Shown here: piece after piece, positions 1 through 64,000 of the stretch
How the letters are laid out: each line of letters begins with the position of its first letter
Position numbering within the stretch: the stretch's first letter is position 1
Assembly: GCA_022827265.1 (NCBI GenBank)
Contig: JAJDTF010000097.1
Coordinates: 1 to 64,000 of the forward strand
Direction: 5' to 3'
From: Acidimicrobiia bacterium
GTDB lineage: Bacteria > Actinomycetota > Acidimicrobiia > Acidimicrobiales > Poriferisodalaceae
DNA length: 64,000 bases
The notes under the pieces: generated by a model
Told to the model about the DNA's origin: nothing
What the model saw: only the letters and a program-made list of their open reading frames with translations
Database searches by the model: none
Made by a program: the position numbers and the translations under genes

Positions 1-889
1 TCCCCACGATGTCAATGGGGGCGAGGCCCCGCACGATCTCCAGCGATTGCGCAGTGGTGAGCCCTCCCGACACCGGCGTACCGGTGCCCGGGGCGAATGC
101 CGGATCGATGCAGTCGATGTCGAAGGTCACGTAGGTCCGGCGGTCGGCGACCTTCTCCCGCACGACCTCGAGCACAGCGGCGGGTCCGTTGCGGTGCACC
201 CAGGGTGCACCGAGCACCGTGAACCCGTAGTCGTCGTCGTTATGGGTGCGGATGCCGATCTGCACCGACGCTTCGGGGTCGATGATGCCCTCTTGCAGTG
301 CCCGCAGGAACATCGAGCCGTGGTCGAGGCGGCCCTCGTCGTCTGGCCACGTATCAGGGTGTGCGTCGAAGTGGATGAGCGCCAGCGGCCCGTGTTTGGC
401 CGCATGCGCGCGCAGGATCGGGTAGGTGACGAAGTGATCGCCGCCGAAGGTCACCATCTGCGCGTCGTGAGCCAAGATCTCGGTGCAGTGCGCCTCGATT
501 CGCTCGACCGCCTCGGCGGGGTGGCCATAGTCGATGAAGCAGTCGCCGTAATCGACCACGGCGAGATAGGCGAACGGGTCGAAACCGAAGGGGTAGGCGT
601 CGAGCTCGGCGAGACCTGTTGACGCTGCACGGATGGCGCGCGGACCGAGCCGAGCACCTGGCCGGTTCGATGTCGCCATGTCGAAGGGGATGCCCGACAC
701 GACGATGTCGGCGTCGGCGATGTGGCGGGTGTAGCGGCGTCGCAGGAACGACAGCGCCCCGCCGTAGGTCATCTCGGGCTTGCGGCCGTGCAGGTCGCCT
801 GATCGAAACGCCTGGTCGCCGAGGGTCCCGGCGTCGGAGCCGGCGATCAAGCCCCCGCCGCCCGCCGCGGGATCGGTGCCGTCGCTCAC
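1..889 (-). CDS. speB: Agmatinase/arginase-family ureohydrolase, partial (3' end outside window)
   Basis: The gene runs off the left edge, so about 296 residues of the N-terminal and central part are visible. Ureohydrolases hydrolyse guanidino compounds to urea and an amine; agmatinase makes putrescine from agmatine. Manganese-ligand motifs are clear on the minus strand: GGDHF, FDAHPD and DIDCIDPAFAPGTGTP. The start is a GTG at 887-889 that overlaps the stop of the upstream acetyltransferase gene (GTGA), so the two are probably translationally coupled. The divergent FAD amine oxidase at 1652 and the acetyltransferase suggest amine or polyamine metabolism. The exact substrate (agmatine, guanidinobutyrate or another) cannot be read from sequence; the family assignment is firm. 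Confidence 0.9.
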   Translation of the reverse strand, partial: MSDGTDPAAGGGGLIAGSDAGTLGDQAFRSGDLHGRKPEMTYGGALSFLRRRYTRHIADADIVVSGIPFDMATSNRPGARLGPRAIRAASTGLAELDAYPFGFDPFAYLAVVDYGDCFIDYGHPAEAVERIEAHCTEILAHDAQMVTFGGDHFVTYPILRAHAAKHGPLALIHFDAHPDTWPDDEGRLDHGSMFLRALQEGIIDPEASVQIGIRTHNDDDYGFTVLGAPWVHRNGPAAVLEVVREKVADRRTYVTFDIDCIDPAFAPGTGTPVSGGLTTAQSLEIVRGLAPIDIVG

Positions 890-1554
890 GTGCCGCTCTG
901 TAGTTCCGGGTTGCGCCAGACGATCAGAGCCGCCCAGCTGTCAGTTGCCGGATCGGCGATGTAGTTCGGCAGGCCGCACACTGCCTCGAAGCCGTTCTCG
1001 ATCTGGAAGCTCAGCGTCCGGTCGTACAGCCGGCCTTCCCGCACCTCGGCGATGTACTCGTCGGCGCTCATGTTTGCTTTGTGCTGGGCGTACCCGGGGA
1101 TGACGCCGCCGGCCACGATGCCGTCCAAGCCGAGATCGATGCAGACCTGCTTGCGCAGCACGTAGAGCTCGGCGCCTATGCCCTTGCGACGGTGGGAGAG
1201 CCGGGTGGCGATGCTGGTGCCGTAGTACCAGCGGCCGTCGGGATCATGCCCGCTGGCGCTGTGGTCTTCAGGGACGAGATCGGCGATCGTGTGAATCGGG
1301 TTTGCCCAGTCGAAGTCGCAGCGGATGCCGACCCCCATGGCCACCAGCTCGTCGCCGTCGAATCCTGCGAAGCAGCCCTCGGGGAAGTCCTGCGCCAGTT
1401 GGGCGAAACCGTGGGCGTCGTAGAGATCGGCACGGTCTGAGGTCGGGTGGGAGGCCAGCTCCAGGGCTTCCAGTTCGTCGGCCCATTCGGGGAGGATCCG
1501 GGCGTATCGAAGGCCCGAGCGCTCGCCGACCGACACGGCTTCGATCTCACGCAT
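886..1554 (-). CDS. GNAT-family N-acetyltransferase
   Basis: A 222-residue protein with a GNAT core. The acetyl-CoA pyrophosphate loop is seen as RRKGIGAEL near residue 125, followed by a helix and a strand ending in IVAGGVIPGY. The ATG at 1554 was chosen because a GGGGGTG stretch lies just upstream; the longer reading frame upstream is not protein-like. It is the first gene of a two-gene unit with the ureohydrolase (4-base GTGA overlap). By context it could acetylate an amine or polyamine, but that is inference; GNAT proteins have very diverse acceptors. Confidence 0.8.
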   Translation of the reverse strand: MREIEAVSVGERSGLRYARILPEWADELEALELASHPTSDRADLYDAHGFAQLAQDFPEGCFAGFDGDELVAMGVGIRCDFDWANPIHTIADLVPEDHSASGHDPDGRWYYGTSIATRLSHRRKGIGAELYVLRKQVCIDLGLDGIVAGGVIPGYAQHKANMSADEYIAEVREGRLYDRTLSFQIENGFEAVCGLPNYIADPATDSWAALIVWRNPELQSGT

Positions 1555-1636
1555 CGCAGCACCCCCGCGGTGCCTGCCGCACTCAGCCGCCGGCTGAGAG
1601 ATTATCCCTGCGCCGGGAAGCGGCTGGCAGCGGCAG

Positions 1637-1642
1637 TAGTTT
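1637..1642 (+). promoter_or_regulatory. Candidate -10 element (TAGTTT) for the FAD oxidase gene
   Basis: TAGTTT ends 9 bases before the ATG at 1652. With transcription beginning about 7 bases downstream the mRNA would be nearly leaderless. A GAGAGGG run also abuts the ATG, too close for a normal ribosome site. No convincing -35 was seen. Confidence 0.35.
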
Positions 1643-1651
1643 TCGAGAGGG

Positions 1652-3103
1652 ATGGCCGCTGCACCGGACTCGGATCCTTGGTCGCTCGAGACGGCGTCGA
1701 CGACGCCCCTGTGGATCGACCGGCTGGATCCGCCAGTCGCGCCCCGTCCGGGCGTCGACAGTGAACTGGATGTCGATGTCGCCATCGTGGGCGGTGGCTT
1801 CAGCGGGCTGTGGACGGCGTACTACCTGAAACTGCTGGAGCCAGCGATGCGTGTGGCCGTGCTGGAGCGGCACCACTGCGGCTTCGGTGCGTCAGGACGC
1901 AACGGCGGCTGGGCAGTGGGGGAGCTGGCCGGCTCGGTCGTCGATTACGCACAGCGCTCCAGCCCAACCGAGTCCAGGCGCCTGATGCGTGCCGTGTTCG
2001 ACGCGGTCGACGAGATCGGTCGCGTGGCGGCCGCTGAGGACATCGACTGCGACTACGCCAAGGGCGGCACCATCAGGGTGGCGCGCACGGGTCCCCAAGC
2101 TGAGCGGCAGGTCGCTGAGATTGCCGAAGCTCGCAGCTTCGGTCTGACCGAAGACGAGATCCGCCTGCTCGATGCTGACGAAGCACGCGAGCAGCTCAAC
2201 GCCACCGATGTACGCAGCGGTGTCCTGCTCGGCCCTTCTGCCGTAGTGGATCCCGCCAAGCTGGCGCTGGGACTGGCCTGCGCCGCCGAAGCGGCGGGGG
2301 TGGAGATCTACGAGCAGTCACGTGTCACCGGTTTCGACGGCGGTGTGGTGCAGATCGCCTCAGCAGGCGCTCGCCGTTCGCCGATGAGCCGCGGCCGCTG
2401 TGAGGTCCGGGCGCCGGTGATCGTGCGCGCTACCGAGGCGTACACGAGGGACCTGCAGGGCTTGCGGCGGGACATCTTGCCCGTCTATTCACGGATGATC
2501 GCCACCGAGCCGCTGCCTGAGGCTGTCTTCAACGACATCGGTCTCGCGAACCGGCCGAGCTTCGCCGACGATCGCCGCATGGTCACCTACGGACAGCGCA
2601 CTGCCGACAACCGGATCGCTTTCGGCGCCACCGGGGAGCCGTACAGCTTCGGCTCCCGGATCGTGCCCGCTGCCGAGACGCATCTGGGCATGCACCGGCG
2701 AATCTGGCGGGTGCTTTCCGAGATGCTGCCGCAGGTCGCCGAGGCGCGTGTCACCCACCGCTGGGGCGGGGAGCTCGGCATCCCGCGCAACTGGCTTCCT
2801 GGCGTGCGTTTCGACCCGCGCACCGGCGAAGGCGTGCTGGGCGGCTACGTGGGCGAGGGCGTCGCAGCGTCCAACTTGGCTGGCCGCACCATGGCCGAGC
2901 TGATCGCCGAGCGCTATACCGAACGCACGAGCTTGCCCTGGGTGGGGGTGAGCTCGCGTCGGTGGGAGCCGGAGCCGCTGCGCTGGCTCGGCGTGCGCGC
3001 CAGCCGCGCCTTGCTTGGCGCGGCCGATGAGCGCGAGCTGCGCTCAGATCGGCCCGATCGACTCATGTCAGGCATCGCACGGCTGCTGCGCGGCGGTCAC
3101 TAG
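1652..3103 (+). CDS. FAD-dependent amine/amino-acid oxidoreductase (DAO family, PuuB-like)
   Basis: A 483-residue flavoenzyme of the D-amino-acid oxidase family. The N-terminal Rossmann dinucleotide motif is IVGGGFSGLWTAYYL (about residues 46-60), followed by an ASGRNGGW segment typical of gamma-glutamylputrescine oxidases and related secondary-amine oxidases, and a C-terminal GYVGEGVAASNLAGR FAD-contact region. It should oxidise an amine with electron transfer to oxygen or another acceptor in the cytoplasm. It is divergent from the ureohydrolase and acetyltransferase pair, so a shared amine-catabolic role is plausible but unproven. The substrate is not determinable from sequence. Confidence 0.85.
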   Translation: MAAAPDSDPWSLETASTTPLWIDRLDPPVAPRPGVDSELDVDVAIVGGGFSGLWTAYYLKLLEPAMRVAVLERHHCGFGASGRNGGWAVGELAGSVVDYAQRSSPTESRRLMRAVFDAVDEIGRVAAAEDIDCDYAKGGTIRVARTGPQAERQVAEIAEARSFGLTEDEIRLLDADEAREQLNATDVRSGVLLGPSAVVDPAKLALGLACAAEAAGVEIYEQSRVTGFDGGVVQIASAGARRSPMSRGRCEVRAPVIVRATEAYTRDLQGLRRDILPVYSRMIATEPLPEAVFNDIGLANRPSFADDRRMVTYGQRTADNRIAFGATGEPYSFGSRIVPAAETHLGMHRRIWRVLSEMLPQVAEARVTHRWGGELGIPRNWLPGVRFDPRTGEGVLGGYVGEGVAASNLAGRTMAELIAERYTERTSLPWVGVSSRRWEPEPLRWLGVRASRALLGAADERELRSDRPDRLMSGIARLLRGGH

Positions 3104-3120
3104 CGCCGCCGCGGGGACAC

Positions 3121-3200
3121 CGGGCCACGGCTTCGCCCGGAACTTCCCGCGCTCGTTCGCTTCGCTCACGGGCCGCTCGGGCCCCGGCCTCAACCTCTGG
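3121..3200 (+). repeat. Intergenic repeat family, copy A (partial)
   Basis: This copy lies just after the stop at 3103. It contains the family core TTCCCGCGCTCGTTCGCTTC followed by GCTCACGGGCCGCTCGGGCC, and an isolated GGGCCACGGCTTCGCC just before it. Better copies are at 31861-31947 (reverse) and 35703-35796. Each copy begins directly downstream of a gene. Confidence 0.6.
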
Positions 3201-3203
3201 GCG

Positions 3204-4160
3204 TCAGTCGCAGTCGAGGCGGTAGGCACCTTGGTGGGGGACCATGATGCCGGCGGTGGGCCCGCCGAAGTGCGTGCCGATCACCAGCGTCTCGCCATCT
3301 GCCCAGTCGCCGAACGCCAGGTGGCGGGTGCGGCGGGCCTCGTCGGGGTCGGTGTCGAACATCGAGCTGAGATCGGGGTCGGCGAGCTGCATCGGGGTGT
3401 GCGCCATGTCGCCGGTGATGATTGCCCGCTTGCCGCTGCTAGCGACCACCACCGAGAGATGCCCCGGCGTATGGCCCGGTGTCGACTGGAACGACACTTC
3501 TGAGCAGATGCTGTCGACCGCTTCGACCATGTTGGCGCGGTCCGCTGCAGCGATGGGCGCCACGGAGTCCTCGAACACGGCATCGCCGAACAGGTCCTCG
3601 TGGTTGGCCCAGTAGTCGTACTCGGGGGCGCAGAACAGGTACTGCGCGTTGGGGAACGTGGGCACCCATTCGCCGTCGGCGTTCATGCAGGTGTTCCAGC
3701 CCACGTGGTCTACGTGCAGGTGGGTGCACACCACATGGGTGATGGACTCGGGCGGGAAACCCGCCGCGGTCATGTCGTCGAGGAATGGACCCTGCTGGCG
3801 GTGCCACAGCGGGTTGGTGCGTTCTTTGTCGTTGCCGACGCAGGTGTCCACGGCGATGCGGTGTTCGCCCGCCGAGATCACGCAGGTGTGGATTCGCTGC
3901 AGCAGGTAGCCGTCGTCGCTGACGAAATGCGGGCGCAGCCACGGTGCCGCCTCGGCACGGGCGAGCACGCAGCCCTTGCTGACCCCGTCGTAGAGGAAGC
4001 GCGGCGAGGTCGGCGTGGCGGTCTCCGAGACGGAGGTGATGGACACCTCGCCGATCTGCCACCGCTGCGGCTCGGCACGCTCGACGTCCGCTGCACTGTC
4101 TCCGCCCGTGCCGCCGTCGGCCGCCGTCCGGGAGGCCTCGCTTTCAGCGGCGGCGCTCAT
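3204..4160 (-). CDS. Metallo-beta-lactamase-fold hydrolase
   Basis: A 318-residue protein with the zinc-binding HLHVDHVGW motif, a downstream TPGHTPGHLSV histidine site, ITGDMAHTP carrying the bridging aspartate, and a late IGTHFGGP histidine. These are the metal ligands of the MBL fold. The first 35 or so residues are Ala/Glu-rich and probably disordered. The ATG at 4158-4160 overlaps the stop of the upstream gene by 4 bases, which fixes this start over the longer frame. The function is hydrolytic (lactonase, thioesterase or similar), substrate unknown. It forms a two-gene unit with the DinB/MDMPI-like gene. Confidence 0.85.
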   Translation of the reverse strand: MSAAAESEASRTAADGGTGGDSAADVERAEPQRWQIGEVSITSVSETATPTSPRFLYDGVSKGCVLARAEAAPWLRPHFVSDDGYLLQRIHTCVISAGEHRIAVDTCVGNDKERTNPLWHRQQGPFLDDMTAAGFPPESITHVVCTHLHVDHVGWNTCMNADGEWVPTFPNAQYLFCAPEYDYWANHEDLFGDAVFEDSVAPIAAADRANMVEAVDSICSEVSFQSTPGHTPGHLSVVVASSGKRAIITGDMAHTPMQLADPDLSSMFDTDPDEARRTRHLAFGDWADGETLVIGTHFGGPTAGIMVPHQGAYRLDCD

Positions 4161-4708
4161 GGCTGGCGTCCGACGTAGCCGAGGTAGCGGTGCGACATCG
4201 GTGCATCGTCGGGCACATCGACTGCGTCGGTGATCAACCGCCATTTGCGGGGGATGTCGCCCAGGGTTTGCACCCGGGCGAGGCTGGCCTCGCACAGGTC
4301 GTCGGGCAGGTCGATGGGGTTGCCGCTGGCCTGGGCCAGGTCCCATGCATGGGTGAGCGGATCCCACTGCACCATGCCCACGAAGTTCTCGAAGCTCATC
4401 GGCCCGAACCAGTACTTGTCCTCGGCGGTCAGGTCGGCGCCGTCGATTGCGGCGAGCACGCCGTCGCGGGTGGCCTGCCACTGGGCCGCCGGATCGCCGG
4501 CGTCGTCGGCCATCTGGGGCATGCCCACCTCACCGGTGCGGGCGACGCCGGCCAGCGCGTCGAGCACGCCACACTGGTGGCGCAGCAGCTCGGTCGCATT
4601 CCAGTCGGCACAGGGCGTGTCATTGCCCCAGGCATCGTCGGGCATGGTGGCCACCACCGAGTCGAAGAGCTCGACGGAGCGCTTGAATTGGTCAACGATC
4701 TCGCTCAT
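4157..4708 (-). CDS. TIGR03086-type DinB/maleylpyruvate isomerase N-terminal-like protein
   Basis: A 183-residue four-helix-bundle protein of the mycothiol-dependent maleylpyruvate isomerase N-terminal/DinB group. WNATELLRHQCGVLDALAGV contains the characteristic histidine, and a WDPLTHAWDLAQASG segment carries a second metal-type histidine. The start is the ATG at 4706-4708, preceded by GGGAGG with 9-base spacing; the TTG two codons upstream lies too close to that site. It is coupled by an ATGA overlap to the MBL-fold gene. Proteins of this group often bind a metal and act in thiol-dependent reactions; the actual activity is unknown. Confidence 0.75.
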   Translation of the reverse strand: MSEIVDQFKRSVELFDSVVATMPDDAWGNDTPCADWNATELLRHQCGVLDALAGVARTGEVGMPQMADDAGDPAAQWQATRDGVLAAIDGADLTAEDKYWFGPMSFENFVGMVQWDPLTHAWDLAQASGNPIDLPDDLCEASLARVQTLGDIPRKWRLITDAVDVPDDAPMSHRYLGYVGRQP

Positions 4709-4973
4709 CGGCAAGAACCTCCCATTGCGGATGCGCCCGTGCAGTAGCGACGGACTGGCGACCTACGGCGAACGCTGATGGTACGCCTCCGTGAGCCGAC
4801 AGGACGTGCTTCGGCCGGCGCCGACCGCATGCCGCAGTCGGGTGCGGTGTGTTGTGACGCCTGTGCGGTGGCGTCGGGTCGTTGGCGGCGGGGTTCGTGG
4901 GGTCGGCCGTGTCGGGTGCGGAGTGTCGTGTCGCTTGTGCGGTGACGGCAACCGCGCATGGCGGCTCGTATCG
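4709..4973. other. Intergenic region with an imperfect 34-bp direct repeat
   Basis: There is no supported gene in these 265 bases. The plus strand is G/T-rich and contains two 34-base copies with 5 mismatches at 4840-4873 and 4914-4947, each reading GGGTGCGG, then GTGT, then TGTGCGGTG. No terminator hairpin or promoter is obvious. Confidence 0.5.
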
Positions 4974-5753
4974 CTAGTCGACGAGGTTGACCCGCAGACC
5001 GGCGAGCGCGACCTGGCTGTCGTTGACGTAGCAGTCCCGTGTGCGGGCGGCAGCCAGCACTGCGTCGCGGTCGACGGTCGTGACATCGATACCGCCGAGA
5101 CCCTCGCCGCGGCCGTCGGCCTCAGGCACGAACCTCAGCGTGGCGTTGTCGAGCTGGATCGTGGGGTGGCCGTCGGCATCGGTTCCGAGGTCGATCTGGG
5201 CGATCTGGCTCCAGCGGTCGGCCAGCCGCTGCGGTTCGGGGCTCTGGAGCTCGGCGGCGGCGATGCCGCTCACCCTGTCGGTGCAGACGTAGGGCTCCCA
5301 ATATGAGCCGGCGGGTGTCCAGGCACCGCCGACGTCGCCACCGGTGGGGCCGGTCATCTGATCCATCTCGAAGAACGCACCGCCGGTGTCGGCCGGGTGC
5401 AGCTGCATGCCGACATGGCCCTCGTCGGGGAAGTTCATATCGAACGCGATCCGGATGCCCATCTCGTCGACGTGGGCGCGGCGGGCAGCAACGTCGCTGA
5501 CCTGGGTGATGACCATGTAGCCGGTGTCGCCGCCGCGCCGCTGTTGGTACCGTCCGGCAGCGGTGTCTGCTTGGATCGGCGTCACGCACTCGAGGAACTG
5601 GGTGCCCACCGGCCACAGCACGTTCTTGAGGCCGAAGATGCCAACACCGGGGTCGGTGAAGCACGGCTCAACGCCGAGAACGCTCTGGACGTCTGCCGAG
5701 GTCTGGGCCAAGTCGGCAGTAGTAACAGCAATCTGACGAAGACGAATCCACAT
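4974..5753 (-). CDS. VOC-superfamily (glyoxalase/dioxygenase-like) protein
   Basis: A 259-residue protein beginning with an IRLRQIAVTTADL strand typical of vicinal-oxygen-chelate beta-alpha-beta-beta-beta modules. A second half starts near PYVCTDRVSGIAAAEL. Histidine or glutamate metal ligands are not obvious in every expected position, so metal dependence is uncertain. The ATG at 5751-5753 was preferred to the GTG at 5762 because a TAGGGT -10-like hexamer sits 7 bases upstream. There are no operon partners. The substrate is unknown. Confidence 0.75.
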   Translation of the reverse strand: MWIRLRQIAVTTADLAQTSADVQSVLGVEPCFTDPGVGIFGLKNVLWPVGTQFLECVTPIQADTAAGRYQQRRGGDTGYMVITQVSDVAARRAHVDEMGIRIAFDMNFPDEGHVGMQLHPADTGGAFFEMDQMTGPTGGDVGGAWTPAGSYWEPYVCTDRVSGIAAAELQSPEPQRLADRWSQIAQIDLGTDADGHPTIQLDNATLRFVPEADGRGEGLGGIDVTTVDRDAVLAAARTRDCYVNDSQVALAGLRVNLVD

Positions 5754-5760
5754 GCGCGCC

Positions 5761-5766
5761 ACCCTA
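5761..5766 (-). promoter_or_regulatory. Candidate -10 element (TAGGGT), leaderless start of the VOC gene
   Basis: Read on the minus strand, TAGGGT is followed by GGCGCGC and then the ATG at 5753. Transcription would begin at or next to the start codon. No clear -35. Confidence 0.4.
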
Positions 5767-5838
5767 GAGCCTGCCCAGTAAGTGGGTCCCGTGAGGCCAT
5801 GTGGGGCGTCGTATCACACCCCTGCGGTGGTCCGTTCA

Positions 5839-7281
5839 TCAGGCCGCGGTTAGCTGATTTCCGGTTGCTATCACGGCGGGATCAGATGGCTGGACAGGGC
5901 TTCGACTCGGGGCTGCCGTGGGGTCTCGACCGGATGATCCGGTGGTTGCCGGCGGGCTTGGTTGGCCGCCGGGCGGTGCTCGTCGTGGTCGGCCGCTGGA
6001 TGGTGTTTTGAGGGGCCAGTGGCGTTGGTGGTGGTCGAGGTGGCAGGGTTCGCACAGGTTGGCGAGGTTCGGAATGTCGGTGTGCCCGCCGTCTTCGAAG
6101 TAGTCGATGTGGTGGGCGTGGCAGTGCTCGGAGTGGGTGGCGCATGCGATGCAGCCGCCGTCGCGTATGGCCAGGATGATCCGCTGCGCTTCGGATGCAC
6201 TGCGCACTCGACCCAAGGCGAGCTGGCTCCAGTCGCTGTTGAAGACGGCCGGAAGGATCTTGGCGTCGGCGGCGAGCTCGGCAAGCTGATTCGCTGAGAT
6301 GGGCGTGCCGTCATCGAGCCGAGGGTTGGCGAGCTGTCCCGAGACACAGTCGTAGTCGGCGGCAATCACCAGGCTGGCCCCGGGTCGTTGGCGGCCCAAG
6401 ATCAGATCGCACAGGGCATCGGCGCTGCGCTGAGGGAACGTGTCGTCGGCTGAGTCGTCGCGCTGGCGCACGGCGCGCTCGGCTGCAGCGAGCTGCATGT
6501 TCACTTGGCGGCCGACGAGGAAGTCGAGGTCGGCGTTCAGGTGCCACATGCCGTCATCGCCCAGCCGCATAGAGCAGCGCCGCTGATGCCGTTGCAGCGC
6601 AAGCTCGGCGTCAGCGGGTTCAACCGTTCCCCCAGTGGTTGCCGCAGCGGCTTCCGCAGCAAGGTCGGCGTAGACCTGCTCGCTCTCGTAGGCCAGGGAG
6701 TGGCGGGCCACCACATCTGACGGATAGTCCCGGCACAGCCCCAAGAAGTCGGACTCGCTGCGGCGGTGAGTCTTGGGTGCCTCCCGGGCGATCACCCTCG
6801 CATGGGACAACTGGATCTCCCCGTCCGCCAGCGCATCGAGCGTGTCGCCCAGCTCATTCGCAGCGAGCGATTCGGCGAGCCGGGCTTCGCTACGCGCCTG
6901 CGCGGAGTTCATGCGCGTGTACTCGCGCAGTTGCCACGCAGCAGACTGCACGCCGTCACGGGATACCAGCTCGCCCACCGCAGCCAGGCACTCCGCCTCG
7001 ATACGGGACCGCTGCGCCATCAGCCCGACGACACGGGCCAGCAGATCGCTGTCGCTCAGCGACTCGAGCCCCAGTCTCGCCGAGCATCGCGCCTCGAGGA
7101 ACGGGCCGCGCTCAGCGCCCCGAGCAGCAGCCCCGATCCTGTCCGCCTCACGGTTGAGTTCGGCCCAATCCGGCTCGCCGCCTCCCGTCCCTGCGGGACC
7201 CTCAGACCGGCCCACCGGCTGCACTTCAGGCGACCCAGCACGGCTGCCGGCACAGTGCTCGAAGCGCAACTCGGTGAACAT
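5839..7281 (-). CDS. DUF222 / HNH endonuclease (13E12 repeat family)
   Basis: A 480-residue protein of the actinobacterial 13E12 family. The central region has the DUF222 helices (for example MNSAQARSEARLAESLAANE and LSHARVIAREAPKTHRR). The HNH nuclease module near residues 375-415 shows CIACATHSEHCHAHHIDYF and NLANLCEPCHLDHHQRH: paired cysteines that bind structural zinc and the His-His/Asn/His catalytic set. The tail is Pro/Ser/Arg-rich and probably disordered. In mycobacteria members of this family are SOS-induced, and here two LexA-like boxes overlap a good promoter just before the ATG. Its biological role remains unknown. It opens the accessory region that includes mcrBC. Confidence 0.88.
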   Translation of the reverse strand: MFTELRFEHCAGSRAGSPEVQPVGRSEGPAGTGGGEPDWAELNREADRIGAAARGAERGPFLEARCSARLGLESLSDSDLLARVVGLMAQRSRIEAECLAAVGELVSRDGVQSAAWQLREYTRMNSAQARSEARLAESLAANELGDTLDALADGEIQLSHARVIAREAPKTHRRSESDFLGLCRDYPSDVVARHSLAYESEQVYADLAAEAAAATTGGTVEPADAELALQRHQRRCSMRLGDDGMWHLNADLDFLVGRQVNMQLAAAERAVRQRDDSADDTFPQRSADALCDLILGRQRPGASLVIAADYDCVSGQLANPRLDDGTPISANQLAELAADAKILPAVFNSDWSQLALGRVRSASEAQRIILAIRDGGCIACATHSEHCHAHHIDYFEDGGHTDIPNLANLCEPCHLDHHQRHWPLKTPSSGRPRRAPPGGQPSPPATTGSSGRDPTAAPSRSPVQPSDPAVIATGNQLTAA

Positions 7282-7287
7282 GAGACG

Positions 7288-7316
7288 AGTCTACACACAA
7301 ATGTTCGCAGAAACAA
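7288..7316 (-). promoter_or_regulatory. Leaderless promoter of the DUF222-HNH gene
   Basis: On the minus strand TTGTTT (7316 to 7311) and TAGACT (7293 to 7288) are separated by exactly 17 bases. TAGACT ends 6 bases before the ATG at 7281, so the message should start at the start codon. No Shine-Dalgarno sequence is present. Confidence 0.55.
7294..7307 (-). promoter_or_regulatory. LexA-like SOS box 1
   Basis: On the minus strand this reads CGAACATTTGTGTG. It matches 12 of 14 positions of the Gram-positive/actinobacterial LexA consensus CGAACRNRYGTTYG, with mismatches in the 8th and 12th positions. It fills the spacer between the -35 and -10 hexamers, an ideal place for repression. Confidence 0.5.
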
Positions 7317-7323
7317 ACATTCG
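7310..7323 (-). promoter_or_regulatory. LexA-like SOS box 2
   Basis: On the minus strand this reads CGAATGTTTGTTTC, 11 of 14 matches to CGAACRNRYGTTYG. It overlaps the -35 hexamer and lies 16 bases from box 1, so the two sites are about one and a half helical turns apart. Confidence 0.4.
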
Positions 7324-7590
7324 CGCGCATCCGGAATTCCTCGATTGGACCCCGGCAAACGGGTCGGATCACCGCTGAGCAGCTGGGCCCCACCGAATCA
7401 GCAGACAATCCACTTGCGAACTTGGTCACAACGGCAACGTGCGCGACAGCTCCTCCGGCTGCCATCAAGCTCGTCATCCACCTGCCAGGTGCTGCCACCC
7501 GAGCAGTGGACGCACTACGACTGCACATGCATCGCGGCACGGGTGGCCTGACGCACTGAAGGAGCTACTCGCTCACCGACTGGGTGCACG

Positions 7591-8412
7591 ATGTTCGACC
7601 GCTGGGATTCGCCCGACCGGTTCCACGTGCCGGACGATCCGCCAGACGTGCTGGGCTACCTGGGGCTCGCACTGTGCGAAGGGTTTCCGGGTGCGCTGAG
7701 AGCGTCCGACGCCCGTCAACGGGCACGCTGGATGCGCAGCTATGTCGACGTCACCACGACACGTGACCTCGACGAGTTCGGCTCAGGACGAGGCCGGCCG
7801 CGCAGCCCGAGCCGCTTCCGCCGCTATGTGCGGGCGTGCGCGCTGCACACGGCCGGTGCTGTGCCCGACAGCGCTCTCGCCGAGGCTGCTGACCTCGACC
7901 GCAAGACTGCGGCGGGGTATCACGACATCCTGGATGCCCAGCGACTCATCGTGGACACGCCGGCGTGGCGTTCCAACCGTCTGCGGCGCCTGACGAGCAC
8001 CCCCAAGCGGTACCTGTGTGACTCCGGACTCGCGGCATGGCTCGCACAGGTCGACTTCGACACTTCGCAACGTGACCCCGATGCGCGCGGTCGGCTGCTC
8101 GATACCTATGTCGCCGCCCAGCTGCGTGCCGAGGCGGAATCGTCGGACGTTCCCGTGTTCCTGCATCACCTGCGCAGCCAGCGAGGAGATCACGAAATCG
8201 ATCTCATCGCCGAATTCGGAGCCCGCGTGGCCGCATTCGAGATCAAGTCCGCCAGTGCGCCCTCGGTGAAGGATGCTCGGCATCTGATCTGGCTGCGCGA
8301 CAACCTGCCTGCCGATCAGTTCGCCGGGGGAGTCGTGCTGCACACCGGCCGTCACCGACGCTGGCTCGACCGAGACATAGAGGCGGTACCCATCGCAGCC
8401 CTCTGGGGATGA
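7591..8412 (+). pseudogene. C-terminal remnant of an AAA_14/DUF4143 ATPase (N-terminal ATPase domain missing)
   Basis: The 273-residue reading frame matches only the C-terminal part of the AAA_14-DUF4143 family. It has YLGLALCEGFPGALR, RWMRSYVDVTTTRDL, a helix-turn-helix-like segment around DRKTAAGYHDILDAQRLIVD, the LTSTPKRYLCDSGLAAWL signature, and a closing DUF4143 domain (GRLLDTYVAAQL, then DHEIDLIAEFGARVAAFEIK with a PD-D/ExK-like pattern). Full-length relatives carry about 150-200 N-terminal residues with Walker A and B motifs, which are absent here and upstream. It could be a relic, or a functional C-terminal-only product. It lies at the boundary of the mcrBC locus and its stop overlaps a potential upstream start of mcrB. 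Confidence 0.7.
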
Positions 8413-8482
8413 CGCAGCATTGCAGCAGCCGGACCCGGCCGAAGCGGCGCCAGCCGCCGAACGGCGTGTCGCGCCCCCGCTG

Positions 8483-8488
8483 TAGGTT
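8483..8488 (+). promoter_or_regulatory. Candidate -10 element (TAGGTT) for mcrB
   Basis: TAGGTT ends 7 bases before the ATG at 8496 and there is no Shine-Dalgarno sequence, which fits a leaderless mcrBC transcript. No good -35 was found at 16-18 bases. Confidence 0.35.
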
Positions 8489-8495
8489 CGCCGCC

Positions 8496-10628
8496 ATGAA
8501 CGAACGCCAATACTGGGATGGCCGTCTCGCGGACTACTTGCGCTGGCGGCGTGAGCAAGGCAAGGCCGAGGGCACTATTGACGACGACAAAGCGATCGTC
8601 GGGCAGTGGATCAGGTACACGCTCGACCAATCGGTTCAACCCGACGAGATCGATGAAGAACTCCTGCATCGCTGGGTCGCGGCTCACAAGAACCTGGCCC
8701 CCGACAGTCAGAACAGCTACCGGGCACATGTCAAGCCATGGTGGCGATGGAACCGAGACTTCCCGGCGGCCCGTGATGCCGACATCGGGGAGCAAGAGCA
8801 GTACGGCGGCGCTGCAATGTGGATGGAGCGGCTCAAGGAGTACGAGGATGTCCTGCGGTCTCAGGGCTTGGCCGAGAAAACAATCCGCATGGGGCACGGA
8901 AAACGAAAAAAATGGATCAAGCTGACGTGTGAAACCGGGCGTGACCCGGGGGTATGGGACGATTCGGCGTTTGAAGAGTACTTCGACAAGCACGAGACCG
9001 TGGAGACCCGGCGGCAACGCCAAGCCATTCAGAATCACATCAAGAAATGGTGCGATTACTGGAGTGGCCGTGGTGACGCTGAACAGGTCAGCTGCTGGGT
9101 CGTACGGGCAGGACGCGAGGGCGAGGCCGTCGAGTACAACCTCGCGAACGGCGTCGTGACGATCGGGTGGGGTGGCGTGCCCGAATTTGCGGAACTCGCG
9201 CATTGCGAGTCCCGTGAAGAATTCCGTGACCTCATCGACGAGCGACTTCCTGATTGGGCCGAGAAGGACAAGCGAAGTGCTCGCGAGCAGATCTGGCGAT
9301 TCGCGCGCGAAATCGAGTCCGGCGACCTCGTCGTCACGCCTCTGAAAGGGATGGAGCCCGGCGGAAACTCACTCGCTATCGGTCGGGTCGAAGGCCCGTA
9401 CGAGTTCGAGTTAGACGAGCCGGACGACATGCGGCAACGTCGCTCGGTCACATGGTTGCGCACCGGGATTGAGCGCGACGCCATCGGTGAAGATTTGCGC
9501 AATTCAATTGACACACCGATGACCGTCTTCGGCCTTCGCCGCCACGATGCCGCTCGCCGAATCCGTCATCTCGCGGAGCACGGCGTCGATCCGGGGGCTG
9601 GGTCCGCGCGTCGACGTCTCGCAGATGCGCTGGATGAGGCAGTCGAGCGATTGGGGAAGGCAGCGACGCACCTGCTGTGCCGGAAGGAGTTCCTCCGCGA
9701 TGTCGTGGCGCTGTTGGAGGACAAGGGGCAGGTGATCCTGTACGGGCCGCCTGGGTCCGGCAAGACGTACTTCGCTCGCCATCTGGCGTGGACGCTGCTG
9801 GGCATCGCTGATGACGATGAGTATGAGGACAACCCGCCGTACTCGTTGGTGCAGTTCCATCCTGCGTATTCGTACGAAGACTTCTTCGAGGGATTCCGGC
9901 CGCGGGTTGATGACGACGGTCAGATGACCTACAAGCTGACGCCGGGACCCCTTGTGAGGCTGGCCGAGCGAGCCGCCGATCATCCGGACGAACTGCACGT
10001 CATGGTCATCGACGAGATCAACCGTGCGAACCTGCCACGGGTGCTGGGCGAGTTGCTGTACCTGCTGGAGTACCGCGACGATTGGGCCCAGACGCAGTAC
10101 CGGCCGGACGACGGGTTCGAGTTGCCTTCCAACTTGTGGATCATCGGCACGATGAACACCGCAGACCGTTCGATCGCGCTGATCGACGCGGCAATGCGAC
10201 GGCGGTTCCACTTCGTGCCGTTCTTCCCAGATCGTGAGCCGACGGCCGGACTGCTGCGGCGCTGGTGCGAGCGGAATGAGCCAGGACAGGTGTGGATAGC
10301 TGACCTGCTTGATGCCGTTAACGAGCGGCTCCGCGATGATCTCGGGGGTGACTACATGCTGATCGGGCCGAGCCACTTCATGAAGAGCGACCTGGACGAG
10401 AACGGCTTGCGACGAATCTGGGAGTACAACATCGAGCCTCTCATCGAGGACCAGTTCTTCGGTCGGCAGGAGGTGATCGACAGCTATCGGTTTGGCGAAG
10501 TCTGGAAGCGTCATGGCCATGGTGCGGCTGGGCCGGCTTCGGAAATGGGAACGTCGGACGGGACCGGTGACGAAGCTGAGCCCGGATCCGACTACGAAGA
10601 GGGCCCCCAGAGCGACGGCGACTGGTAG
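8496..10628 (+). CDS. mcrB: McrB-type AAA+ GTPase with tandem integrase-like and Mrr-N/PUA-like N-terminal domains
   Basis: A 710-residue motor subunit of an McrBC type IV restriction system. Residues 1-90 and 105-195 each look like the SAM-like core-binding domain of tyrosine recombinases (YLRWRREQGKAEGTIDD ... SYRAHVKPWWRWNRD, then YEDVLRSQGLAEKTIR ... TRRQRQAIQNHIKKW), with no catalytic recombinase domain. Residues 198-355 resemble the Mrr N-terminal/EVE-PUA-like module (CWVVRAGREGEAVEY, VVTIGWG, SGDLVVTPLKG, AIGRVEGPYEF). Residues 395-670 are the McrB AAA+ core: Walker A GPPGSGKT (417-424), HPAYSYEDFFEGFRP, Walker B VMVIDEINRAN, and the family signature GTMNTADRS (551-559). The tail is acidic and low complexity. 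The ATG at 8496 was chosen because the 29 residues encoded upstream are not protein-like. The next gene follows its stop directly. The domain names are my pattern reading. Confidence 0.85.
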   Translation: MNERQYWDGRLADYLRWRREQGKAEGTIDDDKAIVGQWIRYTLDQSVQPDEIDEELLHRWVAAHKNLAPDSQNSYRAHVKPWWRWNRDFPAARDADIGEQEQYGGAAMWMERLKEYEDVLRSQGLAEKTIRMGHGKRKKWIKLTCETGRDPGVWDDSAFEEYFDKHETVETRRQRQAIQNHIKKWCDYWSGRGDAEQVSCWVVRAGREGEAVEYNLANGVVTIGWGGVPEFAELAHCESREEFRDLIDERLPDWAEKDKRSAREQIWRFAREIESGDLVVTPLKGMEPGGNSLAIGRVEGPYEFELDEPDDMRQRRSVTWLRTGIERDAIGEDLRNSIDTPMTVFGLRRHDAARRIRHLAEHGVDPGAGSARRRLADALDEAVERLGKAATHLLCRKEFLRDVVALLEDKGQVILYGPPGSGKTYFARHLAWTLLGIADDDEYEDNPPYSLVQFHPAYSYEDFFEGFRPRVDDDGQMTYKLTPGPLVRLAERAADHPDELHVMVIDEINRANLPRVLGELLYLLEYRDDWAQTQYRPDDGFELPSNLWIIGTMNTADRSIALIDAAMRRRFHFVPFFPDREPTAGLLRRWCERNEPGQVWIADLLDAVNERLRDDLGGDYMLIGPSHFMKSDLDENGLRRIWEYNIEPLIEDQFFGRQEVIDSYRFGEVWKRHGHGAAGPASEMGTSDGTGDEAEPGSDYEEGPQSDGDW

Positions 10629-11954
10629 ATGTCGATCGTCGATGGCGCTGTGCGGCCGGACGCCTCCGAGATGGTTCGTGAAGCGGGCGGGGATCATCGG
10701 ATCGTGCTTCATGAGTGGAGCACCGAGCGCTGGCGACTCGATGACGACATGGCGCGCCGCCTTGGGGAGACACCCTGGATCTCGGTAGCGACTGACCGAG
10801 AAGCTGGGTGGTGGAAGGTGTCAACCCGGCACTGGGTGGGTGCTTTCTCTCTGGGTGATCTGCGGGTCATCGTGCGGCCGAAGATCAGGCCCGAGAACTT
10901 GTTCTTGCTACTGGAAGTGGGGTTGCCGTTCGAGGCCTGGCAGGCCGAAGCGATCGACTACGCCGAGAATGACGAGCTGCTGCCGGCGCTGGTGTCGTTC
11001 TTCGCGCGAACCGCCGAGACCACGCTGGCACGTGGGCTGTTCCATCATTACCGGCGCGAAGAGGACGACCTGCTCGCGCTACGAGGGCGCATCGACTTCG
11101 TGCGGCAGTTACGGCGGAGCGGGGTGCTGGTGCCGATGGCTTGCTCGTGGGACGACTTCACCGCCGATGTGGACGAGAACCGCTGCTTGATGGCGGCCAT
11201 TCGGCTGGCTCTGCGTGTGCCGGACGTGCCGCACGATGATCGGCGGCGGCTTCGCCGACTGCTCGCTGCGCTCGACGGCGTAGCCGAACCGACAGCGTCG
11301 GTGGCGCTGGACCGCCTCGATCGTATCCAATACACCCGGCTCAACGAGCACTACCGGCCCGCATTGCGGCTGGCCCGGCTGATCCTGGCCAACTGCACCT
11401 TGCAGGACCTGCACGGCGACACTGCGGCGTCGGCGTTCATGCTGGACATGAACGAGCTGTTCGAGCAGTTCGTCACGTCACGCTTGCAGCGCGAATTGCG
11501 CGGGCGACTCGAAGTCAAGGCCCAGAGCCGGCCTCACCTCGACATCGATCAACGCGTGCAGATCAGACCGGATCTCACCTTTCGCCAATACAGCGAGACC
11601 CTCGGCGTTGCCGACCTCAAGTACAAACTCACGGATGCCGACTCGAGCGCAGCAGACGCAGTCGGGCCTCTTGCTCGACACGGCGACTATTACCAACTGC
11701 TGGCCTACACGACGGCACTCAACCTGCCTGAGGGCACGCTCATCTACTGCGCCGACGTGAACGAGAACGAAGCCGTCGAGCAACGGTTCCCGGATGGTTC
11801 GTTGGCCAAGTCCACAATCACCGTTCGGCACGCGGGAACGCAACTGCACACGATCGCCATCGACTTGTCTGGCAGCCCCAGCGACATCGATGCGCAGATC
11901 ACCGCCCTCGCCGAACATCTCGCGAGATCGGCGAAATGCTCAGTCGTCCCCTGA
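10629..11954 (+). CDS. mcrC: McrC-family PD-(D/E)xK nuclease subunit
   Basis: A 441-residue partner nuclease. The McrC N-terminal region (VIVRPKIRPENLFLLLEV) is followed by the YRREEDDLLALRGRID and DENRCL segments, the MNELFEQFV helix (274-282), and the PD-(D/E)xK active site: RPDLTF at 313-318 and VADLKYK at 327-333, with D315, D329 and K331 as likely catalytic residues, then GDYYQLLAY. The ATG abuts the mcrB stop codon with no gap, so translation is probably coupled. In known systems McrB recognises modified DNA and translocates by GTP hydrolysis while McrC cuts. Its last 15 bases overlap the end of the convergent VapC toxin gene. Confidence 0.9.
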   Translation: MSIVDGAVRPDASEMVREAGGDHRIVLHEWSTERWRLDDDMARRLGETPWISVATDREAGWWKVSTRHWVGAFSLGDLRVIVRPKIRPENLFLLLEVGLPFEAWQAEAIDYAENDELLPALVSFFARTAETTLARGLFHHYRREEDDLLALRGRIDFVRQLRRSGVLVPMACSWDDFTADVDENRCLMAAIRLALRVPDVPHDDRRRLRRLLAALDGVAEPTASVALDRLDRIQYTRLNEHYRPALRLARLILANCTLQDLHGDTAASAFMLDMNELFEQFVTSRLQRELRGRLEVKAQSRPHLDIDQRVQIRPDLTFRQYSETLGVADLKYKLTDADSSAADAVGPLARHGDYYQLLAYTTALNLPEGTLIYCADVNENEAVEQRFPDGSLAKSTITVRHAGTQLHTIAIDLSGSPSDIDAQITALAEHLARSAKCSVVP

Positions 11955-12353
11955 GTTCGCGCCGGGCGACGCTGTGTGGATGTCCAGAGCCGTGGCCGCG
12001 GCGAGTTGACGAGCGTCGTAGCTGACAAGACCAGCGAGGTCATCGCCGATCTCGAGGGCACAGGCGAGGCAGATGGCGTCGAGGGAACGCAGATGGCGAC
12101 CAGGCATTCGGCCCGCGGCGTCGAGCACCGATGTTGTCAAGTCGACCAAGTGCGTCTCGGCGAGCAGTCTTTCGCAGCGGTGTCGTGTCGCTGCGTCATC
12201 ATGTGCAAAGGCCCGTCGTGCTTCGGTGCGCAACAACGCGCTCGACGCAAGGAGGCGCTGCTGGACCCAGCGGCGCAGTTCAGTGGATTCGGCTTCCGGC
12301 CTGATGAGCTTGACGAAGGCAGATGCGTCAAGAACCCAAAGCTCACCGTTCAT
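11940..12353 (-). CDS. vapC: PIN-domain ribonuclease toxin (VapC family)
   Basis: A 137-residue PIN domain, the usual length for VapC. The acidic active-site set is visible: D9 (LDASAFVKL), E44 (RTEARRAF), D92 (SLDAICLACAL) and D113 (YDARQLAAA). VapC toxins cleave RNA, often tRNA, and are held inactive by the cognate antitoxin. The ATG at 12353 lies within the last 11 bases of the upstream antitoxin gene, so the pair is translationally coupled. It is convergent with mcrC and overlaps its 3' end by 15 bases. The target is unknown. Confidence 0.88.
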   Translation of the reverse strand: MNGELWVLDASAFVKLIRPEAESTELRRWVQQRLLASSALLRTEARRAFAHDDAATRHRCERLLAETHLVDLTTSVLDAAGRMPGRHLRSLDAICLACALEIGDDLAGLVSYDARQLAAATALDIHTASPGANSGDD

Positions 12354-12633
12354 CTCGACGCAGTTCTGCGAGTCGCTCGCTCCCGGTCAGCGTTCCTGGA
12401 GGGGCTGCGGGCAAGGGCGGCAGTTCCTCCAGTGCCGCGGCCAGGCCCCGTGCCCCGGGCTGTACGAGCCCGCGCCCGACGAGGCGCTCCAAAGGGTCGT
12501 CATCTTGCGGCAAGGGGCCGAGCAATGCGAGCGGTTTGCCGTGACGCGTGACCTCAAATGACTCACCGGCGCCCGCCCGGCGGAGCAGCTCGCCGCAATT
12601 GTGCAGCAACTGTGAAACGTTGATTCGTTCCAT
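12343..12633 (-). CDS. Phd/YefM-family antitoxin
   Basis: A 96-residue protein beginning MERINVSQLLHNCGELLRR, followed by a FEVTRHGKPLALLGP strand: the Phd/YefM DNA-binding fold (strand-helix-helix-strand with the typical HGKPxAxL turn). The Pro/Leu-rich C-terminal part (LEELPPLPAAPPG) should be the segment that threads into the toxin. The ATG at 12633 was preferred over the GTG nine bases upstream. It precedes and overlaps vapC. Such antitoxins normally autorepress their promoter; the operator was not identified in the 129-base upstream gap. Confidence 0.85.
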   Translation of the reverse strand: MERINVSQLLHNCGELLRRAGAGESFEVTRHGKPLALLGPLPQDDDPLERLVGRGLVQPGARGLAAALEELPPLPAAPPGTLTGSERLAELRRDER

Positions 12634-12762
12634 GCGTGCCACGGTAGCGACTGACGTCTCGGTGCCGTAATCGATTTTCGATGATCACCGGCCGCGGCGC
12701 TAGTGCAGACATTGGGAGCACGCAGCGGTACAGCACCTAACGTGCGAGCGGACCGATGCCCG

Positions 12763-13791
12763 CTAGTCGGTGGCGGGCGGGCGATGGCGGTCGAGGAGGC
12801 TGTTGAGTTCGGCGCCGGCGAGGAGGCCCATGGCGAGCAGGTACAGCCACAGCAACAGGCTGAGGGCGCCGCCGAGCAGGCCGAAGACTGCGTTGACACC
12901 GTTCGAGGCGAGCTGCAGGTAGGCACCGAATCCGCCCGATACGACCAGCCACCAGATGGTTGCCAGCAGGGCTCCTGGCACTTCTCGTCGCCACGTCAGT
13001 TTGTGACGCGGGGCGATCCGGTACACCGTCGCAGCCCAGGCAACCACCGCCACGAAGACGACAGGCCAGCGGAGCCAGTCCCACCCTGCACTGAATGAGC
13101 TTCCTGCACCCAGCCGGTCGGCCAGTTCGGAGCCGCCGCCGAACAGCGGCCCGACGACCACCATCGTCGCCACCACCACGGCGACCACCAGCGTCAGGAA
13201 CGTCAGGGCGAAACCCACGAGGCGGGTCGACAGCCAGCTGCGAGCGCCGTGGTGGCCGCGGGTCACGTTCAAGGCACGCACCACGGCGACGAAGCCGCGC
13301 GACGACGCGTAGGCAGCCACGACGATGCCGACGGTCACCACCCGGGCGTCGGAGCGGTCGAAGAGGTCGGCGACGGTGGCATCGAGCGTGTTCTGGTCCC
13401 CGAAGGTGTCGCTGATCCGCTGCAGCAGCCACTCCTCGGTGCCGGCAGCCGCGCCCTGGCCGATGAGCACATCGAGCGAACCCAGCAATGCAGCGAACAC
13501 GATGACGGCCGGGAACAGCCCCAGCAGCGCGAAGAACGCGATCTCCGCCGACAGCCCGGCGATGCGTTTCGTCGCCCAGTCCTGTTGGACCTCGCGTGCG
13601 ACGGCCACGGCAGCGCCCAACCGGGACAGCGGCTTTGGCGAGTCCTGACGGCATGGCGCGTCAGCCGCAGCGGCCTGAGGGGCCGGCGGCGCTCGTGTGA
13701 CGTCTGGGGCGTCGCTGCCTGCGGTGTCGTGAGATTCCACGCCACGCGAGGCCGACCTGATGTGCTCGCCCTCCGATGCGTCAGGGTGCAT
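12763..13791 (-). CDS. YihY/BrkB-family inner membrane protein
   Basis: A 342-residue polytopic membrane protein. After a 50-residue hydrophilic N-terminus come about six hydrophobic segments, starting with GLSAEIAFFALLGLFPAVIV, which matches the family signature AaxlAyfallslfP, and ending with LLWLYLLAMGLLAGAELN, the usual C-terminal LW.Y....LLxGAElN pattern. Family members were once called ribonuclease BN but are now treated as membrane proteins of unknown transport or envelope role. It sits 14 bases after the acyl-CoA synthetase gene on the same strand and could be cotranscribed. Confidence 0.85.
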   Translation of the reverse strand: MHPDASEGEHIRSASRGVESHDTAGSDAPDVTRAPPAPQAAAADAPCRQDSPKPLSRLGAAVAVAREVQQDWATKRIAGLSAEIAFFALLGLFPAVIVFAALLGSLDVLIGQGAAAGTEEWLLQRISDTFGDQNTLDATVADLFDRSDARVVTVGIVVAAYASSRGFVAVVRALNVTRGHHGARSWLSTRLVGFALTFLTLVVAVVVATMVVVGPLFGGGSELADRLGAGSSFSAGWDWLRWPVVFVAVVAWAATVYRIAPRHKLTWRREVPGALLATIWWLVVSGGFGAYLQLASNGVNAVFGLLGGALSLLLWLYLLAMGLLAGAELNSLLDRHRPPATD

Positions 13792-13805
13792 GCGGCGCTC
13801 GCTGT

Positions 13806-15314
13806 TCAGGGGGAGTCAGCCTTCACCAGCTCGGCGGCCCGGGCGACCAAGCCGTTGCGGTCGATCTTGGCGGTCGAGGCCAGCGGGATCTCGTCAACGA
13901 TCCACACGTGGCGGGGATGGGCGTACGCGGGGCCGTTCGCGAGCGCGTACTGCTTGACATCGTCGACCGTGGGGGTGTGGCCAGGTTCGGCACGCACGAA
14001 CGCGGCCGGCAGCTGGCCCTTCAGCTCGTCGGGCACCGGAACCACGACGGCCTGGTGCACTGCAGGGTGCCTCTCGAGCATCTGCTCAACGGCGTCGGGG
14101 TAGATGTTCTCGCCGGCGCAGACGAACATGTCGTCCACGCGGCCCACGAAGTAGTACCAGCCGTCGGCGTCGCGGGTCATGAGGTCGCCTGTGTGGTACC
14201 AGCCGTCGGTGAGGCGCTCGGCGGTGACGTCGGGCAGGTTGTGGTAGCCGGTCATGACGCCGGGCGAGCGCACCCACAGCTCGCCGGCATCGCCGTCCTC
14301 GCCGGTGTTGGGATCCACCAGCCGCAGCTCCACCTTGGGGTGCTGGTGGCCGACGGAGATCTTGGGCCGCGGCTTGCCCTCAGGATGGGGGCCGAACTCG
14401 AGCACCGCCTCGGTGGTGCCGTAGCCGTTGGAGACGAGTGCTTGGGGGAGCAGGCGCTGCACGTCGTCGTACAGGGCCTCGGTCAAGGGGGCCGAGCCGA
14501 TGAATGCCCGCTGCACCGATGACAGGTCGGGGAGCTGCCCGCCGGCCGCGACGCGCGAGGCGATTTCGGCGGTGACGAGGGCGAACATCGTCGGCACGCC
14601 CGAACACATCGTGACTCGGTGGGCCTCGATGGCCTCGATGTAGCCCGCAGCCGTGAACGCGGGAAGGAGCACCACCGTGCCTCCATTGGCGAACGCCAGC
14701 TTGGAGGACATCGAAGCGTTCTTGTGGTACAGCGGGGCCGATACCAGCATCACCTCGCCCGGCATTGCTGCGCCGTACTCGAGCACGGTGAAGGTGATGT
14801 TGCGATGGGTCAGCAGGACGCCCTTGGGCCGCCCGGTAGAACCGGAGGTATAGATCTGCACGGCGACGTCGTTGTCGTCGACGGCAGCTGCCGCCCCCAA
14901 CGGCTCATGGGCTACCAGGGCATCCCATTCGGCAGTGCCGATGATGATGTGCGGCATGTCGGGCGGCACCAGCGGCGCGTGCTCGGTATCGGAGATCACC
15001 AGCCGCACGTCGGCGTCGTCGAGGATGTACGCCTGGGTCTCGGCGGGAAGCCGGGTGTTGAGCGGTACGAAGACCAGCCCAGCCGCGGGAGCTCCGAACA
15101 TCACGTCGTAGTACTGGCCGCAGTTGGCAGCGAGCAGGCCGACACGGGTGAACGGAGCCAAGCCACGGGCAGCGAGGCCCGCCCCGCAGCGCAGCGCCCG
15201 TTCTCGCAGGGCAGATGCGGTGATGTGGGCGGGCGGCGTAGCTGAGCGATCGATCAGCACGACAGCGTCGTCGTGAGGGAAACGCTCGAGCAGTTCAGCG
15301 ACGTTCATCGCCAT
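13806..15314 (-). CDS. AMP-forming acyl-CoA synthetase/ligase
   Basis: A 502-residue ANL-superfamily enzyme that activates a carboxylic acid to its acyl-CoA through an acyl-adenylate. Visible motifs in order: the P-loop YTSGSTGRPKG, the A5 motif NGYGTTE, the hinge region GWYHTGDL...GRVDDMF, and the catalytic lysine in the C-terminal motif LASTAKIDRNG. Two ATGs (15314 and 15308) are possible; a TAGCCT hexamer at 15318-15323 would give a very short or absent leader. It follows the molybdopterin oxidoreductase gene by 6 bases on the same strand. The acyl substrate cannot be inferred; other CoA-ester genes (acyl-CoA dehydrogenase at 26.8 kb) are nearby but not linked. Confidence 0.88.
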   Translation of the reverse strand: MAMNVAELLERFPHDDAVVLIDRSATPPAHITASALRERALRCGAGLAARGLAPFTRVGLLAANCGQYYDVMFGAPAAGLVFVPLNTRLPAETQAYILDDADVRLVISDTEHAPLVPPDMPHIIIGTAEWDALVAHEPLGAAAAVDDNDVAVQIYTSGSTGRPKGVLLTHRNITFTVLEYGAAMPGEVMLVSAPLYHKNASMSSKLAFANGGTVVLLPAFTAAGYIEAIEAHRVTMCSGVPTMFALVTAEIASRVAAGGQLPDLSSVQRAFIGSAPLTEALYDDVQRLLPQALVSNGYGTTEAVLEFGPHPEGKPRPKISVGHQHPKVELRLVDPNTGEDGDAGELWVRSPGVMTGYHNLPDVTAERLTDGWYHTGDLMTRDADGWYYFVGRVDDMFVCAGENIYPDAVEQMLERHPAVHQAVVVPVPDELKGQLPAAFVRAEPGHTPTVDDVKQYALANGPAYAHPRHVWIVDEIPLASTAKIDRNGLVARAAELVKADSP

Positions 15315-15320
15315 CGCAGG

Positions 15321-17534
15321 CTACGACGATGAGCCGTTGGCTGTTCGTCGTGCATCAGGAGCGAGCTCCACCTCGACGAGTGTGTCGTGGAACGCAGCGG
15401 AGCCGACCACGGGATCGTCGCCGCCGACCGCCGCGTTGGTGAGCACGTTGACCGTGCGTTCGTCGGCGTTGCCCGCCCACCAGCCGAAGGGCATCGTGAC
15501 CAGACCGGGCTGCAGGCGGTCGGAGATGGCGGCAGTGGTGAACAGCTCGCCGCGGCCGTTGTAGACCCGCACCCGATCGCCCTCGGCAATGCCACGCGCC
15601 TCGGCGTCGGTAGCGCTGATCTCGAGGCGGGGCTCGGGCGGGTCAGGCAAGTGGTGCTCGAACCCGCCGTAGTGGCTGTTGAGGAATCGCTGGTGCTGCT
15701 TGAGCGTCATGAGCGCCAGGGGAAAGCGCTCTGCGAGTTCGGCGTCCCCGCCCGCCGACTCCGCAGCTGGCTGGTAGCGCAGCGCGCCGAGCCGGATCGG
15801 CCCAAGCGAGCGGGATTGCGCCCCGGCACCGCGCTCGGCGTCCATCTCGGCCCTGTGGTCGGCATTTGTCCTGGACGGCGGGACCAGGCGGCGCGCGGAT
15901 CGAGCAGCACTATCGGAAGCGTCCCTGCCGTCACCTGGAGCGGCGGGCGAAGCGGGTGCCAGGGGAACCTCCCGATTGGCCAGCACAGACCAGCCCGCTG
16001 GCACCGCCAGACGCGCCCAGCCGTCCCGCTGGAGCCGCTCGAAGGTGATGCCGTCGAGCCAGGGGTGGCCGCTCTCAAGCAGGTCTCGCGCTACCTGCTC
16101 GTCGCTGTCGCCGAGGCCGGAGGCGTCGAGCGCCAGCGCGCTGGCCAGTCGCCGGAAGATCTCCGTGTTCGGCAGGCACTCGCCGAGCGGCTCGATGGCG
16201 GGCAGGTTCAGCGAAACGTAGAGGTGGCCCCATGCGTTCATCAGGTCGAGGTGCTCGATCTGGGTGGTGGTGGGCAGCAAGATGTCGGCATGTCGAGCCG
16301 TGTCGGTCATGAACTGCTCGATCACCACAGTGAACAGGTCGTCGCGCTCGAGGCCCGCCAGCACTCGGTTCTGGTCGGGCGTGATGGCGGCAGGGTTGCA
16401 GCCGTAGTTCAGCAGCACCGTGACCGGCGGTCGCAGGCTGGCATCGGTGAGCGTCGCGCCGAGAGTTGACATGTTGACGGTCCGCTGCGGCCCCTGCGGC
16501 GGCACGATGTCGGCAAGTGCCGTGTCGAAGTACACCTGCGTGGAGCGCATGTACTCCGAACCCGACACGACCGCCAAGGCGGCCACGGCGCGGTGGATGT
16601 CCTGGCCGTGCTCGCGGTGCTCCATGCCGATGAGCGCACGCAGCACGGCAGGTCGCTCGTGCGCAATGCGATGGGCCAGCGAGATGATGTCGGCTTCGGC
16701 GAGCCCGGTGATTGAGGCGGCGCTCTCAAGGCCCAGGGCCCTGGCCTCGGCGCGCAGTTCGGGCCAGCCTGAAGCAGTGCTGTTCACACGCTCCTCGTCG
16801 ATGAGGCCGTCGCGGTCGAGCACGCCGATAATGCCCAGCACGAGCGCGACATCGCTGCCGGGGCGTGGCTGGACGTGCCAGTCGGACCGCTGCGCGGTCA
16901 TCGTGGCGACCGGGTCGACGACGATGACGCGGGCGCCGTTGCGATGGGCTTCCTCGACATAGGGCCACAGGTGCCGGTTGGTGAGCAGCGTGTTGGTGCC
17001 CCACAGCACGATGGTGCGGGCGCTCGCAATCTCGGTGGGGTCCGCCCCGAGCGGCATGCCGAGCACGTCGGCGGCGCCGTGCCACGCCGTCACCCCGCAG
17101 ATGTGCCGGTTCAATTGCGTGGCTCCCAGCGCCGCGAAGAACCGGTCGGCCAGCACGCCCTTCTGCACGAGCCCCTGGGTGCCGTCGAGCGAGTACGGCA
17201 GCACCGTCTCGCCATCGTGCTGCGAGACGGCTGTGCCGATCCGGTCTGCGATCTCGGCGATCGCAGCATCCCAGCCGATCGGCTCGAACCGGCCCTCGCC
17301 CTTGGGCCCGACCCGTCGCAGCGGCCGCAGCAACCGGTCCGGGTGATACACACGATCGAGGAACGGGTTCACCTTGGGGCACAGCTGCCCGTCAGTGAAC
17401 GGCTGGCTGGGATCGCCGCGCAGATTGACAGCCACGCCGTCGGTGACGGTGACCTCCCAGGCACATGTGTCGGGGCAGTCGTGGTGGCACGCCCCGCGCA
17501 CGACGGACGTCGCAGCGTTCATCGCTGCATTCAT
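15321..17534 (-). CDS. Molybdopterin-dependent oxidoreductase (formate dehydrogenase/thiosulfate reductase-like catalytic subunit)
   Basis: A 737-residue catalytic subunit of the DMSO-reductase/formate-dehydrogenase superfamily. An N-terminal [4Fe-4S] site is formed by C16, C20, C24 and C52 (CHHDCPDTC ... LCPK). Next come the molybdopterin domains with LWGTNTLLTNRHLWP and VVDPVATMTAQ. A C-terminal molydopterin-binding beta barrel carries PRLEISATDAEARGIAEGDRVRVYNGRGE. Residues of about 560-610 form a low-complexity Ala/Ser/Arg linker that is unusual for the family. There is no Tat signal and no electron-transfer subunit nearby, so it is probably a cytoplasmic single-subunit enzyme. The ATG at 17534 was chosen; the frame upstream is non-coding in composition. 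Confidence 0.88.
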   Translation of the reverse strand: MNAAMNAATSVVRGACHHDCPDTCAWEVTVTDGVAVNLRGDPSQPFTDGQLCPKVNPFLDRVYHPDRLLRPLRRVGPKGEGRFEPIGWDAAIAEIADRIGTAVSQHDGETVLPYSLDGTQGLVQKGVLADRFFAALGATQLNRHICGVTAWHGAADVLGMPLGADPTEIASARTIVLWGTNTLLTNRHLWPYVEEAHRNGARVIVVDPVATMTAQRSDWHVQPRPGSDVALVLGIIGVLDRDGLIDEERVNSTASGWPELRAEARALGLESAASITGLAEADIISLAHRIAHERPAVLRALIGMEHREHGQDIHRAVAALAVVSGSEYMRSTQVYFDTALADIVPPQGPQRTVNMSTLGATLTDASLRPPVTVLLNYGCNPAAITPDQNRVLAGLERDDLFTVVIEQFMTDTARHADILLPTTTQIEHLDLMNAWGHLYVSLNLPAIEPLGECLPNTEIFRRLASALALDASGLGDSDEQVARDLLESGHPWLDGITFERLQRDGWARLAVPAGWSVLANREVPLAPASPAAPGDGRDASDSAARSARRLVPPSRTNADHRAEMDAERGAGAQSRSLGPIRLGALRYQPAAESAGGDAELAERFPLALMTLKQHQRFLNSHYGGFEHHLPDPPEPRLEISATDAEARGIAEGDRVRVYNGRGELFTTAAISDRLQPGLVTMPFGWWAGNADERTVNVLTNAAVGGDDPVVGSAAFHDTLVEVELAPDARRTANGSSS

Positions 17535-17642
17535 TGACTGGAAATTCCCCGCAGCGATTCGGCCATCGCCCCTAGCATGACGCACTGGAACCCGCCGGCC
17601 CGCATCGATTTCCGGGCTCAGCGTCAACGAGGCCAGGGCCCC

Positions 17643-19037
17643 ATGTCGCAGACGACGTTCACAGCGGCACCCGCCGCTCCGCCCCTTGGCGAGCCCACGC
17701 GCCTGTTCAGCGTCCCGTTCCTGATCCTGAACCTCAGCGCATTCTGCTCGGCAGTCTCGTTCTCGACGCTGCTGCCGCTGATCTCGCTGCTCGTAGTCGA
17801 ACAGACCGGCGGCGGGGACGTGGCTGTCGGCCTCGCGATCAGCGTCTTCGCGGTCACTGCGATTGCTGCCCGGCCGACCATCGGCATCCTGGGCGACCAG
17901 AAGGGTCGACGGTTCCTGGTGGTATCGGGCTGCCTGCTCACTGCGCTCACGACCTATGGCCACGTGTGGGCAGACACCTACGCGGTGATCTTGCTGATGC
18001 GCTTGCTGATCGGGGCATTCCAAGGCGCCTTCTTTGTCGGCAGCGCTGCGATGGTGAGCGACTTGGCACCGGAGCACCGGCGAGGGGAGGCCCTGAGCTG
18101 GTTCTCGGTATCGATCTACGGGGGCATGGCGATCGGCCCAGGCGTCGGAGAGGCTGCGCGTTCGTGGGGCGACGCCTCCACAGCGCTCGACGGCTTCGAT
18201 GTGGCGTTCGTCGTGTCAGGCACGCTGATGCTGGCTGCCACAGCCATCGGGATGCTGTTGCCCCGAGAGGAATCGCTGTTGATTCCGAGCCCGGCTCCAC
18301 ATCCTCCCCCGGGCGGCCAGGCAGTCTCGTCAGATTCCCGCAGGACGACCCTCGGTGCCCGTCAGCTGCCGAGCATCGCTCAGCCCACGGTGTTCGAGGT
18401 GAGGAGTGCCGACGAGCCTCCGGCCCCGGCGAGCGTCGCCGCGTCCGGTGACCAGGGGACCACCGTCATGAGCCGACTGTTCTACCGGCGCGCCGTCTGG
18501 CCCGGGGTGATCCTGGCGATGGGCATCATCATCTTCCCGGCGTTGCAGGGCTTCCTGCCGAAGCTCGCGGCCGAGAAGGACCTCGGCGACTACGGGACGG
18601 TCTTCTTCTTGTACGGGATGCTGGTGTTGGTCCTGCGAGTCTTGGGCCGCAAGCTCCCGGACCGGCTCGGAACCACCAAGACAGCGACGGTGGCGCTGTT
18701 CGGTGCGGCGCTCGGCATGGTCATCATGGGCACATTCGTGACACCGTTCGGGCTGTATGCGGGCACCGTGGTGCTGGCATTGGGAGGATCGCTGCTCTAC
18801 CCGGCGCTCATGGTGGCCGCCGTGGACGGCGTGCCGCCCAACGAGCGTGCGCGAGCCGTCAGCACCTTCACGATGTTCTTCGAGCTCTCGGCGGGAATCG
18901 GCGGGCCGATCCTGGGCGTCTCGGCGTGGCTTGTCGGCGCCACCGTCGGTGCGTTCTACGCGTCGGCTGTGTGTTCGCTGATCGGCATCGGGCTGCTGTG
19001 GATCTGGCAGCGCAACCCGACTTCGTCCGGCAGGTAG
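17643..19037 (+). CDS. MFS transporter
   Basis: A 464-residue major facilitator protein with about 12 hydrophobic segments, beginning FLILNLSAFCSAVSFSTLLP. A family-type loop motif between helices 2 and 3 reads ARPTIGILGDQKGRRFLV. The central cytoplasmic loop (about residues 225-285) is long and hydrophilic. The ATG at 17643 was preferred to the one at 17577 because GAGGCCAGGG precedes it and the residues in between are polar and poorly protein-like. It is divergent from the molybdopterin oxidoreductase and stands alone. The substrate is unknown. Confidence 0.85.
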   Translation: MSQTTFTAAPAAPPLGEPTRLFSVPFLILNLSAFCSAVSFSTLLPLISLLVVEQTGGGDVAVGLAISVFAVTAIAARPTIGILGDQKGRRFLVVSGCLLTALTTYGHVWADTYAVILLMRLLIGAFQGAFFVGSAAMVSDLAPEHRRGEALSWFSVSIYGGMAIGPGVGEAARSWGDASTALDGFDVAFVVSGTLMLAATAIGMLLPREESLLIPSPAPHPPPGGQAVSSDSRRTTLGARQLPSIAQPTVFEVRSADEPPAPASVAASGDQGTTVMSRLFYRRAVWPGVILAMGIIIFPALQGFLPKLAAEKDLGDYGTVFFLYGMLVLVLRVLGRKLPDRLGTTKTATVALFGAALGMVIMGTFVTPFGLYAGTVVLALGGSLLYPALMVAAVDGVPPNERARAVSTFTMFFELSAGIGGPILGVSAWLVGATVGAFYASAVCSLIGIGLLWIWQRNPTSSGR

Positions 19038-19089
19038 CGACCACCGAAGCCGAACCCGTTCCCATTGCGCAGCGAGATGCGGCGCCGTG

Positions 19090-20043
19090 TCAGCCGGTGC
19101 CGAGGAGGACCATGGTGGCGACGTAGATGGCCAGCAGCACGACGCCGTCGATGCGACCGGCGCGCTTGCCCACCAGGGCGCCCAGGTAGGCCAGCACGAC
19201 CACGGCCATCATCGCCCCGATGCCCAGGCCGGTCAGCGACGGATCGTCGATGGCGCCGGCGCCTACGAGGCCCATGGCCCCGCCCACAGCGAGGCTGTTG
19301 AAGACGTTGGAGCCGAACAGATTGCCCACGATCAGCTCGGTTTGACCCTTGCGAGCGGCTGCCACCACAGTTGCCAGTTCCGGCAGCGAGGTGCCGAGCG
19401 CCACGATCGAAAAGCCGATGAACCCGCCGCTCAGATTCCAGTGCTTCGCAAGCGCGATGGCGCCTTCCACGGCGAGCTGGGCGCCGAGGATCACACCGCA
19501 CAGGCCGAGTACTGCACGCACCAGATTGCGCCACGCTGCGCCGGCATCGCGTGCCGTCGTGCCGGCAGCGCCGCCTGCATCGGGCAGCAACTCGTCATCA
19601 CGCGACGTGCGGATGAGCCACACCAGCGTGATCGCCATGAGCACGGCCAGCAATCCGCCTTCGAGCCGGCTGAGGTAGTCGTCCATAACCAGCACGGCGA
19701 AGATGGCTGCCGTCGCCACTGACCACGGAACATCCCGGCGCAGTGCGGTGTTGGAGAACGGGATGGGCATCAGCAGCGCTGCCACGCCGAGGCCGAGGCT
19801 CAGGTTCGCCACGTTCGAGCCCACGATGTTGCCCACGCCCAACGCCGGGTTGTCGTTGATGGAGGCCAGCGCGGACACCACCATCTCGGGGGCCGAGGTC
19901 CCGAACCCCAGGACCACTGCGCCGATCACGGCCGGTCGCATGCGCAGCGCCGTCGCGAGGCGCGACGCGCCCGCCACGAAGTGGTCTCCGGCAACCACCA
20001 GCAGGACCAGTCCCGCCAGCAGCGCCAGCAGTGCCCAGATCAT
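19090..20043 (-). CDS. Calcium/sodium antiporter (CaCA family, YrbG-like)
   Basis: A 317-residue membrane protein with the duplicated alpha-repeat of cation/calcium exchangers. Repeat 1 has GFGTSAPEMVVS and VGNIVGSNVAN; repeat 2 has ALGTSLPELATVV and VGNLFGSNVFN. The acidic residues in GTSxPE form the ion site. About ten membrane segments in two inverted halves are predicted, with a short hydrophilic loop between them. The ATG is preceded by GGAAGG at 9 bases. It lies 42 bases after the IlvD-like gene on the same strand. It exchanges calcium for sodium or protons at the cytoplasmic membrane. Confidence 0.9.
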   Translation of the reverse strand: MIWALLALLAGLVLLVVAGDHFVAGASRLATALRMRPAVIGAVVLGFGTSAPEMVVSALASINDNPALGVGNIVGSNVANLSLGLGVAALLMPIPFSNTALRRDVPWSVATAAIFAVLVMDDYLSRLEGGLLAVLMAITLVWLIRTSRDDELLPDAGGAAGTTARDAGAAWRNLVRAVLGLCGVILGAQLAVEGAIALAKHWNLSGGFIGFSIVALGTSLPELATVVAAARKGQTELIVGNLFGSNVFNSLAVGGAMGLVGAGAIDDPSLTGLGIGAMMAVVVLAYLGALVGKRAGRIDGVVLLAIYVATMVLLGTG

Positions 20044-20085
20044 CGCCGAGACCTTCCTGGCACGCCGGGTGTCGTCAGCCGACCG

Positions 20086-21948
20086 CTAGTGGTTGTGGCG
20101 CGGCGTGCCGTGAGTGCGGGCCGTGTCGCGGTACTTGACGGCCGGCCGCAGCACCATGCCCTCGTCGAACTGGCTGACGATCCCTCGTTGGATCTCCTGC
20201 CACGGAGTGTGCGATGGCGGCACCGGGTAGCCGCCGGCTTCGTCCAGTTCGGCCCGGCGCCGGGCCAGTTCGCCGTCGCTGACCAGCATGTCGGCACTGC
20301 CGCGCCGCAGATCGATCCGGACACGGTCGCCGGTGCGCAGCAGTGCCAAACCGCCGCCGACGGCCGCTTCGGGAGCGGCGTTCAGGATCGACGGCGAGCC
20401 TGACGTACCGGACTGGCGACCGTCGCCGATGCACGGCAGCGAGTGGACACCGCGCACCAGCAGTGCCGCAGGCGGCTGCATGTTGACGACCTCAGCGCCG
20501 CCCGGGTAGCCCACTGGGCCGGTCCCGCGCACGAACAGCATGCAGTGCTCGTCGATCCCGAGTTCGGGGTCGTCGATGTTCGCCCGGTAGTCCTCCGGCC
20601 CGTCGAACACGATGGCGCGGCCCTCGAAGGCGTCGGGATCGTCGGGGTTCGACAGGTAGCGCTGGCGGAACTCGTCGGAGATGACGCTGGTCTTCATAAT
20701 GGCGCTGTCGAAGAGATTGCCCGACAGGTTGATGAAGCCCGCGTCGGCCAGGAGCGGCTCTCCGGCAGCGCGGATCACATCGGTGTCGGTGATCTCGGCA
20801 TCCGCGCAGTTCTCGCCGATGCTGCGGCCGTTGGCGGTCAGCGCCTCGGGGTGCGGCAGCAGCCCGGCACGCATCAGCTCGCCGACCACCGCGGGCACAC
20901 CGCCGGCATGGTGATAGTCCTCGCCGAGGTACTCGCCGGCGGGCATGAGGTTCACCAGCAGCGGCACTGCGAAGCCGTGTTTCTGCCAGTCGTCGTTGTC
21001 GAGCGGCACGCCGAGGTGAGCGGCGATCGCATTGAGGTGGATCGGGGCGTTGGTGGACCCGCCGATGGCTGAGTTGACCACGATGGCGTTCTCGAAGGCC
21101 TCGCGAGTCATGATGTCCGCCGGTCGAAGGTCTTCGCGCACCATCTCGACGATGCGCAGACCCGTCCGGTACGCCATTTGCGCCCGCTCGCGGTACGGGG
21201 CAGGGATCGCCGCGGAGCCCGGCAGCTGCATGCCCAGCGTCTCGGCGAGCGAGTTCATGGTGGTGGCGGTGCCCATCGTGGAGCAGTAGCCGACCGACGG
21301 CGCCGACGACGCCACCAGATCGATGAATCCCGCATCGTCGATCTCGCCGGAGGCGTAGAGCTCACGGGCCTTCCACACGACGGTGCCCGAGCCGGTGCGG
21401 CGCCCCTCATGCCAGCCGTTCAGCATCGGCCCGACCGACAGGGCGATGGCCGGGAGGTTCACAGTGGCGGCCGCCATCAGGCACGCGGGCGTGGTCTTGT
21501 CGCAGCCGATGGTGAGCACCACGCCGTCGAGCGGGTACCCCTGCAGCACTTCGACGAGGCCCAGGTATGCCAGGTTGCGATCGAGCGACGCGGTGGGCCG
21601 CTTGCCGGTCTCCTGGATGGGGTGCACGCCGAACTCGAAGGCGATGCCTCCCGCCTCGCGGATGCCTTCACGCACACGCTTGGCCAGCTCGAGGTGGTGC
21701 CGGTTGCACGGCGACAGGTCTGAGCCGGTCTGGGCGATGCCGATGATCGGCTTGCCCGACTGGAGCTCTTCGCGTGTCAATCCATAGTTGGCGTAACGCT
21801 CGAGGTACAGCGCCGACATGAGCGGATCACCCTCGATGTCGAACCAGGCCGCTGAGCGCAGGCCGCCACGCCCGATGCCGGGGTCGGGCCCGCTGGGATG
21901 AATCGAGCGGGGTTCAGAGGTCGAAGGTGCATCTGGATCGGGAGCCAC
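20086..21948 (-). CDS. IlvD/Edd-family dehydratase (probable sugar-acid dehydratase)
   Basis: A 620-residue protein of the dihydroxy-acid/6-phosphogluconate dehydratase family. The Fe-S ligands appear as [17 protein letters not shown] and SVGYCSTMG. The N-terminus ([20 protein letters not shown]) and the overall pattern resemble arabonate/xylonate dehydratases more than the branched-chain amino-acid enzyme IlvD. That sub-assignment is my judgement: the reaction would convert an aldonic acid to a 2-keto-3-deoxy acid. The start is a GTG at 21948 with a TAGTGT hexamer 6 bases upstream. Downstream on the same strand is the Na/Ca antiporter. Confidence 0.85.
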
Positions 21949-21954
21949 CGGGCC

Positions 21955-21960
21955 ACACTA
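21955..21960 (-). promoter_or_regulatory. Candidate -10 element (TAGTGT), leaderless IlvD-like gene
   Basis: Read on the minus strand, TAGTGT is followed by GGCCCG and then the GTG start at 21948. The -35 region is not recognisable. Confidence 0.4.
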
Positions 21961-22091
21961 CGCGTCGCCCGTGGCGGCAACGGATTCGCAGATCTCGCCC
22001 CAGCGAACGATCCGCCACGCGCGGCCGTGATCGCCGCACAGGCCCAGAACTATGGTGAGGCGCGCTGGAGCCGTGCCACGAGGGGGTTTGC

Positions 22092-23084
22092 ATGGATCCG
22101 AGTCCAGAGACATTGCTGGATCTGCACCGACGCATGGTGCGGATCCGCCACTTCGAGGAAGCCGCCGGCAGGCTCGCGGAGCAGAACCGGCTGCCCGGAT
22201 TCCTGCACCTGTACGTGGGGGAGGAGGCCGTGGCCGCCGGGGTGTGCGCCAACCTCGACGATGACGACCAGATCAGCTCGACCCACCGAGGGCACGGGCA
22301 CCTGGTGGCCAAGGGCGGCGACTACGGCGCGATGATGGCTGAGCTGATGGGCAATGCCACCGGCTACTGCGGGGGCAAGGGCGGCTCCATGCACATCTGC
22401 GATCTCGATCTGGGCATGCTCGGCGCGAACGGCATCGTGGGCGGCGGCGTGCCGATCGCCGTGGGCGCCGGGTTCGCGAACAAGTACCGGGGCAGCGACC
22501 GGGTCTCGGTGGTGTTCTTCGGCGACGGCGCCTCGAACATCGGCGCGTTCCATGAAGCCGCGAACATGGCGGCTGCGCTGTCGCTGCCGGTGCTGTTCGT
22601 GTGCGAGAACAACGAGTACGGCGAGTTCACGCCCCGTGACCGCACCATGGCCATCACCGATGTGGTGGACCGCGCCGCCGGCTACGGGATGCCAGGGGCG
22701 ATCGTCGACGGCATGGACGTGGTGGCCGTGTGGGAAGCGGCCAACGAGGCCGTCAGCCGGGCTCGCCGGGGCGAAGGACCCTCGTTCATCGAGGCCAAGA
22801 CCTACCGCTTCTACAACCATCACGGCGTGCAGACCCTCGGCATGAAGTACCGCTCCGACGACGAGCTCGAACAGTGGAAGCAGCGAGACCCGATCGAGCT
22901 GTTCGAGGATCGGCTGGCCGCCGCCGGAGTGCTCGACGCCGACGGCGCCCAAGCCGTGCACGCCGCTGCAGAGGCAGACATCGAAGCTGCGATCGCCTTT
23001 GCCGAAGAGAGCCCGCTGCCCGATCCCGACAGCCTGCTGGTCGACGTCTATACGCAGGCCGCGTACTCAGGAGCCACCGCATGA
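22092..23084 (+). CDS. acoA: Acetoin/pyruvate dehydrogenase-type E1 component, alpha subunit
   Basis: A 330-residue thiamine-pyrophosphate E1 alpha subunit. The TPP/magnesium motif is GDGASNIGAFHEAANMAAAL, and the FVCENNEYGEFTPRDR loop is typical of acetoin dehydrogenase-type E1 alpha. A strong GAGGGGG ribosome site precedes the ATG by 5 bases. The subunit works with E1 beta (overlapping ATGA) to decarboxylate a 2-oxo acid or cleave acetoin and acylate the E2 lipoyl arm. Acetoin specificity is suggested by the adjacent AcoX-like gene but not proven; no E3 gene is in the cluster. Confidence 0.9.
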   Translation: MDPSPETLLDLHRRMVRIRHFEEAAGRLAEQNRLPGFLHLYVGEEAVAAGVCANLDDDDQISSTHRGHGHLVAKGGDYGAMMAELMGNATGYCGGKGGSMHICDLDLGMLGANGIVGGGVPIAVGAGFANKYRGSDRVSVVFFGDGASNIGAFHEAANMAAALSLPVLFVCENNEYGEFTPRDRTMAITDVVDRAAGYGMPGAIVDGMDVVAVWEAANEAVSRARRGEGPSFIEAKTYRFYNHHGVQTLGMKYRSDDELEQWKQRDPIELFEDRLAAAGVLDADGAQAVHAAAEADIEAAIAFAEESPLPDPDSLLVDVYTQAAYSGATA

Positions 23085-24082
23085 CACCCCCAACCGACAC
23101 CGAGGAGCGCCGTATCGCTTACGGGGCTGCGTTCACCGAGGGGCTGGCGCAGATGATGGCTGCCGATCCGACCGTGTTCGTGGCCGGCGAGGATGTCGGC
23201 CGAGCCGGGGGAGTGTGCGGCTCGTTCCGCGGGCTGAACGACCGCTTCGGCGACATGAGAGTCGTGGACACGCCGATCAGCGAGCAGGCCATTGTGGGTC
23301 TGGGCACCGGAGCGGCAGTGAGCGGCCTTCGCCCGGTCGTCGACCTGATGTTCATGGACTTCATCCTCGTGGCCATGGATCAGATCGTGAATCAGGCGGC
23401 AAAGCTGAAGTACATGTTCGGCGGCAAGGCCACGCTGCCGATGACGATCACCACCAGCGCCGGGGCTGGGCTGTCGGCGGCGGCCCAGCACAGCCAGAGC
23501 CTCGAGGCGATGCTGTGCCACATCCCGGGGCTCAAGGTGGTCATGCCGTCGAACCCGTACGACGCGAAGGGCCTGCTCATCTCGTGCATCCGCGATGACA
23601 ACCCGACGGTGTTCGTGAAGCACAAGCGCCTGCTGGGATTGAAGGGCGAGGTGCCCGAGGACCCGTACGAGGTGCCCCTGGGAGCGGCGAGCACCGTGCG
23701 ATCCGGCGACGACGTCACCGTGGTGACGTACGGCCGGATGGTGCACGAGGCGACATCGGCGGCGAATGCGCTGGCGTCGGAAGGCATCGAGTGCGATGTC
23801 ATCGATCTGCGCACCCTGCAGCCGCTCGACATGGACACCGTGATCCAGTCGGCGCAGCGGACCAGCCGGGTCGCCGTGGTGCACGAGGCGGTGCGGTTCG
23901 GCGGCCTCGGCGGCGAGATCGCCTCGCAGATCGCTGAGGAGGCGTTCGACTACCTCGATGCCCCGATCGAGCGCGTCGGGGCTCCGTTCAGCCCGGTGCC
24001 GTTCAGCCCTGCGCTCGAGAAGGAATGGGTTCCCAACGCTGAGATGATCGGCGAGCGGATCCGAGCACTCGCAGCCGCGTGA
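23081..24082 (+). CDS. acoB: Acetoin/pyruvate dehydrogenase-type E1 component, beta subunit
   Basis: A 333-residue E1 beta subunit with the transketolase central and C-terminal folds: FVAGEDVGRAGGVCGSF, RVVDTPISEQAIVGLGTGAA, the QHSQSLEAMLCHIPGLKVV core, and the C-terminal VVHEAVRFGGLGGEIASQI segment. The ATG overlaps the E1 alpha stop codon (ATGA). The upstream extension of the same frame is a shadow of E1 alpha and was excluded. Its stop in turn overlaps the GTG of the AcoX-like gene. Confidence 0.92.
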   Translation: MTPPTDTEERRIAYGAAFTEGLAQMMAADPTVFVAGEDVGRAGGVCGSFRGLNDRFGDMRVVDTPISEQAIVGLGTGAAVSGLRPVVDLMFMDFILVAMDQIVNQAAKLKYMFGGKATLPMTITTSAGAGLSAAAQHSQSLEAMLCHIPGLKVVMPSNPYDAKGLLISCIRDDNPTVFVKHKRLLGLKGEVPEDPYEVPLGAASTVRSGDDVTVVTYGRMVHEATSAANALASEGIECDVIDLRTLQPLDMDTVIQSAQRTSRVAVVHEAVRFGGLGGEIASQIAEEAFDYLDAPIERVGAPFSPVPFSPALEKEWVPNAEMIGERIRALAAA

Positions 24083-25131
24083 GCGACGCTGCCGACTCGG
24101 CGGTCGGCCCAGCAGTCGGAATAGTCGCCAACCCGCTGGCCGGCAAAGACGTCAGGCGTTTGACCTCAGGGGCGACCCCGGTCTCAGACGCCGTCAAGAT
24201 CGGTGCAATACGGCGTGCCGTCGTCGGTGCGATCGAGGGCGGCGCGGAACGTGTGCTGATCAGCGGCGACCGGGCACGGCTGGGAGAGCGTGCTCTGACG
24301 GGGTTGGAGCTGCCCGGATCGGTGGAGGTCGCCGAGCCCCATGGCTGGCACACCGGCCGTGACTCGCAGTTGGCGGCCGCACAGTTTCGTGACATGGGCG
24401 TCGGGGCGATCGTCGCGCTCGGCGGCGACGGCACACAGCGAGATGTCGCAACGGGCTGGAGAGCAGCGCCGCTGGTGCCGCTGGCCGTCGGCACCAACAA
24501 CGTCTTCCCGTTCCAAGCCGAGGCCACCGTGGCCGGCTTCGCAGCGGGAGCGGTGGCGAGCGGCCATGCCGATGCAGCCGAGGTGACCTCGCGGGCAAAG
24601 ATCATCGACGTTGCGGCGGAGGGATCGAGGCGCGCGGAGGTGGCGCTTGTCGACGTGTGCTTGGTGCGGAGCGCGTTCGTCGGAGCACGCGCCGTTTGGG
24701 ACTTGGGGTCAGTGAGCGAGATCGTGGCTGCCATCGCCGAGCCGGACGCGGTCGGACTCGCCGCCGTTGCCGCGGCCGTTGTACCCGTCGGCAGGAGAGA
24801 AGCTGGCGGGGCACATGTCCGCTTGGGGTGCGTGACCCCGAATGCACGGGGCGTGCAGAGCGACAGGCACATCCGGGCGGCTGTGATGCCCGGCAGCTAT
24901 GCCGACATCGACATCGCCCACTGCGAGCATCTGCGCTTCGGCCGGCCGGTCACGCTGTCGGGTCCCGGCGTGCTGACCCTCGATGGGGAGCGCGAGATCG
25001 TGCTGGGTCGAGGCGAGCGGGCGGAAGTCACCGTCAATCCCGATGGTCCGTTCGTGATCGACGTGGGCGCTGCGGTTGCAGCAGCACAGCGACAGCGCTA
25101 CCCCTTCGGCCCTGCGGCTGCGGGCCGCTGA
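24079..25131 (+). CDS. acoX: AcoX-like ATP-NAD kinase-family protein
   Basis: A 350-residue protein of the NAD-kinase/AcoX family, with the nucleotide-binding VGIVANPLAGKDVRR start and the ALGGDGTQRD motif that marks the NAD-kinase/DAGK fold. AcoX is found in acetoin-dehydrogenase operons; its exact job there is not established. The order here, E1 alpha - E1 beta - AcoX - E2, differs from the acoXABC order of Ralstonia. The start is a GTG overlapping the acoB stop (GTGA). The C-terminal half (TLDGEREIVLGRGERAEVTV) is a beta-rich NAD-kinase-like domain. Confidence 0.8.
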   Translation: MSDAADSAVGPAVGIVANPLAGKDVRRLTSGATPVSDAVKIGAIRRAVVGAIEGGAERVLISGDRARLGERALTGLELPGSVEVAEPHGWHTGRDSQLAAAQFRDMGVGAIVALGGDGTQRDVATGWRAAPLVPLAVGTNNVFPFQAEATVAGFAAGAVASGHADAAEVTSRAKIIDVAAEGSRRAEVALVDVCLVRSAFVGARAVWDLGSVSEIVAAIAEPDAVGLAAVAAAVVPVGRREAGGAHVRLGCVTPNARGVQSDRHIRAAVMPGSYADIDIAHCEHLRFGRPVTLSGPGVLTLDGEREIVLGRGERAEVTVNPDGPFVIDVGAAVAAAQRQRYPFGPAAAGR

Positions 25132-25145
25132 GCAAAGGGACGCCG

Positions 25146-26774
25146 ATGGCCATCGAGTTTGCAATGCCGAAGCTGGGCCTGACGATGGAGTCGGGCACGA
25201 TCCTGCGCTGGCTTGTGCCTGACGGTGCCGAGGTTGCAGCAGGACAGGCAGTGCTGTTGGTGGAAACCGACAAAGTCGAGACCGAGATCGAGGCCTCGGG
25301 CAGTGGTGTGCTGGCCCAGACCGGCGAGATCGGCGTGGAATACCCCTGCGGTGTGCGGATCGGCTGGTTCCTGGACGCCGGCGAGGAACCTCCGGCTGTC
25401 GGTGACGCCGGTCTGGCACCCGGTGATGCCGCTCCAGCTCACGGTGATGCCGTCCCGGCCGCGGCGCTGCAACCAGCCGCAGATGCGGCTGAGGCTCGGC
25501 CTGCCCAGCAACCGGTTCCCGCCGCGCCCTTGCGTGGGCCAGGCGAACGCATCCTGGCGTCGCCCGCAGCCAAGCGGCTGGCCCGTGAGTTGGGCGTTGC
25601 GCTCGCAGTGGTGGCCGGGACAGGGCCCAAGGGCCGCATCACCGAGCGCGATGTGCGAGCGGCGAACGAAGCACGTGGACCTGGGCCCGCTTCAGCCGCA
25701 GCTGGGGCGGGTACGGGTGCATCGACTGTTGTGGACAGGCCGGGGATCGATCCGGCTCCGGTGGGCACCGCGCCGGCAGGGAGCGTCTCGCGTCCGGCGA
25801 CGCTTGCGGCTCGCCAACTCGCCGATCTGCTCGGTGTCGATCTGCGCCGCGTGCCCGCCAGCGCCGCCGACGGGCGCATTTCGCGTGCCGATGTAGCTGC
25901 GTACGTCCGCACGTTGCTGGCTGACCTCAGCTCACGGCTTGCCGATGATGACTCGGCTTCGCCCGCCAAGGCGCTGCCGACCCGAGCCTCCGCCACAGCG
26001 ACCACCACCGGGACAGACGCATCGGCGACATCCGACACGCCGGCACCGCCCCTGTCGCAGACCCCGACCGAACAGATTCCCCTGCGGGGGATGCGGGGCG
26101 TGATCGCCGAACGCATGAGCGCTTCGCTCCGCTCGATGGCCCAGTTGACGCTCATGATGGATGTCGACATGAGCGCCGTGGTGGCAGAGCGGGCTGCCCT
26201 CGTCGAAGCTGCTCGCAGCGACGGCGCCGGCGACCGTGATGAGCACGCAGACCCCGCCGCGACGGCGGTGCCGGGCTACACCGACTTCGTGATCGCTGCC
26301 GCGGCTGCTGCGCTCGGTGAGCACCCGCGGGTGAATTCTCAGGTCACCGACGATGCCGTTGCGCTGCTGGGTGACATTCACGTCGGGCTTGCGGTAGCGC
26401 TCGACGATGGGCTGCTCGTGCCGGTCGTCCGCCATGCCGACCGTCTCAGTCTCGACGAGATCGCCTCGGAGACCACACGTCTCGCCGCCGGGGCCCGAGA
26501 AGGCACTCTGGGCTACGACGACTACCAGGGCGCCACGTTTACCGTGACAGCCTTGGGCATGTTCGGCGTCGATGCCTTCACGCCGATCATCAACTCGCCC
26601 AACACGGCGATCCTGGGCGTGGGCCGCATCCGCGACGACACCGTGTGGGCAGATGCCGCGCCTCAGCCTCGGCCCGTCCTGACCCTCTCACTGACTTGGG
26701 ACCATCGAGCTTTCGACGGCGCGCCGGCTGCGCGCTTCGCGGGTGCCGTACGAGAATGGCTCGAGTCCCGCTAG
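25146..26774 (+). CDS. acoC: Dihydrolipoamide acyltransferase (E2) with two peripheral-subunit-binding domains
   Basis: A 542-residue E2. An N-terminal lipoyl domain carries the lipoylation site ETDKVETEI (K43). Then come Ala/Pro-rich linkers around two peripheral-subunit-binding domains, one near 135-175 (SPAAKRLARELGV ... GPKGRITERDV) and one near 220-258 (TLAARQLADLLGV ... ADGRISRADV). The C-terminal catalytic acyltransferase domain ends with the active-site HRAFDG. The ATG at 25146 follows the acoX stop by 14 bases. Two binding domains in one bacterial E2 are uncommon. The stop overlaps the convergent acyl-CoA dehydrogenase stop by 3 bases. Confidence 0.9.
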   Translation: MAIEFAMPKLGLTMESGTILRWLVPDGAEVAAGQAVLLVETDKVETEIEASGSGVLAQTGEIGVEYPCGVRIGWFLDAGEEPPAVGDAGLAPGDAAPAHGDAVPAAALQPAADAAEARPAQQPVPAAPLRGPGERILASPAAKRLARELGVALAVVAGTGPKGRITERDVRAANEARGPGPASAAAGAGTGASTVVDRPGIDPAPVGTAPAGSVSRPATLAARQLADLLGVDLRRVPASAADGRISRADVAAYVRTLLADLSSRLADDDSASPAKALPTRASATATTTGTDASATSDTPAPPLSQTPTEQIPLRGMRGVIAERMSASLRSMAQLTLMMDVDMSAVVAERAALVEAARSDGAGDRDEHADPAATAVPGYTDFVIAAAAAALGEHPRVNSQVTDDAVALLGDIHVGLAVALDDGLLVPVVRHADRLSLDEIASETTRLAAGAREGTLGYDDYQGATFTVTALGMFGVDAFTPIINSPNTAILGVGRIRDDTVWADAAPQPRPVLTLSLTWDHRAFDGAPAARFAGAVREWLESR

Positions 26775-27934
26775 CCGTCGATGTAGCTGCGCTTGGCGAC
26801 CTCTTCGAGCATGACCTCGGTGGCGCCGCCGCCAATGGGCAGAATGCGGGCATCGCGGCACATCCGCTCGATGGTCGACTCACGCATGTAGCCGATGCCG
26901 CCGTGGAACTGCATGCAGTCGTACATCACCTGATTGACGACTTCGGCGCCGAACGCCTTGACCCCGGACATTTCTTTTATCGCGTCGATGCCTTGTTCCT
27001 TGAGCCATGCGGCGTGGTACATCGAGGCTCGCGCAGCGTCCACCTTGGCCTGGTTCATCGCCATGCGCTGGCGGATGGCCCCCAAGTCGTAGAGCGAACC
27101 GCCGAAGGCCTTGCGCTGTTGCGTGTAGGCGTTGGTCAGATCGATGGCGACCTGCGCCGCGCCGATGCCCATCCCCACGATCACCATTCGCTCATTCTGG
27201 AAGTTCTGCATGGCGGCGTAGAAGCCCCGGTGCACCTCGCCGAGCAGGTGATCGCTGCCCAGCCACACGTCATGCAGTACGAGCTCGGCAGTATCCGAGC
27301 AGCGCCAGCCGTGCTTGTCGAGCTTGTTGGCCACCTCGAACCCGTCCGCGCTGGTCGGAACCAGGAACATGGAGATCCCGTAGCGGTCATCGGGGTTCGT
27401 GCGCGCTGCCAGCGCGATGAGGTCTCCGTACACGGCACCGGTTATGAACGTCTTGGTGCCGTTGAGGCGCCACCCGTCGCCGTCGGGCACCGCGGTCGTG
27501 CGCAATCCCGCCACATCGGATCCCGCGTCAGGTTCGGTGACGCCGATGCACATCATGGTGTCCCCGGACTGGATCGACGGCAGCCAGCGCTCAAGCTGCT
27601 CATCAGTGCCTGCATTGAGCAGGTGCGGCAACGCCATGTCGGTGTGCACCAGGATGTTTGCCTCAAAGCCTGCGTAGGTGGAGGTGCCGAGCGCTTCGGC
27701 GAACGTCGCTGAGGCAAGAGGGCCGAGGCCGAGCCCGCCCCACTGTTCGGGCACCCGCAGCGAGAACATCCCCAGTTCACCCATGCGCTTGTAGACCTCG
27801 CGGGGCACCTGGCCGTCTTCTTCCCAGGCATCGCCGACCGGTGTGACCTCATTGGCGACGAAGGTGACCGTCTGGTCATAGATCGCCTGCAGCTCGTCGG
27901 TCATGTAGACGTTGCGGTGGACGGTGTTGCTCAC
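26771..27934 (-). CDS. Acyl-CoA dehydrogenase
   Basis: A 387-residue FAD enzyme that introduces a trans-2 double bond into an acyl-CoA. Family features: GAQVAIDLTNAYTQQRKAFG and FHGGIGYMRESTIERMCRDAR, then IGGGATEVMLEEVAKR, in which the glutamate of GATE occupies the usual catalytic base position. Substrate-side motifs MCIGVTEPDAGSD and WRLNGTKTFITGA are also present. The GTG start at 27934 has GGAGG 6 bases upstream. It lies 24 bases after the VOC gene on the same strand, so the two are probably cotranscribed. The chain-length preference is not readable. Confidence 0.92.
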   Translation of the reverse strand: MSNTVHRNVYMTDELQAIYDQTVTFVANEVTPVGDAWEEDGQVPREVYKRMGELGMFSLRVPEQWGGLGLGPLASATFAEALGTSTYAGFEANILVHTDMALPHLLNAGTDEQLERWLPSIQSGDTMMCIGVTEPDAGSDVAGLRTTAVPDGDGWRLNGTKTFITGAVYGDLIALAARTNPDDRYGISMFLVPTSADGFEVANKLDKHGWRCSDTAELVLHDVWLGSDHLLGEVHRGFYAAMQNFQNERMVIVGMGIGAAQVAIDLTNAYTQQRKAFGGSLYDLGAIRQRMAMNQAKVDAARASMYHAAWLKEQGIDAIKEMSGVKAFGAEVVNQVMYDCMQFHGGIGYMRESTIERMCRDARILPIGGGATEVMLEEVAKRSYIDG

Positions 27935-27958
27935 TGGATGCCTCCGGGTGGGTGGGGG

Positions 27959-28516
27959 TTACGCAGCCGGAGCTGAGCCTTGCTGCACCAACTCGGCGAG
28001 CGGGTCGCCGCGGCGGAACCGCTCGAGCAGCACGTCGGCGTCGAAGAGCACTCCGATGGGGTTCTCCGCGAAGACCGGACCGTTCATGAACTCGATGCAC
28101 TCGGCCATCGTCGCAAAGTTCTCGACTTGGAACTCCACGCCGTTGCCATCGGGATCGGCGTAGTACATGGAGGTGGTCGGCCCGTGGTTGATGGTGCGTA
28201 CCGGCAGGATGCCTTCCGCACGCAAACGCTCGTAGTGGTCCATGAGATCGCCGAAGCTGCCCATGGTGTACGCGATGTGCTCCAGGGTGCCGCTGCGCGA
28301 CTCGTATCGACCCGGCTGGCCCCGATTGACGAAGGCCATGCGGTGGTGCTCATCGTCATAGGAAATGAAGCAGATGAACTCGTTCTCGTGGACCACCTGC
28401 GCGCCCAGCACAGTGCACCACCAATCGCGCACCGCTGCGATGTCGTCAGTGCGAAATACGCAATGCGCCATCTTGGTCGGCAGGCGGACTTGGGGAACGT
28501 TGGCTTGCGACGCCAT
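27959..28516 (-). CDS. VOC-family dioxygenase-like protein
   Basis: A 185-residue protein with a VOC fold and a plausible 2-His-1-Glu metal site: H18 (MAHCVFRTDD), H78 (TLEHIAYTMG), and a glutamate in DPDGNGVEFQVE. This arrangement matches catechol 2,3-dioxygenase-type extradiol enzymes and related VOC proteins. GAGGAG precedes the ATG by 5 bases. It heads a unit with the acyl-CoA dehydrogenase and follows the monooxygenase gene on the same strand, so a role in degrading an aromatic or cyclic compound is a reasonable inference. Confidence 0.82.
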   Translation of the reverse strand: MASQANVPQVRLPTKMAHCVFRTDDIAAVRDWWCTVLGAQVVHENEFICFISYDDEHHRMAFVNRGQPGRYESRSGTLEHIAYTMGSFGDLMDHYERLRAEGILPVRTINHGPTTSMYYADPDGNGVEFQVENFATMAECIEFMNGPVFAENPIGVLFDADVLLERFRRGDPLAELVQQGSAPAA

Positions 28517-28644
28517 GACTACTCCTCGGGCAACCCTTCCGGGACGACCTCTCCGGCACGGCCGTCAGCGGCGATCCCGGCCATGCGGCCTCAACAGTAT
28601 CGGGCGTTCGGAGATCTGCTCCGGGCGGTGAGCTCTCGAGGTGC

Positions 28645-30525
28645 TCAGCTCAGGTCGATGCCTTCCAGCCGACCGGTGGAGCGCCACTCGTCCAGCATGC
28701 GGAAGAACTTGATCGGCCCGGCGCCGTACATCGCGGAGAAGAAGCCATTGGGGTTACCGAGCTTGCCCTCGTTGTTGTAGTAGCCGGGAGTGCACGCCTC
28801 GTAGAACTGCACACCGAGACGAGCCTTGTCGGCCATCTCGTCCTGCCACCACTGTTCGGCCTCGATCGTGGGCTCGACGCGCCTGCATCCCCGATCAGCA
28901 GCCTCATTGAGCATGTACACGACGTGTGCGGCCTGCTCGCCCAGCGCATGCGGGACGTTGACGGTCACCGCGCTCTGGGTGAAGCCGAGGAAGAAGCAGT
29001 TCGGGAAGCCGTGGCTCGTCAGGCCGTGGAAGGTCTTGACCCCGTCGGACCACTTGTCCGACAGCGTCTGGCCGCCCCGTCCGATGATGTCGTAACCGGC
29101 GCGCCGGGTGTAGGTCGTGCCCACCTCGAAACCGGTCGCGAAGACGATGCAGTCCACCTCGTATTCCGTGCCGCCGACCACGACACCTCGCGGGGTGATC
29201 CGTTCCACGCCACGGCCGTCGGTGTCGACCAGATGCACGTTGGGCCGGTTGAACGTGGGCAGGTACTCGTCGTGGAAGCAGGGCCGCTTGCAGAACTGCC
29301 GGTACCAGGGCTGCAATGCCTCCGCAGTCTCGGTGTCTTCCACCACCTCGGCGGCACGCGAGCGCACCGTATTCATCTTCTGGAAGTCGGCCAGCTCCAT
29401 GAGGCGGCCCTTCTCAGACCCAGTGAGGCGGCGCCCGAGTCGGCGAGCTGCTGTCTTGGCTGCAATGCCGGTGAGGTTGCGGAAGATGTCGGTCCAGCCG
29501 TCGGAGACCAGGTCCACGTCCTGATCCCCGCCGCTCACGAGGATGTTGAAGTTCTCCATGCGGCGGCGCTGCCAGCCGGGCTCCAGCGAAGCCGCCCATT
29601 CCGGGTCTGTCTCGCGGTTGGCGCGCACGTCGATCGATGACGGCGTGCGCTGGAATACGAAGAGCTCCTTGGCCGACTCACCGAGGTGGGGGATGCACTG
29701 CACCGCAGTGGCACCGGTGCCGATGATGCCGACTCGCTTGTCTGCCAGCTTGGCGAGGCCGCCCTCGGCGTTGCCTCCCGTGTAGTCGTAGTCCCACCGG
29801 CTGGTGTGGAAGGTGTGCCCCTCATAGGAGTCGATGCCCGGGATCCCGGGCAGCTTGGGCCGGTTGAGCGGCCCGTTGGCCATGGCCACGAAGCGGGCGC
29901 GCATCCGGTCGCCCCGGTCGGTGGAGATGATCCACTGGGCCCGGTCGTCGTCCCAGCGCATCTCGGCCACCGAGGTCTGCAGGCATGCGTTGTCGTACAG
30001 CCCGAAGTGGCGGGCGATGGCCTTGGAGTGCTCGAAGATCTCGGGGGCGAACGAGTACTTGTGCTTCGGCATGTATGCCAGCTCTTCGAGCAGCGGCAAG
30101 TAGCAGTACGACTCGACGTCGCACATCGCACCCGGGTAGCGATTCCAGTACCACGTGCCGCCGAAGTCGCCTGCCTTCTCGATGACCCGGATGCTCTCGT
30201 AGCCCGCCTTGCGCAGCTCGGCGCCCATCAGCAGGCCGCCGAAGCCGCCGCCGATAATGGCGACGTCCACCTCGTCGAAGAGCGGCTGTCGTTCGACACG
30301 TTCGGTGTATGGGTCGTCGACGTAGTTGGAGAAATCGCCGACCACTTCGACGTACTGCTCGTTGCCGTCGTCACGCAGCCGCTTGTCGCGTTCGGCCCGG
30401 TAACGATCGCGCAGCTCGTCTGGATCGAAGTCGATGTCGGGCAGGAGTGCCTCTTGGAGCGTTGCCGGCTCGCTCGCCACGGCTTTCGCAGTCACTTGGG
30501 TCGGGCTCATGGTGCTGCTGCTCAT
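28645..30525 (-). CDS. Flavin-containing Baeyer-Villiger-type monooxygenase
   Basis: A 626-residue flavoprotein monooxygenase. The FAD motif is IIGGGFGGLLMGAEL (about residue 90), followed by FGGTWYWNRYPGAMCDVESY, the Baeyer-Villiger fingerprint YEGHTFHTSRWDY (a version of FxGxxxHxxxW), the NADPH motif IIGTGATAVQCIP, and a C-terminal DCIVFATGFE. It would insert oxygen next to a ketone using NADPH and O2. A 60-residue N-terminal extension before the FAD fold is longer than in cyclohexanone monooxygenase and resembles steroid/large-ketone enzymes. AGGAGCGAGG precedes the ATG. A palindromic operator-like site lies upstream at 30572-30587. Confidence 0.88.
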   Translation of the reverse strand: MSSSTMSPTQVTAKAVASEPATLQEALLPDIDFDPDELRDRYRAERDKRLRDDGNEQYVEVVGDFSNYVDDPYTERVERQPLFDEVDVAIIGGGFGGLLMGAELRKAGYESIRVIEKAGDFGGTWYWNRYPGAMCDVESYCYLPLLEELAYMPKHKYSFAPEIFEHSKAIARHFGLYDNACLQTSVAEMRWDDDRAQWIISTDRGDRMRARFVAMANGPLNRPKLPGIPGIDSYEGHTFHTSRWDYDYTGGNAEGGLAKLADKRVGIIGTGATAVQCIPHLGESAKELFVFQRTPSSIDVRANRETDPEWAASLEPGWQRRRMENFNILVSGGDQDVDLVSDGWTDIFRNLTGIAAKTAARRLGRRLTGSEKGRLMELADFQKMNTVRSRAAEVVEDTETAEALQPWYRQFCKRPCFHDEYLPTFNRPNVHLVDTDGRGVERITPRGVVVGGTEYEVDCIVFATGFEVGTTYTRRAGYDIIGRGGQTLSDKWSDGVKTFHGLTSHGFPNCFFLGFTQSAVTVNVPHALGEQAAHVVYMLNEAADRGCRRVEPTIEAEQWWQDEMADKARLGVQFYEACTPGYYNNEGKLGNPNGFFSAMYGAGPIKFFRMLDEWRSTGRLEGIDLS

Positions 30526-30571
30526 GCGAGCCTCGCTCCTGTGTCGTGCGCCGCCGGGGCTAGCGGCAATA

Positions 30572-30587
30572 TCTAATCAATCTTAGA
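30572..30587. promoter_or_regulatory. AT-rich inverted repeat, candidate operator
   Basis: TCTAA, a 6-base spacer (TCAATC), then TTAGA form a perfect inverted repeat in an AT-rich patch, 47 bases before the monooxygenase start on the minus strand and about 83 bases before the thrH-like start on the plus strand. Operators of this size bind dimeric regulators such as TetR or MarR types. No regulator gene is adjacent. Confidence 0.4.
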
Positions 30588-30669
30588 AAGAGAAGGAAGC
30601 CTCCTGCTGCCTCCGCAGCTGTGACATCTGTGCCGAGTGACGTGCGTCCTGTCGCGTGGTGCTGTGTGC

Positions 30670-31302
30670 GTGACAGAATCGGCGCTCGTGCAGAGGGTGA
30701 TCGCGTTGGACATGGAGGGCGTCTTGACGCCCGAGATCTGGATAGCGGTGGCCCAGCGCACCGGCATCGACGAGCTGAGACGTACGACCCGTGACGAGCC
30801 GGACTACGACGCGCTGATGCGGTACCGGATCGATGTGCTCAACACCCACGGCGTGTCGCTCGAGCAGATCCGCGACGTGATCGCTGAGCTGCCGCTGCTG
30901 GAGGGAGCGCGGGAGTTTCTCGACGAGCTCCGGCAGCGCTGGGTCGTGGTGCTGCTGTCGGACACGTTCGAGCAATTCGACGATCACTTCCTGGAATTGA
31001 TGGGCTACCCCCACTTGCTCTGCCACCGTCTCGACGTGGCCGACGGGCGTTTGGCGGGGTGGAGACGTCGGGTGGACGATGCCAAGCGGCGCGCCGTCGA
31101 GGCGTACCGGGCGCTGAATTACCACGTGACCGCCATCGGCGACTCCTACAACGACCTCACAATGCTGAGGGCGGCCGACGCGGCCAGCCTGTTCCGATGT
31201 CCCGAGGCGGTAGCCGAAGCCAATCCGGACCTGCCGGCGGTGTCCACCTACGGCGAGCTGCTGCGCTGGATCGAGTGCGTGCAGGTGCCGGCCACCCGCT
31301 GA
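30670..31302 (+). CDS. thrH: ThrH-like HAD phosphatase (phosphoserine phosphatase/homoserine phosphotransferase)
   Basis: A protein of about 210 residues of the HAD superfamily that closely follows the ThrH pattern: LDMEGVLTPEIWIAVAQRTG with the nucleophile and acid aspartate/glutamate, TTRDEPDYDALM, LSDTFEQF, and GDSYNDLTML. Note that the motif I residue two after the nucleophile is Glu, as in ThrH. ThrH dephosphorylates phosphoserine and can transfer phosphate to homoserine. The start is uncertain: GTG at 30670 or 30688; no Shine-Dalgarno is seen. The gene is monocistronic, divergent from the monooxygenase. Confidence 0.88.
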   Translation: MTESALVQRVIALDMEGVLTPEIWIAVAQRTGIDELRRTTRDEPDYDALMRYRIDVLNTHGVSLEQIRDVIAELPLLEGAREFLDELRQRWVVVLLSDTFEQFDDHFLELMGYPHLLCHRLDVADGRLAGWRRRVDDAKRRAVEAYRALNYHVTAIGDSYNDLTMLRAADAASLFRCPEAVAEANPDLPAVSTYGELLRWIECVQVPATR

Positions 31303-31376
31303 GCCCCGGGGCTCGGACGCCGGATACGCTGCGAGCCACATGTTCCCCAAACAACGAACAGGGACGGAGCGAAGCA

Positions 31377-31859
31377 ATGGCGATTGAGGTCGGCGACCAG
31401 ATTCCCGATGTGACACTGCGAGTACTGGACGAGGGCGGAATGCCTGCGCCCGTGCAGTCCGGCGAGATGCTGGGCAGCGGCAAGGTGGTGCTGTTCGCAG
31501 TGCCGGGTGCATTCACCCCGGGCTGCAGCAACGTCCACCTCCCGGGATACGTCGAAGGTGCATCCGATCTTGCCGGCAAGGGTGTCGACAAGATCGTCTG
31601 CGTTTCGGTGAACGACGCGTGGACCATGAACGCCTGGGCGCAGGCTCAAGGCGCAGAAGGCATCGAGATGGCTGCGGACGGCAACGGCGACTTCGCCGAG
31701 GCCATGGGCCTCGTCATGGATGGCTCGGGTTTCGGCCTGGGTTCTCGCTCCCGGCGCTACGCGGCGGTCATCGAGGACGGGACGGTGACTGCGCTCGAGG
31801 TCGAGCCGGCAGGTGCTGTCGACGTGTCGAGCTGCGCCTCGATTCTGGGCAAGCTCTGA
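31377..31859 (+). CDS. Peroxiredoxin (Prx5-type)
   Basis: A 160-residue peroxiredoxin with the Prx5 active site PGAFTPGCSNVHLPGY; the peroxidatic cysteine is C50. Further family segments are DKIVCVSVNDAWTMNAWAQ and GLGSRSRRYAAVIEDG. It reduces peroxides in the cytoplasm with a thiol donor. The ATG at 31377 has GGAG 8 bases upstream; a longer frame starting at 31059 is a shadow of thrH. It ends next to a reverse-oriented copy of the dispersed repeat. Confidence 0.92.
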   Translation: MAIEVGDQIPDVTLRVLDEGGMPAPVQSGEMLGSGKVVLFAVPGAFTPGCSNVHLPGYVEGASDLAGKGVDKIVCVSVNDAWTMNAWAQAQGAEGIEMAADGNGDFAEAMGLVMDGSGFGLGSRSRRYAAVIEDGTVTALEVEPAGAVDVSSCASILGKL

Positions 31860-31860
31860 C

Positions 31861-31947
31861 CAGAGGCTGAGCCGAATGGCGAAGCCGTGGCCCGAGCGGC
31901 CCGTGAGCCCGTGTTTCATCGAATTCGGGAACAAGAGCGGGAAATAG
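31861..31947 (-). repeat. Intergenic repeat family, copy B (reverse orientation)
   Basis: Read on the minus strand this gives TTTCCCGCTCTTGTTC, a 20-base insertion relative to copy C, then GCTCACGGGCCGCTCGGGCC, ACGGCTTCGCC and ATTCGGCTCAGCCTC. It begins right after the peroxiredoxin stop at 31859 and ends before the ROK kinase gene. Confidence 0.7.
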
Positions 31948-31981
31948 CCGGTGACGCGCCGGCAGTATCTTCCCGGCGCTC

Positions 31982-32929
31982 ATGACATCCAGCACGCCGA
32001 GGACTGCTGACGTGGCCCGCGAAGCGACATCGGCTGTGCACGTCGGCTTCGATGTCGGCGGCACGAAGATCTTCGGCGTAGTGACCGATCATGGCGGCAC
32101 CGTGCAGCGGACCCTGCGCGAATCGACGCCCCACGGTGCGGCGCCGCTGATGGAGGCGCTGGCCGACATGACGGCACGCCTCGGCAACGGATCGCGCCCG
32201 GCTTCGGTTGGCGTCGGGATGGCCGGCCTGATCACGCTCGACGGTCGCGTCACGGTCTCGCCCAACCTCGTCGACGTCGACGGCGCGGACATCGGGTCCG
32301 GGCTCAGCAATCTGCTGGACATGCCGGTGGTCCTCGACAACGAGGTGAACTGTGCCGCCCGGTGGGAGATGTCCGCTGGTGCGGCGCGTGGCGTTCGCAA
32401 TGGCGTCATGGTGTCGCTCGGTACCGGCATCGGCGGAGCGTTCATGCTGAACGGCGAGGTGCTGCGCGGTTCAGGGGGCCTGGCAGGGGAGCCCGGTCAC
32501 ATGGTCGTCGAGGCCGGGGGTCGCGAGTGCGCCTGCGGGCGACGGGGATGCTGGGAGATGTACGCATCCGGCTCCGCGCTGGACCGGATGGCCGTCGAGC
32601 GATTCGGCCAGGCATGCCGCGGACCAGAGGTGACTGCCGCAGCACGCCAAGGTGATGCTGCGGCGCTCGAAGTGCTGGACGAGTTCGCGTACTGGCTCGC
32701 GCTGGGGATCTCGAATCTGTGCATCCTGACCGATCCCGAGATGGTGGTGATCGGCGGCGGACTCAGCGAGGACTGGGATCTGTTGGCGCAGTCCACCGAC
32801 GCACATGTGACAGCGCTGCTCATCGGCCGGTCGGCCGAATCCCGCCCCCGGATCGTGCCCTCCGAAGCCGGCGAGCTCTCTGCGGCGCTCGGCGCTGCGC
32901 TAGGCGGCGCTGTCAGTCGAGTGACGTGA
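31982..32929 (+). CDS. ROK-family sugar kinase (glucokinase-like)
   Basis: A 315-residue ROK kinase. The phosphate motif is FDVGGTKIFGVV. The catalytic DNEVNCAARWE and the SLGTGIGGAFMLNGE segment follow. The ROK zinc site reads GEPGHMVVEAGGRECACGRRGCWEMYASG in pieces, with one His and three Cys. It should phosphorylate glucose or a similar hexose with ATP. There is no helix-turn-helix domain, so it is an enzyme rather than a ROK repressor. A TATCTT hexamer 10 bases before the ATG may be its -10. The stop overlaps the GTG of dacB. Confidence 0.9.
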   Translation: MTSSTPRTADVAREATSAVHVGFDVGGTKIFGVVTDHGGTVQRTLRESTPHGAAPLMEALADMTARLGNGSRPASVGVGMAGLITLDGRVTVSPNLVDVDGADIGSGLSNLLDMPVVLDNEVNCAARWEMSAGAARGVRNGVMVSLGTGIGGAFMLNGEVLRGSGGLAGEPGHMVVEAGGRECACGRRGCWEMYASGSALDRMAVERFGQACRGPEVTAAARQGDAAALEVLDEFAYWLALGISNLCILTDPEMVVIGGGLSEDWDLLAQSTDAHVTALLIGRSAESRPRIVPSEAGELSAALGAALGGAVSRVT

Positions 32930-34398
32930 GACCGCTGCGCACCGCCGTGCTGGTGTTGTTGACGGCGGCGGCTGGCCTGCTGCCCACGGTGGCGGCCGTG
33001 CGCATGAACTCCTCGGCCGATGATGCTGCAGCACATGCAGCCTCGCTCCGCACTCCCGTGTTGGCCTCCACGCCAGATGAGCCTGCGCCCGACGGCGCAG
33101 GCGGGACTGGAGCAGCGGCGTCGGCGCTGCCGCTGCTCCGCGCCGAGCGTGCACCCGACGCGCTGTGGCGGGCGGCACAGCAGCACCACATCGGCAATGA
33201 GATGACCGCGTTCAGTTCCGACTGGCCCGAGCCGCACTGCCTCGCGATCTGGATCGACGGCGTCGAAGTGTTCTCCAGCAATCCCGATCCGGTGATCCCC
33301 GCGTCCGTGCAGAAGCTCATCACTGCCGCAGCAGCTCTGGCCGTGGTCAATGCCGATGAGCGGCTGGTCACCCAGGTGCTGACGGACGCGGAGATCGTCG
33401 ACGGCGTCCTTGACGGCACCGTCTGGGTCGTCGGTGGCGGTGATCCGCTGATCATGACGCAGTCCTATGCAGATTCTCACCGGCGTCAGCCGCAGTTGCG
33501 TACGCCGATGGAAGGCCTCGCTGATGACCTTGTCGCCCTCGGCCTCGAAACGCTGCGGGGCAATCTCATTGCCGACGAGTCTCGCTATGACACGACGCGA
33601 TTTCCCGAGACGTGGCCGCAGCGGTACATCACGCAGCTCAACAGCGGCCCGCTGTCGGCCCTGAACCTCAACGACGGCATCACGGGCTTCACGACGACGC
33701 TGTCCGCGGCTGAGCACCCGGCACGCTGGTTCGCTTCCACGCTCGCGGACCTGCTTCGAGTCCGAGGTGTTTCGGTGGATGTCGAGATCGATGTGTCAGC
33801 GGCGCCGAGCGGCATGACCGAGATCGCCCGCCTCACGTCGCCCCCGCTGGTGGAGATCATCCAGCAGATGCTGCGCGAGAGCGACAACACCACTGCGGAG
33901 ATGATGCTGCGCGAGATCGGCCTGCGCGGCGCCGGAGCAGGCTCCACGCCGGTCGGCGCTGCGGCCGCCGAGCGGATCGTGTCGGATCTGCTGCCCGACC
34001 AGCCCCGGCCTGCAGTAGTGGACGGTTCGGGGCTGGACCGCCAGAACATGGTCACGTGCAGCTTCCTCGCCGCGCTGCTGGATCACTTCGGCATCGACTC
34101 TGATTTCGGGGCGGCACTGCCGGTAGCGGCACGCACGGGGACGCTGTCGCACCGGTTCGCCGAGCATCCCGCAGCAGGTCGGCTCCATGCCAAGACCGGC
34201 CTGCTCACCGGCGTGAACGCTCTCGCCGGGTTCGTCGAGACCGACAGTGGGACGGTGACGTTCGCGCAGCTGCTGAACGGCGTGCCGCCCGAGGGTCGCC
34301 TCGGCCTGGAACTGCAGGAGTCATTGGCCGGACAGCTCCTGCGGTACCCCGTGGGAGACGCACTCGCCCTGCGAGGATTGACCCGTGCCCCCGCCTGA
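32926..34398 (+). CDS. dacB: D-alanyl-D-alanine carboxypeptidase/endopeptidase (PBP4 family)
   Basis: A 490-residue exported peptidoglycan hydrolase of peptidase family S13. An N-terminal signal (LRTAVLVLLTAAAGLLPTVA) is followed by a spacer, then the three penicillin-binding motifs: SVQK at 127-130, SDN at 319-321 and KTG at 423-425. It trims or cleaves peptide stems outside the membrane. The GTG start overlaps the ROK kinase stop (GTGA) and its 3' end overlaps the LON-domain gene by 14 bases, so it is part of a tight operon. Confidence 0.92.
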   Translation: MRPLRTAVLVLLTAAAGLLPTVAAVRMNSSADDAAAHAASLRTPVLASTPDEPAPDGAGGTGAAASALPLLRAERAPDALWRAAQQHHIGNEMTAFSSDWPEPHCLAIWIDGVEVFSSNPDPVIPASVQKLITAAAALAVVNADERLVTQVLTDAEIVDGVLDGTVWVVGGGDPLIMTQSYADSHRRQPQLRTPMEGLADDLVALGLETLRGNLIADESRYDTTRFPETWPQRYITQLNSGPLSALNLNDGITGFTTTLSAAEHPARWFASTLADLLRVRGVSVDVEIDVSAAPSGMTEIARLTSPPLVEIIQQMLRESDNTTAEMMLREIGLRGAGAGSTPVGAAAAERIVSDLLPDQPRPAVVDGSGLDRQNMVTCSFLAALLDHFGIDSDFGAALPVAARTGTLSHRFAEHPAAGRLHAKTGLLTGVNALAGFVETDSGTVTFAQLLNGVPPEGRLGLELQESLAGQLLRYPVGDALALRGLTRAPA

Positions 34399-35032
34399 GA
34401 TTCGACCCATGTTCCCGCTCGGATCGCCGCTGCTGCCTGGCGCTGTGCTGCCGCTGCACATCTTCGAACCTCGGTACCGGGCGCTCGCCAGGCGGTGCAC
34501 CAGCGACGATGACCCATTCGGCGTAGTGATGATCGAGCGCGGCAGCGAGGTCGGCGGCGGCGATGTGCGCGCCGAGGTGGGTTGCCTGGCCACCATTGCC
34601 CAGCACCAGGAACTGCCCGACGGACGTTGGGTGATGCTGGCCACCGGCGATCGGCGGATCAGGATTGTCGAGTGGCTGGTCGACGACCCCTACCCCCGGG
34701 CTCTGGCCTGCGATTGGCCCGACGATCCTGCAGAGGTAGCCGCCCAGGAACGCAAGACGGTCGTGGCCCGACTGCGCCGCCTGCGCGCTCGGGCATCTGA
34801 GATCGGAGCGCTCGGAGTGACCGCAGCCGAGTCGGCTGCCATCGACGATCAGCTCGCGAAGCTCGCCGTGGCGCCCGCTGAGGCATCAGCCTGGTCGTTC
34901 CAGATCGCGTCGCTCGTGCCCGCTGGCCCGTTCGACCGCCACAGCCTGCTGTGCGCCCCAGACCCCGCCAGCCGGGTGGACGTCATCGGGGAGATCCTCG
35001 ACGGCGTAGAAGAACTGCTGGGCGAACGGTAG
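34385..35032 (+). CDS. Stand-alone LON substrate-binding domain protein
   Basis: A 215-residue protein equal to the N-terminal domain of Lon protease without the ATPase or peptidase. It starts with the typical FPLGSPLLPGAVLPLHIFEPRYRAL, followed by GCLATIAQHQELPDGRWVML and a helical tail. Such proteins are widespread in Actinobacteria and their job is not settled; protein substrate or adaptor binding is a guess from the domain. The start is a GTG inside the end of dacB (14-base overlap). Confidence 0.9.
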   Translation: MPPPEIRPMFPLGSPLLPGAVLPLHIFEPRYRALARRCTSDDDPFGVVMIERGSEVGGGDVRAEVGCLATIAQHQELPDGRWVMLATGDRRIRIVEWLVDDPYPRALACDWPDDPAEVAAQERKTVVARLRRLRARASEIGALGVTAAESAAIDDQLAKLAVAPAEASAWSFQIASLVPAGPFDRHSLLCAPDPASRVDVIGEILDGVEELLGER

Positions 35033-35039
35033 CGTAGCG

Positions 35040-35420
35040 GTGACTGTGCCTCGACGAGACTCCGGACTGCGAGCCGAGATTTCCGATTTGGTCGGCATGC
35101 TGCGGTCCTACATCGTCCAGGAGACGGTGGGCCCGCTGCGCGGGCTGGGCAGGTATGTCCTGTTCGGCGTCATCGGCGCAGTCGGCGTGAGTCTGGGAGT
35201 GGTCTTCGGGGCGCTGGGAGTGGTGCGCGTTCTGCAGGCCGAAACCGACCTCTTCAATGCGAACTGGTCATTCGTTCCCCATGTGGCTGGGGCTGTTTTT
35301 CTCTTGCTGGCGATCGCGCTGCTGATCCGCGCTATCCGGCCGAAACACGCCGATGCCACTGCGCCGGAACCGCCCGCACGACGGGCCGACGAGAATGCAG
35401 CAGAGGATGACGATGGCTGA
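35040..35420 (+). CDS. Small two-helix membrane protein (DUF1469/phage-holin-like family)
   Basis: A 126-residue protein with an amphipathic N-terminal helix and two hydrophobic helices, YVLFGVIGAVGVSLGVVFGA and VAGAVFLLLAIALLIRAI, followed by an acidic, Pro/Ala-rich tail. This is the layout of the DUF1469 (putative actinobacterial holin-X/phage holin superfamily III) proteins. The start is GTG 35040 or 35046. It overlaps the next gene by 8 bases. Function unknown; context (LON-domain protein, envelope peptidase) gives no clear hint. Confidence 0.7.
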   Translation: MTVPRRDSGLRAEISDLVGMLRSYIVQETVGPLRGLGRYVLFGVIGAVGVSLGVVFGALGVVRVLQAETDLFNANWSFVPHVAGAVFLLLAIALLIRAIRPKHADATAPEPPARRADENAAEDDDG

Positions 35421-35658
35421 CGGCAACAGGGGTACCGGGGCGGGATCGAGCGCAGCTAGCCAGCACATCACGCCCGCGGACATCTCCGATCGCGTGCGAC
35501 AGCTCGTCGGCGGAGCGGGTGACGCAGCCGAGCAGGTGTCCAGCGCCGCTGTGGCGGTAGCTGCCACCGTCGGTACCGGCCTGGTGCTGGCCGCATTCCT
35601 GTTCGGCCGTCGCAGGGGTCGCCGACGCAGCACGCTCGTCGAAATCGTCCGGGTATAG
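35413..35658 (+). CDS. Small single-helix membrane protein
   Basis: An 81-residue protein: a polar N-terminus (about 45 residues, with the amphipathic stretch ADISDRVRQLVGGAGDAAEQ), one hydrophobic helix (AAVAVAATVGTGLVLAAFLF), then a very basic GRRRGRRRS cytoplasmic anchor. AGAGG lies 7 bases before the ATG at 35413, inside the end of the preceding gene, so the two are coupled. I do not recognise a named family. A copy of the dispersed repeat begins 45 bases downstream. Confidence 0.6.
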   Translation: MADGNRGTGAGSSAASQHITPADISDRVRQLVGGAGDAAEQVSSAAVAVAATVGTGLVLAAFLFGRRRGRRRSTLVEIVRV

Positions 35659-35702
35659 GAGGCCGCGCAGATGTGTGAGCCTTCTTGTTGTCGCACCTGT
35701 TG

Positions 35703-35796
35703 TTTCCCGCTCTTGTTCGCTGCCGCTCACGGGCCGCGCGGGCCACGGCTTCGCCTATCGGCTCAGCCTCCGAGAGGCGGCGCCCGATGGCGAAGC
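35703..35796 (+). repeat. Intergenic repeat family, copy C, with palindromic end
   Basis: The copy contains TTTCCCGCTCTTGTTCGC, GCTCACGGGCCGCGCGGGCC, ACGGCTTCGCC and TATCGGCTCAGCCTC. Its right part (35747-35796) is an imperfect palindrome: GCTTCGCCTATCGG on the left pairs with CCGATGGCGAAGC on the right with a single bulged base. The ATG of the next small gene (35787) lies inside the right arm. Confidence 0.7.
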
Positions 35797-36032
35797 GGCT
35801 GAGGCGAATGCCGGCCCGAGCCACCGACGCAATGTGGCGACGGGCGCGGACCGGCAATGGGATATGGCTGGCCGCGGCGATCATGGCGAGCGGGCTGCGG
35901 TTGCTCGTTCGCTGGTCCAAGCGCGAGCGGGATGTGGTCTACCGCGGCGAGTTGGCACCGGGCGACCAGCTCATGATCCGACACGTACCACCGGAATACG
36001 AGGGTGGCAGTTCGGCGGCGGAGGGGGCGTGA
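35787..36032 (+). CDS. Small membrane-associated protein coupled to trmI
   Basis: An 81-residue protein with a basic N-terminus, a hydrophobic stretch (GIWLAAAIMASGLRLLV), then KRERDVVYRGELAPGDQLMIRHVPPEYEGG, an ending that looks like a conserved cytoplasmic tail. The stop overlaps the GTG of trmI (GTGA), which supports it being real. The start is uncertain: ATG at 35787, 35808 or further in; the first is inside the palindromic repeat, so the repeat may have supplied or altered the N-terminus. Function unknown. Confidence 0.55.
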   Translation: MAKRLRRMPARATDAMWRRARTGNGIWLAAAIMASGLRLLVRWSKRERDVVYRGELAPGDQLMIRHVPPEYEGGSSAAEGA

Positions 36033-36889
36033 ATCAGGCTGACGAGCTGGAGAGCGGCGAGCTGCAACCGGGCGAGACAGTCTTGATGGTCGACAGTCGG
36101 CAGCGTCGGTACCTCGTGGCGCTGCGCTCTGGCGGCGAGTTTCACACTCATGCTGGCGTCGTGCCGCACGACCAGATCATCGGCTCTCCCGAAGGCACGG
36201 AGTTCCGCAGCGGATCGGGTGCCCGCTTCGTGGCAGTGCGCCCGACGCTCGCTGATCACGTACTGAAGATGCCGCGTGGCGCGCAGGTGATCTATCCGAA
36301 GGATCTCGGCGCGATCTGGATGCTGGCCGACGTTCGAGCCGGCATGGCAGTCTTCGAGACCGGCGTGGGCTCAGGTGCCCTGTCGGCGACGCTGCTCCGC
36401 TGCGGTGCCTTCGTCACTGGCTACGAGCTGCGGGAGGATTTTGCCGAGCGAGCTGTCCAGAACGTCGAGAGCATTGCCGGCGCCGAAGCGCTGGATCGCT
36501 ATGACGTCCAGCTCCGCGATGCGTACGAATCGATCGATCCGCCGCGCAGCGATCCGTCACCGAGCAATGCCGGCACGGGAGCTGCCGGAGACGTGAGTAC
36601 TTCGGGGCGCCGGTACGACCGGGCCGTGCTCGATATCCCCGAGCCTTGGCGGGTTGCGGTGCACTTGCCCGGGCGGCTCCGGCGTGGCGGAATCCTGGTG
36701 GCGTACAACCCGTCAGTGACCCAAGTGCAGCAACTGCGTCGCACGCTGGACGATGGACCGTGGGCGCTCATCGAAACCATCGAGGTCATGCACCGGAGCT
36801 GGCATGTCAAGGGAGCTTCCGTGCGGCCGGATCACCGCATGGTCGCCCACACCGGCTTCCTGACGCACGCCCGATTGATCGAGGCGTGA
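36029..36889 (+). CDS. trmI: tRNA (adenine-58-N1)-methyltransferase TrmI
   Basis: A 286-residue SAM-dependent tRNA methyltransferase that makes m1A58 in the T-loop. It has the N-terminal beta domain (VLMVDSRQRRYLVALRSGG, with the HTHAGVVPHDQIIG motif), the QVIYPKDLGAIWML segment, the SAM motif VFETGVGSGALSATLL, and a DIPEPW catalytic-site motif. A stretch of about 15 residues (SDPSPSNAGTGAAGDVSTSG) is a low-complexity insertion before that motif. The GTG start has GGAGGGGG upstream. In Actinobacteria trmI is typically just upstream of the proteasome ATPase gene, as here. Confidence 0.93.
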   Translation: MNQADELESGELQPGETVLMVDSRQRRYLVALRSGGEFHTHAGVVPHDQIIGSPEGTEFRSGSGARFVAVRPTLADHVLKMPRGAQVIYPKDLGAIWMLADVRAGMAVFETGVGSGALSATLLRCGAFVTGYELREDFAERAVQNVESIAGAEALDRYDVQLRDAYESIDPPRSDPSPSNAGTGAAGDVSTSGRRYDRAVLDIPEPWRVAVHLPGRLRRGGILVAYNPSVTQVQQLRRTLDDGPWALIETIEVMHRSWHVKGASVRPDHRMVAHTGFLTHARLIEA

Positions 36890-37779
36890 CACGAGCCTGT
36901 GCGACCCGCGCAGCCGTATCGCGGCGGCGCCATGAGCGACCGGTCCGGTGGCTGGTGCTGCGGGCGGCACGATTGCTGGGCGCTGTGCTGCTGGTCGGCG
37001 CGATTGTTGCCTGCGGAGCAGATCCCGACGACTCCGGCCGGGGAAGGTCGCCAGTCGCCAGCGTCGCCTCGATCCCGAGTCCCGATGGCCCCGTGTGGTT
37101 GGGTGCACCGCCCGTATCGGTGACGGTTGATGACGGCGTGCTGGCCAGCGTGGTCGCGGTGCATGCATTCGGCTGCGGACCGGTGTCTCATGGCTCGGGG
37201 TTCGCCGTCGCGCCGGGACTGCTGGTCGGCTCGGCCCATGTGGTTGCCGGATCGTCGAGCGTCGAGATTGCGTGGAACCCAGGCGGCGGCGATGGGCTCG
37301 TCACCTCTCCGGCGGACATCGTCGGGTTCGACCCGGCACGAGACCTCGCTTTGCTGCGTTCCGCTGCTGCTGTCCCGCCGTTGCAAATCGAACGCGTGCG
37401 TATCGGCAGCACCGGGGCAGTTATCGGCTACCTGCAAGGAGAGCGGCTTGAAGTGTCGCCGGCGCGCATCGAGCACCTGAGACGGGCATCGGGGTTGTGG
37501 GGCGACGGAATCGGGCGAGACGTGTATTTCCTTGCGGCCGACGTCCAAAAGGGCCAGTCCGGCGGGCCGCTGGTCGATCGGGGTGGCGTAGTTGGGGTGG
37601 CGTTCGCCACCGCGACCGGACCCGACGACATCGGCTATACGCTCAGCCGGGACGAATTGCTGGGCTTCCTAGGTTCGACGGGAGTCGATGTGCGATTCGA
37701 CTATCGCGGCGACGCGGTGATCCAGGCACAACCGGCGAGTCTCAGCGTGGTTTCCAGCGGCGAATGTCCCCGCAGATGA
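36886..37779 (+). CDS. Lipoprotein trypsin-like serine protease
   Basis: A 297-residue chymotrypsin-fold protease with an N-terminal signal and lipobox (IVAC, lipidated cysteine at 43), so it is anchored outside the membrane. Catalytic residues: H118 (GSAHVVAG), D153 (PARDLALL) and S225 (KGQSGGPLV). GSGFAVAPG precedes the histidine. The layout resembles the periplasmic protease domain of MarP-type proteins but lacks their membrane helices. The GTG start overlaps the trmI stop (GTGA). Downstream lies the tandem-repeat block. Confidence 0.85.
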   Translation: MTRACATRAAVSRRRHERPVRWLVLRAARLLGAVLLVGAIVACGADPDDSGRGRSPVASVASIPSPDGPVWLGAPPVSVTVDDGVLASVVAVHAFGCGPVSHGSGFAVAPGLLVGSAHVVAGSSSVEIAWNPGGGDGLVTSPADIVGFDPARDLALLRSAAAVPPLQIERVRIGSTGAVIGYLQGERLEVSPARIEHLRRASGLWGDGIGRDVYFLAADVQKGQSGGPLVDRGGVVGVAFATATGPDDIGYTLSRDELLGFLGSTGVDVRFDYRGDAVIQAQPASLSVVSSGECPRR

Positions 37780-37789
37780 CGAGAGACCA

Positions 37790-37914
37790 GAAGCTCACGC
37801 TTCGATCTGTGCTTGTCGCTTCATCTCGGCCTACGCCTCGATCTGTGCTTGTCGCTTCATTGAAGCTCACGCTTCGATCTGTGCTTGTCGCTTCATCTCG
37901 GCCTACGCCTCGAT
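37790..37914. repeat. 36/72-bp tandem repeat (minisatellite) between convergent genes
   Basis: A 23-base core, TCGATCTGTGCTTGTCGCTTCAT, occurs at 37802-37824, 37838-37860 and 37874-37896, spaced exactly 36 bases. A longer 53-base block is identical at 37790-37842 and 37862-37914, so the array has a 72-base super-period. The last unit overlaps the final codons and stop of the ferredoxin gene on the minus strand, and the other units repeat that ATCGAGGCGTAG (or GAAGCGTGA) end. Confidence 0.85.
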
Positions 37915-38136
37915 GAAGATGCACTCCCCGGGGCACTCTTCGGCGGACTCGATCACAGCGTCGAGCTGCGAGTCGGGAAACTCGGCGAGCCCCTCGACAC
38001 CGCCCGGTTCGGCGAAGACTTTGTCGCCTTCCTTCACGTATGCAAGCCCGTCGTCGAGAAGCGTGAAGACATCGGGTGCGATCTCTTCGCAGAGCCCGTC
38101 ACCGGTGCACAGATCCTGATCGATCCAGACCTTCAT
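37903..38136 (-). CDS. Single-cluster ferredoxin
   Basis: A 77-residue acidic ferredoxin. MKVWIDQDLCTGDGLCEEIAPDVF and the ending ECPGECIFIEA give cysteine spacing C-x5-C ... C-x3-C, the pattern of small actinobacterial [3Fe-4S]/[4Fe-4S] ferredoxins that feed electrons to P450s and other oxidases. The ATG is preceded by a purine-rich GGAAGGG stretch. A ferredoxin gene beside the proteasome ATPase gene is seen in other Actinobacteria. Its 3' end is embedded in the tandem repeat. Confidence 0.9.
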   Translation of the reverse strand: MKVWIDQDLCTGDGLCEEIAPDVFTLLDDGLAYVKEGDKVFAEPGGVEGLAEFPDSQLDAVIESAEECPGECIFIEA

Positions 38137-38295
38137 CGTGTAACGACCCTTCCTGTGGAGCGGCCCGAAGGGGGGAACCGAGCCACTTATGAAATCTACC
38201 GAGTCGGCGCGTGTCCTGCACGGCACTGACCGCCCCCGGCCCAGCGGCCGGACCGGCAAGCGGGCAGGCGTTGCGACTTGCCAGCAGTGTCAGGG

Positions 38296-38301
38296 TAGTG
38301 T
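38296..38301 (+). promoter_or_regulatory. Candidate -10 element (TAGTGT) for arc
   Basis: TAGTGT ends 9 bases before the ATG at 38311; TTGCGA at 38271-38276 could be a -35 with a long 19-base spacer. No Shine-Dalgarno is present. Confidence 0.4.
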
Positions 38302-38310
38302 CGGCCGCGC

Positions 38311-40074
38311 ATGGACCAGGGCGACGACGAGACTCAGCGCAGCAGCGCAGCCGATGCGGGCGTGCTCCGCAGCCGCATGCGCACGCTCGAAGAAGAGGTC
38401 GCGCTGCTCCGGCGCAAGCTGGCCGACACACCGGCGCGGGTCAGCACGCTCGAAGAACGCCTGCTCGAGGCGAAAGGTCAGCTGTCGGCTGCCGTCTCGC
38501 AGAACGAGAAGCTGACGTACACACTGCGCGAGGCGCGAGAGCACATCGCAGCCCTGCGCGAAGAGGTCGACAAGCTGACCCAGCCGCCGTCGGCCTACGG
38601 CACATTCCTGTCCCGCAACGACGACGGGACAGCGGATGTGCACGCCAGCGGGCGCAAGATGCGCGTCGCCCTGCACCCCGACTTGGCCGAGACCGAACTG
38701 GTCGAGGGCAGCGAGGTGGTGCTGAACGAGTCGTACAACATCGTGCTGGCTCGTGGGCCTGAGACTTCCGGTGAGGTGGTGACGCTGAACGAGGTGCTCG
38801 CCGACGGCTTCCGTGCGCTGGTCACGGGTCGCGCCGACGAGGAACGCATCGTGGAGCTCGCGGGCGATCTGCGCGACGAACCGCTGCGGTCGGGCGACAA
38901 CCTGCTGCTCGACGTGCGCTCCAACATCGTGCTCGAGCGCCTGCCACGACCCGAAGTGGACGATCTGCTGCTCGAAGAAGTGCCGGACGTCACCTATGAG
39001 GACATCGGCGGGCTGGACACCCAGATCGAGCTGATCACCGATGCCGTGGAGCTGCCCTACCTGCATCAGGACCTGTTCCGCACCTACGACCTCCCGGCCC
39101 CGAAGGGCATCCTGCTGTACGGTCCGCCTGGGTGCGGCAAGACGTTGATAGCGAAGGCCGTGGCCAACTCGCTGGCAGCCAAGGTGGGGGAGGTCTCCGG
39201 CCAGCAGGGCGCACGCAGCTTCTTCATCAACATCAAGGGCCCTGAGCTGCTCAACAAGTACGTGGGCGAGACCGAGCGCCAGATCCGGCGCATCTTCGAG
39301 CGGGCCAGGGAGAAGGCCTCCGAGGGCTGGCCGGTGATCGTCTTCTTCGACGAGATGGAGTCGCTGTTCCGCACGCGCGGCAGCGGCATCAGCTCTGACA
39401 TGGAGTCGACGGTCGTGCCGCAGCTGCTCGCTGAGATCGACGGCGTCGAGGGTTTGCGCAACGTGATCGTGATCGGCGCCTCGAACCGGGAAGACCTCAT
39501 CGACCCTGCGATCCTGCGTCCTGGCCGACTCGACGTGAAGATCAAGATCAACCGGCCCGGCGAGCAGGCGGCGCTGTCGATCTTCAGCACGTATCTCACG
39601 CCGACCCTGCCGATCGACCCGATGGAAGTCGCCGACCTGGGCGGCGGCGATCCCCACAAGGCCGTCCGGATCATGATCGAGCGGACCGTCGACGAGATGT
39701 ACCGCCCCGATGACCTCAACCGTTTCCTCGAGGTCACCTACCAGAACGGCGACAAGGAAGTCATGTACTTCAAGGACTTCGCGTCGGGGGCGATGATCGA
39801 GAACATCGTGCGCCGGGCCAAGAAGAACGCCATCAAGCGGTCGCTGGCCACCGGCAGCAGCGGCATCAGGCTGGACGATCTCATGGGCTCGATCCGCCAA
39901 GAGTTCCGTGAGCACGAAGACCTGCCGAACACGACGAATCCCGACGACTGGGCGAAGATCTCCGGCAAGAAGGGCGAGCGGATCGTGTTCATCCGGACGC
40001 TCGTCGATCCCGACGAGAGCGATGCGCTCGGCGGCCGGGCCATCGAACGGGTGCAGACCAGCCAGTACCTGTAG
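38311..40074 (+). CDS. arc: Proteasome-associated AAA+ ATPase (ARC/Mpa)
   Basis: A 587-residue hexameric unfoldase that captures pupylated proteins and feeds them to the 20S proteasome. An N-terminal coiled coil (about 15-85: [20 protein letters not shown]) binds Pup. Interdomain OB folds follow ([20 protein letters not shown]). The AAA domain has Walker A GPPGCGKT and Walker [13 protein letters not shown]. The C-terminus ends SQYL, matching the QYL tail that docks into the PrcA ring to open the gate. It is first in the Pup-proteasome cluster, probably from its own leaderless promoter. Confidence 0.96.
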
Positions 40075-40140
40075 AGCACTGCACATTCATCGGGGAGCAA
40101 CAGTGGCCGCGGCGGAAGGCGCATCTCTCCGCGCATCCTC

Positions 40141-40146
40141 TAGGGT
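40141..40146 (+). promoter_or_regulatory. Candidate -10 element (TAGGGT) for dop
   Basis: TAGGGT ends 8 bases before the GTG at 40155 in the 80-base arc-dop gap, consistent with a second, leaderless promoter for dop and the genes after it. No -35 match. Confidence 0.4.
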
Positions 40147-40154
40147 CTCGCGCG

Positions 40155-41663
40155 GTGGCGGTTCACAAGGTCGTTGGCATCGAGACTGAGTTCGGCATCA
40201 TCCATCGCTGCATGGGCGACTCCAATCCCGTTGCGGCATCGTCGATGATCATCAACGCCTACGTCAACGGGTTCCTGTGCCAGCGCGTCAGCTGGGATTT
40301 CGAAGACGAGCAGCCGGGTGCTGATGCGAGGGGCTTCAACGAGTTCGACGCGCTGGCACCCGAGATCGAGACGCACCTGGTCAACGCCGTGCTGACCAAC
40401 GGCGCTCGCTACTACGTCGACCACGCGCATCCTGAGCTGTCGACTCCGGAGTGCTCGGACGCACGCCAATGCGTGGTGTACGACCGGGCAGCGGAGGAGA
40501 TCCTGATCCGGTCCATGCAGGCTGCCAACAACCTCCTGCCCGACGACGAAGAGCTCGTCATCCACAAGAACAACAGCGACGGCAAGGGCAACAGCTACGG
40601 CTGCCACGAGAACTACCTGCTCGACCGCGATGTGCCGTTCGGGAGGGTGGTGACGCACATCCTGCCGTTCTTCGTGACCCGCCAGATCTTCTGCGGCGCC
40701 GGCAAGCTGGGCGTCGAGGTTCCGATGAACGACGGCTCTGCGCCGCCGTTCGGCGACCGGCCGTTCCAGGTCAGCCAGCGCGCCGACTTCTTCGAGGAGG
40801 AAGTCGGGCTCGAGACCACGCTCAAGCGGCCCATCGTCAACACCCGCGACGAGCCTCACGCCGACACGCGCAAGTACCGGCGCCTGCACGTCATCATCGG
40901 CGACGCCAACATGAGCGAGCTGCAGACGTATCTCAAGCTGGGCACGACCTCGCTGGTGCTGGCGATGATCGACGACGACTTCCTGCCCGAGCCCCTGACG
41001 CCGCTCGTGCCGGTCGCGGCGCTGCGCCAGGTGAGCTTCGACACAGCCCTGTCGGGGCTGATCGAACTGGTCGACGGCCGTCGCCTGCGAGCCATCGAGG
41101 TCCAATGGGAATATTTGGACCTGGCCCGGAAGTATGCGCAGAGCCATGGTCTGGATCCCGTCGGCGGCGACGACATCGGCAATGACATCCTGGACCGCTG
41201 GGAAGCAGTGCTCACCGGGCTGGAATCAGATCCGATGGGGCTCGCGACGCAGCTGGACTGGGTGGCGAAGCTGCGCCTGTACGAGGCATTCGCCGAGCGG
41301 CACGGCCTCGACTGGGACGATCCGAAGCTGGCCGCCCTCGACCTGCAGTATCACGACCTGCGGCCGTCGAAGTCGCTGTCGCGACGCGTCGGTCTTGAAC
41401 GGATCACGACCGACGACGAAGTGGACGAGGCGGTCTCCGTGCCGCCGCCGACGACACGCGCGTACTTCCGGGGTCGTTGCCTCGACAAGTTCGGCGAGGA
41501 GATCGTGGCCGCCAACTGGGATTCGATGGTGTTCGACATCGGCACCGATCCGCTGCGCCGCGTGCCGATGCTTGAACCGCTGCGAGGAACCCGCGCGCAC
41601 GTGGGTAGCTTGTTGGACGAGTGCCGGGACGCGGCCGAGTTGCTGCGCCGGCTGGGCAATTAG
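40155..41663 (+). CDS. dop: Deamidase/depupylase of Pup (Dop)
   Basis: A 502-residue member of the Pup ligase/glutamine-synthetase-like fold. It starts VVGIETEFGII, where the glutamate helps bind ATP-magnesium, and has the Dop-specific loop after it (CMGDSNPVAASSMIINAYVN), [34 protein letters not shown] and [19 protein letters not shown]. The insertion after strand 1 distinguishes it from PafA. Dop removes Pup from targets and, in species whose Pup ends in Gln, deamidates it. Here Pup already ends in Glu, so depupylation is likely its main job. Confidence 0.95.
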   Translation: MAVHKVVGIETEFGIIHRCMGDSNPVAASSMIINAYVNGFLCQRVSWDFEDEQPGADARGFNEFDALAPEIETHLVNAVLTNGARYYVDHAHPELSTPECSDARQCVVYDRAAEEILIRSMQAANNLLPDDEELVIHKNNSDGKGNSYGCHENYLLDRDVPFGRVVTHILPFFVTRQIFCGAGKLGVEVPMNDGSAPPFGDRPFQVSQRADFFEEEVGLETTLKRPIVNTRDEPHADTRKYRRLHVIIGDANMSELQTYLKLGTTSLVLAMIDDDFLPEPLTPLVPVAALRQVSFDTALSGLIELVDGRRLRAIEVQWEYLDLARKYAQSHGLDPVGGDDIGNDILDRWEAVLTGLESDPMGLATQLDWVAKLRLYEAFAERHGLDWDDPKLAALDLQYHDLRPSKSLSRRVGLERITTDDEVDEAVSVPPPTTRAYFRGRCLDKFGEEIVAANWDSMVFDIGTDPLRRVPMLEPLRGTRAHVGSLLDECRDAAELLRRLGN

Positions 41664-41749
41664 CCGCCAGGTTCAGACTCGAACGCAGGCGGCAATCGGA
41701 ACTCTCACGCATTCGAGACCCAAGCAATCGACACCGGAGGAGGCCCGAG

Positions 41750-41941
41750 ATGGCAGAACGCGAGCAGATGCGACGGTCGGCTCCGAGGGAGACCGAGAGT
41801 CCCGCACCGCAGGACACCTCGTCTGAGGGGGCGACCGAACTGAAGGCAGAGCTCGACGACCTGCTCGACGAGATCGACGATGTGCTCGAGACCAATGCCG
41901 AGGAGTTCGTGAAGAACTACGTGCAGAAGGGCGGCGAGTGA
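41750..41941 (+). CDS. pup: Prokaryotic ubiquitin-like protein Pup (C-terminal GGE)
   Basis: A 63-residue disordered modifier. The C-terminal half LDDLLDEIDDVLETNAEEFV forms the helix that binds the ARC coiled coil, and the end is NYVQKGGE, so the terminal Glu is encoded directly and no deamidation is needed before PafA ligates it to lysines. GGAGGAGG precedes the ATG by 6 bases: the strongest ribosome site in the cluster, fitting the need for abundant Pup. The longer frame upstream is a shadow of dop. The prcB GTG overlaps its stop. Confidence 0.97.
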   Translation: MAEREQMRRSAPRETESPAPQDTSSEGATELKAELDDLLDEIDDVLETNAEEFVKNYVQKGGE

Positions 41942-42828
41942 CCCCCATGCCCTTCTTCGCCCCAGGGGACGACCCGGGGGCGAGCTTCCTCGAACTGCTG
42001 CGGCGCACGGGCAGCGAGCCGTTTGCCGGGTTCGCGCAGGTGCCTGCCGCTGAGGGGGGTTTCGGCTCCCTCGAGGGTTCTCACGCCACCACCGTGCTGG
42101 CCGTGCGCAGCTCCGACGGGGTGGTCGTGGCCGGCGACCGGCGGGCCACCAGCGGCAATCTCATCAGTCACCGCGACATGCGCAAGGTCTTCCCAGCCGA
42201 CTCCTATTCGGCGGTGGCCATTGCCGGTGCTGCAGGCCCGGCCGTGCAGATGGTTCGCCTCTTCCAGCTGCAACTCGAGTACTACGAGAAGATCGAAGGC
42301 AAGCCGCTGAGCCTGGAAGGCAAAGCGAACCAGCTGGCCGAGATGCTGCGAGCCCACCTGCCCCAGGCGATGCGCGGCCTCCCGGTGGTGCCGATTTTCG
42401 CCGGATTCGACCCCGCCGACGGTAGGGGCAGGCTCTTCCAGTACGACGTGACCGGCGGCCGCTACGAAGAGCAGGACTACGCCACAGCCGGCTCAGGCAG
42501 CCTGCACGCAGGGACGGTCCTGAAGCTCGGCTTCCGCGACGATCTGAGCGAGCCGGACGCACTGGCGCTCAGCGTGCAAGCGTTGTGGCACGCCGCCGAC
42601 GAAGACAGCGCCACCGGCGGCCCCGATCCCGTGCGTGGCATCTACCCGGTGCTTGCGGCAATCGGGAGCGAGGGCTTCCGTCAGCTCAGCGACACCGAGT
42701 CAGGGGAGGTCTTCGCTGCGCTGCAAGCCGACCTCTCCAGCGGCGGGAGCGAGGGAGCGGCCCGGTCCGATTCAGCCGGCGGCGGTCCCAGTTCCGCCGG
42801 AGGCAGCCGCAGCGAGGTGTCGCCATGA
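41938..42828 (+). CDS. prcB: 20S proteasome beta subunit
   Basis: A 296-residue precursor. A propeptide of about 50 residues ends in LEGSHA and the mature catalytic subunit begins at Thr51 (TTVLAVRSSDGVVVAGDRRAT), with the conserved Asp-Arg-Arg after it. Lys and Asp of the active site follow in HRDMRKVF. The last 35 residues are Gly/Ser-rich and probably disordered. The GTG start overlaps the pup stop (GTGA) and the end overlaps prcA (ATGA). It forms the proteolytic inner rings. Confidence 0.95.
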   Translation: MTPMPFFAPGDDPGASFLELLRRTGSEPFAGFAQVPAAEGGFGSLEGSHATTVLAVRSSDGVVVAGDRRATSGNLISHRDMRKVFPADSYSAVAIAGAAGPAVQMVRLFQLQLEYYEKIEGKPLSLEGKANQLAEMLRAHLPQAMRGLPVVPIFAGFDPADGRGRLFQYDVTGGRYEEQDYATAGSGSLHAGTVLKLGFRDDLSEPDALALSVQALWHAADEDSATGGPDPVRGIYPVLAAIGSEGFRQLSDTESGEVFAALQADLSSGGSEGAARSDSAGGGPSSAGGSRSEVSP

Positions 42829-43565
42829 GCATGCCCGGGATGTATGTCAGCCCCGAGCAGCTCATGCAAGACCGGGCCGACTACGCCCGCAAGGGAATCG
42901 CCCGCGGACGCTCGCTGGTGACGCTGGAATACGGCGACGGCATTGCCTTGGTGGCCGAGAATGCGAGCGCAACGCTGCGCAAGGTGTCGGAGATCTACGA
43001 CCGGATCGCCTTCGGCGGCGTGGGCCGCTACATCGAGTTCGACCAGCTGCGCATCGCGGGTGTCCGCCACGCCGAGCTGAAGGGATACCAGTACTCGCGT
43101 TCAGATGTGGAAGCTCGCAGCCTCGCCAACCAGTACGCGCAGATGCTCGGGCAGTTCTTCACCCATGAGCTCAAGCCGCTCGAGGTCGAGATCGTGGTGG
43201 TGGAGGTGGGGATCGGCGATGAGGCCAACCAGCTCTACCGGATCCAGTACGACGGCACCGTCATGGACGAGGAGGCGTACTGCTGCATCGGAGGCGATGC
43301 CGACGCAGTGCGCGAGCGGGTGGCTGAGGGCTACGACCCTGAACTCGATGCCGACGCAGCCATCCGGCTGGCGCGCGCAGCACTCGCCGGACCCGAGCGT
43401 GAGATCGCTGCACCGGATCTCGAAGTGGCCTTGCTCGAGTCGAACGCCGAAGACGCAACCCACCGCCGCCGGTGCTTCCGGCGTCTCGACGACGACGAGG
43501 TGGAGGTCGCTCTGGGCGACAGCGCAGATCAGCCCGACGAAGGCTCCGATCAGGAAGATTCCTAG
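42825..43565 (+). CDS. prcA: 20S proteasome alpha subunit
   Basis: A 246-residue alpha subunit. The N-terminal MYVSPEQLMQDRADYARKGI helix is the PrcA gate region; the TLEYGDGIALVAENAS and KVSEIYDRIAFGGVGRYIEF segments are the family core. The acidic tail (DDDEVEVALGDSADQPDEG) is typical. It forms the outer rings that dock ARC. The ATG overlaps the prcB stop; the longer frame upstream is a shadow of prcB. pafA follows after 12 bases. Confidence 0.95.
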   Translation: MSMPGMYVSPEQLMQDRADYARKGIARGRSLVTLEYGDGIALVAENASATLRKVSEIYDRIAFGGVGRYIEFDQLRIAGVRHAELKGYQYSRSDVEARSLANQYAQMLGQFFTHELKPLEVEIVVVEVGIGDEANQLYRIQYDGTVMDEEAYCCIGGDADAVRERVAEGYDPELDADAAIRLARAALAGPEREIAAPDLEVALLESNAEDATHRRRCFRRLDDDEVEVALGDSADQPDEGSDQEDS

Positions 43566-43577
43566 ATCGGCAGTACG

Positions 43578-44945
43578 GTGAGCGCCGTGCAGCGGCGCAT
43601 CATGGGTGTCGAGAACGAGTACGGCGTCACGTGCACACTGCGGGGACAGCGGCGCCTCAGCCCCGACGAGGTGGCGCGCTACCTGTTCCGTCGGGTGGTG
43701 TCGTGGGGCCGATCCAGCAACGTGTTCCTGGCCAACGGGGCGCGCCTGTATCTCGACGTCGGCAGCCATCCCGAGTACGCCACGCCGGAATGCGATTCCG
43801 TCTATGACGTGGTGTGCCACGACCGTGCGGGCGAGCGGATCCTCGAACAGCTCGTCGCCAGCGCCACCGAGCGACTGGCAGAGGAGGCGTTCAACGGCAC
43901 GATCTTCCTGTTCAAGAACAACACAGACTCGGCCGGCAACAGCTACGGATGCCACGAGAACTACCTGACCAGCCGGGCTGATGACTTCTCGAACTACGCC
44001 GAGGTGCTGATCCCGTTCCTGGTGACCCGGCAGATCTACGCCGGCGCGGGCAAAGTGCTCAATACGGCCAAGGGCGCCCGGTATTGCATCACCCAGCGGG
44101 CGGAGCACATCTGGGAGAGCGTGTCGAGCGCGACTACCCGCAGCCGTCCGATCATCAACACCCGCGACGAGCCGCACGCCGACGCTGAGCGCTTCCGGCG
44201 CCTGCACGTCATCGTCGGCGACTCGAACATGAGCGAGTACACGTCATTCCTCAAGATCGGCGCGGCTGCGCTGATGCTGCGCATGCTCGAGGATCCCGCC
44301 GTGGTGCTGCGGGACATGACGCTGGAGAACCCGATCCGGGCGATCCGCGAGATCAGCCACGACATCACCTGCAGACGCAAGGTGCGCCTGGCAAATGGGC
44401 GTGAAGTGAGCGCGTTCGACATCCAGTCGGAGTACCTGGAGCGAGCCCTGCGCTTTGCCGAGACGAACGATCTCACCGAGGAGGAATCGCGTGCTCTGCA
44501 GATGTGGGAGCACGTGATGACGGCGATCGGCGACGATCCGCTGCAGCTCGACCGCGAGGTGGACTGGGTCATCAAGCACAAGCTGCTCACGAGCTATGCC
44601 GACCGCGCTGGAGTCGGCTTCGACGACCCTCACATTGCACTGTTGGACCTGCAGTATCACCATGTTCATTCGACGCGAGGCGTCTTCTATGTGATGCAGC
44701 GGCGCGGCCTGGTCGAGCGAGTACTGGATGACGCCGATGTGCGTCGGGCTACCGAGGAAGCGCCCCAGACGACGAGAGCCCGGCTGCGCGGGGCGTTTGT
44801 TCGCGAGGCCAAGGCCCGGCGCCGTGACTACACCGTGGACTGGGTGCATCTGAAGCTCAACGACCAGGCTCAGCGAACCGTCCTGTGCAAGGACCCGTTC
44901 CGTTCCCACGATGAGCGTGTCGACAAGCTGATCGAGTCGCTGTGA
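43578..44945 (+). CDS. pafA: Pup-protein ligase PafA
   Basis: A 455-residue ligase that phosphorylates the C-terminal Glu of Pup and joins it to substrate lysines. It starts [14 protein letters not shown] (ATP-magnesium glutamate), then [34 protein letters not shown] and [19 protein letters not shown]. The absence of the long Dop loop after the first strand separates it from dop, with which it shares most motifs. The start is probably GTG 43578; an internal ATG at MGVENEYG is less likely. It is last of the contiguous Pup genes. The usual actinobacterial neighbours pafB and pafC are not present downstream. Confidence 0.95.
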
Positions 44946-44995
44946 TGCACACAGGGTGCTGCGTGCGCCAGCGCTCAGATGGCTGAAAGCAGCGG

Positions 44996-46105
44996 ATGCC
45001 GCGTTTTGCGCGCCTGCGAGCCGCCGAGGTACGCGACGTACGGCCCGGTCTGGCACGGATGACCCTGTCCGACGGGAGCGAGGCCTACGCGCTCACGGAG
45101 CTGTGCGGCCCCATCACAGTTGGCGACGAACTGCTCGTGAACACATCGGCAGTGGAACTCGGCCTTGGCACCGGCGGAGCACATGTGGTGCATACCAACC
45201 TCACTTCGCCGTTCGGGGGCGTCGGGAGGCCGGGGCGCGTCATGAAGGCCCGCTACCTCGCTGAGCAGCTGTCCGTCGACGCAGTTGAGGAAGCAGCCGG
45301 CGGGGCTGGAACGGATCGCACTGCCATTGCAGAGACAGCGCCCGATGGCGCTGAGCCGCTAGAGGCGGCGCCGTATGGCGCCGGGGTGGCGCTGCCGTCG
45401 TTGGCCGGCACGCGGGTGGTGCTGTGCGTGCTGCACAGTCACGCATTGGCGCTGGCCGCGACAGTCCACGGTGCTTCCGGCGTGGCGCCGGGCTATGTCA
45501 TGACCGATGGCGGAGCGCTGCCGTTCGTGCTCAGCGATCTCGCTGCGGCGTGCTTGGAACGTGGGGTGATCGCAACGGCGGTCAGCGCCGGGCAGGCCTT
45601 CGGGGCCCCCATCGAAGCAGTCACCGTTGCCTCTGGCGTGGCCGCACTGGCAGAGCGGGGCATCGAGCGTGTGGTCGTCGCTCCAGGGTTAGGACACCTC
45701 GGCACTGCGAGCCCATTGGGCTTCTCGGCCCTGGATCTCGTCGGCCACGCGGCCGTGCTGGACAGGCTCGGGGCGGCGACAGCGCTGGCTGTACGTGCAT
45801 CTTCGGTCGACGAGCGTCCACGGCACCGCGGCGTGAGCCATCACACTCGGGCGATGGCAGCGCTGGCCCCCGACCAGACGGTCGTGCCCGTTCCGGTGGA
45901 ACCTGAGACTGGCGAGGCGGCGGACGACGCTGCGTGGATCTCGGCGCTGGGGAATCGGGCTGTCGGCATGGAGCCACTTGGAATCGCCGAAGCGCTTGCC
46001 CGCTGCGACCTGAACGTGACATCTATGGGGCGCCCGCTGGAACGCGATGTACGAGGGTGCGGGTGGCTGGGGGCTGCGGCGGCCTGGCTGGCGGCTGCGG
46101 CATGA
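44996..46105 (+). CDS. DUF3866-family protein
   Basis: A 369-residue protein of the DUF3866 family, whose function is unknown. Typical segments are VLCVLHSHALALAATVHGA, GYVMTDGGALPFVLSDLAAA, ATAVSAGQAFGAPIEAVTVASG and GLGHLGTASPLGFSALDLVGHA, with repeated His-rich loops that hint at an enzyme. Codons 115-129 (APDGAEPLEAAPYGA) come from a 45-base palindromic DNA block related to the intergenic repeat at 35747-35796, apparently inserted in frame. It follows pafA by 50 bases and overlaps lepB (ATGA). The family is often found near Pup-proteasome genes. Confidence 0.85.
   Translation: MPRFARLRAAEVRDVRPGLARMTLSDGSEAYALTELCGPITVGDELLVNTSAVELGLGTGGAHVVHTNLTSPFGGVGRPGRVMKARYLAEQLSVDAVEEAAGGAGTDRTAIAETAPDGAEPLEAAPYGAGVALPSLAGTRVVLCVLHSHALALAATVHGASGVAPGYVMTDGGALPFVLSDLAAACLERGVIATAVSAGQAFGAPIEAVTVASGVAALAERGIERVVVAPGLGHLGTASPLGFSALDLVGHAAVLDRLGAATALAVRASSVDERPRHRGVSHHTRAMAALAPDQTVVPVPVEPETGEAADDAAWISALGNRAVGMEPLGIAEALARCDLNVTSMGRPLERDVRGCGWLGAAAAWLAAAA
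45338..45382 (+). repeat. In-frame palindromic repeat relative within the DUF3866 gene
   Basis: The 45 bases carry GCGCCCGATGGCG, GAGCCGCTAGAGGCGGCGCC and TATGGCGCC. They share GAGGCGGCGCC and GCGCCCGATGGCG with the palindromic part of the repeat at 35747-35796. The block is exactly 15 codons, so it keeps the frame. Confidence 0.5.
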
Positions 46106-46821
46106 GCAGCCCCAGTTCACCGGCCGACGACGGGCGCGATACCGATCACTCGAGCGGAGGCTCGTCGGCCGCTGGCGAGGACGCCGTGCCAAGCAGCGAT
46201 CAGCCCGCGGACGTGGGCGCCCGGGGGCCTGCCGACGGGCATCGTTCCGATGACCGGCCGCTGGGCCGTCGGCCACCGCGGGTTCGGCGGGCTATGAGCA
46301 GGCGCATGCGCAGCCTGCTGTCGTGGGTGTGGGTGCTTCTGGCTGCGGTGACGCTCGCGCTGCTGATGCGTACGTTTCTCATCGCGGCGTTCTATATCCC
46401 GTCCGAGTCGATGGAGCCCGTGCTCGAGATCGGGGACCGGCTGCTGGTCTCCAAGCTCAGCTACCGCATCGGGGATCCCGAACCCGGCGATGTCGTCGTG
46501 TTCCGGACCCCACGCTCGATGCAGCCGGCGCAGACCGCGGAGCTCATCAAGCGCGTCGTGGCCGTTGGGGGCCAGCAGGTCGAAGCGGTGAATGGCCGGC
46601 TCATCATCGACGGGTCGCCGGTGGATGAGCACTACCTGCCGACCGACGTGTACACGCGCGACTTCGGCCCCGTGCTGGTGCCTGCCGGATACGTGTTCGT
46701 CATGGGCGACAACCGCCGCTCAAGCCAGGACAGCCGCGTCTTCGGCGCCATCCCCGAGAGCGAGATCGTCGGGAGAGCGTTCGCGCGTTTCTGGCCACCC
46801 ACGCGTCTTGGCGGCTTGTAG
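46102..46821 (+). CDS. lepB: Signal peptidase I
   Basis: A 239-residue type I signal peptidase. After an 80-residue disordered cytoplasmic N-terminus comes one membrane helix (LLSWVWVLLAAVTLALLMRT), then the nucleophile serine in YIPSESMEPVLEIGDRLLV, the general-base lysine in ELIKRVVAVGG, and the conserved box GYVFVMGDNRRSSQDSR. It cleaves Sec and Tat signal peptides at the outer membrane face. The ATG overlaps the DUF3866 stop. A 22-base perfect palindrome lies directly after the stop. Confidence 0.95.
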   Translation: MSSPSSPADDGRDTDHSSGGSSAAGEDAVPSSDQPADVGARGPADGHRSDDRPLGRRPPRVRRAMSRRMRSLLSWVWVLLAAVTLALLMRTFLIAAFYIPSESMEPVLEIGDRLLVSKLSYRIGDPEPGDVVVFRTPRSMQPAQTAELIKRVVAVGGQQVEAVNGRLIIDGSPVDEHYLPTDVYTRDFGPVLVPAGYVFVMGDNRRSSQDSRVFGAIPESEIVGRAFARFWPPTRLGGL

Positions 46822-46831
46822 ATCTCCAGCG

Positions 46832-46853
46832 CCGTGATCGGCGCCGATCACGG
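46832..46853. terminator. 22-bp perfect palindrome between convergent lepB and GDPD genes
   Basis: CCGTGATCGG, CG, CCGATCACGG: fully self-complementary, filling the space between the two convergent stop codons and abutting the GDPD stop. It can form a strong hairpin in either transcript and is best read as a bidirectional terminator without a U-tract; a protein-binding site is the alternative. Confidence 0.6.
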
Positions 46854-47615
46854 TCAAGCGGGTTGCGTCTCGCAGATGTCGCCTGCAGGGGCGGAGCCGC
46901 CTGGCGTCTTCGATGATTCGAGACCGGCAAGCAGGCGGTCGACGTGATCGCCGTACAGGCCGTCGAGGCCCATGCAGCGCAGCGCTGTCGCTAGGCGGGT
47001 GTGCTGCACGTCCCATGCGAAGCAGAGCCGCTCGAATCGGTGGAAGAGGGCCGCAAGGCCGCCTGTCCAGTCTTTGGCGGGGAGGTTGACCGCATCGATG
47101 CCGGCATTGGCCAGAGCCGCAGCCCGACGCTCTGGGCCTTCCTTCATGCGCCGCACCCGAGTCGAATCGACGATGTGGGCTGACGTGCGCCCGCGCAGGT
47201 CAACCAGGATATCCCAGTCGCCGTGGCACAGCCAGAGACGATCTTCCGCACCGGCGGCACGGGCGGCGGAGATCACGGCGTCTGCCGCTGCTGGGTCTTT
47301 GAGATCGACCGATAGCTCGAAGTCGGTGCCGCACGCCTGATACATGTCCGCGAGGGTGGGAATGTCGGCACCGATGCGTTCCCGTTGCAAGGAGCTGAAG
47401 GCACGACGCACGCCCCGGTGCCAAGCGACGCCGTCGTGGTCCAGCATGGCGTGACCGTCTTGGCTGAGCCAGACATCGGTCTCGAGGCCGGTTGCTCCCA
47501 TGTCCAGCGCCAGGGCGAACGTGTCGAGGGCATTGTCGGGGCCGTGCGCTCGCCCGCCACGGTGTGCGAACGCGATCGGAGGCGTGCGCAGTGACGGCAA
47601 TGGCTGGGAGGGCAC
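46854..47615 (-). CDS. Glycerophosphodiester phosphodiesterase (GDPD family)
   Basis: A 253-residue TIM-barrel phosphodiesterase. Metal and catalytic motifs: FAHRGGRAHGPDNALDTF, GLETDVWLSQDGHAMLDHD. The usual HRG...PENT box has Asp in place of the Glu (GPDNAL), while the later ETD and HD residues are intact, so activity is likely but not certain. There is no signal peptide: cytoplasmic. The GTG start at 47615 is divergent from a small membrane-protein gene with only about 18 bases between starts, so promoters must overlap. Confidence 0.82.
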   Translation of the reverse strand: MPSQPLPSLRTPPIAFAHRGGRAHGPDNALDTFALALDMGATGLETDVWLSQDGHAMLDHDGVAWHRGVRRAFSSLQRERIGADIPTLADMYQACGTDFELSVDLKDPAAADAVISAARAAGAEDRLWLCHGDWDILVDLRGRTSAHIVDSTRVRRMKEGPERRAAALANAGIDAVNLPAKDWTGGLAALFHRFERLCFAWDVQHTRLATALRCMGLDGLYGDHVDRLLAGLESSKTPGGSAPAGDICETQPA

Positions 47616-47620
47616 GCCTC

Positions 47621-47626
47621 TATCGT
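47621..47626 (+). promoter_or_regulatory. Candidate -10 element (TATCGT), leaderless start at 47634
   Basis: TATCGT is followed by GCCACTT and then GTG at 47634. It supports that GTG over the one at 47625. It lies in the tiny gap between divergent genes. Confidence 0.4.
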
Positions 47627-47633
47627 GCCACTT

Positions 47634-47903
47634 GTGCCGACGATATGGCTGTTGCCCATCGTTGCCTTCGGCGTGCTCACTGTGGTGAGCATCGTCATGA
47701 TCCGACGGCTGGCAGTCGAGCTGCGGGCGACGGCGCAGAGCCTGGCGTCCATTGCAGACGCTGCAGCAGCGGTGCGAGCCGACGTCATGCGAGCGCGCGC
47801 CGCGATCGACAGCCTGGACGTGCCGTCGCTGCGCCAGGCCACTGCCGAGCGGGCGCTCGGCCTGGCAGTGCGGTGGGCTGCCCGCCGGGTACTGCCCTTC
47901 TGA
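47634..47903 (+). CDS. Small membrane-anchored coiled-coil protein
   Basis: An 89-residue protein: one N-terminal membrane helix (LLPIVAFGVLTVVSIVMI) followed by a helical, charged segment (RLAVELRATAQSLASIADAA ... RADVMRARAAIDSL) likely to be a coiled coil in the cytoplasm, and a basic tail. The layout is like small actinobacterial DUF948-type proteins, but I cannot name a family with confidence. It precedes tatA by 85 bases. Confidence 0.6.
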   Translation: MPTIWLLPIVAFGVLTVVSIVMIRRLAVELRATAQSLASIADAAAAVRADVMRARAAIDSLDVPSLRQATAERALGLAVRWAARRVLPF

Positions 47904-47976
47904 AGGGGCAGCAATCGCCGCACACAGCTCCGTCTGCGCGTGAACGGCGCAGAACCGCCGCGCAGGGCCGGGGTTC

Positions 47977-47982
47977 TACCAT
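47977..47982 (+). promoter_or_regulatory. Candidate -10 element (TACCAT), leaderless tatA
   Basis: TACCAT, then CGAGCC, then the GTG at 47989. The message would begin at the start codon. Confidence 0.42.
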
Positions 47983-47988
47983 CGAGCC

Positions 47989-48351
47989 GTGAGCCTGCAG
48001 CCCAACGAGGTGCTGATCATCGTGTTCGTAGCGCTGATCGTGCTCGGCCCCAAGCGGCTGCCGGGCGCTATCCGCGGCATCGGCCGCGCCTTCCGGCAGG
48101 TGCGCGACTTCTCGGCCACCGTTCGCCAGGAAATGGACGCCGCGATCTCGCCGCCGATAGTCGAACCTGCATCGCCGCCTGCCCGTCCGGCTGCCGCAGA
48201 TGGCTCGGAGGTCGAGCTGGAAGGTGCCGACACCGAAACCATGCAGCCGAACGCTGCAGCGGAACAATCGGAGGGTGCCGACACAGAGATCCGCCGGCCC
48301 GATGCCGCCGACCCAGCCGGTGATGACGTGACCAGAGACGGCGCTGCGTGA
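47989..48351 (+). CDS. tatA: Sec-independent translocase component TatA/TatB
   Basis: A 120-residue Tat subunit: short N-terminal membrane helix (EVLIIVFVALIVLGPKRLP) with the hinge Gly-Pro, then the amphipathic helix (GIGRAFRQVRDFSATVRQEM) and an acidic, Pro/Ala-rich tail. The FxGPK-like hinge is LGPKRLP, which resembles TatB as much as TatA. With TatC it exports folded proteins. It is directly coupled to tatC by a GTGA overlap. Confidence 0.9.
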   Translation: MSLQPNEVLIIVFVALIVLGPKRLPGAIRGIGRAFRQVRDFSATVRQEMDAAISPPIVEPASPPARPAAADGSEVELEGADTETMQPNAAAEQSEGADTEIRRPDAADPAGDDVTRDGAA

Positions 48352-49208
48352 GGCTCTGGTGGCGCCGCCGGCCCCGGCCGGCGGTGATGGGTTTCTGGGA
48401 TCACGTCGCCGAGCTGCGGAACCGGCTCATCTGGAGCATCGTGGCCATCGGGCTCGGCATGGTTGTCGGCCTAATCGTCTATGACTGGTTCTTGGAGGCG
48501 GTCTTGCTGCCCCCGTATTGCCGAGTCCTTGAAGCGCGTGACGCTCCGGCGAGCGTGCTGGGGGACTCCTGCAGCCTGATCATCACCTCGCCGTTGGAAG
48601 GATTCCGCACCCGAATAAAGGTCTCGGCGTACCTGGGCGTAGTGCTGGCGATGCCGGTGCTGTTGTGGCACCTGTGGCGCTTCATCACTCCGGCTCTGGA
48701 CAGCCGGGAGAAGCGGTGGGCGGTGCCGTTCGTGATCGTCGGGTTCCTGCTGTTCGCGTCCGGTGTGCTGCTCGCCTACTTCACTTTCGAGCGGGCGCTG
48801 GATTTTCTGATCTCCGTCAGCGGTGATGTCGTGGATCCGTTGCTGGGGCCAGGTGCCTACTTGGGCTTGGTGACGTTCATGATGCTGGCATTCGGCATCG
48901 GCTTCGAGTTCCCGATCCTGTTGGTGTTCGCACAGCTCGCTGGGATTGTGACCCCGCGGCAGCTCAATAGAGCCCGCCGCTATGCCATCGTCGGCATCGT
49001 GGCCGGCGCGGCGATCATCACGCCCTCAGGCGACCCGATCACGCTGGCGGCGCTGTCGGTGCCGCTGTACGTGTTCTACGAGCTGTCGATCCTGGTCGGT
49101 TACCTCGTCCTGCGCCGCCGCAGCGGCGAACCCCCGCTGCGGCGCCGATTCCGTCGGTCGGCGAAGGAGAGCGAGCAGAGCGCGGCAGGCGGCGGACCGA
49201 CGCCGTGA
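48348..49208 (+). CDS. tatC: Sec-independent translocase component TatC
   Basis: A 286-residue receptor subunit with six membrane helices. Family motifs: MGFWDHVAELRNRLIWSIVA with the conserved HxxELRxR cytoplasmic N-terminus, SPLEGFRTRIKVSAYLGVVLAMPVLLW, and GIGFEFPILLVFAQLAGIV with the functional glutamate. The C-terminal cytoplasmic tail is basic. Its GTG overlaps the tatA stop and its stop overlaps the helY GTG, so tatA-tatC-helY form one unit, as in mycobacteria. Confidence 0.95.
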   Translation: MRLWWRRRPRPAVMGFWDHVAELRNRLIWSIVAIGLGMVVGLIVYDWFLEAVLLPPYCRVLEARDAPASVLGDSCSLIITSPLEGFRTRIKVSAYLGVVLAMPVLLWHLWRFITPALDSREKRWAVPFVIVGFLLFASGVLLAYFTFERALDFLISVSGDVVDPLLGPGAYLGLVTFMMLAFGIGFEFPILLVFAQLAGIVTPRQLNRARRYAIVGIVAGAAIITPSGDPITLAALSVPLYVFYELSILVGYLVLRRRSGEPPLRRRFRRSAKESEQSAAGGGPTP

Positions 49209-51601
49209 CTTCGAACGGGCCGGCGGCGCCACCCCTGTTCGCGGATCTCCTGGCTGCGCGGAGCATCTCGCCAGACGGCTTTCAGACCGAGGCGTTCGCC
49301 GCGCTGGATCAGGGCAGGTCGGTGTTGGTGGCTGCGCCGACTTCGTCGGGCAAGACCCTCGTTGCGGAATACGGGATCGCGGCGGCACTCGGCGCCGGCA
49401 TGCGAGCGGCCTACACCACGCCGACCAAGGCGCTGTCGAATCAGAAGCTGCGCGAGCTGCGCTCCTGGCTGGGATCCGAACGGGTAGGCCTGCTCACCGG
49501 CGACAACGTCATCTGCCCCGATGCCGATGTCGTGGTCATGACCACCGAAGTGCTCCGCAACATGATGTACGCCGGTTCGGCGCACATCGCTCAGTTCGGC
49601 ATGGCCGTACTGGATGAGGTCCACTACCTGCAGGATCCCTACCGGGGAGCGGTCTGGGAAGAGGTCATCATCAGCACGCCGCCGCATATGCGACTGGTGT
49701 GCCTGTCGGCCACGGTCAGCAACGCGCACGAGCTCGCATCATGGGTCGAAGCCACCGCAGGCGGCTGCACCGCGGTGGTGTGCTCGCAACGGCCGGTACC
49801 CCTGGAGGACCGCTACCTGCTCTACGAGCGACACAGCCGCCGCTTGGTGGACCTGCCGACGCTGCGGGACGGCCGCCCGAATCCCGAGATCGAACGGATA
49901 GTCGAGCAGGCACGTTCCCGATCCGGCGGCCAGCGCCGGCATCGCCGTGCAGGCGCGCGACCGGCCCGCCCGCGGCGCTCGGAGATCGTCGAGCATCTGG
50001 CTGCCAGCGCCAGGCTGCCCGCAATCGTGTTCGTGTTCTCCCGCCAGGGATGCGACGCCGCCGCCCGGACGCTCGTCGCTGAGGGGGCGGCGTTTCTGGA
50101 TGCCGCCCAGCAGCATCGCGTACGGCAGATCGCGGCGGCGCACACGGCGGACCTTGAAGCGGGTGATCTCGACGCACTCGGCTACGACGGGTGGCTGGAG
50201 CAGCTCACGGCCGGTGTCGCAGCTCATCACGCGGGCCTGATACCGGCGTTCAAGGAGGCCATCGAGGAGTGCTTCTCCGCCGGGCTGCTGGCAGTGGTGT
50301 TCGCAACGGAGACCCTGGCGGTGGGCGTGAACATGCCCGCCCGCTCGGTGGTGATCGAGCAGCTCAGCCGCTTCCGCGGCGAGGGCTTCTCGTTGCTGAC
50401 CCCGGGTGAATACACCCAGCTCACCGGTCGGGCGGGCCGTCGCGGCATAGACGAGACCGGTTACGCGTACACGCTGTGGCATCCGCAGACGGCATTCGAG
50501 GAGACGGCCCGCCTGGTCGCGAGCGGCGACTTCGAGCTGGAGTCCTCGTTCCGGCCCACGTACAACATGGTCGCCAACCTCATCGCCAGCCGCACCCACG
50601 ACGAGGCAGTCGAGCTGTTGCAGCGGTCGTTCGCCCAGTGGCGGGCTGATCGCCGGGTCGGCCAGTGGACCGCGGAGCTCGAAGCGGAGCGCAAGGCGCT
50701 GCGCGAGGCCCGTGCACGGCTGCGGTCGATGGGGGGCGGCCGTGGCCGTTCGAAGTCGCATGCACCGGCACGCGGGAGGCCGTCGGGCTCGGGTCGGCAC
50801 CGGCGCGGCAGGCCCGCCGACCGCCGCGCCGACCGGGCGCTCGTCGATGCGGAGCGACACGCCGAGCGCGTGGGAGCACGGGTGAGCCGTCTGAAGGATC
50901 GGATCAAGCTCGCCAAGGGAGGGCTGGCCCGCCAGCTCGACGCCACCAACGAGGTGCTGAACATCTTCGGCTGTGCGGACGGCTGGTCGCTGACCGAGAC
51001 CGGCGGCTGCCTGAAGTCTGTGTTCCACGAGTGCGATCTGCTGACGGTGCTGTGCCTGCGCGACGGCGTCTTCGACGGTGTGGCGCCGGCTCAGCTTGCC
51101 GGCCTGGTGTCGGTGCTGACCTACGAACATCGCAGCAGCCAGCCTCCGCCGGCGCCCCGCTATCCCGACAACGACTCCCGCGAACGGGCAGCGCACGTGT
51201 TCGAGCTGGCGTCGCAGATCAACCGCGCTGAGCGACAGCACAGCGTGGCGCCGTCGCGCCCGCCCGACGCGTCGTTCTTCGCTGTTGCCCATGCCTGGGC
51301 TGGCGGGACGGCATACACCGATCTGCGGCACGGCGACGCACGAGGCGACCAGATGCCCTCTGGTGGCGATTTCGTTCGCCAGATGCGCCAGCTCATCGAT
51401 CTCGTCGACCGGATCGCAGACGTTGCTGCCCAGCAGCGCACACGACGCACCGCAGCCGATGCCTGTTCGGCACTCGACCGCGGTGTCGTCGCTGCAGCTG
51501 CTCGAGTCTCCGATGGCCGGGTAGGGGAATCCGTCACCGCGGCGCCGGGAGACGGTTTCGCGTCATTGCCGGTGGTGAAACGCACCCGCAGGCTCTCGTG
51601 A
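49205..51601 (+). CDS. helY: Ski2/Mtr4-like DEVH-box RNA helicase (HelY)
   Basis: A 798-residue superfamily 2 helicase. Motif I APTSSGKT (44-51), PTKALSNQK, TTEVLRNM, motif II DEVH (137-140), motif III SATVSN, then AVGVNMPARSVVIE and the motif VI QLTGRAGRRGID. Two basic insertions are notable: one near 235-260 (RSRSGGQRRHRRAG) and one near 515-545 (GGGRGRSKSHAPARGRPSG), both low complexity and likely RNA-binding. It is smaller than mycobacterial HelY (about 900 residues). It probably unwinds RNA in turnover or ribosome maturation. The GTG overlaps the tatC stop. Confidence 0.93.
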   Translation: MTSNGPAAPPLFADLLAARSISPDGFQTEAFAALDQGRSVLVAAPTSSGKTLVAEYGIAAALGAGMRAAYTTPTKALSNQKLRELRSWLGSERVGLLTGDNVICPDADVVVMTTEVLRNMMYAGSAHIAQFGMAVLDEVHYLQDPYRGAVWEEVIISTPPHMRLVCLSATVSNAHELASWVEATAGGCTAVVCSQRPVPLEDRYLLYERHSRRLVDLPTLRDGRPNPEIERIVEQARSRSGGQRRHRRAGARPARPRRSEIVEHLAASARLPAIVFVFSRQGCDAAARTLVAEGAAFLDAAQQHRVRQIAAAHTADLEAGDLDALGYDGWLEQLTAGVAAHHAGLIPAFKEAIEECFSAGLLAVVFATETLAVGVNMPARSVVIEQLSRFRGEGFSLLTPGEYTQLTGRAGRRGIDETGYAYTLWHPQTAFEETARLVASGDFELESSFRPTYNMVANLIASRTHDEAVELLQRSFAQWRADRRVGQWTAELEAERKALREARARLRSMGGGRGRSKSHAPARGRPSGSGRHRRGRPADRRADRALVDAERHAERVGARVSRLKDRIKLAKGGLARQLDATNEVLNIFGCADGWSLTETGGCLKSVFHECDLLTVLCLRDGVFDGVAPAQLAGLVSVLTYEHRSSQPPPAPRYPDNDSRERAAHVFELASQINRAERQHSVAPSRPPDASFFAVAHAWAGGTAYTDLRHGDARGDQMPSGGDFVRQMRQLIDLVDRIADVAAQQRTRRTAADACSALDRGVVAAAARVSDGRVGESVTAAPGDGFASLPVVKRTRRLS

Positions 51602-52227
51602 CGGTCCGGCGCAACGAGCCGTGGGGATCTGCCGCGACATTGCCTGATGGGGCACCGATCGCCGGCAGCAATGCCGAGTTGCGCCGGTTGATCACCTGCC
51701 AGTGCACTGGTGATGCACCAGCGACGCCGATCGGCGTCATCGGCGGCGATCTGTGGCGCGTGGTGGGAGCACCGCCAGGCGGTGCGGATCGCCTGCACTC
51801 CGCGCACGCGCGAACAGCGCCGATCGACCTCATCGAGGTGACGGCCGACGGCGAGACGCACTGGGCCTGTGTCGGGGCCGTCGCGCGCAACTCGTGGTGG
51901 CGTGGCCCCGTCGTGGTTGCCATGAGTGCCGAATCGCTCGGGCCGTGGCGGCTGGCACCCGCAGCCCATCCCAACGACGGGCGGCTGCACGTGACCAGCA
52001 CCGGTCTGGGTCAGCCTGGGCTCAGCGTGGCCCAACGCATGTTGGCCCGCCGCCGGCTGCGGTCGGGCGCTCACCTGCCGCATCCGGCCATCGCCGTGCG
52101 GCGCGTGGAGAGTGCGGAGCATCAGTTCGACCGGCCACTCGGACTCTGGCTCGACGGCGAGCGAGCAGGCAGGTGCCGTGAGCTGGTTCTCGAGATCCAT
52201 CCCGACGCCGCAATGGTCGTGTTCTGA
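51598..52227 (+). CDS. Diacylglycerol-kinase C-terminal-like protein
   Basis: A 209-residue protein that resembles only the C-terminal beta domain of DAGK/YegS-type lipid kinases: GPVVVAMSAESLGPWRLAPA, AHPNDGRLHVTSTG, ARRRLRSGAHLPHPAI, RPLGLWLDGERAG. The N-terminal catalytic domain with its GGDGT motif is missing; instead there is a 90-residue beta-rich N-terminus (GVIGGDLWRVVG). Proteins like this follow helY in other Actinobacteria, so it looks like a conserved short form rather than a fresh truncation. Kinase activity is doubtful. The GTG overlaps the helY stop. Confidence 0.7.
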   Translation: MTVRRNEPWGSAATLPDGAPIAGSNAELRRLITCQCTGDAPATPIGVIGGDLWRVVGAPPGGADRLHSAHARTAPIDLIEVTADGETHWACVGAVARNSWWRGPVVVAMSAESLGPWRLAPAAHPNDGRLHVTSTGLGQPGLSVAQRMLARRRLRSGAHLPHPAIAVRRVESAEHQFDRPLGLWLDGERAGRCRELVLEIHPDAAMVVF

Positions 52228-52329
52228 GTTGACGGTGCACCGTTCCGCAGCGACGCCGCTGCACGCCCGACTGTGGGCGGCCCATCGCTGCGTGCGCAAG
52301 CGGTCCGCGAGGCTTCGGTGTTCGGGCCA

Positions 52330-52335
52330 TACCAT
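52330..52335 (+). promoter_or_regulatory. Candidate -10 element (TACCAT), leaderless ThyX-like gene
   Basis: TACCAT, then CGGCGCA, then the GTG at 52343. The same hexamer and spacing are seen at tatA. Confidence 0.42.
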
Positions 52336-52342
52336 CGGCGCA

Positions 52343-53995
52343 GTGTCTCCGCCGACCCGACCCGCCGGTGATCCGGTAGTCCACTACGCCGCCGAGACGT
52401 TCACGCCTGCCGAGCAGGACATCTTGCGGCGGTACGTGACGAATCTGCGCCAGCCGGTGTTTGCGCTCGTGAACCTGCCTGAAGTGGTGAAGGGGGCGCT
52501 GTTCGCCCGCTACTCCAGGACGCACAAGAGCCTGCGGCGGCTGCTGCTGGACGAATTCGTGGACGACCTCGACATCTCCGGCGACGAGACCATCGACGCC
52601 ACGATGGGCGTCGCCCGCGCCGAGCAGCTGTACCAGCGCGTCTTCGTGGAGTACGGCGACGACTCGGTGGCGCAACTCGGGGCCGTGCACCTGGCGTGCG
52701 AGCAGGCGTCCAATCTGCTCACCAAGATCCTCGAACGAGGACGGCTGATGTCGTACCTCGAGCAGTCCACCCGCTACCTCGCCTACGACGAGCGCGTCCA
52801 GGGCCGCTACCGGTATCACCGGCCGCCCGAGGTGATGGGCTCGCGTGCGGGGACGCGATTCGTCGGCGACGTGGACCGTATGTTCGACGCCTACGGCGAC
52901 ATGGTTCGCCGCATGACGGAATGGCTCACCGAGCATCCCGATGCGGCGGCCGGTGCCGCCGCCGGCAGCGACCTCGCGCGCCGGCGCGCCATCCGGGCAC
53001 AGGCATTCGACGCCTCCAGGGGACTGTTGCCGGCAGCCAGCCTGTCCAACGTCGGCATCTTCGGCAGCGGGCAGGCCTACGAAGCGCTCCTGCTGCGGAT
53101 GCGGGCGCACCCGCTGCCCGAGGCACGCAGCTACGCCCAGATGATGCTGACCGAGCTGCGCAAGGTCATCCCCTCGTTCCTGCGGCGCGTGGACCAGCCC
53201 GACCGGGGTGTCGTGTGGTCGGACTACCTCGAGACCAATCGGATCGCGATGTCCGAGTTCGCCGCAGATCTTTTTGCCGAGGACGAACCGGAGCCGGTGC
53301 CCGAAGTCCTGCTGACCGACTGGGACCCCTCCGGCGAAGCCAAGATGCTGGCGGCCATGCTGTACCCGTACACGTCGCTGGGAGCATCACAGATCGCCGC
53401 TCGAGTCGCTCAGATGACCGAAGCCGAGCGCATGGCGCTGGTGGAGCGATACTGCGGCGAGCGGGCCAACCGGCGCCACCGGCCGGGCCGGGCGCTGGAG
53501 CGCATCGACTACCGCTTCGATGTGCTCGCCGACTACGGCAGCTTCCGCGACCTGCAACGCCATCGCTTGCTCACAATCGAATGGCAGCCGCTGAGCCCGC
53601 AGCACGGGTACTCCGTGCCTGCGCTAGTGGATGCAGCCGGCGGGGGAGAGGCCTACGACGAGGTGATGGATCTGTCGGCAGAGCTGTACGACACGCTCGC
53701 AGAAGCCGTCGGAACGCTGGAGGCGTCGTATGCCGTTTCGATGGCGTATCGCGTGCGCTACAGCATGCAGTTCAACGCCCGTGAGGCCATGCACCTGATC
53801 GAGCTGCGATCACAGCCTCAGGGTCACGATGACTACCGGCGGGTCGTGACCGAGATGTATCGCCAGATCGCCGAGACCGCAGGACACCGGGCAGTGGCTG
53901 CGATGCTGACGCACGTGGATCTGTCCGAGGGCATCTTGGGGCGCCTGGGTGCTGAGGAAGCCACGGCTCGACGGCAATCTGCAGAGCCGGCCTGA
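52343..53995 (+). CDS. Double-domain ThyX-like flavoprotein (degenerate alternative thymidylate synthase)
   Basis: A 550-residue protein made of two ThyX-like halves. The N-terminal half keeps EYGDDSVAQLG (103-113), EQSTRY (140-145) and AFDASRGLLP (221-230). The C-terminal half keeps LQRHRLLTIEWQPLS (404-418) and FNAREAMHLIELR (477-489). Canonical ThyX is about 230-250 residues with an RHRx7S motif; here serine comes after nine residues, and each half carries only part of the active-site set. A composite site across the two halves, or loss of thymidylate synthase activity, are both possible. FAD binding is plausible. The GTG start is supported by the -10-like element. Confidence 0.8.
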   Translation: MSPPTRPAGDPVVHYAAETFTPAEQDILRRYVTNLRQPVFALVNLPEVVKGALFARYSRTHKSLRRLLLDEFVDDLDISGDETIDATMGVARAEQLYQRVFVEYGDDSVAQLGAVHLACEQASNLLTKILERGRLMSYLEQSTRYLAYDERVQGRYRYHRPPEVMGSRAGTRFVGDVDRMFDAYGDMVRRMTEWLTEHPDAAAGAAAGSDLARRRAIRAQAFDASRGLLPAASLSNVGIFGSGQAYEALLLRMRAHPLPEARSYAQMMLTELRKVIPSFLRRVDQPDRGVVWSDYLETNRIAMSEFAADLFAEDEPEPVPEVLLTDWDPSGEAKMLAAMLYPYTSLGASQIAARVAQMTEAERMALVERYCGERANRRHRPGRALERIDYRFDVLADYGSFRDLQRHRLLTIEWQPLSPQHGYSVPALVDAAGGGEAYDEVMDLSAELYDTLAEAVGTLEASYAVSMAYRVRYSMQFNAREAMHLIELRSQPQGHDDYRRVVTEMYRQIAETAGHRAVAAMLTHVDLSEGILGRLGAEEATARRQSAEPA

Positions 53996-54026
53996 CGGTC
54001 GAGCCCCGGGTACCTCGCCTGATGGA

Positions 54027-54548
54027 ATGCTCCGCATGGACGTAGTGGCCCGCCCTGCCGGTCGTGAGCACGTAGGAGTGCTCGCGCAGATGGCGGCCGA
54101 CACAGTGGCTGAGCAGGTTGATGCGCGCGGCGGCTGGGTGTGGTCGCGCCGGGAGGTGAGAACGAGGCCCTTCGAGGAGAGCCTCGCCGAGGCCCTTGAT
54201 GACTCCGACAGCGCCGTGTGGATCGGGGAGATCGACGGCACGCCGGTGGGCTACGCCGTTGCCACCGTCGAACCCTTGCAGACCGGCGAGATGCTGGGGC
54301 GTGTCGCCGACCTGTATGTCGCTCCCGGAGCCCGCGAGGTCAGCGTCGGGGAGGCGCTGATCGGAGAGGTGCTGCAGTGGTGCGCCGAACGGGGCTGCGT
54401 GGGCGTCGATTCGCTGGCGCTGCCGGGCAACCGTGCCACCAAGAACTTCTTCGAGACATTCGGGTTCACCGCACGGCTGCTGGTGCTGCACCGCAAGCTG
54501 GCGCCTGAGGCCGAGTCTCGCAGCGGGTTATCTCCCAGATCGCCGTGA
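54027..54548 (+). CDS. GNAT-family N-acetyltransferase
   Basis: A 173-residue acetyltransferase with a GNAT fold: AVWIGEIDGTPVGYAVA (strand 4 region), VADLYVAPGAREVSVGEALI (acetyl-CoA loop in a variant form), and LALPGNRATKNFFETFGFTARLL, the usual C-terminal helix-strand. The start is likely the ATG at 54027 or 54036; the upstream frame is shadow. The next gene starts inside its stop (GTGA). The substrate is unknown. Confidence 0.8.
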   Translation: MLRMDVVARPAGREHVGVLAQMAADTVAEQVDARGGWVWSRREVRTRPFEESLAEALDDSDSAVWIGEIDGTPVGYAVATVEPLQTGEMLGRVADLYVAPGAREVSVGEALIGEVLQWCAERGCVGVDSLALPGNRATKNFFETFGFTARLLVLHRKLAPEAESRSGLSPRSP

Positions 54549-54952
54549 GCGAGCCGGTGCCCGAAGTGTGCGTCGGCGGGATTGCCGTGCGCGGCAGCTC
54601 CGTGCTGCTGGTGCGCCGTGGCCGCCCGCCGGCAGAGGGACTGTGGGCGTTCCCAGGAGGGCGTGTCGAGCCCGGAGAGCGCCTGAGCGACGCCGTCGAG
54701 CGCGAACTGGCCGAGGAGACCGGGCTCGTGGTGCGGTGCGGCGAACTCGTCGGCGTGACCGAGCACATCAGCGAGCACCTGCATTTCGTGATCCTGGACT
54801 ACACCGTGGAGTGCCCCGCCGATGCGGCGCCGGTCGCCGGCGACGACGCGGCCGACGCCCGGTTCGTGGAATTCGACGAGATCAGGGTGGGTGCGCTGCC
54901 GCTCTCAGGCGGGATGCGTGAGTTCCTCGACCGCCACGTCTTCGCTGGCTGA
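54545..54952 (+). CDS. Nudix hydrolase
   Basis: A 135-residue Nudix protein with a complete box G-x5-E-x7-REUXEEXGU, read as GGRVEPGERLSDAVERELAE followed by ETGL. It hydrolyses a nucleoside diphosphate derivative; the sequence near PPAEGLWAFPGG resembles MutT-like and ADP-ribose-type members. The GTG overlaps the GNAT stop. Its last 48 bases are antisense to the end of the convergent 54905-56494 gene. Confidence 0.92.
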   Translation: MSEPVPEVCVGGIAVRGSSVLLVRRGRPPAEGLWAFPGGRVEPGERLSDAVERELAEETGLVVRCGELVGVTEHISEHLHFVILDYTVECPADAAPVAGDDAADARFVEFDEIRVGALPLSGGMREFLDRHVFAG

Positions 54953-56494
54953 GTCTCCGTCGGCCGCGTCACTCTCACTTGCTTGCGGCGGCTCGACGGC
55001 ACCGCTGGCATCGTCGGCTGACTCTCCATCGGCGATGGCTTCGACTGGTGCTTCGGTTTCGCTCTCGCTGCCGGCGTCCGTAGCAGGCGCTTCAGCGCCG
55101 ACGATGGATTCGGGTTCCTCGGGCTGCTCTGTCGGCTCGACCTGTTCGACCGAATCAATCGCTTCGGTCTTCGGTCGGCGTCCGCGGCCGCTCCGCGGCT
55201 GTTTGCGCTGGCTTGCTTCAGTGGGGTCGATGCCCAGGGCGGCGGCCACCTCGGGCAGGCGAGACGCCACCTTGCGCACCGCTTCGAGCAGCTCCTCTGT
55301 CGGCTGCTCCGGGATAGCAGGCAGCACTACATAGGGCCGCACCGGCGAGTAGGCCACGGCTTCGAGCACGACGGCGATCCGGTGCTGGGAGGCTCCGGTG
55401 CCCAGCGCGGCGCTGGCCTGGGACGTCAGTTCCTGGGCGATCTCGGGGGGAAGCGGTGCCCCCGCCTTGGGGGGGCGGGAACTCAGGCGCAGCGCTCGCA
55501 CGACGCGCCCTTCGGTCAGCGTGGTCCGCAGCTCGTCGTGCCATTCACGCTGGCTGCGTTCGACGCGTTCGTTGAGTCCTTCCCTGATCTTCTCGGCAAG
55601 TTCCCGGGCCTCGGCGTCCCGGGCATGGTCTTCGGCAGCCACGAGCACGGAGCGAAGGTCGCGCAGGTCGACTCGTTCGATCCCGGCGAGGGCGGCATCG
55701 GCGCGGTCGCGCCACTCCGCGATCTGCACTGGTCCGATCAGCGATTCCGCGAGCTGCAGTACTCCTTCGGCGGGCACCTCGGGCGCACCGTCGGCTGCCG
55801 CCTTGCGGTTCTGCTCAATGATCTCGGCTCGCACGGCAGCGAGGCCGCCGCGCACCACTTGCTCTGCCACTACCTGCTGCTCGACTGGCAGCGAGGCGAT
55901 AAGCGCCTCACGGTGCTGACGACCAGGGCGGAGCTTGCGCGCCTTGGGGCGCGGGGGGGGTTCGGGGGTATCGAGCTTTGTCTGGGCCTCGGCATCTCGT
56001 GCCGGTCGTTTGCCGTCGCCGTCTCGCCTGCGACGGCCGCCGCCCTCGCGTCGATTGCGCTGTCGGGGCTTGTCTCCGCTCGCGTCGGCGGCGCCGTCGC
56101 GGCTCCGACGTTCCCCCTGGCGCTTCCGCCGGGGACCTCGTGAGTCTCGTTCGCCACTGCGGCCACGACCCCGCTCACCGCCGCCCTTGCGGCCGTCACG
56201 ACCGCGGCTGGCCCTGGTGGTGGTCGTTCCCGCACCACGATCCGGTGATCCGATCAGCTCGATGCGCTCGGCAGGGGGTTTGCCGCTGCGGGCCTTGGGC
56301 GGGAGCACCTCGGTGACGAAGATGCCGTCGACCTCGAACTCGGCGTCGACTCGCAGAACGTCTCCAGCAACAGCGCCCTTCGGCAGCAGATCGCCGTCGA
56401 GCACGCCCTTGGGCTGCTTAGCGCCCGCGGCGCGCCAAGTCCACGAGCCGTCGTCACGCCGGCTGGTCAACTCGACTTCGAGGCGACGGCTCAC
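54905..56494 (-). CDS. Unrecognised protein with basic RG-rich and acidic disordered regions
   Basis: A 529-residue protein I cannot place in a named family. Residues 1-75 look like a small beta domain (RRLEVELTSRRDDGSWTWRA ... GDVLRVDAEFEVDGIFVTEV), possibly OB- or TRAM-like. Residues 80-180 are Arg/Gly/Asp-rich and disordered (GRKGGGERGRGRSGERDSRG). Residues 190-430 are helical and conserved-looking, including REALIASLPVEQQVVAEQVV and VVRALRLSSRPPKAGAPLP. The last 100 residues are highly acidic. The basic tract suggests nucleic-acid binding. The GTG at 56494 has AAGG upstream. Divergent from parC. Confidence 0.65.
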   Translation of the reverse strand: MSRRLEVELTSRRDDGSWTWRAAGAKQPKGVLDGDLLPKGAVAGDVLRVDAEFEVDGIFVTEVLPPKARSGKPPAERIELIGSPDRGAGTTTTRASRGRDGRKGGGERGRGRSGERDSRGPRRKRQGERRSRDGAADASGDKPRQRNRREGGGRRRRDGDGKRPARDAEAQTKLDTPEPPPRPKARKLRPGRQHREALIASLPVEQQVVAEQVVRGGLAAVRAEIIEQNRKAAADGAPEVPAEGVLQLAESLIGPVQIAEWRDRADAALAGIERVDLRDLRSVLVAAEDHARDAEARELAEKIREGLNERVERSQREWHDELRTTLTEGRVVRALRLSSRPPKAGAPLPPEIAQELTSQASAALGTGASQHRIAVVLEAVAYSPVRPYVVLPAIPEQPTEELLEAVRKVASRLPEVAAALGIDPTEASQRKQPRSGRGRRPKTEAIDSVEQVEPTEQPEEPESIVGAEAPATDAGSESETEAPVEAIADGESADDASGAVEPPQASESDAADGDSASEDVAVEELTHPA

Positions 56495-56793
56495 GGCGCC
56501 TTCACCAACACTCGCGGCAGGGTAGTCCTTGACGCGAGGGCAACCGCATTGGACAGCCGTCCGGATCTGGTGATCGACGCATGACCGGCGGTGAATCCGG
56601 GTGCCGATTCTGGTCGAATCTGCCTCGCTCGGTACTGGCCTGCCCGACAAATAACCCGGTGCGGCGCTGCCAGCGCCGTACTCTCGACAGCAACCGCCGG
56701 AGTGCGCCTGCCGAATGGCGCTATCCGGCTGTTTGGGCGCGCATGCCCACTCATTCTCTGCAACACCACCAGTCCCCGAAAGGGTCTCCGACG
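56495..56793. other. Divergent intergenic region upstream of parC
   Basis: It should hold the promoters of the unknown minus-strand gene and of parC. TACCCT on the minus strand (about 56521) and TACTCT on the plus strand (about 56680) are -10-like. An ATG at 56743 in frame with parC would add 17 residues; AAAGGG before the ATG at 56794 favours the later start. No other gene seen. Confidence 0.4.
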
Positions 56794-59283
56794 ATGGCCG
56801 GACCGACCGCACCGACGACGATCGCACGCGAAATTCACGAGGTCGACGTTGCCGACGAGATGCGTGATTCGTTCATGCCCTACGCGCTGTCGGTCACGAC
56901 GGCGCGAGCTATTCCCGATGTCCGTGACGGCCTCAAGCCGGTACAGCGGCGGATCCTTTATGTGATGGACGACTTAGGACTGCGGCCCGGCACACCGTTC
57001 CGCAAGTCGGCTGGGGTCGTGGGCGAGGTGATGGGCAAGTACCATCCCCACGGCGACAGCGCGATCTACGAGGCGATGGTGCGCATGGGCCAGGACTTCG
57101 CCATGTCGGTGCCGCTGGTGGAGCCGAAGGGCAACTTCGGCAGTCTCGACGATCCGCCGGCTGCGTACCGGTACACCGAGGCACGGCTGCGAGGCGCAGC
57201 CATGACGATGGTGGCCGACATCGACGAGAACACCGTTGAATTCGCTCCGAACTTCGACGGCGAACGGACCGAGCCCACCTGCCTGCCGGCGCTGCTGCCG
57301 AACCTGCTGGTGAACGGCGCCAGCGGCATCGCAGTGGGCATGGCCACCAACATGGCGCCCCACAACCTGAGCCAAGTGGCCGAGGCCATCAAGATGGTGC
57401 TGCGCCGCCCTCAGCGCCGTCCCAGCGTCGAGACGCTCATGGAGGTGCTGCCCGGTCCCGATTTCCCGACGGGCGGGCGAGTGGTGTGGGACGAGCAGTT
57501 GATCGAGGCGTACGAGAGCGGGCGAGGCTCGGTGCGCATTCGGGCCCACACGGATGTCGAGCGGCTCACGGCTACTCGACACGCCATCGTCGTAACGGAG
57601 CTGCCCTACATGGTGGGGCCCGAGCGCGTGCTCGCGAAGATCCGCGAGCTCGCCAAAGCCGGTCAGCTCGACGGGGTCGGCGATGTGAATGACCTGTCGG
57701 ACCGCACGAACGGGTTGCGACTGGTGATCGAGTGCAAGCCCCACGTCAACCCCTACCGAGTACGCGCCGAGCTGTGGCGTCGCACGCCGCTCGAGGAGTC
57801 GTTCGGCATCAACAACGTGGCGCTGGTCAACGGCGTGCCGCAGACCCTCGGTATCCGAGAGATGTGCCAGCACTACATCGACCATCGCCTCAACGTGATC
57901 GTGCGGCGGACGCAGTACCGCCTCGACCGGGCGCGCGAGCGCGAGCACATCGTGGAAGGCATGCTCATCGCGCTCGACGCCATCGACGAGGTGATCGCGA
58001 TCATCCGCGGGTCTGCCGATGCGGCAGCGGCACGGGTGACGCTGATAGGCCGGCTGAGCCTCACCGAGGTTCAGGCCAGCCACATCTTGGACATGCAGCT
58101 GCGGCGGCTGACTGCGCTGGAAGTGCAGAAGCTGCGCGACGAGCTGGCAGCGCTGCAGGAGGCCATCGCGTCGTACCTGTCGATTCTCGAATCCGACGAC
58201 TGGCGGCGACAGATCGTTGCCGACGAACTGGATGAGGCAGTCGCGCAGTTCGGCACGCCACCACGCAGCGAGCTGAGGAAGCGTGCCGAGGTCGAGGCCG
58301 AGGACGAGGCCGAATTGCGTGCGGCACAGGGGGAAGCGTCCGGCAGCAGCGCGACGGCTGGCAGTCTGCCGCAGGGCGCCAATGCTGCGGGCGTGGCAGT
58401 CGCCGGTGTGAGCACGGTGACACTGTCGACATCGGGTTTGCTCGGGCGTCGTCATGCCGAAGACCCGCTCGCAGCCAAGCCCGGCCGCCACGATGTGCTG
58501 GTGACAGAAGTCACCGTGTCCGACCTCGAAACGGTGACTGCGCTCACCGATCGGGCGCGACTGCTCACGGTGGATGTGCGGATGATTCCCGAGATGGCGC
58601 GCGGCAGCAGGGGAGCGCCCCAGAGCGAGATGTTCGATCTGTCGAGAGGTGAGCGAATTGTGGCGCTGCTTGCCGCGGAGACCAGTGCGGGCCTCGTAGC
58701 GCTGGTGACTCGCAGCGGTACTGGCAAGCGCGTCGATGCAGCCGAGTTGCTGGCGCGCCGCGACGGGGCTTCAGCCATGACGCTGCGCGACCGCGACCGG
58801 CTCGTGGCCGCGTTCGAGGCACCTGACGGATCCGAGCTGGCGGTCGTGTCCTCCACTGGTCATGTGCTGCGCACGGCGTCCGACGCCTTCGCTCCCAAGG
58901 GACCGAACGCCGGGGGAGTGAACGCCATGAAGCTCGCTGCAGGGGCCACGGTGCTGACTGCCGCGCAGGTCGCGTTCGGCTCGTTGGTGGCTGCGGTCAC
59001 TGATGAAGGCACGCTCAAAGTGACCGACATGTCCGAGGTGCCCGCTCAGGGCCGTGGCACCGCAGGTTCGCCGACTGTGCGCTTCGGCGGCTTCGAGACA
59101 TGCGTTGCCTACGCATGGGTCGGCGTGAATCGCCAGATCGCCGCCATCGTGGCTGACGACGGCGATCCGAAGCGGCCCGACCCCACGCCGGTGCGCCCAG
59201 AGCTGGCGCCCACCAAGCGCAACCTGCGGGCCCGGCGGGCAGGCCCCAGAATCGTTGCTCTCGGTCAGGATCGGTTCGCATGA
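56794..59283 (+). CDS. parC: Type IIA topoisomerase subunit A (ParC-like)
   Basis: An 829-residue DNA breakage-reunion subunit. The catalytic tyrosine is Y127 in [10 protein letters not shown]; the quinolone-resistance region reads [12 protein letters not shown] with S89 and E93. The tower and coiled-coil regions follow ([19 protein letters not shown]). The beta-pinwheel C-terminal domain (about 545 on) lacks the QRRGGKG GyrA box needed for wrapping, so decatenation (topoisomerase IV-like) is the better call than gyrase. A charged Ala-rich stretch of about 50 residues separates core and tail. The ATG of parE overlaps its stop. Confidence 0.9.
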
Positions 59284-61382
59284 GCCCGGTTCGCATGAGG
59301 ACAGACACCATGGACCCCACAGCCGACGACGGCCCCAGCCGACCGAAAGTGCCATCCGCAACGGCCGGAACGGGCGCCTACGACGCCGACGCCATCGAGG
59401 TGCTGGAAGGGCTCGAAGCGGTCCGCAAGCGGCCCGGCATGTACATCGGCGGCACTGGCTCTGGCGGGCTCACCCACCTGCTGTGGGAGATGATCGACAA
59501 CGCCGTGGATGAGGCCGCTGCGGGGCACGGCAAGCTGATCGAGGTCACCTTTCACAGCAACGGTTCCTACGAGGTCGCCGACCAGGGCCGCGGCATTCCC
59601 GTCGACGTCAAGGAAGGCGAGGTGACGGCGCTGGAAGTGGTGTTCACCGAGCTGCATGCCGGGGGCAAGTTCGGCAACGGCGCGTACGGCGCGTCGGGAG
59701 GTCTGCACGGCGTGGGCGCTTCGGTGGTCAACGCGCTGTCGTCGCAAATGGAGGTCGAGGTCGACCGCAATGGCCGCACCCACCGGCTGGAGTTCCGGGA
59801 CCGTGAGGCAGGCAACACCGACGCTGCTGGGCGCTTCCGGCGAGGTCACTCGCTCAAGGTCGTGGGCAAGGTGTCGCCGAAGCGAACCGGCACGAGGGTG
59901 CGTTTCTGGCCCGATGCCGACGTGTTCGATGCCGACGCATCGATCAGCTACGCCGAGGTTCGTGAGCGCGTGGAGCAGACGTGCTTCCTCGTGCCGAAAG
60001 TCAAGTTCTCCCTGACCGACCGACGCCGCGAGCCGATCACGTCTGAGGAACTGATGTCGTCGGGTGGCTTGGCCGATTTCGTCGAGCAGCTGCGAGGCGA
60101 TGCCGAGCCGGTCGGCGGCCTCATCGACTTGCACGGCACCGACCAATTCACCGAGCAAGTGCCGGTGGATGGCCAGCTCACCGAGGTCACCCGTCACTGC
60201 GAGGTGGATGTTGCGATGCGCTGGCGTGCATCGTTCGATTCCCGCATCGTGAGCTTCGTGAACACCATTCCCACGCCCGACGGAGGCACACATGTGACGG
60301 GTTTCGAACGGGCGCTCACGACTGCTGTGAACGGGGCGCTGGCTGACGCCGATCTGCGCAAGCTGCGACGCCTACGAGCAGACGCCCGCGCCCAGCGCGA
60401 GGACGCTCAGGAGGGCCTCGTGGCAGTGGTACGGGTGACATTCCCCGAACCGCAGTTCCGGGGTCAGACCAAGCGCGAGCTCGGGACGCCCCCGGTGCAG
60501 CGGATCGTCAACAACGTGGTGCGGGACGGGCTGCGCGACTGGTTCTCCGGCGCAGCGGCGTCGAGCAAGCGCGTTCATGTCAAGGCAGTGCTCGACAAGA
60601 TCTCCGACGCAGTGGTGAACCGCGTGACCACCCGCCGGGCGCTCGACGAACGGCGCAAGGCAGCGGCACTGGGCTCGGGCGGCATGCCGGCCAAGCTGGC
60701 CGACTGCCGGCTGCATCCCGAGGGCGAGCTGCTGATCGTGGAAGGCGACTCTGCGGCCGGGCCGGCTAAGCGGGCACGCGACAGCGCTTGGCAGGCGGTG
60801 CTGCCGCTGCGGGGCAAGGTGGTGAACGCCGGCAAGGGCACGGCCAAGGCCGTGCTCGACAACGCTGAGGCGACAGCGCTGTTCACCGCCGTGGGCGGCG
60901 GCTCAGGACCGGCGTTCGATCTGGATCAGACCCGCTACAGCCGCGTCGTGCTGCTGGCCGACGCCGATGTCGACGGCAGCCACATTCGCTGCTTGGTGCT
61001 CACGCTCATGTACCACTACATGCGCCCGCTGCTCGACGCAGGACGTGTGTTCGCAGCACAGCCGCCGACCCACGCCTTCACGATCGGGCAGGACAAGCGG
61101 TTCGTGTACTCCGAGGCAGAGCGGGATGTGCTCATCGCCGAGTTGGAAGCGGCGGGCCGGCGTTACCGGCTGACTCGATTCAAAGGCCTCGGCGAGATGG
61201 ACGATGACGAGCTGTTCGAGACCACGCTCAATCCCGAGACGCGAGTGCTGCGCCAGATCACCGTCGGGGACGCTCAAGCTGCGCAGGAGGCATTCGACGT
61301 GATGATGGGCGCAGCAGTCGACCCACGCAAGAACTTCATCATCGCCCACAGCAGCACTTACGGCCACGCCCTCGACATCTAA
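59280..61382 (+). CDS. parE: Type IIA topoisomerase subunit B (ParE-like)
   Basis: A 700-residue ATPase subunit. The GHKL site: [29 protein letters not shown], and [16 protein letters not shown]. The TOPRIM domain has [16 protein letters not shown] and [18 protein letters not shown]. The C-terminal ParE/GyrB end is [19 protein letters not shown]. It has a 30-residue low-complexity N-terminus. The ATG overlaps the parC stop (ATGA), so A precedes B here, the reverse of the usual parE-parC or gyrB-gyrA order. Confidence 0.92.
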
Positions 61383-61544
61383 GACGCCCTCTTGCGAACG
61401 GCGTACCGAAAATCAGGGCAGGCGTTTGGCCAGCGTTGGCTACCTCTCGGACGCCGATAATAGACATTATGTCAAGTTGAGTCGATTCGGTGACATCCCG
61501 TACCGTGCATCCCGGCTCCGACCCCGTTGCCGGGCTGCGGGCTG
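61383..61544. other. Convergent intergenic region with an AT-rich palindrome
   Basis: Between the ends of parE and the lysozyme-like gene. It contains GACATTATGTC at 61463-61473 (a perfect palindrome around one base), overlapping ATAAT-AGAC-ATTAT at 61457-61470. This could act as a terminator or a protein site; no gene is supported. Confidence 0.4.
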
Positions 61545-62399
61545 CTAGTCCGTGGTCTGTGGAGGACCCGGTGAATCAGCGGCGGCTTGGCAGGCTGGTG
61601 AGGCCCGGCTCCTGTCATCGAAGCACCAGGGTTGCCATCCCCGGATCAGCCACATGTCGTACGCAACCTGCAGGTTGATCTCGGGTTGCAGCCATGGATC
61701 GCATGGAGAAGATGGTCGACGACCTGTACGCAGCCCTTCCTCCTTGGCATGGAAGCACCACTGGGCTGCCGGTGTAGCCGTGGTGATGCCGTCACAACGC
61801 AGTTCCGGTGCGCTGATGTCGTCGGGCAGGTGTGCAACGTTGGGGAGTCGATCGATGCCTTTGCCGGCCCAGCACGTTGCATTGAGCTGCAGCAGACCCC
61901 AGTCGTTGGTCACGGAGACCAAGCGTTCGGAGCAGCGCGATTCTCGCCACATCAACGCGAGGACTACGTCGGGGTCCCAATCCCCCATTTCCTGGACCTG
62001 AGATCGGTAACGGTCGCATGCCAATGACACTCCCGGAGCAACCGTGCGGCGGAATTGCTGACTCGGTTCGATGAGTTCATATGCGGTCGCGATGGGCGAA
62101 GCGGGCAGGTTCGGATGCTCGACGACTGCGTTGTCTTCCATTCCCTCCCGGCGTGTCGACGCCGGCTCGGAACTGGTTTCGATGATGACCGGCGGCGCTG
62201 ACAGCGGGCTGCGTAGGGCTGTCGGGGCTGCATTTGCTGATGACAACGTGGAGGGTTGCGCAGATGGGTTCGCCAGGGGCGGCGTGGTGCCCGTCTCCGG
62301 TGAGCTGGCGGCAGCCAAGATCAAGGCAGCGGTGGCGACGGCCGATACACAGACCGTGGCCGCGGCGATGCGTTTGAGATGTCGTAAGAGAGGGGACAT
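61545..62399 (-). CDS. Secreted lysozyme/transglycosylase-like protein
   Basis: A 284-residue exported protein. A signal helix (IAAATVCVSAVATAALILAA) is followed by a 75-residue Pro/Ser/Ala linker, then a lysozyme-like fold: VVLALMWRESRCSERLVSVT with the catalytic glutamate, NDWGLLQLNATCWAG and a late AYDMWLIRGWQPW helix. It has eight or so cysteines in the mature domain, suggesting disulfides. It probably cleaves peptidoglycan glycan strands outside the cell. The ATG has AAGG close upstream; a TAGGCT hexamer is about 29 bases before it. Confidence 0.78.
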   Translation of the reverse strand: MSPLLRHLKRIAAATVCVSAVATAALILAAASSPETGTTPPLANPSAQPSTLSSANAAPTALRSPLSAPPVIIETSSEPASTRREGMEDNAVVEHPNLPASPIATAYELIEPSQQFRRTVAPGVSLACDRYRSQVQEMGDWDPDVVLALMWRESRCSERLVSVTNDWGLLQLNATCWAGKGIDRLPNVAHLPDDISAPELRCDGITTATPAAQWCFHAKEEGLRTGRRPSSPCDPWLQPEINLQVAYDMWLIRGWQPWCFDDRSRASPACQAAADSPGPPQTTD

Positions 62400-62575
62400 T
62401 GCCTTGGGGGGGTCGGCAAACGAGGCGGGAGCCTATGGCTTGACACTCGCTGAGAGCTGTCAGCGTCCCGGCAGGCCTGGAGCGGGACGGGTAGCGTGAT
62501 GGCACGGTTGCTCGGGCGCCTGGCCCGGGTGCAACCGGCGCGATCAGATCACGCCGAGCAGTACGGGGGCATGCC

Positions 62576-64000
62576 ATGAGCGCTGAGTTCGACGTTCACA
62601 TCAAGGGCGGGACTGTCGTCGACGGCACCCGAGTCCCTCGTTACAAGGGCGACGTCTGGATTCGTGACGGCAAGGTCGCCCAGCTCGGCGGCCGGCCGCA
62701 GGGCACCTCGAAGCGGGAGATCGACGCCACCGGCAAGATCGTGGCACCCGGCTTCGTCGACCTGCACACCCACTACGACGCCCAGATCCGCTGGGACCCG
62801 TGGTGCACTATCTCGGGCTACCACGGCGTGACCTCGGTGGTGCTCGGCAACTGCGGGTTCGGCTTCGCCCCCGTCAAGCCTGAGTTCCGTGACCGCTCCA
62901 TGCTCACCATGACTCGTACCGAGGCGATCCCCTATGAGTCGATGCGGCTGGGCATGGACTGGGACTGGGAGACCATCCCCGAATACTTGGACTCGCTCGA
63001 CCGTGCCCCCAAAGGGGTCAATGTCATCCAGTACATGCCCACGGCATCGCTGATGACCTACGTGATGGGCCTTGACAAGGCCAAGGCAGGCGAGCCGGCC
63101 TCCGAAGCCGAGCGCAAGGAGATGGCTCGCCTCCTGCACGAGGGCATGGACGCTGGGCTCTGCGGCTTCTCCATCCAGCGCCTCGGCCCCGACAGCGTGC
63201 AGGCCGACTTCGACGGCTCCCCCATGGTCACCGACATCATGTGCGACGAGGACATCCTGAACTTGGCGCGTGTGCTGGCCGAGCGCGATGAGGGCTTCAT
63301 CCAGATCACCCAGGGCACCGGCGACATCCGGGCCGACATCAAGTTCCTCGAAGTGCTCGCCGGTGCCGCCCAGCGGCCCATCCTGCACAACGTGGTGGCA
63401 CCGGCCCGCAAGGACCCCGAGGTGCACCGGCGGCCGCTGCGCTGGATCGACAAGTGCTGGAACCAGGAACTGCCGATCTATGCACAGTGCGGCACCGGGC
63501 GCGCCGGCTTCGCCTTCACGCTCGAGCACTGGAACCTCTACGACGCCTCCCCCGCCTGGCGTGCGGTCACCACCGGCTCCAAGGAGGAGAAGATCGAGAA
63601 GATGTCCGATCCCGAGCTGCGCAAGGCGCTCGTGGACGAGGCCGCCGAAGCCGACCGCCGGCTGCAGGTGATTCAGGCTGGCGTGGGCGGCAACCCCAAG
63701 GGCCTGATCGTCCAGGGCGTCAACCGCCAAGCCGACATGCAGCAGTACGTCGGCCGCTCGGTCGGCGATCTCGCCGAAGAACAAGGCAAGCACCCCATCG
63801 AGGTCATGCTGGATCTGTCCCTGCAGGGCGATCTCAACGTGGAGTTCCTGGGCCCCGACAAGGGCTCGAACGCCGAGTTCATGGGCGAGATGATGCAGTC
63901 GCCCTACGCCATCCCCGGCGTCTCCGATGGCGGCGCGCATACCAAGTTCTTCAGCGGCGGCTCCTACACCACCGACTTCCTGACGTGGCTGGTGCGTGAC
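62576..64000 (+). CDS. N-acyl-D-amino-acid deacylase-like amidohydrolase, partial (3' end outside window)
   Basis: The first 475 residues of an amidohydrolase-superfamily enzyme: FDVHIKGGTVVDGTRVPRYK (beta sandwich), then the metal motif GFVDLHTHYDAQIRWDP, GVTSVVLGNCGFGFAPV, and GVSDGGAHTKF with the late aspartate. This is the D-aminoacylase/N-acyl-D-amino-acid deacylase branch, which hydrolyses N-acyl D-amino acids with zinc. The ATG at 62576 has GGGGGC about 5 bases upstream. It is divergent from the lysozyme-like gene; the sequence continues past the window end. Confidence 0.88.
   Translation, partial: MSAEFDVHIKGGTVVDGTRVPRYKGDVWIRDGKVAQLGGRPQGTSKREIDATGKIVAPGFVDLHTHYDAQIRWDPWCTISGYHGVTSVVLGNCGFGFAPVKPEFRDRSMLTMTRTEAIPYESMRLGMDWDWETIPEYLDSLDRAPKGVNVIQYMPTASLMTYVMGLDKAKAGEPASEAERKEMARLLHEGMDAGLCGFSIQRLGPDSVQADFDGSPMVTDIMCDEDILNLARVLAERDEGFIQITQGTGDIRADIKFLEVLAGAAQRPILHNVVAPARKDPEVHRRPLRWIDKCWNQELPIYAQCGTGRAGFAFTLEHWNLYDASPAWRAVTTGSKEEKIEKMSDPELRKALVDEAAEADRRLQVIQAGVGGNPKGLIVQGVNRQADMQQYVGRSVGDLAEEQGKHPIEVMLDLSLQGDLNVEFLGPDKGSNAEFMGEMMQSPYAIPGVSDGGAHTKFFSGGSYTTDFLTWLVRD

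Follow-up and report, generated by a model that had tools for sequence, protein, structure and literature searches.

We describe here an McrB-like protein that carries, in front of its GTPase domain, two domains of a kind otherwise belonging to tyrosine recombinases. It is encoded in a 64,000-nt stretch of Acidimicrobiia DNA (the whole of which we call the window) by an open reading frame at 8496-10628 on the plus strand, which begins with the ATG at 8496, closes with the TAG ending at 10628 and specifies 710 aa. Domain matches, together with an ortholog of identical order (L002), give the layout CB-CB-EVE/YTH-like-AAA+. By sequence profiles and predicted fold, residues 3-93 (CB1, 8502..8774, plus strand) and 103-193 (CB2, 8802..9074, plus strand) are four-helix core-binding (CB, SAM-like) domains of the tyrosine-recombinase type. 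We consider it rather likely that these two recombinase-derived domains, an EVE/YTH-like reader and the AAA+ domain make up one restriction protein, in which the CB domains would supply extra DNA contacts that aid the restriction of modified DNA.

Judged by its sequence, the locus belongs to the type IV (McrBC) restriction systems, and modification-dependent, GTP-driven cleavage is predicted for it. The AAA+ McrB GTPase-type domain (residues 398-673, 9687..10514, plus strand) matches AAA_5 (E 1.6e-20) and contains the Walker A, Walker B and Nx(xx)D signatures of McrB proteins (GPPGSGKT at 417, VMVIDEIN at 502 and MNTADRS, an NxxD motif, at 553). The start of an McrC gene abuts the McrB stop (10629..11954, plus strand, 441 aa; PF10117, E 2.5e-53), and its product has the PD (314-315) and DLKYK (329-333) elements of a PD-(D/E)xK nuclease. 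The closest solved relatives of the window McrB are the McrB proteins of Thermococcus gammatolerans and E. coli (phmmer E about 1e-37 against the E. coli structures). The locus shares with E. coli K-12 McrBC the AAA+ domain with its MNTADRS signature and the adjoining McrC with its PD-(D/E)xK motif, but E. coli McrB begins with an ADAM/DUF3578 reader where the window protein has CB-CB-EVE/YTH-like. The T. gammatolerans protein likewise places a PUA-superfamily (YTH-type) reader ahead of the AAA+ domain; unlike in the window McrB, CB domains have not been described in it.

Translation from another in-frame ATG, at 8409, would yield a protein of 739 aa. We disfavor it because the 30 nt directly 5' of 8496 (8466..8495, plus strand) are near-identical in four relatives (L002, L003, L043 and L046), in which the DNA further upstream mostly differs, and because the upstream frame is closed by a stop in one relative. 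This leader is possibly a promoter or a leaderless start. The ATG at 8409 is overlapped by the stop of a gene for a 273-aa DUF4143 protein (7591-8412), for which only the C-terminal half of the best PADLOC model, PDC-S01, was matched. That gene is not a fixed partner: its end is kept in L002, but other DNA lies upstream in L003, L043 and L046. Directly downstream of McrC, on the minus strand, genes for a PIN-domain protein and a Phd/YefM-like antitoxin form a VapBC-like pair (11940-12642).

The two N-terminal repeats are divergent copies, 23% identical to each other. In a small set, blastp aligns one with the other at E about 2e-4, and independent relatives are matched by each repeat with E-values between 1e-8 and 1e-13. 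An alignment of 26 CB copies (A1), whose rows were gathered with profiles built in this analysis, has W7, P49 and W82 invariant; strong scores to its own rows arise by construction and were not counted as evidence. The Pfam family most frequently matched by these copies is Phage_int_SAM_1 (12/26, best E 0.0011), and the whole McrB of one relative matches it with 28.9 bits, above the cut-off of 22.3. Among PDB sequences, the informative matches of the CB profile come from the N-terminal domains of integrases (3nrw, 5vfz and 2kd1), and in whole genomes the profile matched 12 recombinases over the full domain, with E-values between 3e-5 and 2e-8. Of these, all six from the class have a Phage_integrase (PF00589) catalytic domain, and those from the phylum have the HxxR box. 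In hhalign, A1 aligned with the CB domains of 11 recombinases, which had been retrieved with A1 and are thus a set selected for similarity, at 98.6% probability over 86 columns, compared with 0.03-9.3% for 20 column-shuffled controls and 0.5% for the recombinase catalytic region; orthologs of CB1 alone reached 95.8% and those of CB2 alone 88.0%. Because of that selection, the PDB and Pfam matches and the fold comparisons matter.

The AlphaFold model of residues 1-198 (mean pLDDT 84.8) has four helices in each repeat; with a pTM of only 0.48, it does not predict how CB1 and CB2 are placed relative to each other. VIA-align matched the model to XerD (Z 11.8, 83 residues, 2.4 A), the Brujita integrase (5vfz, Z 11.1), an integron integrase (2a3v, Z 10.6) and XerA (Z 10.0), and the top 21 rows hold recombinases or N-terminal domains of integrases, except for a structural-genomics protein in row 15 that cannot be assigned to a family by its title. 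Recombinases score Z 7-12 and the first other fold 5.5. The best of these alignments use CB1, which has the four-helix SAM-like CB fold by its structural Z-scores; CB2 is assigned from its predicted helices and its sequence homology to the CB family. Foldseek gave weak E-values (about 1) with probabilities of 0.89-0.99 for integrases and XerA, and a BFVD fold search returned weak matches only, phage integrases among them. Small all-helical folds do score middling in structural comparisons, and the Foldseek E-values alone would be weak, but we reject as highly improbable the idea that these segments are generic helical bundles resembling CB domains by chance, given that the profiles pull true recombinases from whole genomes at full domain length, that hhalign separates A1 so widely from its shuffled controls and that the recombinases stand clear of every other fold in VIA-align.

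A preliminary description of this DNA had proposed two tandem core-binding domains that lack the recombinase catalytic domain, and on both points the present data agree with it: profiles, hhalign and predicted fold all return the core-binding fold rather than an unrelated one, and Pfam finds no PF00589 match in the window McrB, which is thus not a whole tyrosine recombinase. The CB domains of XerD, XerA and the Brujita integrase share with those described here the four-helix fold over 82-87 residues, the profile similarity and a basic helix 4. Those proteins have a catalytic domain, whereas the present CB domains do without one, are joined to a restriction GTPase or to RAMA and form a separate clade. 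The proposal that the two domains clamp DNA was overstated, since the C-shaped clamp of recombinases requires the catalytic half as well as the CB domain.

Structure prediction indicates that residues 199-365 (9090..9590, plus strand; PADLOC PDC-S02) have an EVE/YTH-like fold of the PUA superfamily. The model of residues 196-372 (pLDDT 83.8, pTM 0.82) is structurally similar to 2p5d (Z 10.5), PH1033 (10.4), YTHDF2 (10.0) and the EVE domain of VcaM4I (8.8), and Foldseek adds Atu2648 and YTHDC1 at probabilities of 0.96-0.97 and, weakly (E 0.47), the N-terminal domain of T. gammatolerans McrB (6p0f), which has been described as 6mA-sensing (PMC7897488). With EVE-like and YTH proteins as its matches, it is plausible that this predicted fold reads a modified base. 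The region had earlier been called Mrr-N/EVE-PUA-like; the EVE/PUA-like half of that name fits the predicted fold, and we drop the Mrr_N half, as a Pfam search of the window protein up to E 1 gave no hit to PF14338. The family is matched in the relatives L016, L018 and L049.

The assembly holding the window is 3.8 Mb, and the nearest relatives of its McrB in sequence are from Acidimicrobiia MAGs. A survey of McrB homologues, as the preliminary description had suggested, recovered the same N-terminal layout in L002 and a range of variants within the class, in which CB-McrBs have either one to three N-terminal CB copies or one that is C-terminal of the AAA+ domain. Two copies with another segment between them are found in L003 and L043, a single copy in L046, CB-EVE-AAA in L048, three copies before EVE-AAA in L044 and L045 (each with an upstream ORF bearing two more), an EVE ORF followed by CB-AAA in L047, and a CB domain after the AAA+ domain in L012, L018, L022, L026 and L049; the domain is absent from the other McrBs of the class. 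CB matches occur in 16/395 class genomes, a sample that includes some genomes that also supplied profile rows: eight have a CB-McrB, two only RAMA-fused or solo CB domains, and six recombinases. No McrB-fused CB domain appeared outside the class at E<=1e-6 in a phylum sample, where the other matches were recombinases, and no CB-McrB relatives were found in viral contigs with three protein queries or in plasmids or phages by tblastn. CB domains of the same subfamily are also fused to RAMA, a domain linked to restriction, in L081, L083 and L084. Type IIG-like methylase genes adjoin the fusions in L081 and L084, with a PLD-SNF2 helicase gene in L081, and the neighbors in L083, judged by sequence starts, resemble those of the other two. 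These associations tie the CB domain to restriction loci beyond McrBC.

Several of these loci have features of their own. In L044 (8840-12589) and L045 (8676-11951) the CB-only ORF and the CB-McrB ORF share a reading frame and are divided by a single TGA, which both genomes retain (TGA CAG); the intervening sequence is poorly conserved, which makes two genes likelier than readthrough. In L047 (9351-11498) an in-frame TAA splits the EVE-like from the CB-AAA part of an EVE-CB-AAA order, where relatives read on. The window's own genome has a second CB ORF, a solo CB-like one of about 100 aa (L086, 9729-10034) near a contig end and adjoining a toxin-antitoxin-like gene pair. The McrBs of L003, L026, L043 and L046 have an extra N-terminal segment (LVAEFR..GYPSD..., about 200 aa) with no Pfam match, apparently present twice in L046. 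The McrB frame of L007 (1-6921) spans 2307 codons and runs off the locus, Pfam matching only a C-terminal AAA+ domain, and in L023 (4516-10395) a tandem pair of McrB-like genes lies ahead of a single McrC.

In a tree, all non-recombinase CB domains fall on one side of the 11 recombinases (branch support 100/99). This is consistent with one capture from a tyrosine recombinase, followed by duplication and shuffling, with capture from other sources also possible, as the recombinases in the tree are only those near the CB profile. Within the extra ORF, the two CB copies are 81% and 90% identical to each other in L044 and L045, respectively, and 63-67% identical between the two genomes, which suggests that they were recently duplicated or homogenized.

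In recombinases the CB domain binds the recombination site (PMC8138268), and in XerH the N-terminal, CB-containing half enters the major groove and makes most of the sequence-specific base contacts (PMC5241119). By analogy, the most likely role of the CB domains here would be to tether the McrB hexamer to duplex DNA through binding in the major groove; we infer DNA binding from the predicted fold and from helix 4. The helix charges of McrB-type CB domains resemble those of recombinases, with helix 3 acidic and helix 4 basic, the latter keeping a conserved SY..HIR.W pattern. In the mechanism we propose, helices 2 and 4 would enter the major groove in the manner of Xer proteins and integrases, CB1 and CB2 would serve as a second and third DNA contact per protomer (about 12 CB domains per hexamer), and these contacts would increase affinity or add sequence context. 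The EVE/YTH-like domain would meanwhile inspect a flipped modified base, and GTP-driven translocation would then lead to cleavage of the modified foreign DNA by McrC.

Against this tethering model we count that the N-terminal CB domains fused to McrB are acidic on balance (mean -3.7, compared with 0 in recombinases) and are isolated from a catalytic partner, with which recombinase CB domains usually work; alone they may bind weakly. The same acidity, the flexible position of the CB domain on either side of the AAA+ domain and the part that CB domains take in subunit contacts within recombinase tetramers would suit modules that no longer bind DNA and instead mediate protein-protein contact or oligomerization, in McrB assembly or with a host or phage recombinase complex. 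We think this unlikely, though it is the strongest of the competing explanations: helix 4 stays basic with its conserved pattern, and CB domains are fused to nucleic-acid readers (EVE/YTH-like and RAMA) in unrelated restriction loci. Somewhat more doubtful is the broader notion of the recombinase CB as a portable, copy-variable DNA-reading module of McrBC and RAMA/type IIG-like loci that would provide site-specific targeting in place of targeting by modification alone. More improbable again is that the CB domains are sequence-specific readers aiming the nuclease at mobile-element sites (integration or dif-like sites), with modification a secondary cue. The base-specific contacts of XerH (PMC5241119) would fit such a role, and the divergence of copies within one protein (about 23-40% identical) would suit different sites, but we found no site motif, and an EVE/YTH-like reader is kept beside the CB domain in several layouts.

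Type IV restriction systems diversify through reader-domain swaps. The claim that known McrBs place one recognition domain before the AAA+ domain does not hold, since a census of 34,000 McrBC members describes many fused domains (PMC11090510) and the McrB-family protein PcdA has two EVE domains (PMC10602043). These proteins share with the window McrB an McrB-family AAA+ domain bearing several N-terminal fusions, and the texts of both papers make no mention of an integrase or core-binding domain. Tandem CB domains in one protein are likewise known, from the RitA recombinases, transposable-element enzymes that keep the catalytic domain that the window McrB lacks (PMC8138268). The integrase domains of a GmrSD paper are not a precedent, being genomic neighbors rather than fusions. 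What appears to be new is the CB-McrB fusion, of which we found no description in the main texts of the open-access papers searched, an absence that is weak evidence. As for the layout, we found no described McrB family that has it, but it is not a one-off, since copies and positions vary within the family.

If our reading is correct, an integration-enzyme domain of mobile elements has been reused repeatedly in the systems that destroy them. It would then represent a specificity module of a new class, and its history would be a clear example of one opponent co-opting a part of the other. Furthermore, since the copy number varies from one to three per McrB and CB-only ORFs also occur, the target of each copy should be testable with small soluble domains.

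Follow-up and report, generated by a model that had tools for sequence, protein, structure and literature searches.

A dispersed short repeat with a conserved fold and presence/absence variation in Acidimicrobiia

Is the short repeat found between genes at positions 31,861 to 31,947 of this Acidimicrobiia contig a mobile element, a working part of host transcripts, or a chance resemblance? We analysed a window of 64,000 nucleotides (the whole stretch presented here, on contig C73 of a 3.8-Mb genome in 163 contigs), for which an initial annotation had listed three copies of the repeat. Of the motifs described as common to them, GCTCACGGGCCGCTCGGGCC and TTCCCGCTCTTGTTCGC were indeed present at the places given in all three copies (three matches each in the window, the former at up to 3 mismatches, against 0.11 and 0.22 expected from shuffling), but ACGGCTTCGCC..GGCTCAGCCTC was found in copies 2 and 3 only. 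The strand that carries the structure discussed below is the reverse of the one first described.

The copies were delimited with R1, a sequence-only model of 112 positions that was built from 39 of the genome's own copies, and the bounds first given turned out to be too short. Copy 3, a full-length element of the short type, occupies 35664-35773 on the minus strand (90.8 bits, E 2.7e-27 over 35664-35772). Its 110 bp lie between two GAGGC sequences, a 5-bp direct repeat on both sides. Within it we located a first hairpin, P1 (35747-35768, minus strand; GGCU-GA-GCC, a 4-nt loop and GGC-GA-AGCC, identified from sequence, fold and covariation), a second hairpin, P3, with a GGCA (GNNA-type) loop (35715-35730, minus; sequence and cross-lineage covariation), and 3' of P3 the conserved AAGAGCGGG (35706-35714, minus; sequence). 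Copy 2 is a long-type element on the plus strand at 31860-31971 (80.8 bits, E 3.7e-24), with P1 at 31865-31886 and a P3 about 15 nt longer at 31903-31932 (both from sequence and fold), followed by AAGAGCGGG at 31933-31941. Copy 1 belongs to a nested dimer form, of which it represents the first unit (3138-3203, minus strand; R1 38.8 bits over 3138-3194, and 65.7 bits with model R2); its P3, with a GAA loop, lies at 3155-3169 on the same strand. The second unit (3121-3137, minus) consists of the 3' arm of P1 and the start of the core and is then cut off at 3121, with a weak R1 match of 9.8 bits.

Each copy had been said to begin directly after a stop codon, and this is right in substance if either end of the element is counted. 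Copy 2 starts immediately after the TGA (31857-31859) of a Redoxin gene, the AGAGG of copy 1 lies 5 nt past the stop of the minus-strand gene 3204-4160, and it is the far end of copy 3 that lies 5 nt past a TAG (35656-35658). Other features of the window were a direct repeat with 36-nt spacing in three overlapping copies (37790-37914), two genes with DNA blocks 72-78% identical (40155-41663 and 43578-44945; presumably a Pup ligase/depupylase pair), and a weak match, under the cut-off, to the Pycsar effector TM family (35046-35420).

A search of the whole genome for further copies gave at least 142 matches to R1 at E<=1e-3 among 150 candidates that were scored, as would be anticipated for the dispersed REP- or MITE-like family that the initial annotation had proposed. 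Because 35 of the matches form 16 adjacent pairs and one triple (17 clusters picked by eye), the 142 correspond to about 124 places. The 16-mer GGGCCACGGCTTCGCC alone, at up to 2 mismatches, occurred 148 times in the genome, whereas the reversed pattern was found 37 times. Every one of the 11 genus genomes searched (Acidimicrobiia metagenome-assembled genomes, or MAGs, which are incomplete) carried the repeat, each with at least 38 matches, 38 being the most that were scored per genome. With the excess of the motifs over shuffling, these numbers leave no probability to the explanation that the three copies are chance similarities or local duplications. We also noted three adjacent matches about 32 kb past the window on the same contig (G000:C73:96323-96490).

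Outside the genus, the 28 genomes of the same family comprised one with 29 matches (G017), four with one or two and 23 with none; further carriers belong to other families of the same order. A model of the core structure matched 39 of 296 genomes of the class (our own included), in 27 of 149 genera, and 21 of these genomes had at least 10 core matches each, with up to 20 scored per genome. The repeat is thus not specific to the lineage in the narrow sense first suggested. In a phylum-wide sample of 396 genomes, 7 gave matches; three were members of the class (our own, G072 and G098), and the four from outside it had one weak match each. Among the loci from other families, the core search found no core at L215, L220, L223, L226, L229, L230, L231, L237 and L239. 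The copies observed in one genome, G045 (L176, L195, L200, L205, L208), were near-identical and extended 3' by a long additional conserved part, which gives the impression of recent amplification.

The repeat did not correspond to an Rfam family. Rfam 15 gave no match in the window at the gathering threshold and, at eight loci, none on the element at E<=5; this permissive threshold gave a tRNA in one of the flanks, and two matches to miRNA families that scored well under the respective cut-offs. One exact gapped pattern of the element had no matches in viral contigs. We found no account of the element in the open-licence PMC literature, in which four 11-13-mers of the core occurred in nine papers that, from their titles and the beginnings of their abstracts, all deal with other subjects.

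When the copies were aligned on the structured strand, the consensus read approximately (Y)NAG AGGCTGAGCC NNNN GGCGAAGCC GTGGCCCGAGCGGCCC GTGAGC GNA GCGAAC AAGAGCGGGAAACAACAGGTGACGCAACGAGAAGGTTCACCAATCCGCGCA. The element begins with P1 (GGCU-GA-GCC/GGC-GA-AGCC), continues with the core GGCCCGAGCGGCCCG and P3, usually with a GNA loop, and then reaches AAGAGCGGG; the core and AAGAGCGGG show little variation. P3 has a short form (GUGAGC-GNA-GCGAAC) and a long form with about 15 extra bases (as in copy 2), and in the nested dimer form (as in copy 1) a second core and P3 lie within the P1 loop. Among copies of the genus that were picked because they nearly matched the P1 5' arm, all 7 pairs were intact in 127 of 137, and GA stood opposite GA in 135 of 136. 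In other families the P3 stem has been replaced and is still paired (GGCGGC-GAA-GCCGCC, GUUGGCC-GCA-GGCCAAC, GCGUGC-GCA-GCACGC, GGCGAC-GGA-GUCGCC, GGCGCC-GUA-GGCGCC). By a rule of our own, 102 of 120 distinct short P3 strings form hairpins (76 with GNA, 9 with GNNA and 17 with other loops) and 18 do not.

We further evaluated the two stems by covariation, using alignments of 45 (A2) and 37 (A3) of the 68 sequences listed. For P1 and P3 together, in 45 diverse sequences, the covariation score, the share of paired cells and the number of double-changed cells were each reached by 0 of 500 shuffles; the numbers of double-change pairs (80 of 500) and of pair types (56 of 500) were not beyond shuffling. 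P3 alone gave 0 of 500 for the score, 0 of 500 for pair types and 123 of 500 for double-change pairs. In 41 distinct class-wide rows the values were 0, 15 and 48 of 500 for score, pairs and types, respectively, in an alignment made with the model and hence leaning towards it. When one partner was slid by 1 to 3 columns, the score dropped every time. Comparison across lineages therefore supports a real structure, in which the pairing of the stems is conserved rather than their sequence. An outer helix around P3 (P2, CCCG/CGGG, proposed by RNAalifold) had no covariation, and in 20 of the 45 rows one of its pairs was disrupted; for this reason we do not claim it.

Folding of the RNA, which the initial annotation had recommended, was less instructive. 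The energies were ordinary (z from -1.9 to 0.7 on the structured strand and from -0.9 to 1.1 on the other), so that minimum-energy folding is uninformative as evidence of structure; the P3 hairpins of copies 1 and 3 are absent from the minimum-energy folds of these copies. A scan for intrinsic terminators (31300-36300) showed no terminator-like site within copies 2 and 3.

The mismatches in the stems indicated which strand might be the folded one. P1 had 9 G-U against 1 A-C on the modelled strand (counted in those rows that keep 5 or more of its 7 pairs, 19 of 45). The count for P3 was neutral, at 4 G-U against 8 A-C as aligned, and 4 against 3 once stems of the G017 type were put in register. 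Propagation through reverse-transcribed copies of the folded RNA would agree with the tolerance of G-U in P1 and with the covariation, which points to a folded single strand; nothing positive was seen for it beyond this, and we consider this route improbable.

The occupied sites were compared with the same places in relatives. Copy 3 was absent from G007, where the site is clean (flanks 94.5 and 90.6% identical, gap 0). It was also absent from G004, G008, G009 and G010, with flanks of 85-92% and nothing in place, and from the more diverged G005, G001, G003 and G006. All nine congeners compared were thus empty, G002 having no comparable place. Copy 2 was present in G007, truncated in G008 and missing from six others compared. 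Clean filled/empty pairs were also obtained at other congeneric loci, and at L142 the copy adds 38 residues in frame to a protein; the relative of this protein at L086 lacks them. Two pairs, L040/L127 and L170/L059, resemble deletion remnants, so some of the absences elsewhere may be losses. The high copy number, the presence/absence between relatives, and the intergenic and one in-frame insertions indicate that the element moves. Polymorphism of this kind among close relatives, which is a property of MITEs, adds weight to the REP/MITE-like reading. The congeners that lack copy 3 (L348, L350 and L349, compared over window positions 35640-35810) read approximately TAAGAGGCTGAGCCC(C/G)ATGGCGAAGCGG at this place, which resembles P1 from an earlier copy in the sense orientation; its ATGGCGAAG could start the downstream gene.

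The ends of the element bear on the question of what moves it. A MITE of a classical DDE insertion sequence, with worn ends, would have the size and the copy number seen here. It would also account for the 5-bp direct repeat at copy 3, and for the enrichment of CTNAG at the far end, where 30 of 135 copies have this motif, compared with 3.7% of random 22-nt windows. However, the consensus ends showed no terminal inverted repeat (15% of shuffles did at least as well), and the 135 copies had no fixed target duplication in common, although direct repeats were in weak excess at a few offsets. IS110, a family that we searched, was not present in all carriers: its transposase (PF02371) was found in 6 of the 11 genus genomes and was absent in 5, and IS110 is not supported as the driver. 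We regard a DDE-derived MITE as an unlikely origin.

The best-understood REPs are moved by RAYTs, and a search for such a transposase had been part of the original proposal. Y1_Tnp (PF01797) was found in 0 of the 11 genus genomes and in 1 of 32 element carriers, although with incomplete MAGs a single absence is weak; the same search gave matches in 5 of 14 named genomes that served as a control. The tag GT[AG]G within 8 nt 5' of P1 was seen in 1 of 137 copies. Both results go against a RAYT-driven REP/REPIN family, for which the copy number, the intergenic sites and the hairpins with GA-type mismatches would speak, together with the P1-like GGCTGAGC..GCGAAGCC palindrome of the Coxiella REP, as given in an excerpt of its description (PMC2817692). 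We judge such a family to be very improbable. TnpB (PF07282) occurred in none of the 11 genus genomes and is likewise not supported as the driver. No autonomous, gene-carrying version was seen by eye among the genome matches listed. Since Y1 transposases, TnpB and, in half of the genomes, IS110 were not found, the family must depend, or must once have depended, on some other mobiliser.

We also evaluated whether the copies sit where an element acting at mRNA 3' ends would be expected. After removal of duplicates, 176 of 200 matches were left, of which 138 had two called neighbours, 28 lay within called ORFs and 10 were at edges. The 138 copies of the genus comprised 45 in sense and 33 in antisense between co-oriented genes (p=0.21); a further 24 had convergent neighbours and 36 divergent ones. 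The adjacent gene pairs with gaps of at least 30 nt, at loci that had been picked for carrying a copy, numbered 307 co-oriented, 92 divergent and 57 convergent, and neither the convergent nor the divergent placement of the copies departed clearly from these (p 0.09 in each case; all p values in this study are nominal and for single tests). Among the 69 copies at which an upstream gene (in the element's sense) ends, 47 had the stop between -20 and +3 nt relative to where the model starts; the opposite end is faced by the stops of 57 genes, with a median distance of 0. As stops are close to both ends, this closeness may reflect only the tight packing of genes. The stop codon itself is not the same at several of the filled and empty junctions (TGA filled and TAA empty at L119, TAG filled and TGA empty at L145 and L052), which offers a simple reason why gene ends tolerate the element.

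A role at mRNA 3' ends is therefore not the rule in the genus, with its near-random orientation, but it fits better in some other families. In G203, 12 of 20 copies lay between convergent genes (p 7e-7 against the genus background). The genomes of family f72 had 17 copies, of which 8 lay between co-oriented genes in the sense direction, a further 3 were within called ORFs of the same sense and 2 were in antisense (sense against antisense 11 to 2, p 0.02), and copies in sense between two genes made up 5 of 6 in G043 and 3 of 3 in G131. Across f72, G043 and G131 the called start followed GAGCGG by 2-8 nt in 12 of 16 sense cases, with gene calls from our own codon-usage caller, which was trained on the window and may misplace starts. 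The context of these copies suggests that in some families they may have become established as elements between cistrons or at 3' ends.

Conservation after insertion was estimated from copies shared between named genomes. These loci were chosen by an exact 31-mer, and the identity of the 31-mer stretch itself was set aside. Among the matches listed, its carriers were Acidimicrobiia MAGs (jk18 and p16 isolates, APA_bin_4, SB0675_bin_4, CO36386bin_14), whose isolate names may hint at sponges as their source, and 2 of 23 pairs could not be placed. The 3' half of P3 with AAGAGCGGG was 97.9% alike, against 93.4% for the tail and 92.7% for the flank (9 differences in 423 positions for the P3 part against 69 in 1046 for the tail, p 3e-4). 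In loci picked by an adjacent exact match, this difference hints at constraint after insertion, and so at a possible host function.

Could the element, then, be primarily a host RNA element, that is a 3'-end stabiliser, a processing site or an intercistronic translation element that acts in the transcript and has spread mainly by selection? The sense bias in f72, G043 and G131, the called starts after GAGCGG, the convergent excess in G203 and the better conserved P3 part would all be in line with this. Against it stand the near-random orientation in the window's own genus, copy 3 itself, which is antisense to both neighbouring genes, the co-oriented places of G072 (8 antisense, 1 sense), and the fact that copies appear and vanish between sister species. 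We think it doubtful that such a role is the main explanation.

Together, these results are best explained if the repeat is a mobile element, short (about 110 bp) and non-autonomous, with a strand that can fold into P1 and P3 around a near-invariant core, and we consider this reading to be probable. For such a mobile element, an enzyme of another family, acting in trans, would recognise the folded single strand (as ssDNA or RNA) and would place new copies in no preferred orientation and with no fixed target duplication. The surviving copies would then gather at stop codons, where an insertion does no harm and the first bases of the element, (Y)NAG AGGCTGAG, often supply the stop. A wider reading, which we put forward only tentatively, is that of a class-wide mobile RNA whose fold, and not the sequence of its stems, is recognised by non-RAYT machinery (possibly as RNA), with domestication in several Acidimicrobiia families. 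In this joint and equally tentative proposal, the domesticated form would be a standard intercistronic piece that reaches from the stop codon to the ribosome site of the next gene.

The large and mostly uncultured class thus has an abundant, apparently recently active repeat family with a conserved structure, and gains a covariation-supported nucleic-acid motif without an Rfam match. Since some families appear to hold settled copies, selfish spread and recruitment can be compared inside one element family.

Among known systems, REPs and REPINs, as described in excerpts of PMC2817692 and PMC3733652, are likewise high in copy number, mostly extragenic and built on imperfect palindromes, and the GGCTGAGC..GCGAAGCC palindrome is common to our element and the Coxiella REP (PMC2817692). 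Unlike these, the present element is about 110 bp long and combines a long fixed core with two hairpins that differ from each other, and it has neither the GTAG tag (1 of 137) nor, in all but 1 of 32 carriers, a Y1_Tnp. CGTC-tagged repeats and the Rickettsia palindromic elements resemble it in that, in the excerpts of their descriptions, no dedicated transposase is known and in-frame insertion occurs. CGTC, however, is found within 10 nt before P1 in just 7 of 137 copies, and the Rickettsia elements (about 150 bp) insert into genes in frame as a habit in the excerpted accounts (PMC3733652, PMC10969869), against one proven case here. The bcr repeats, in the excerpt of PMC6542083, are of 100-400 bp, restricted to one group, with mobile features, an undefined mechanism and a mobility tied to TTTAT motifs; bcr1 has 11 to 130 copies per genome in the Bacillus cereus group. 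Our element differs in its CTNAG-like ends without a proven duplication and in having relatives across a class and not in one species group. By analogy, and setting aside the RAYT and GTAG criteria, which it fails, the element appears to work like a REP or bcr-type repeat, and as far as these excerpts describe them, bcr1 is the nearest known system in copy number and group restriction.
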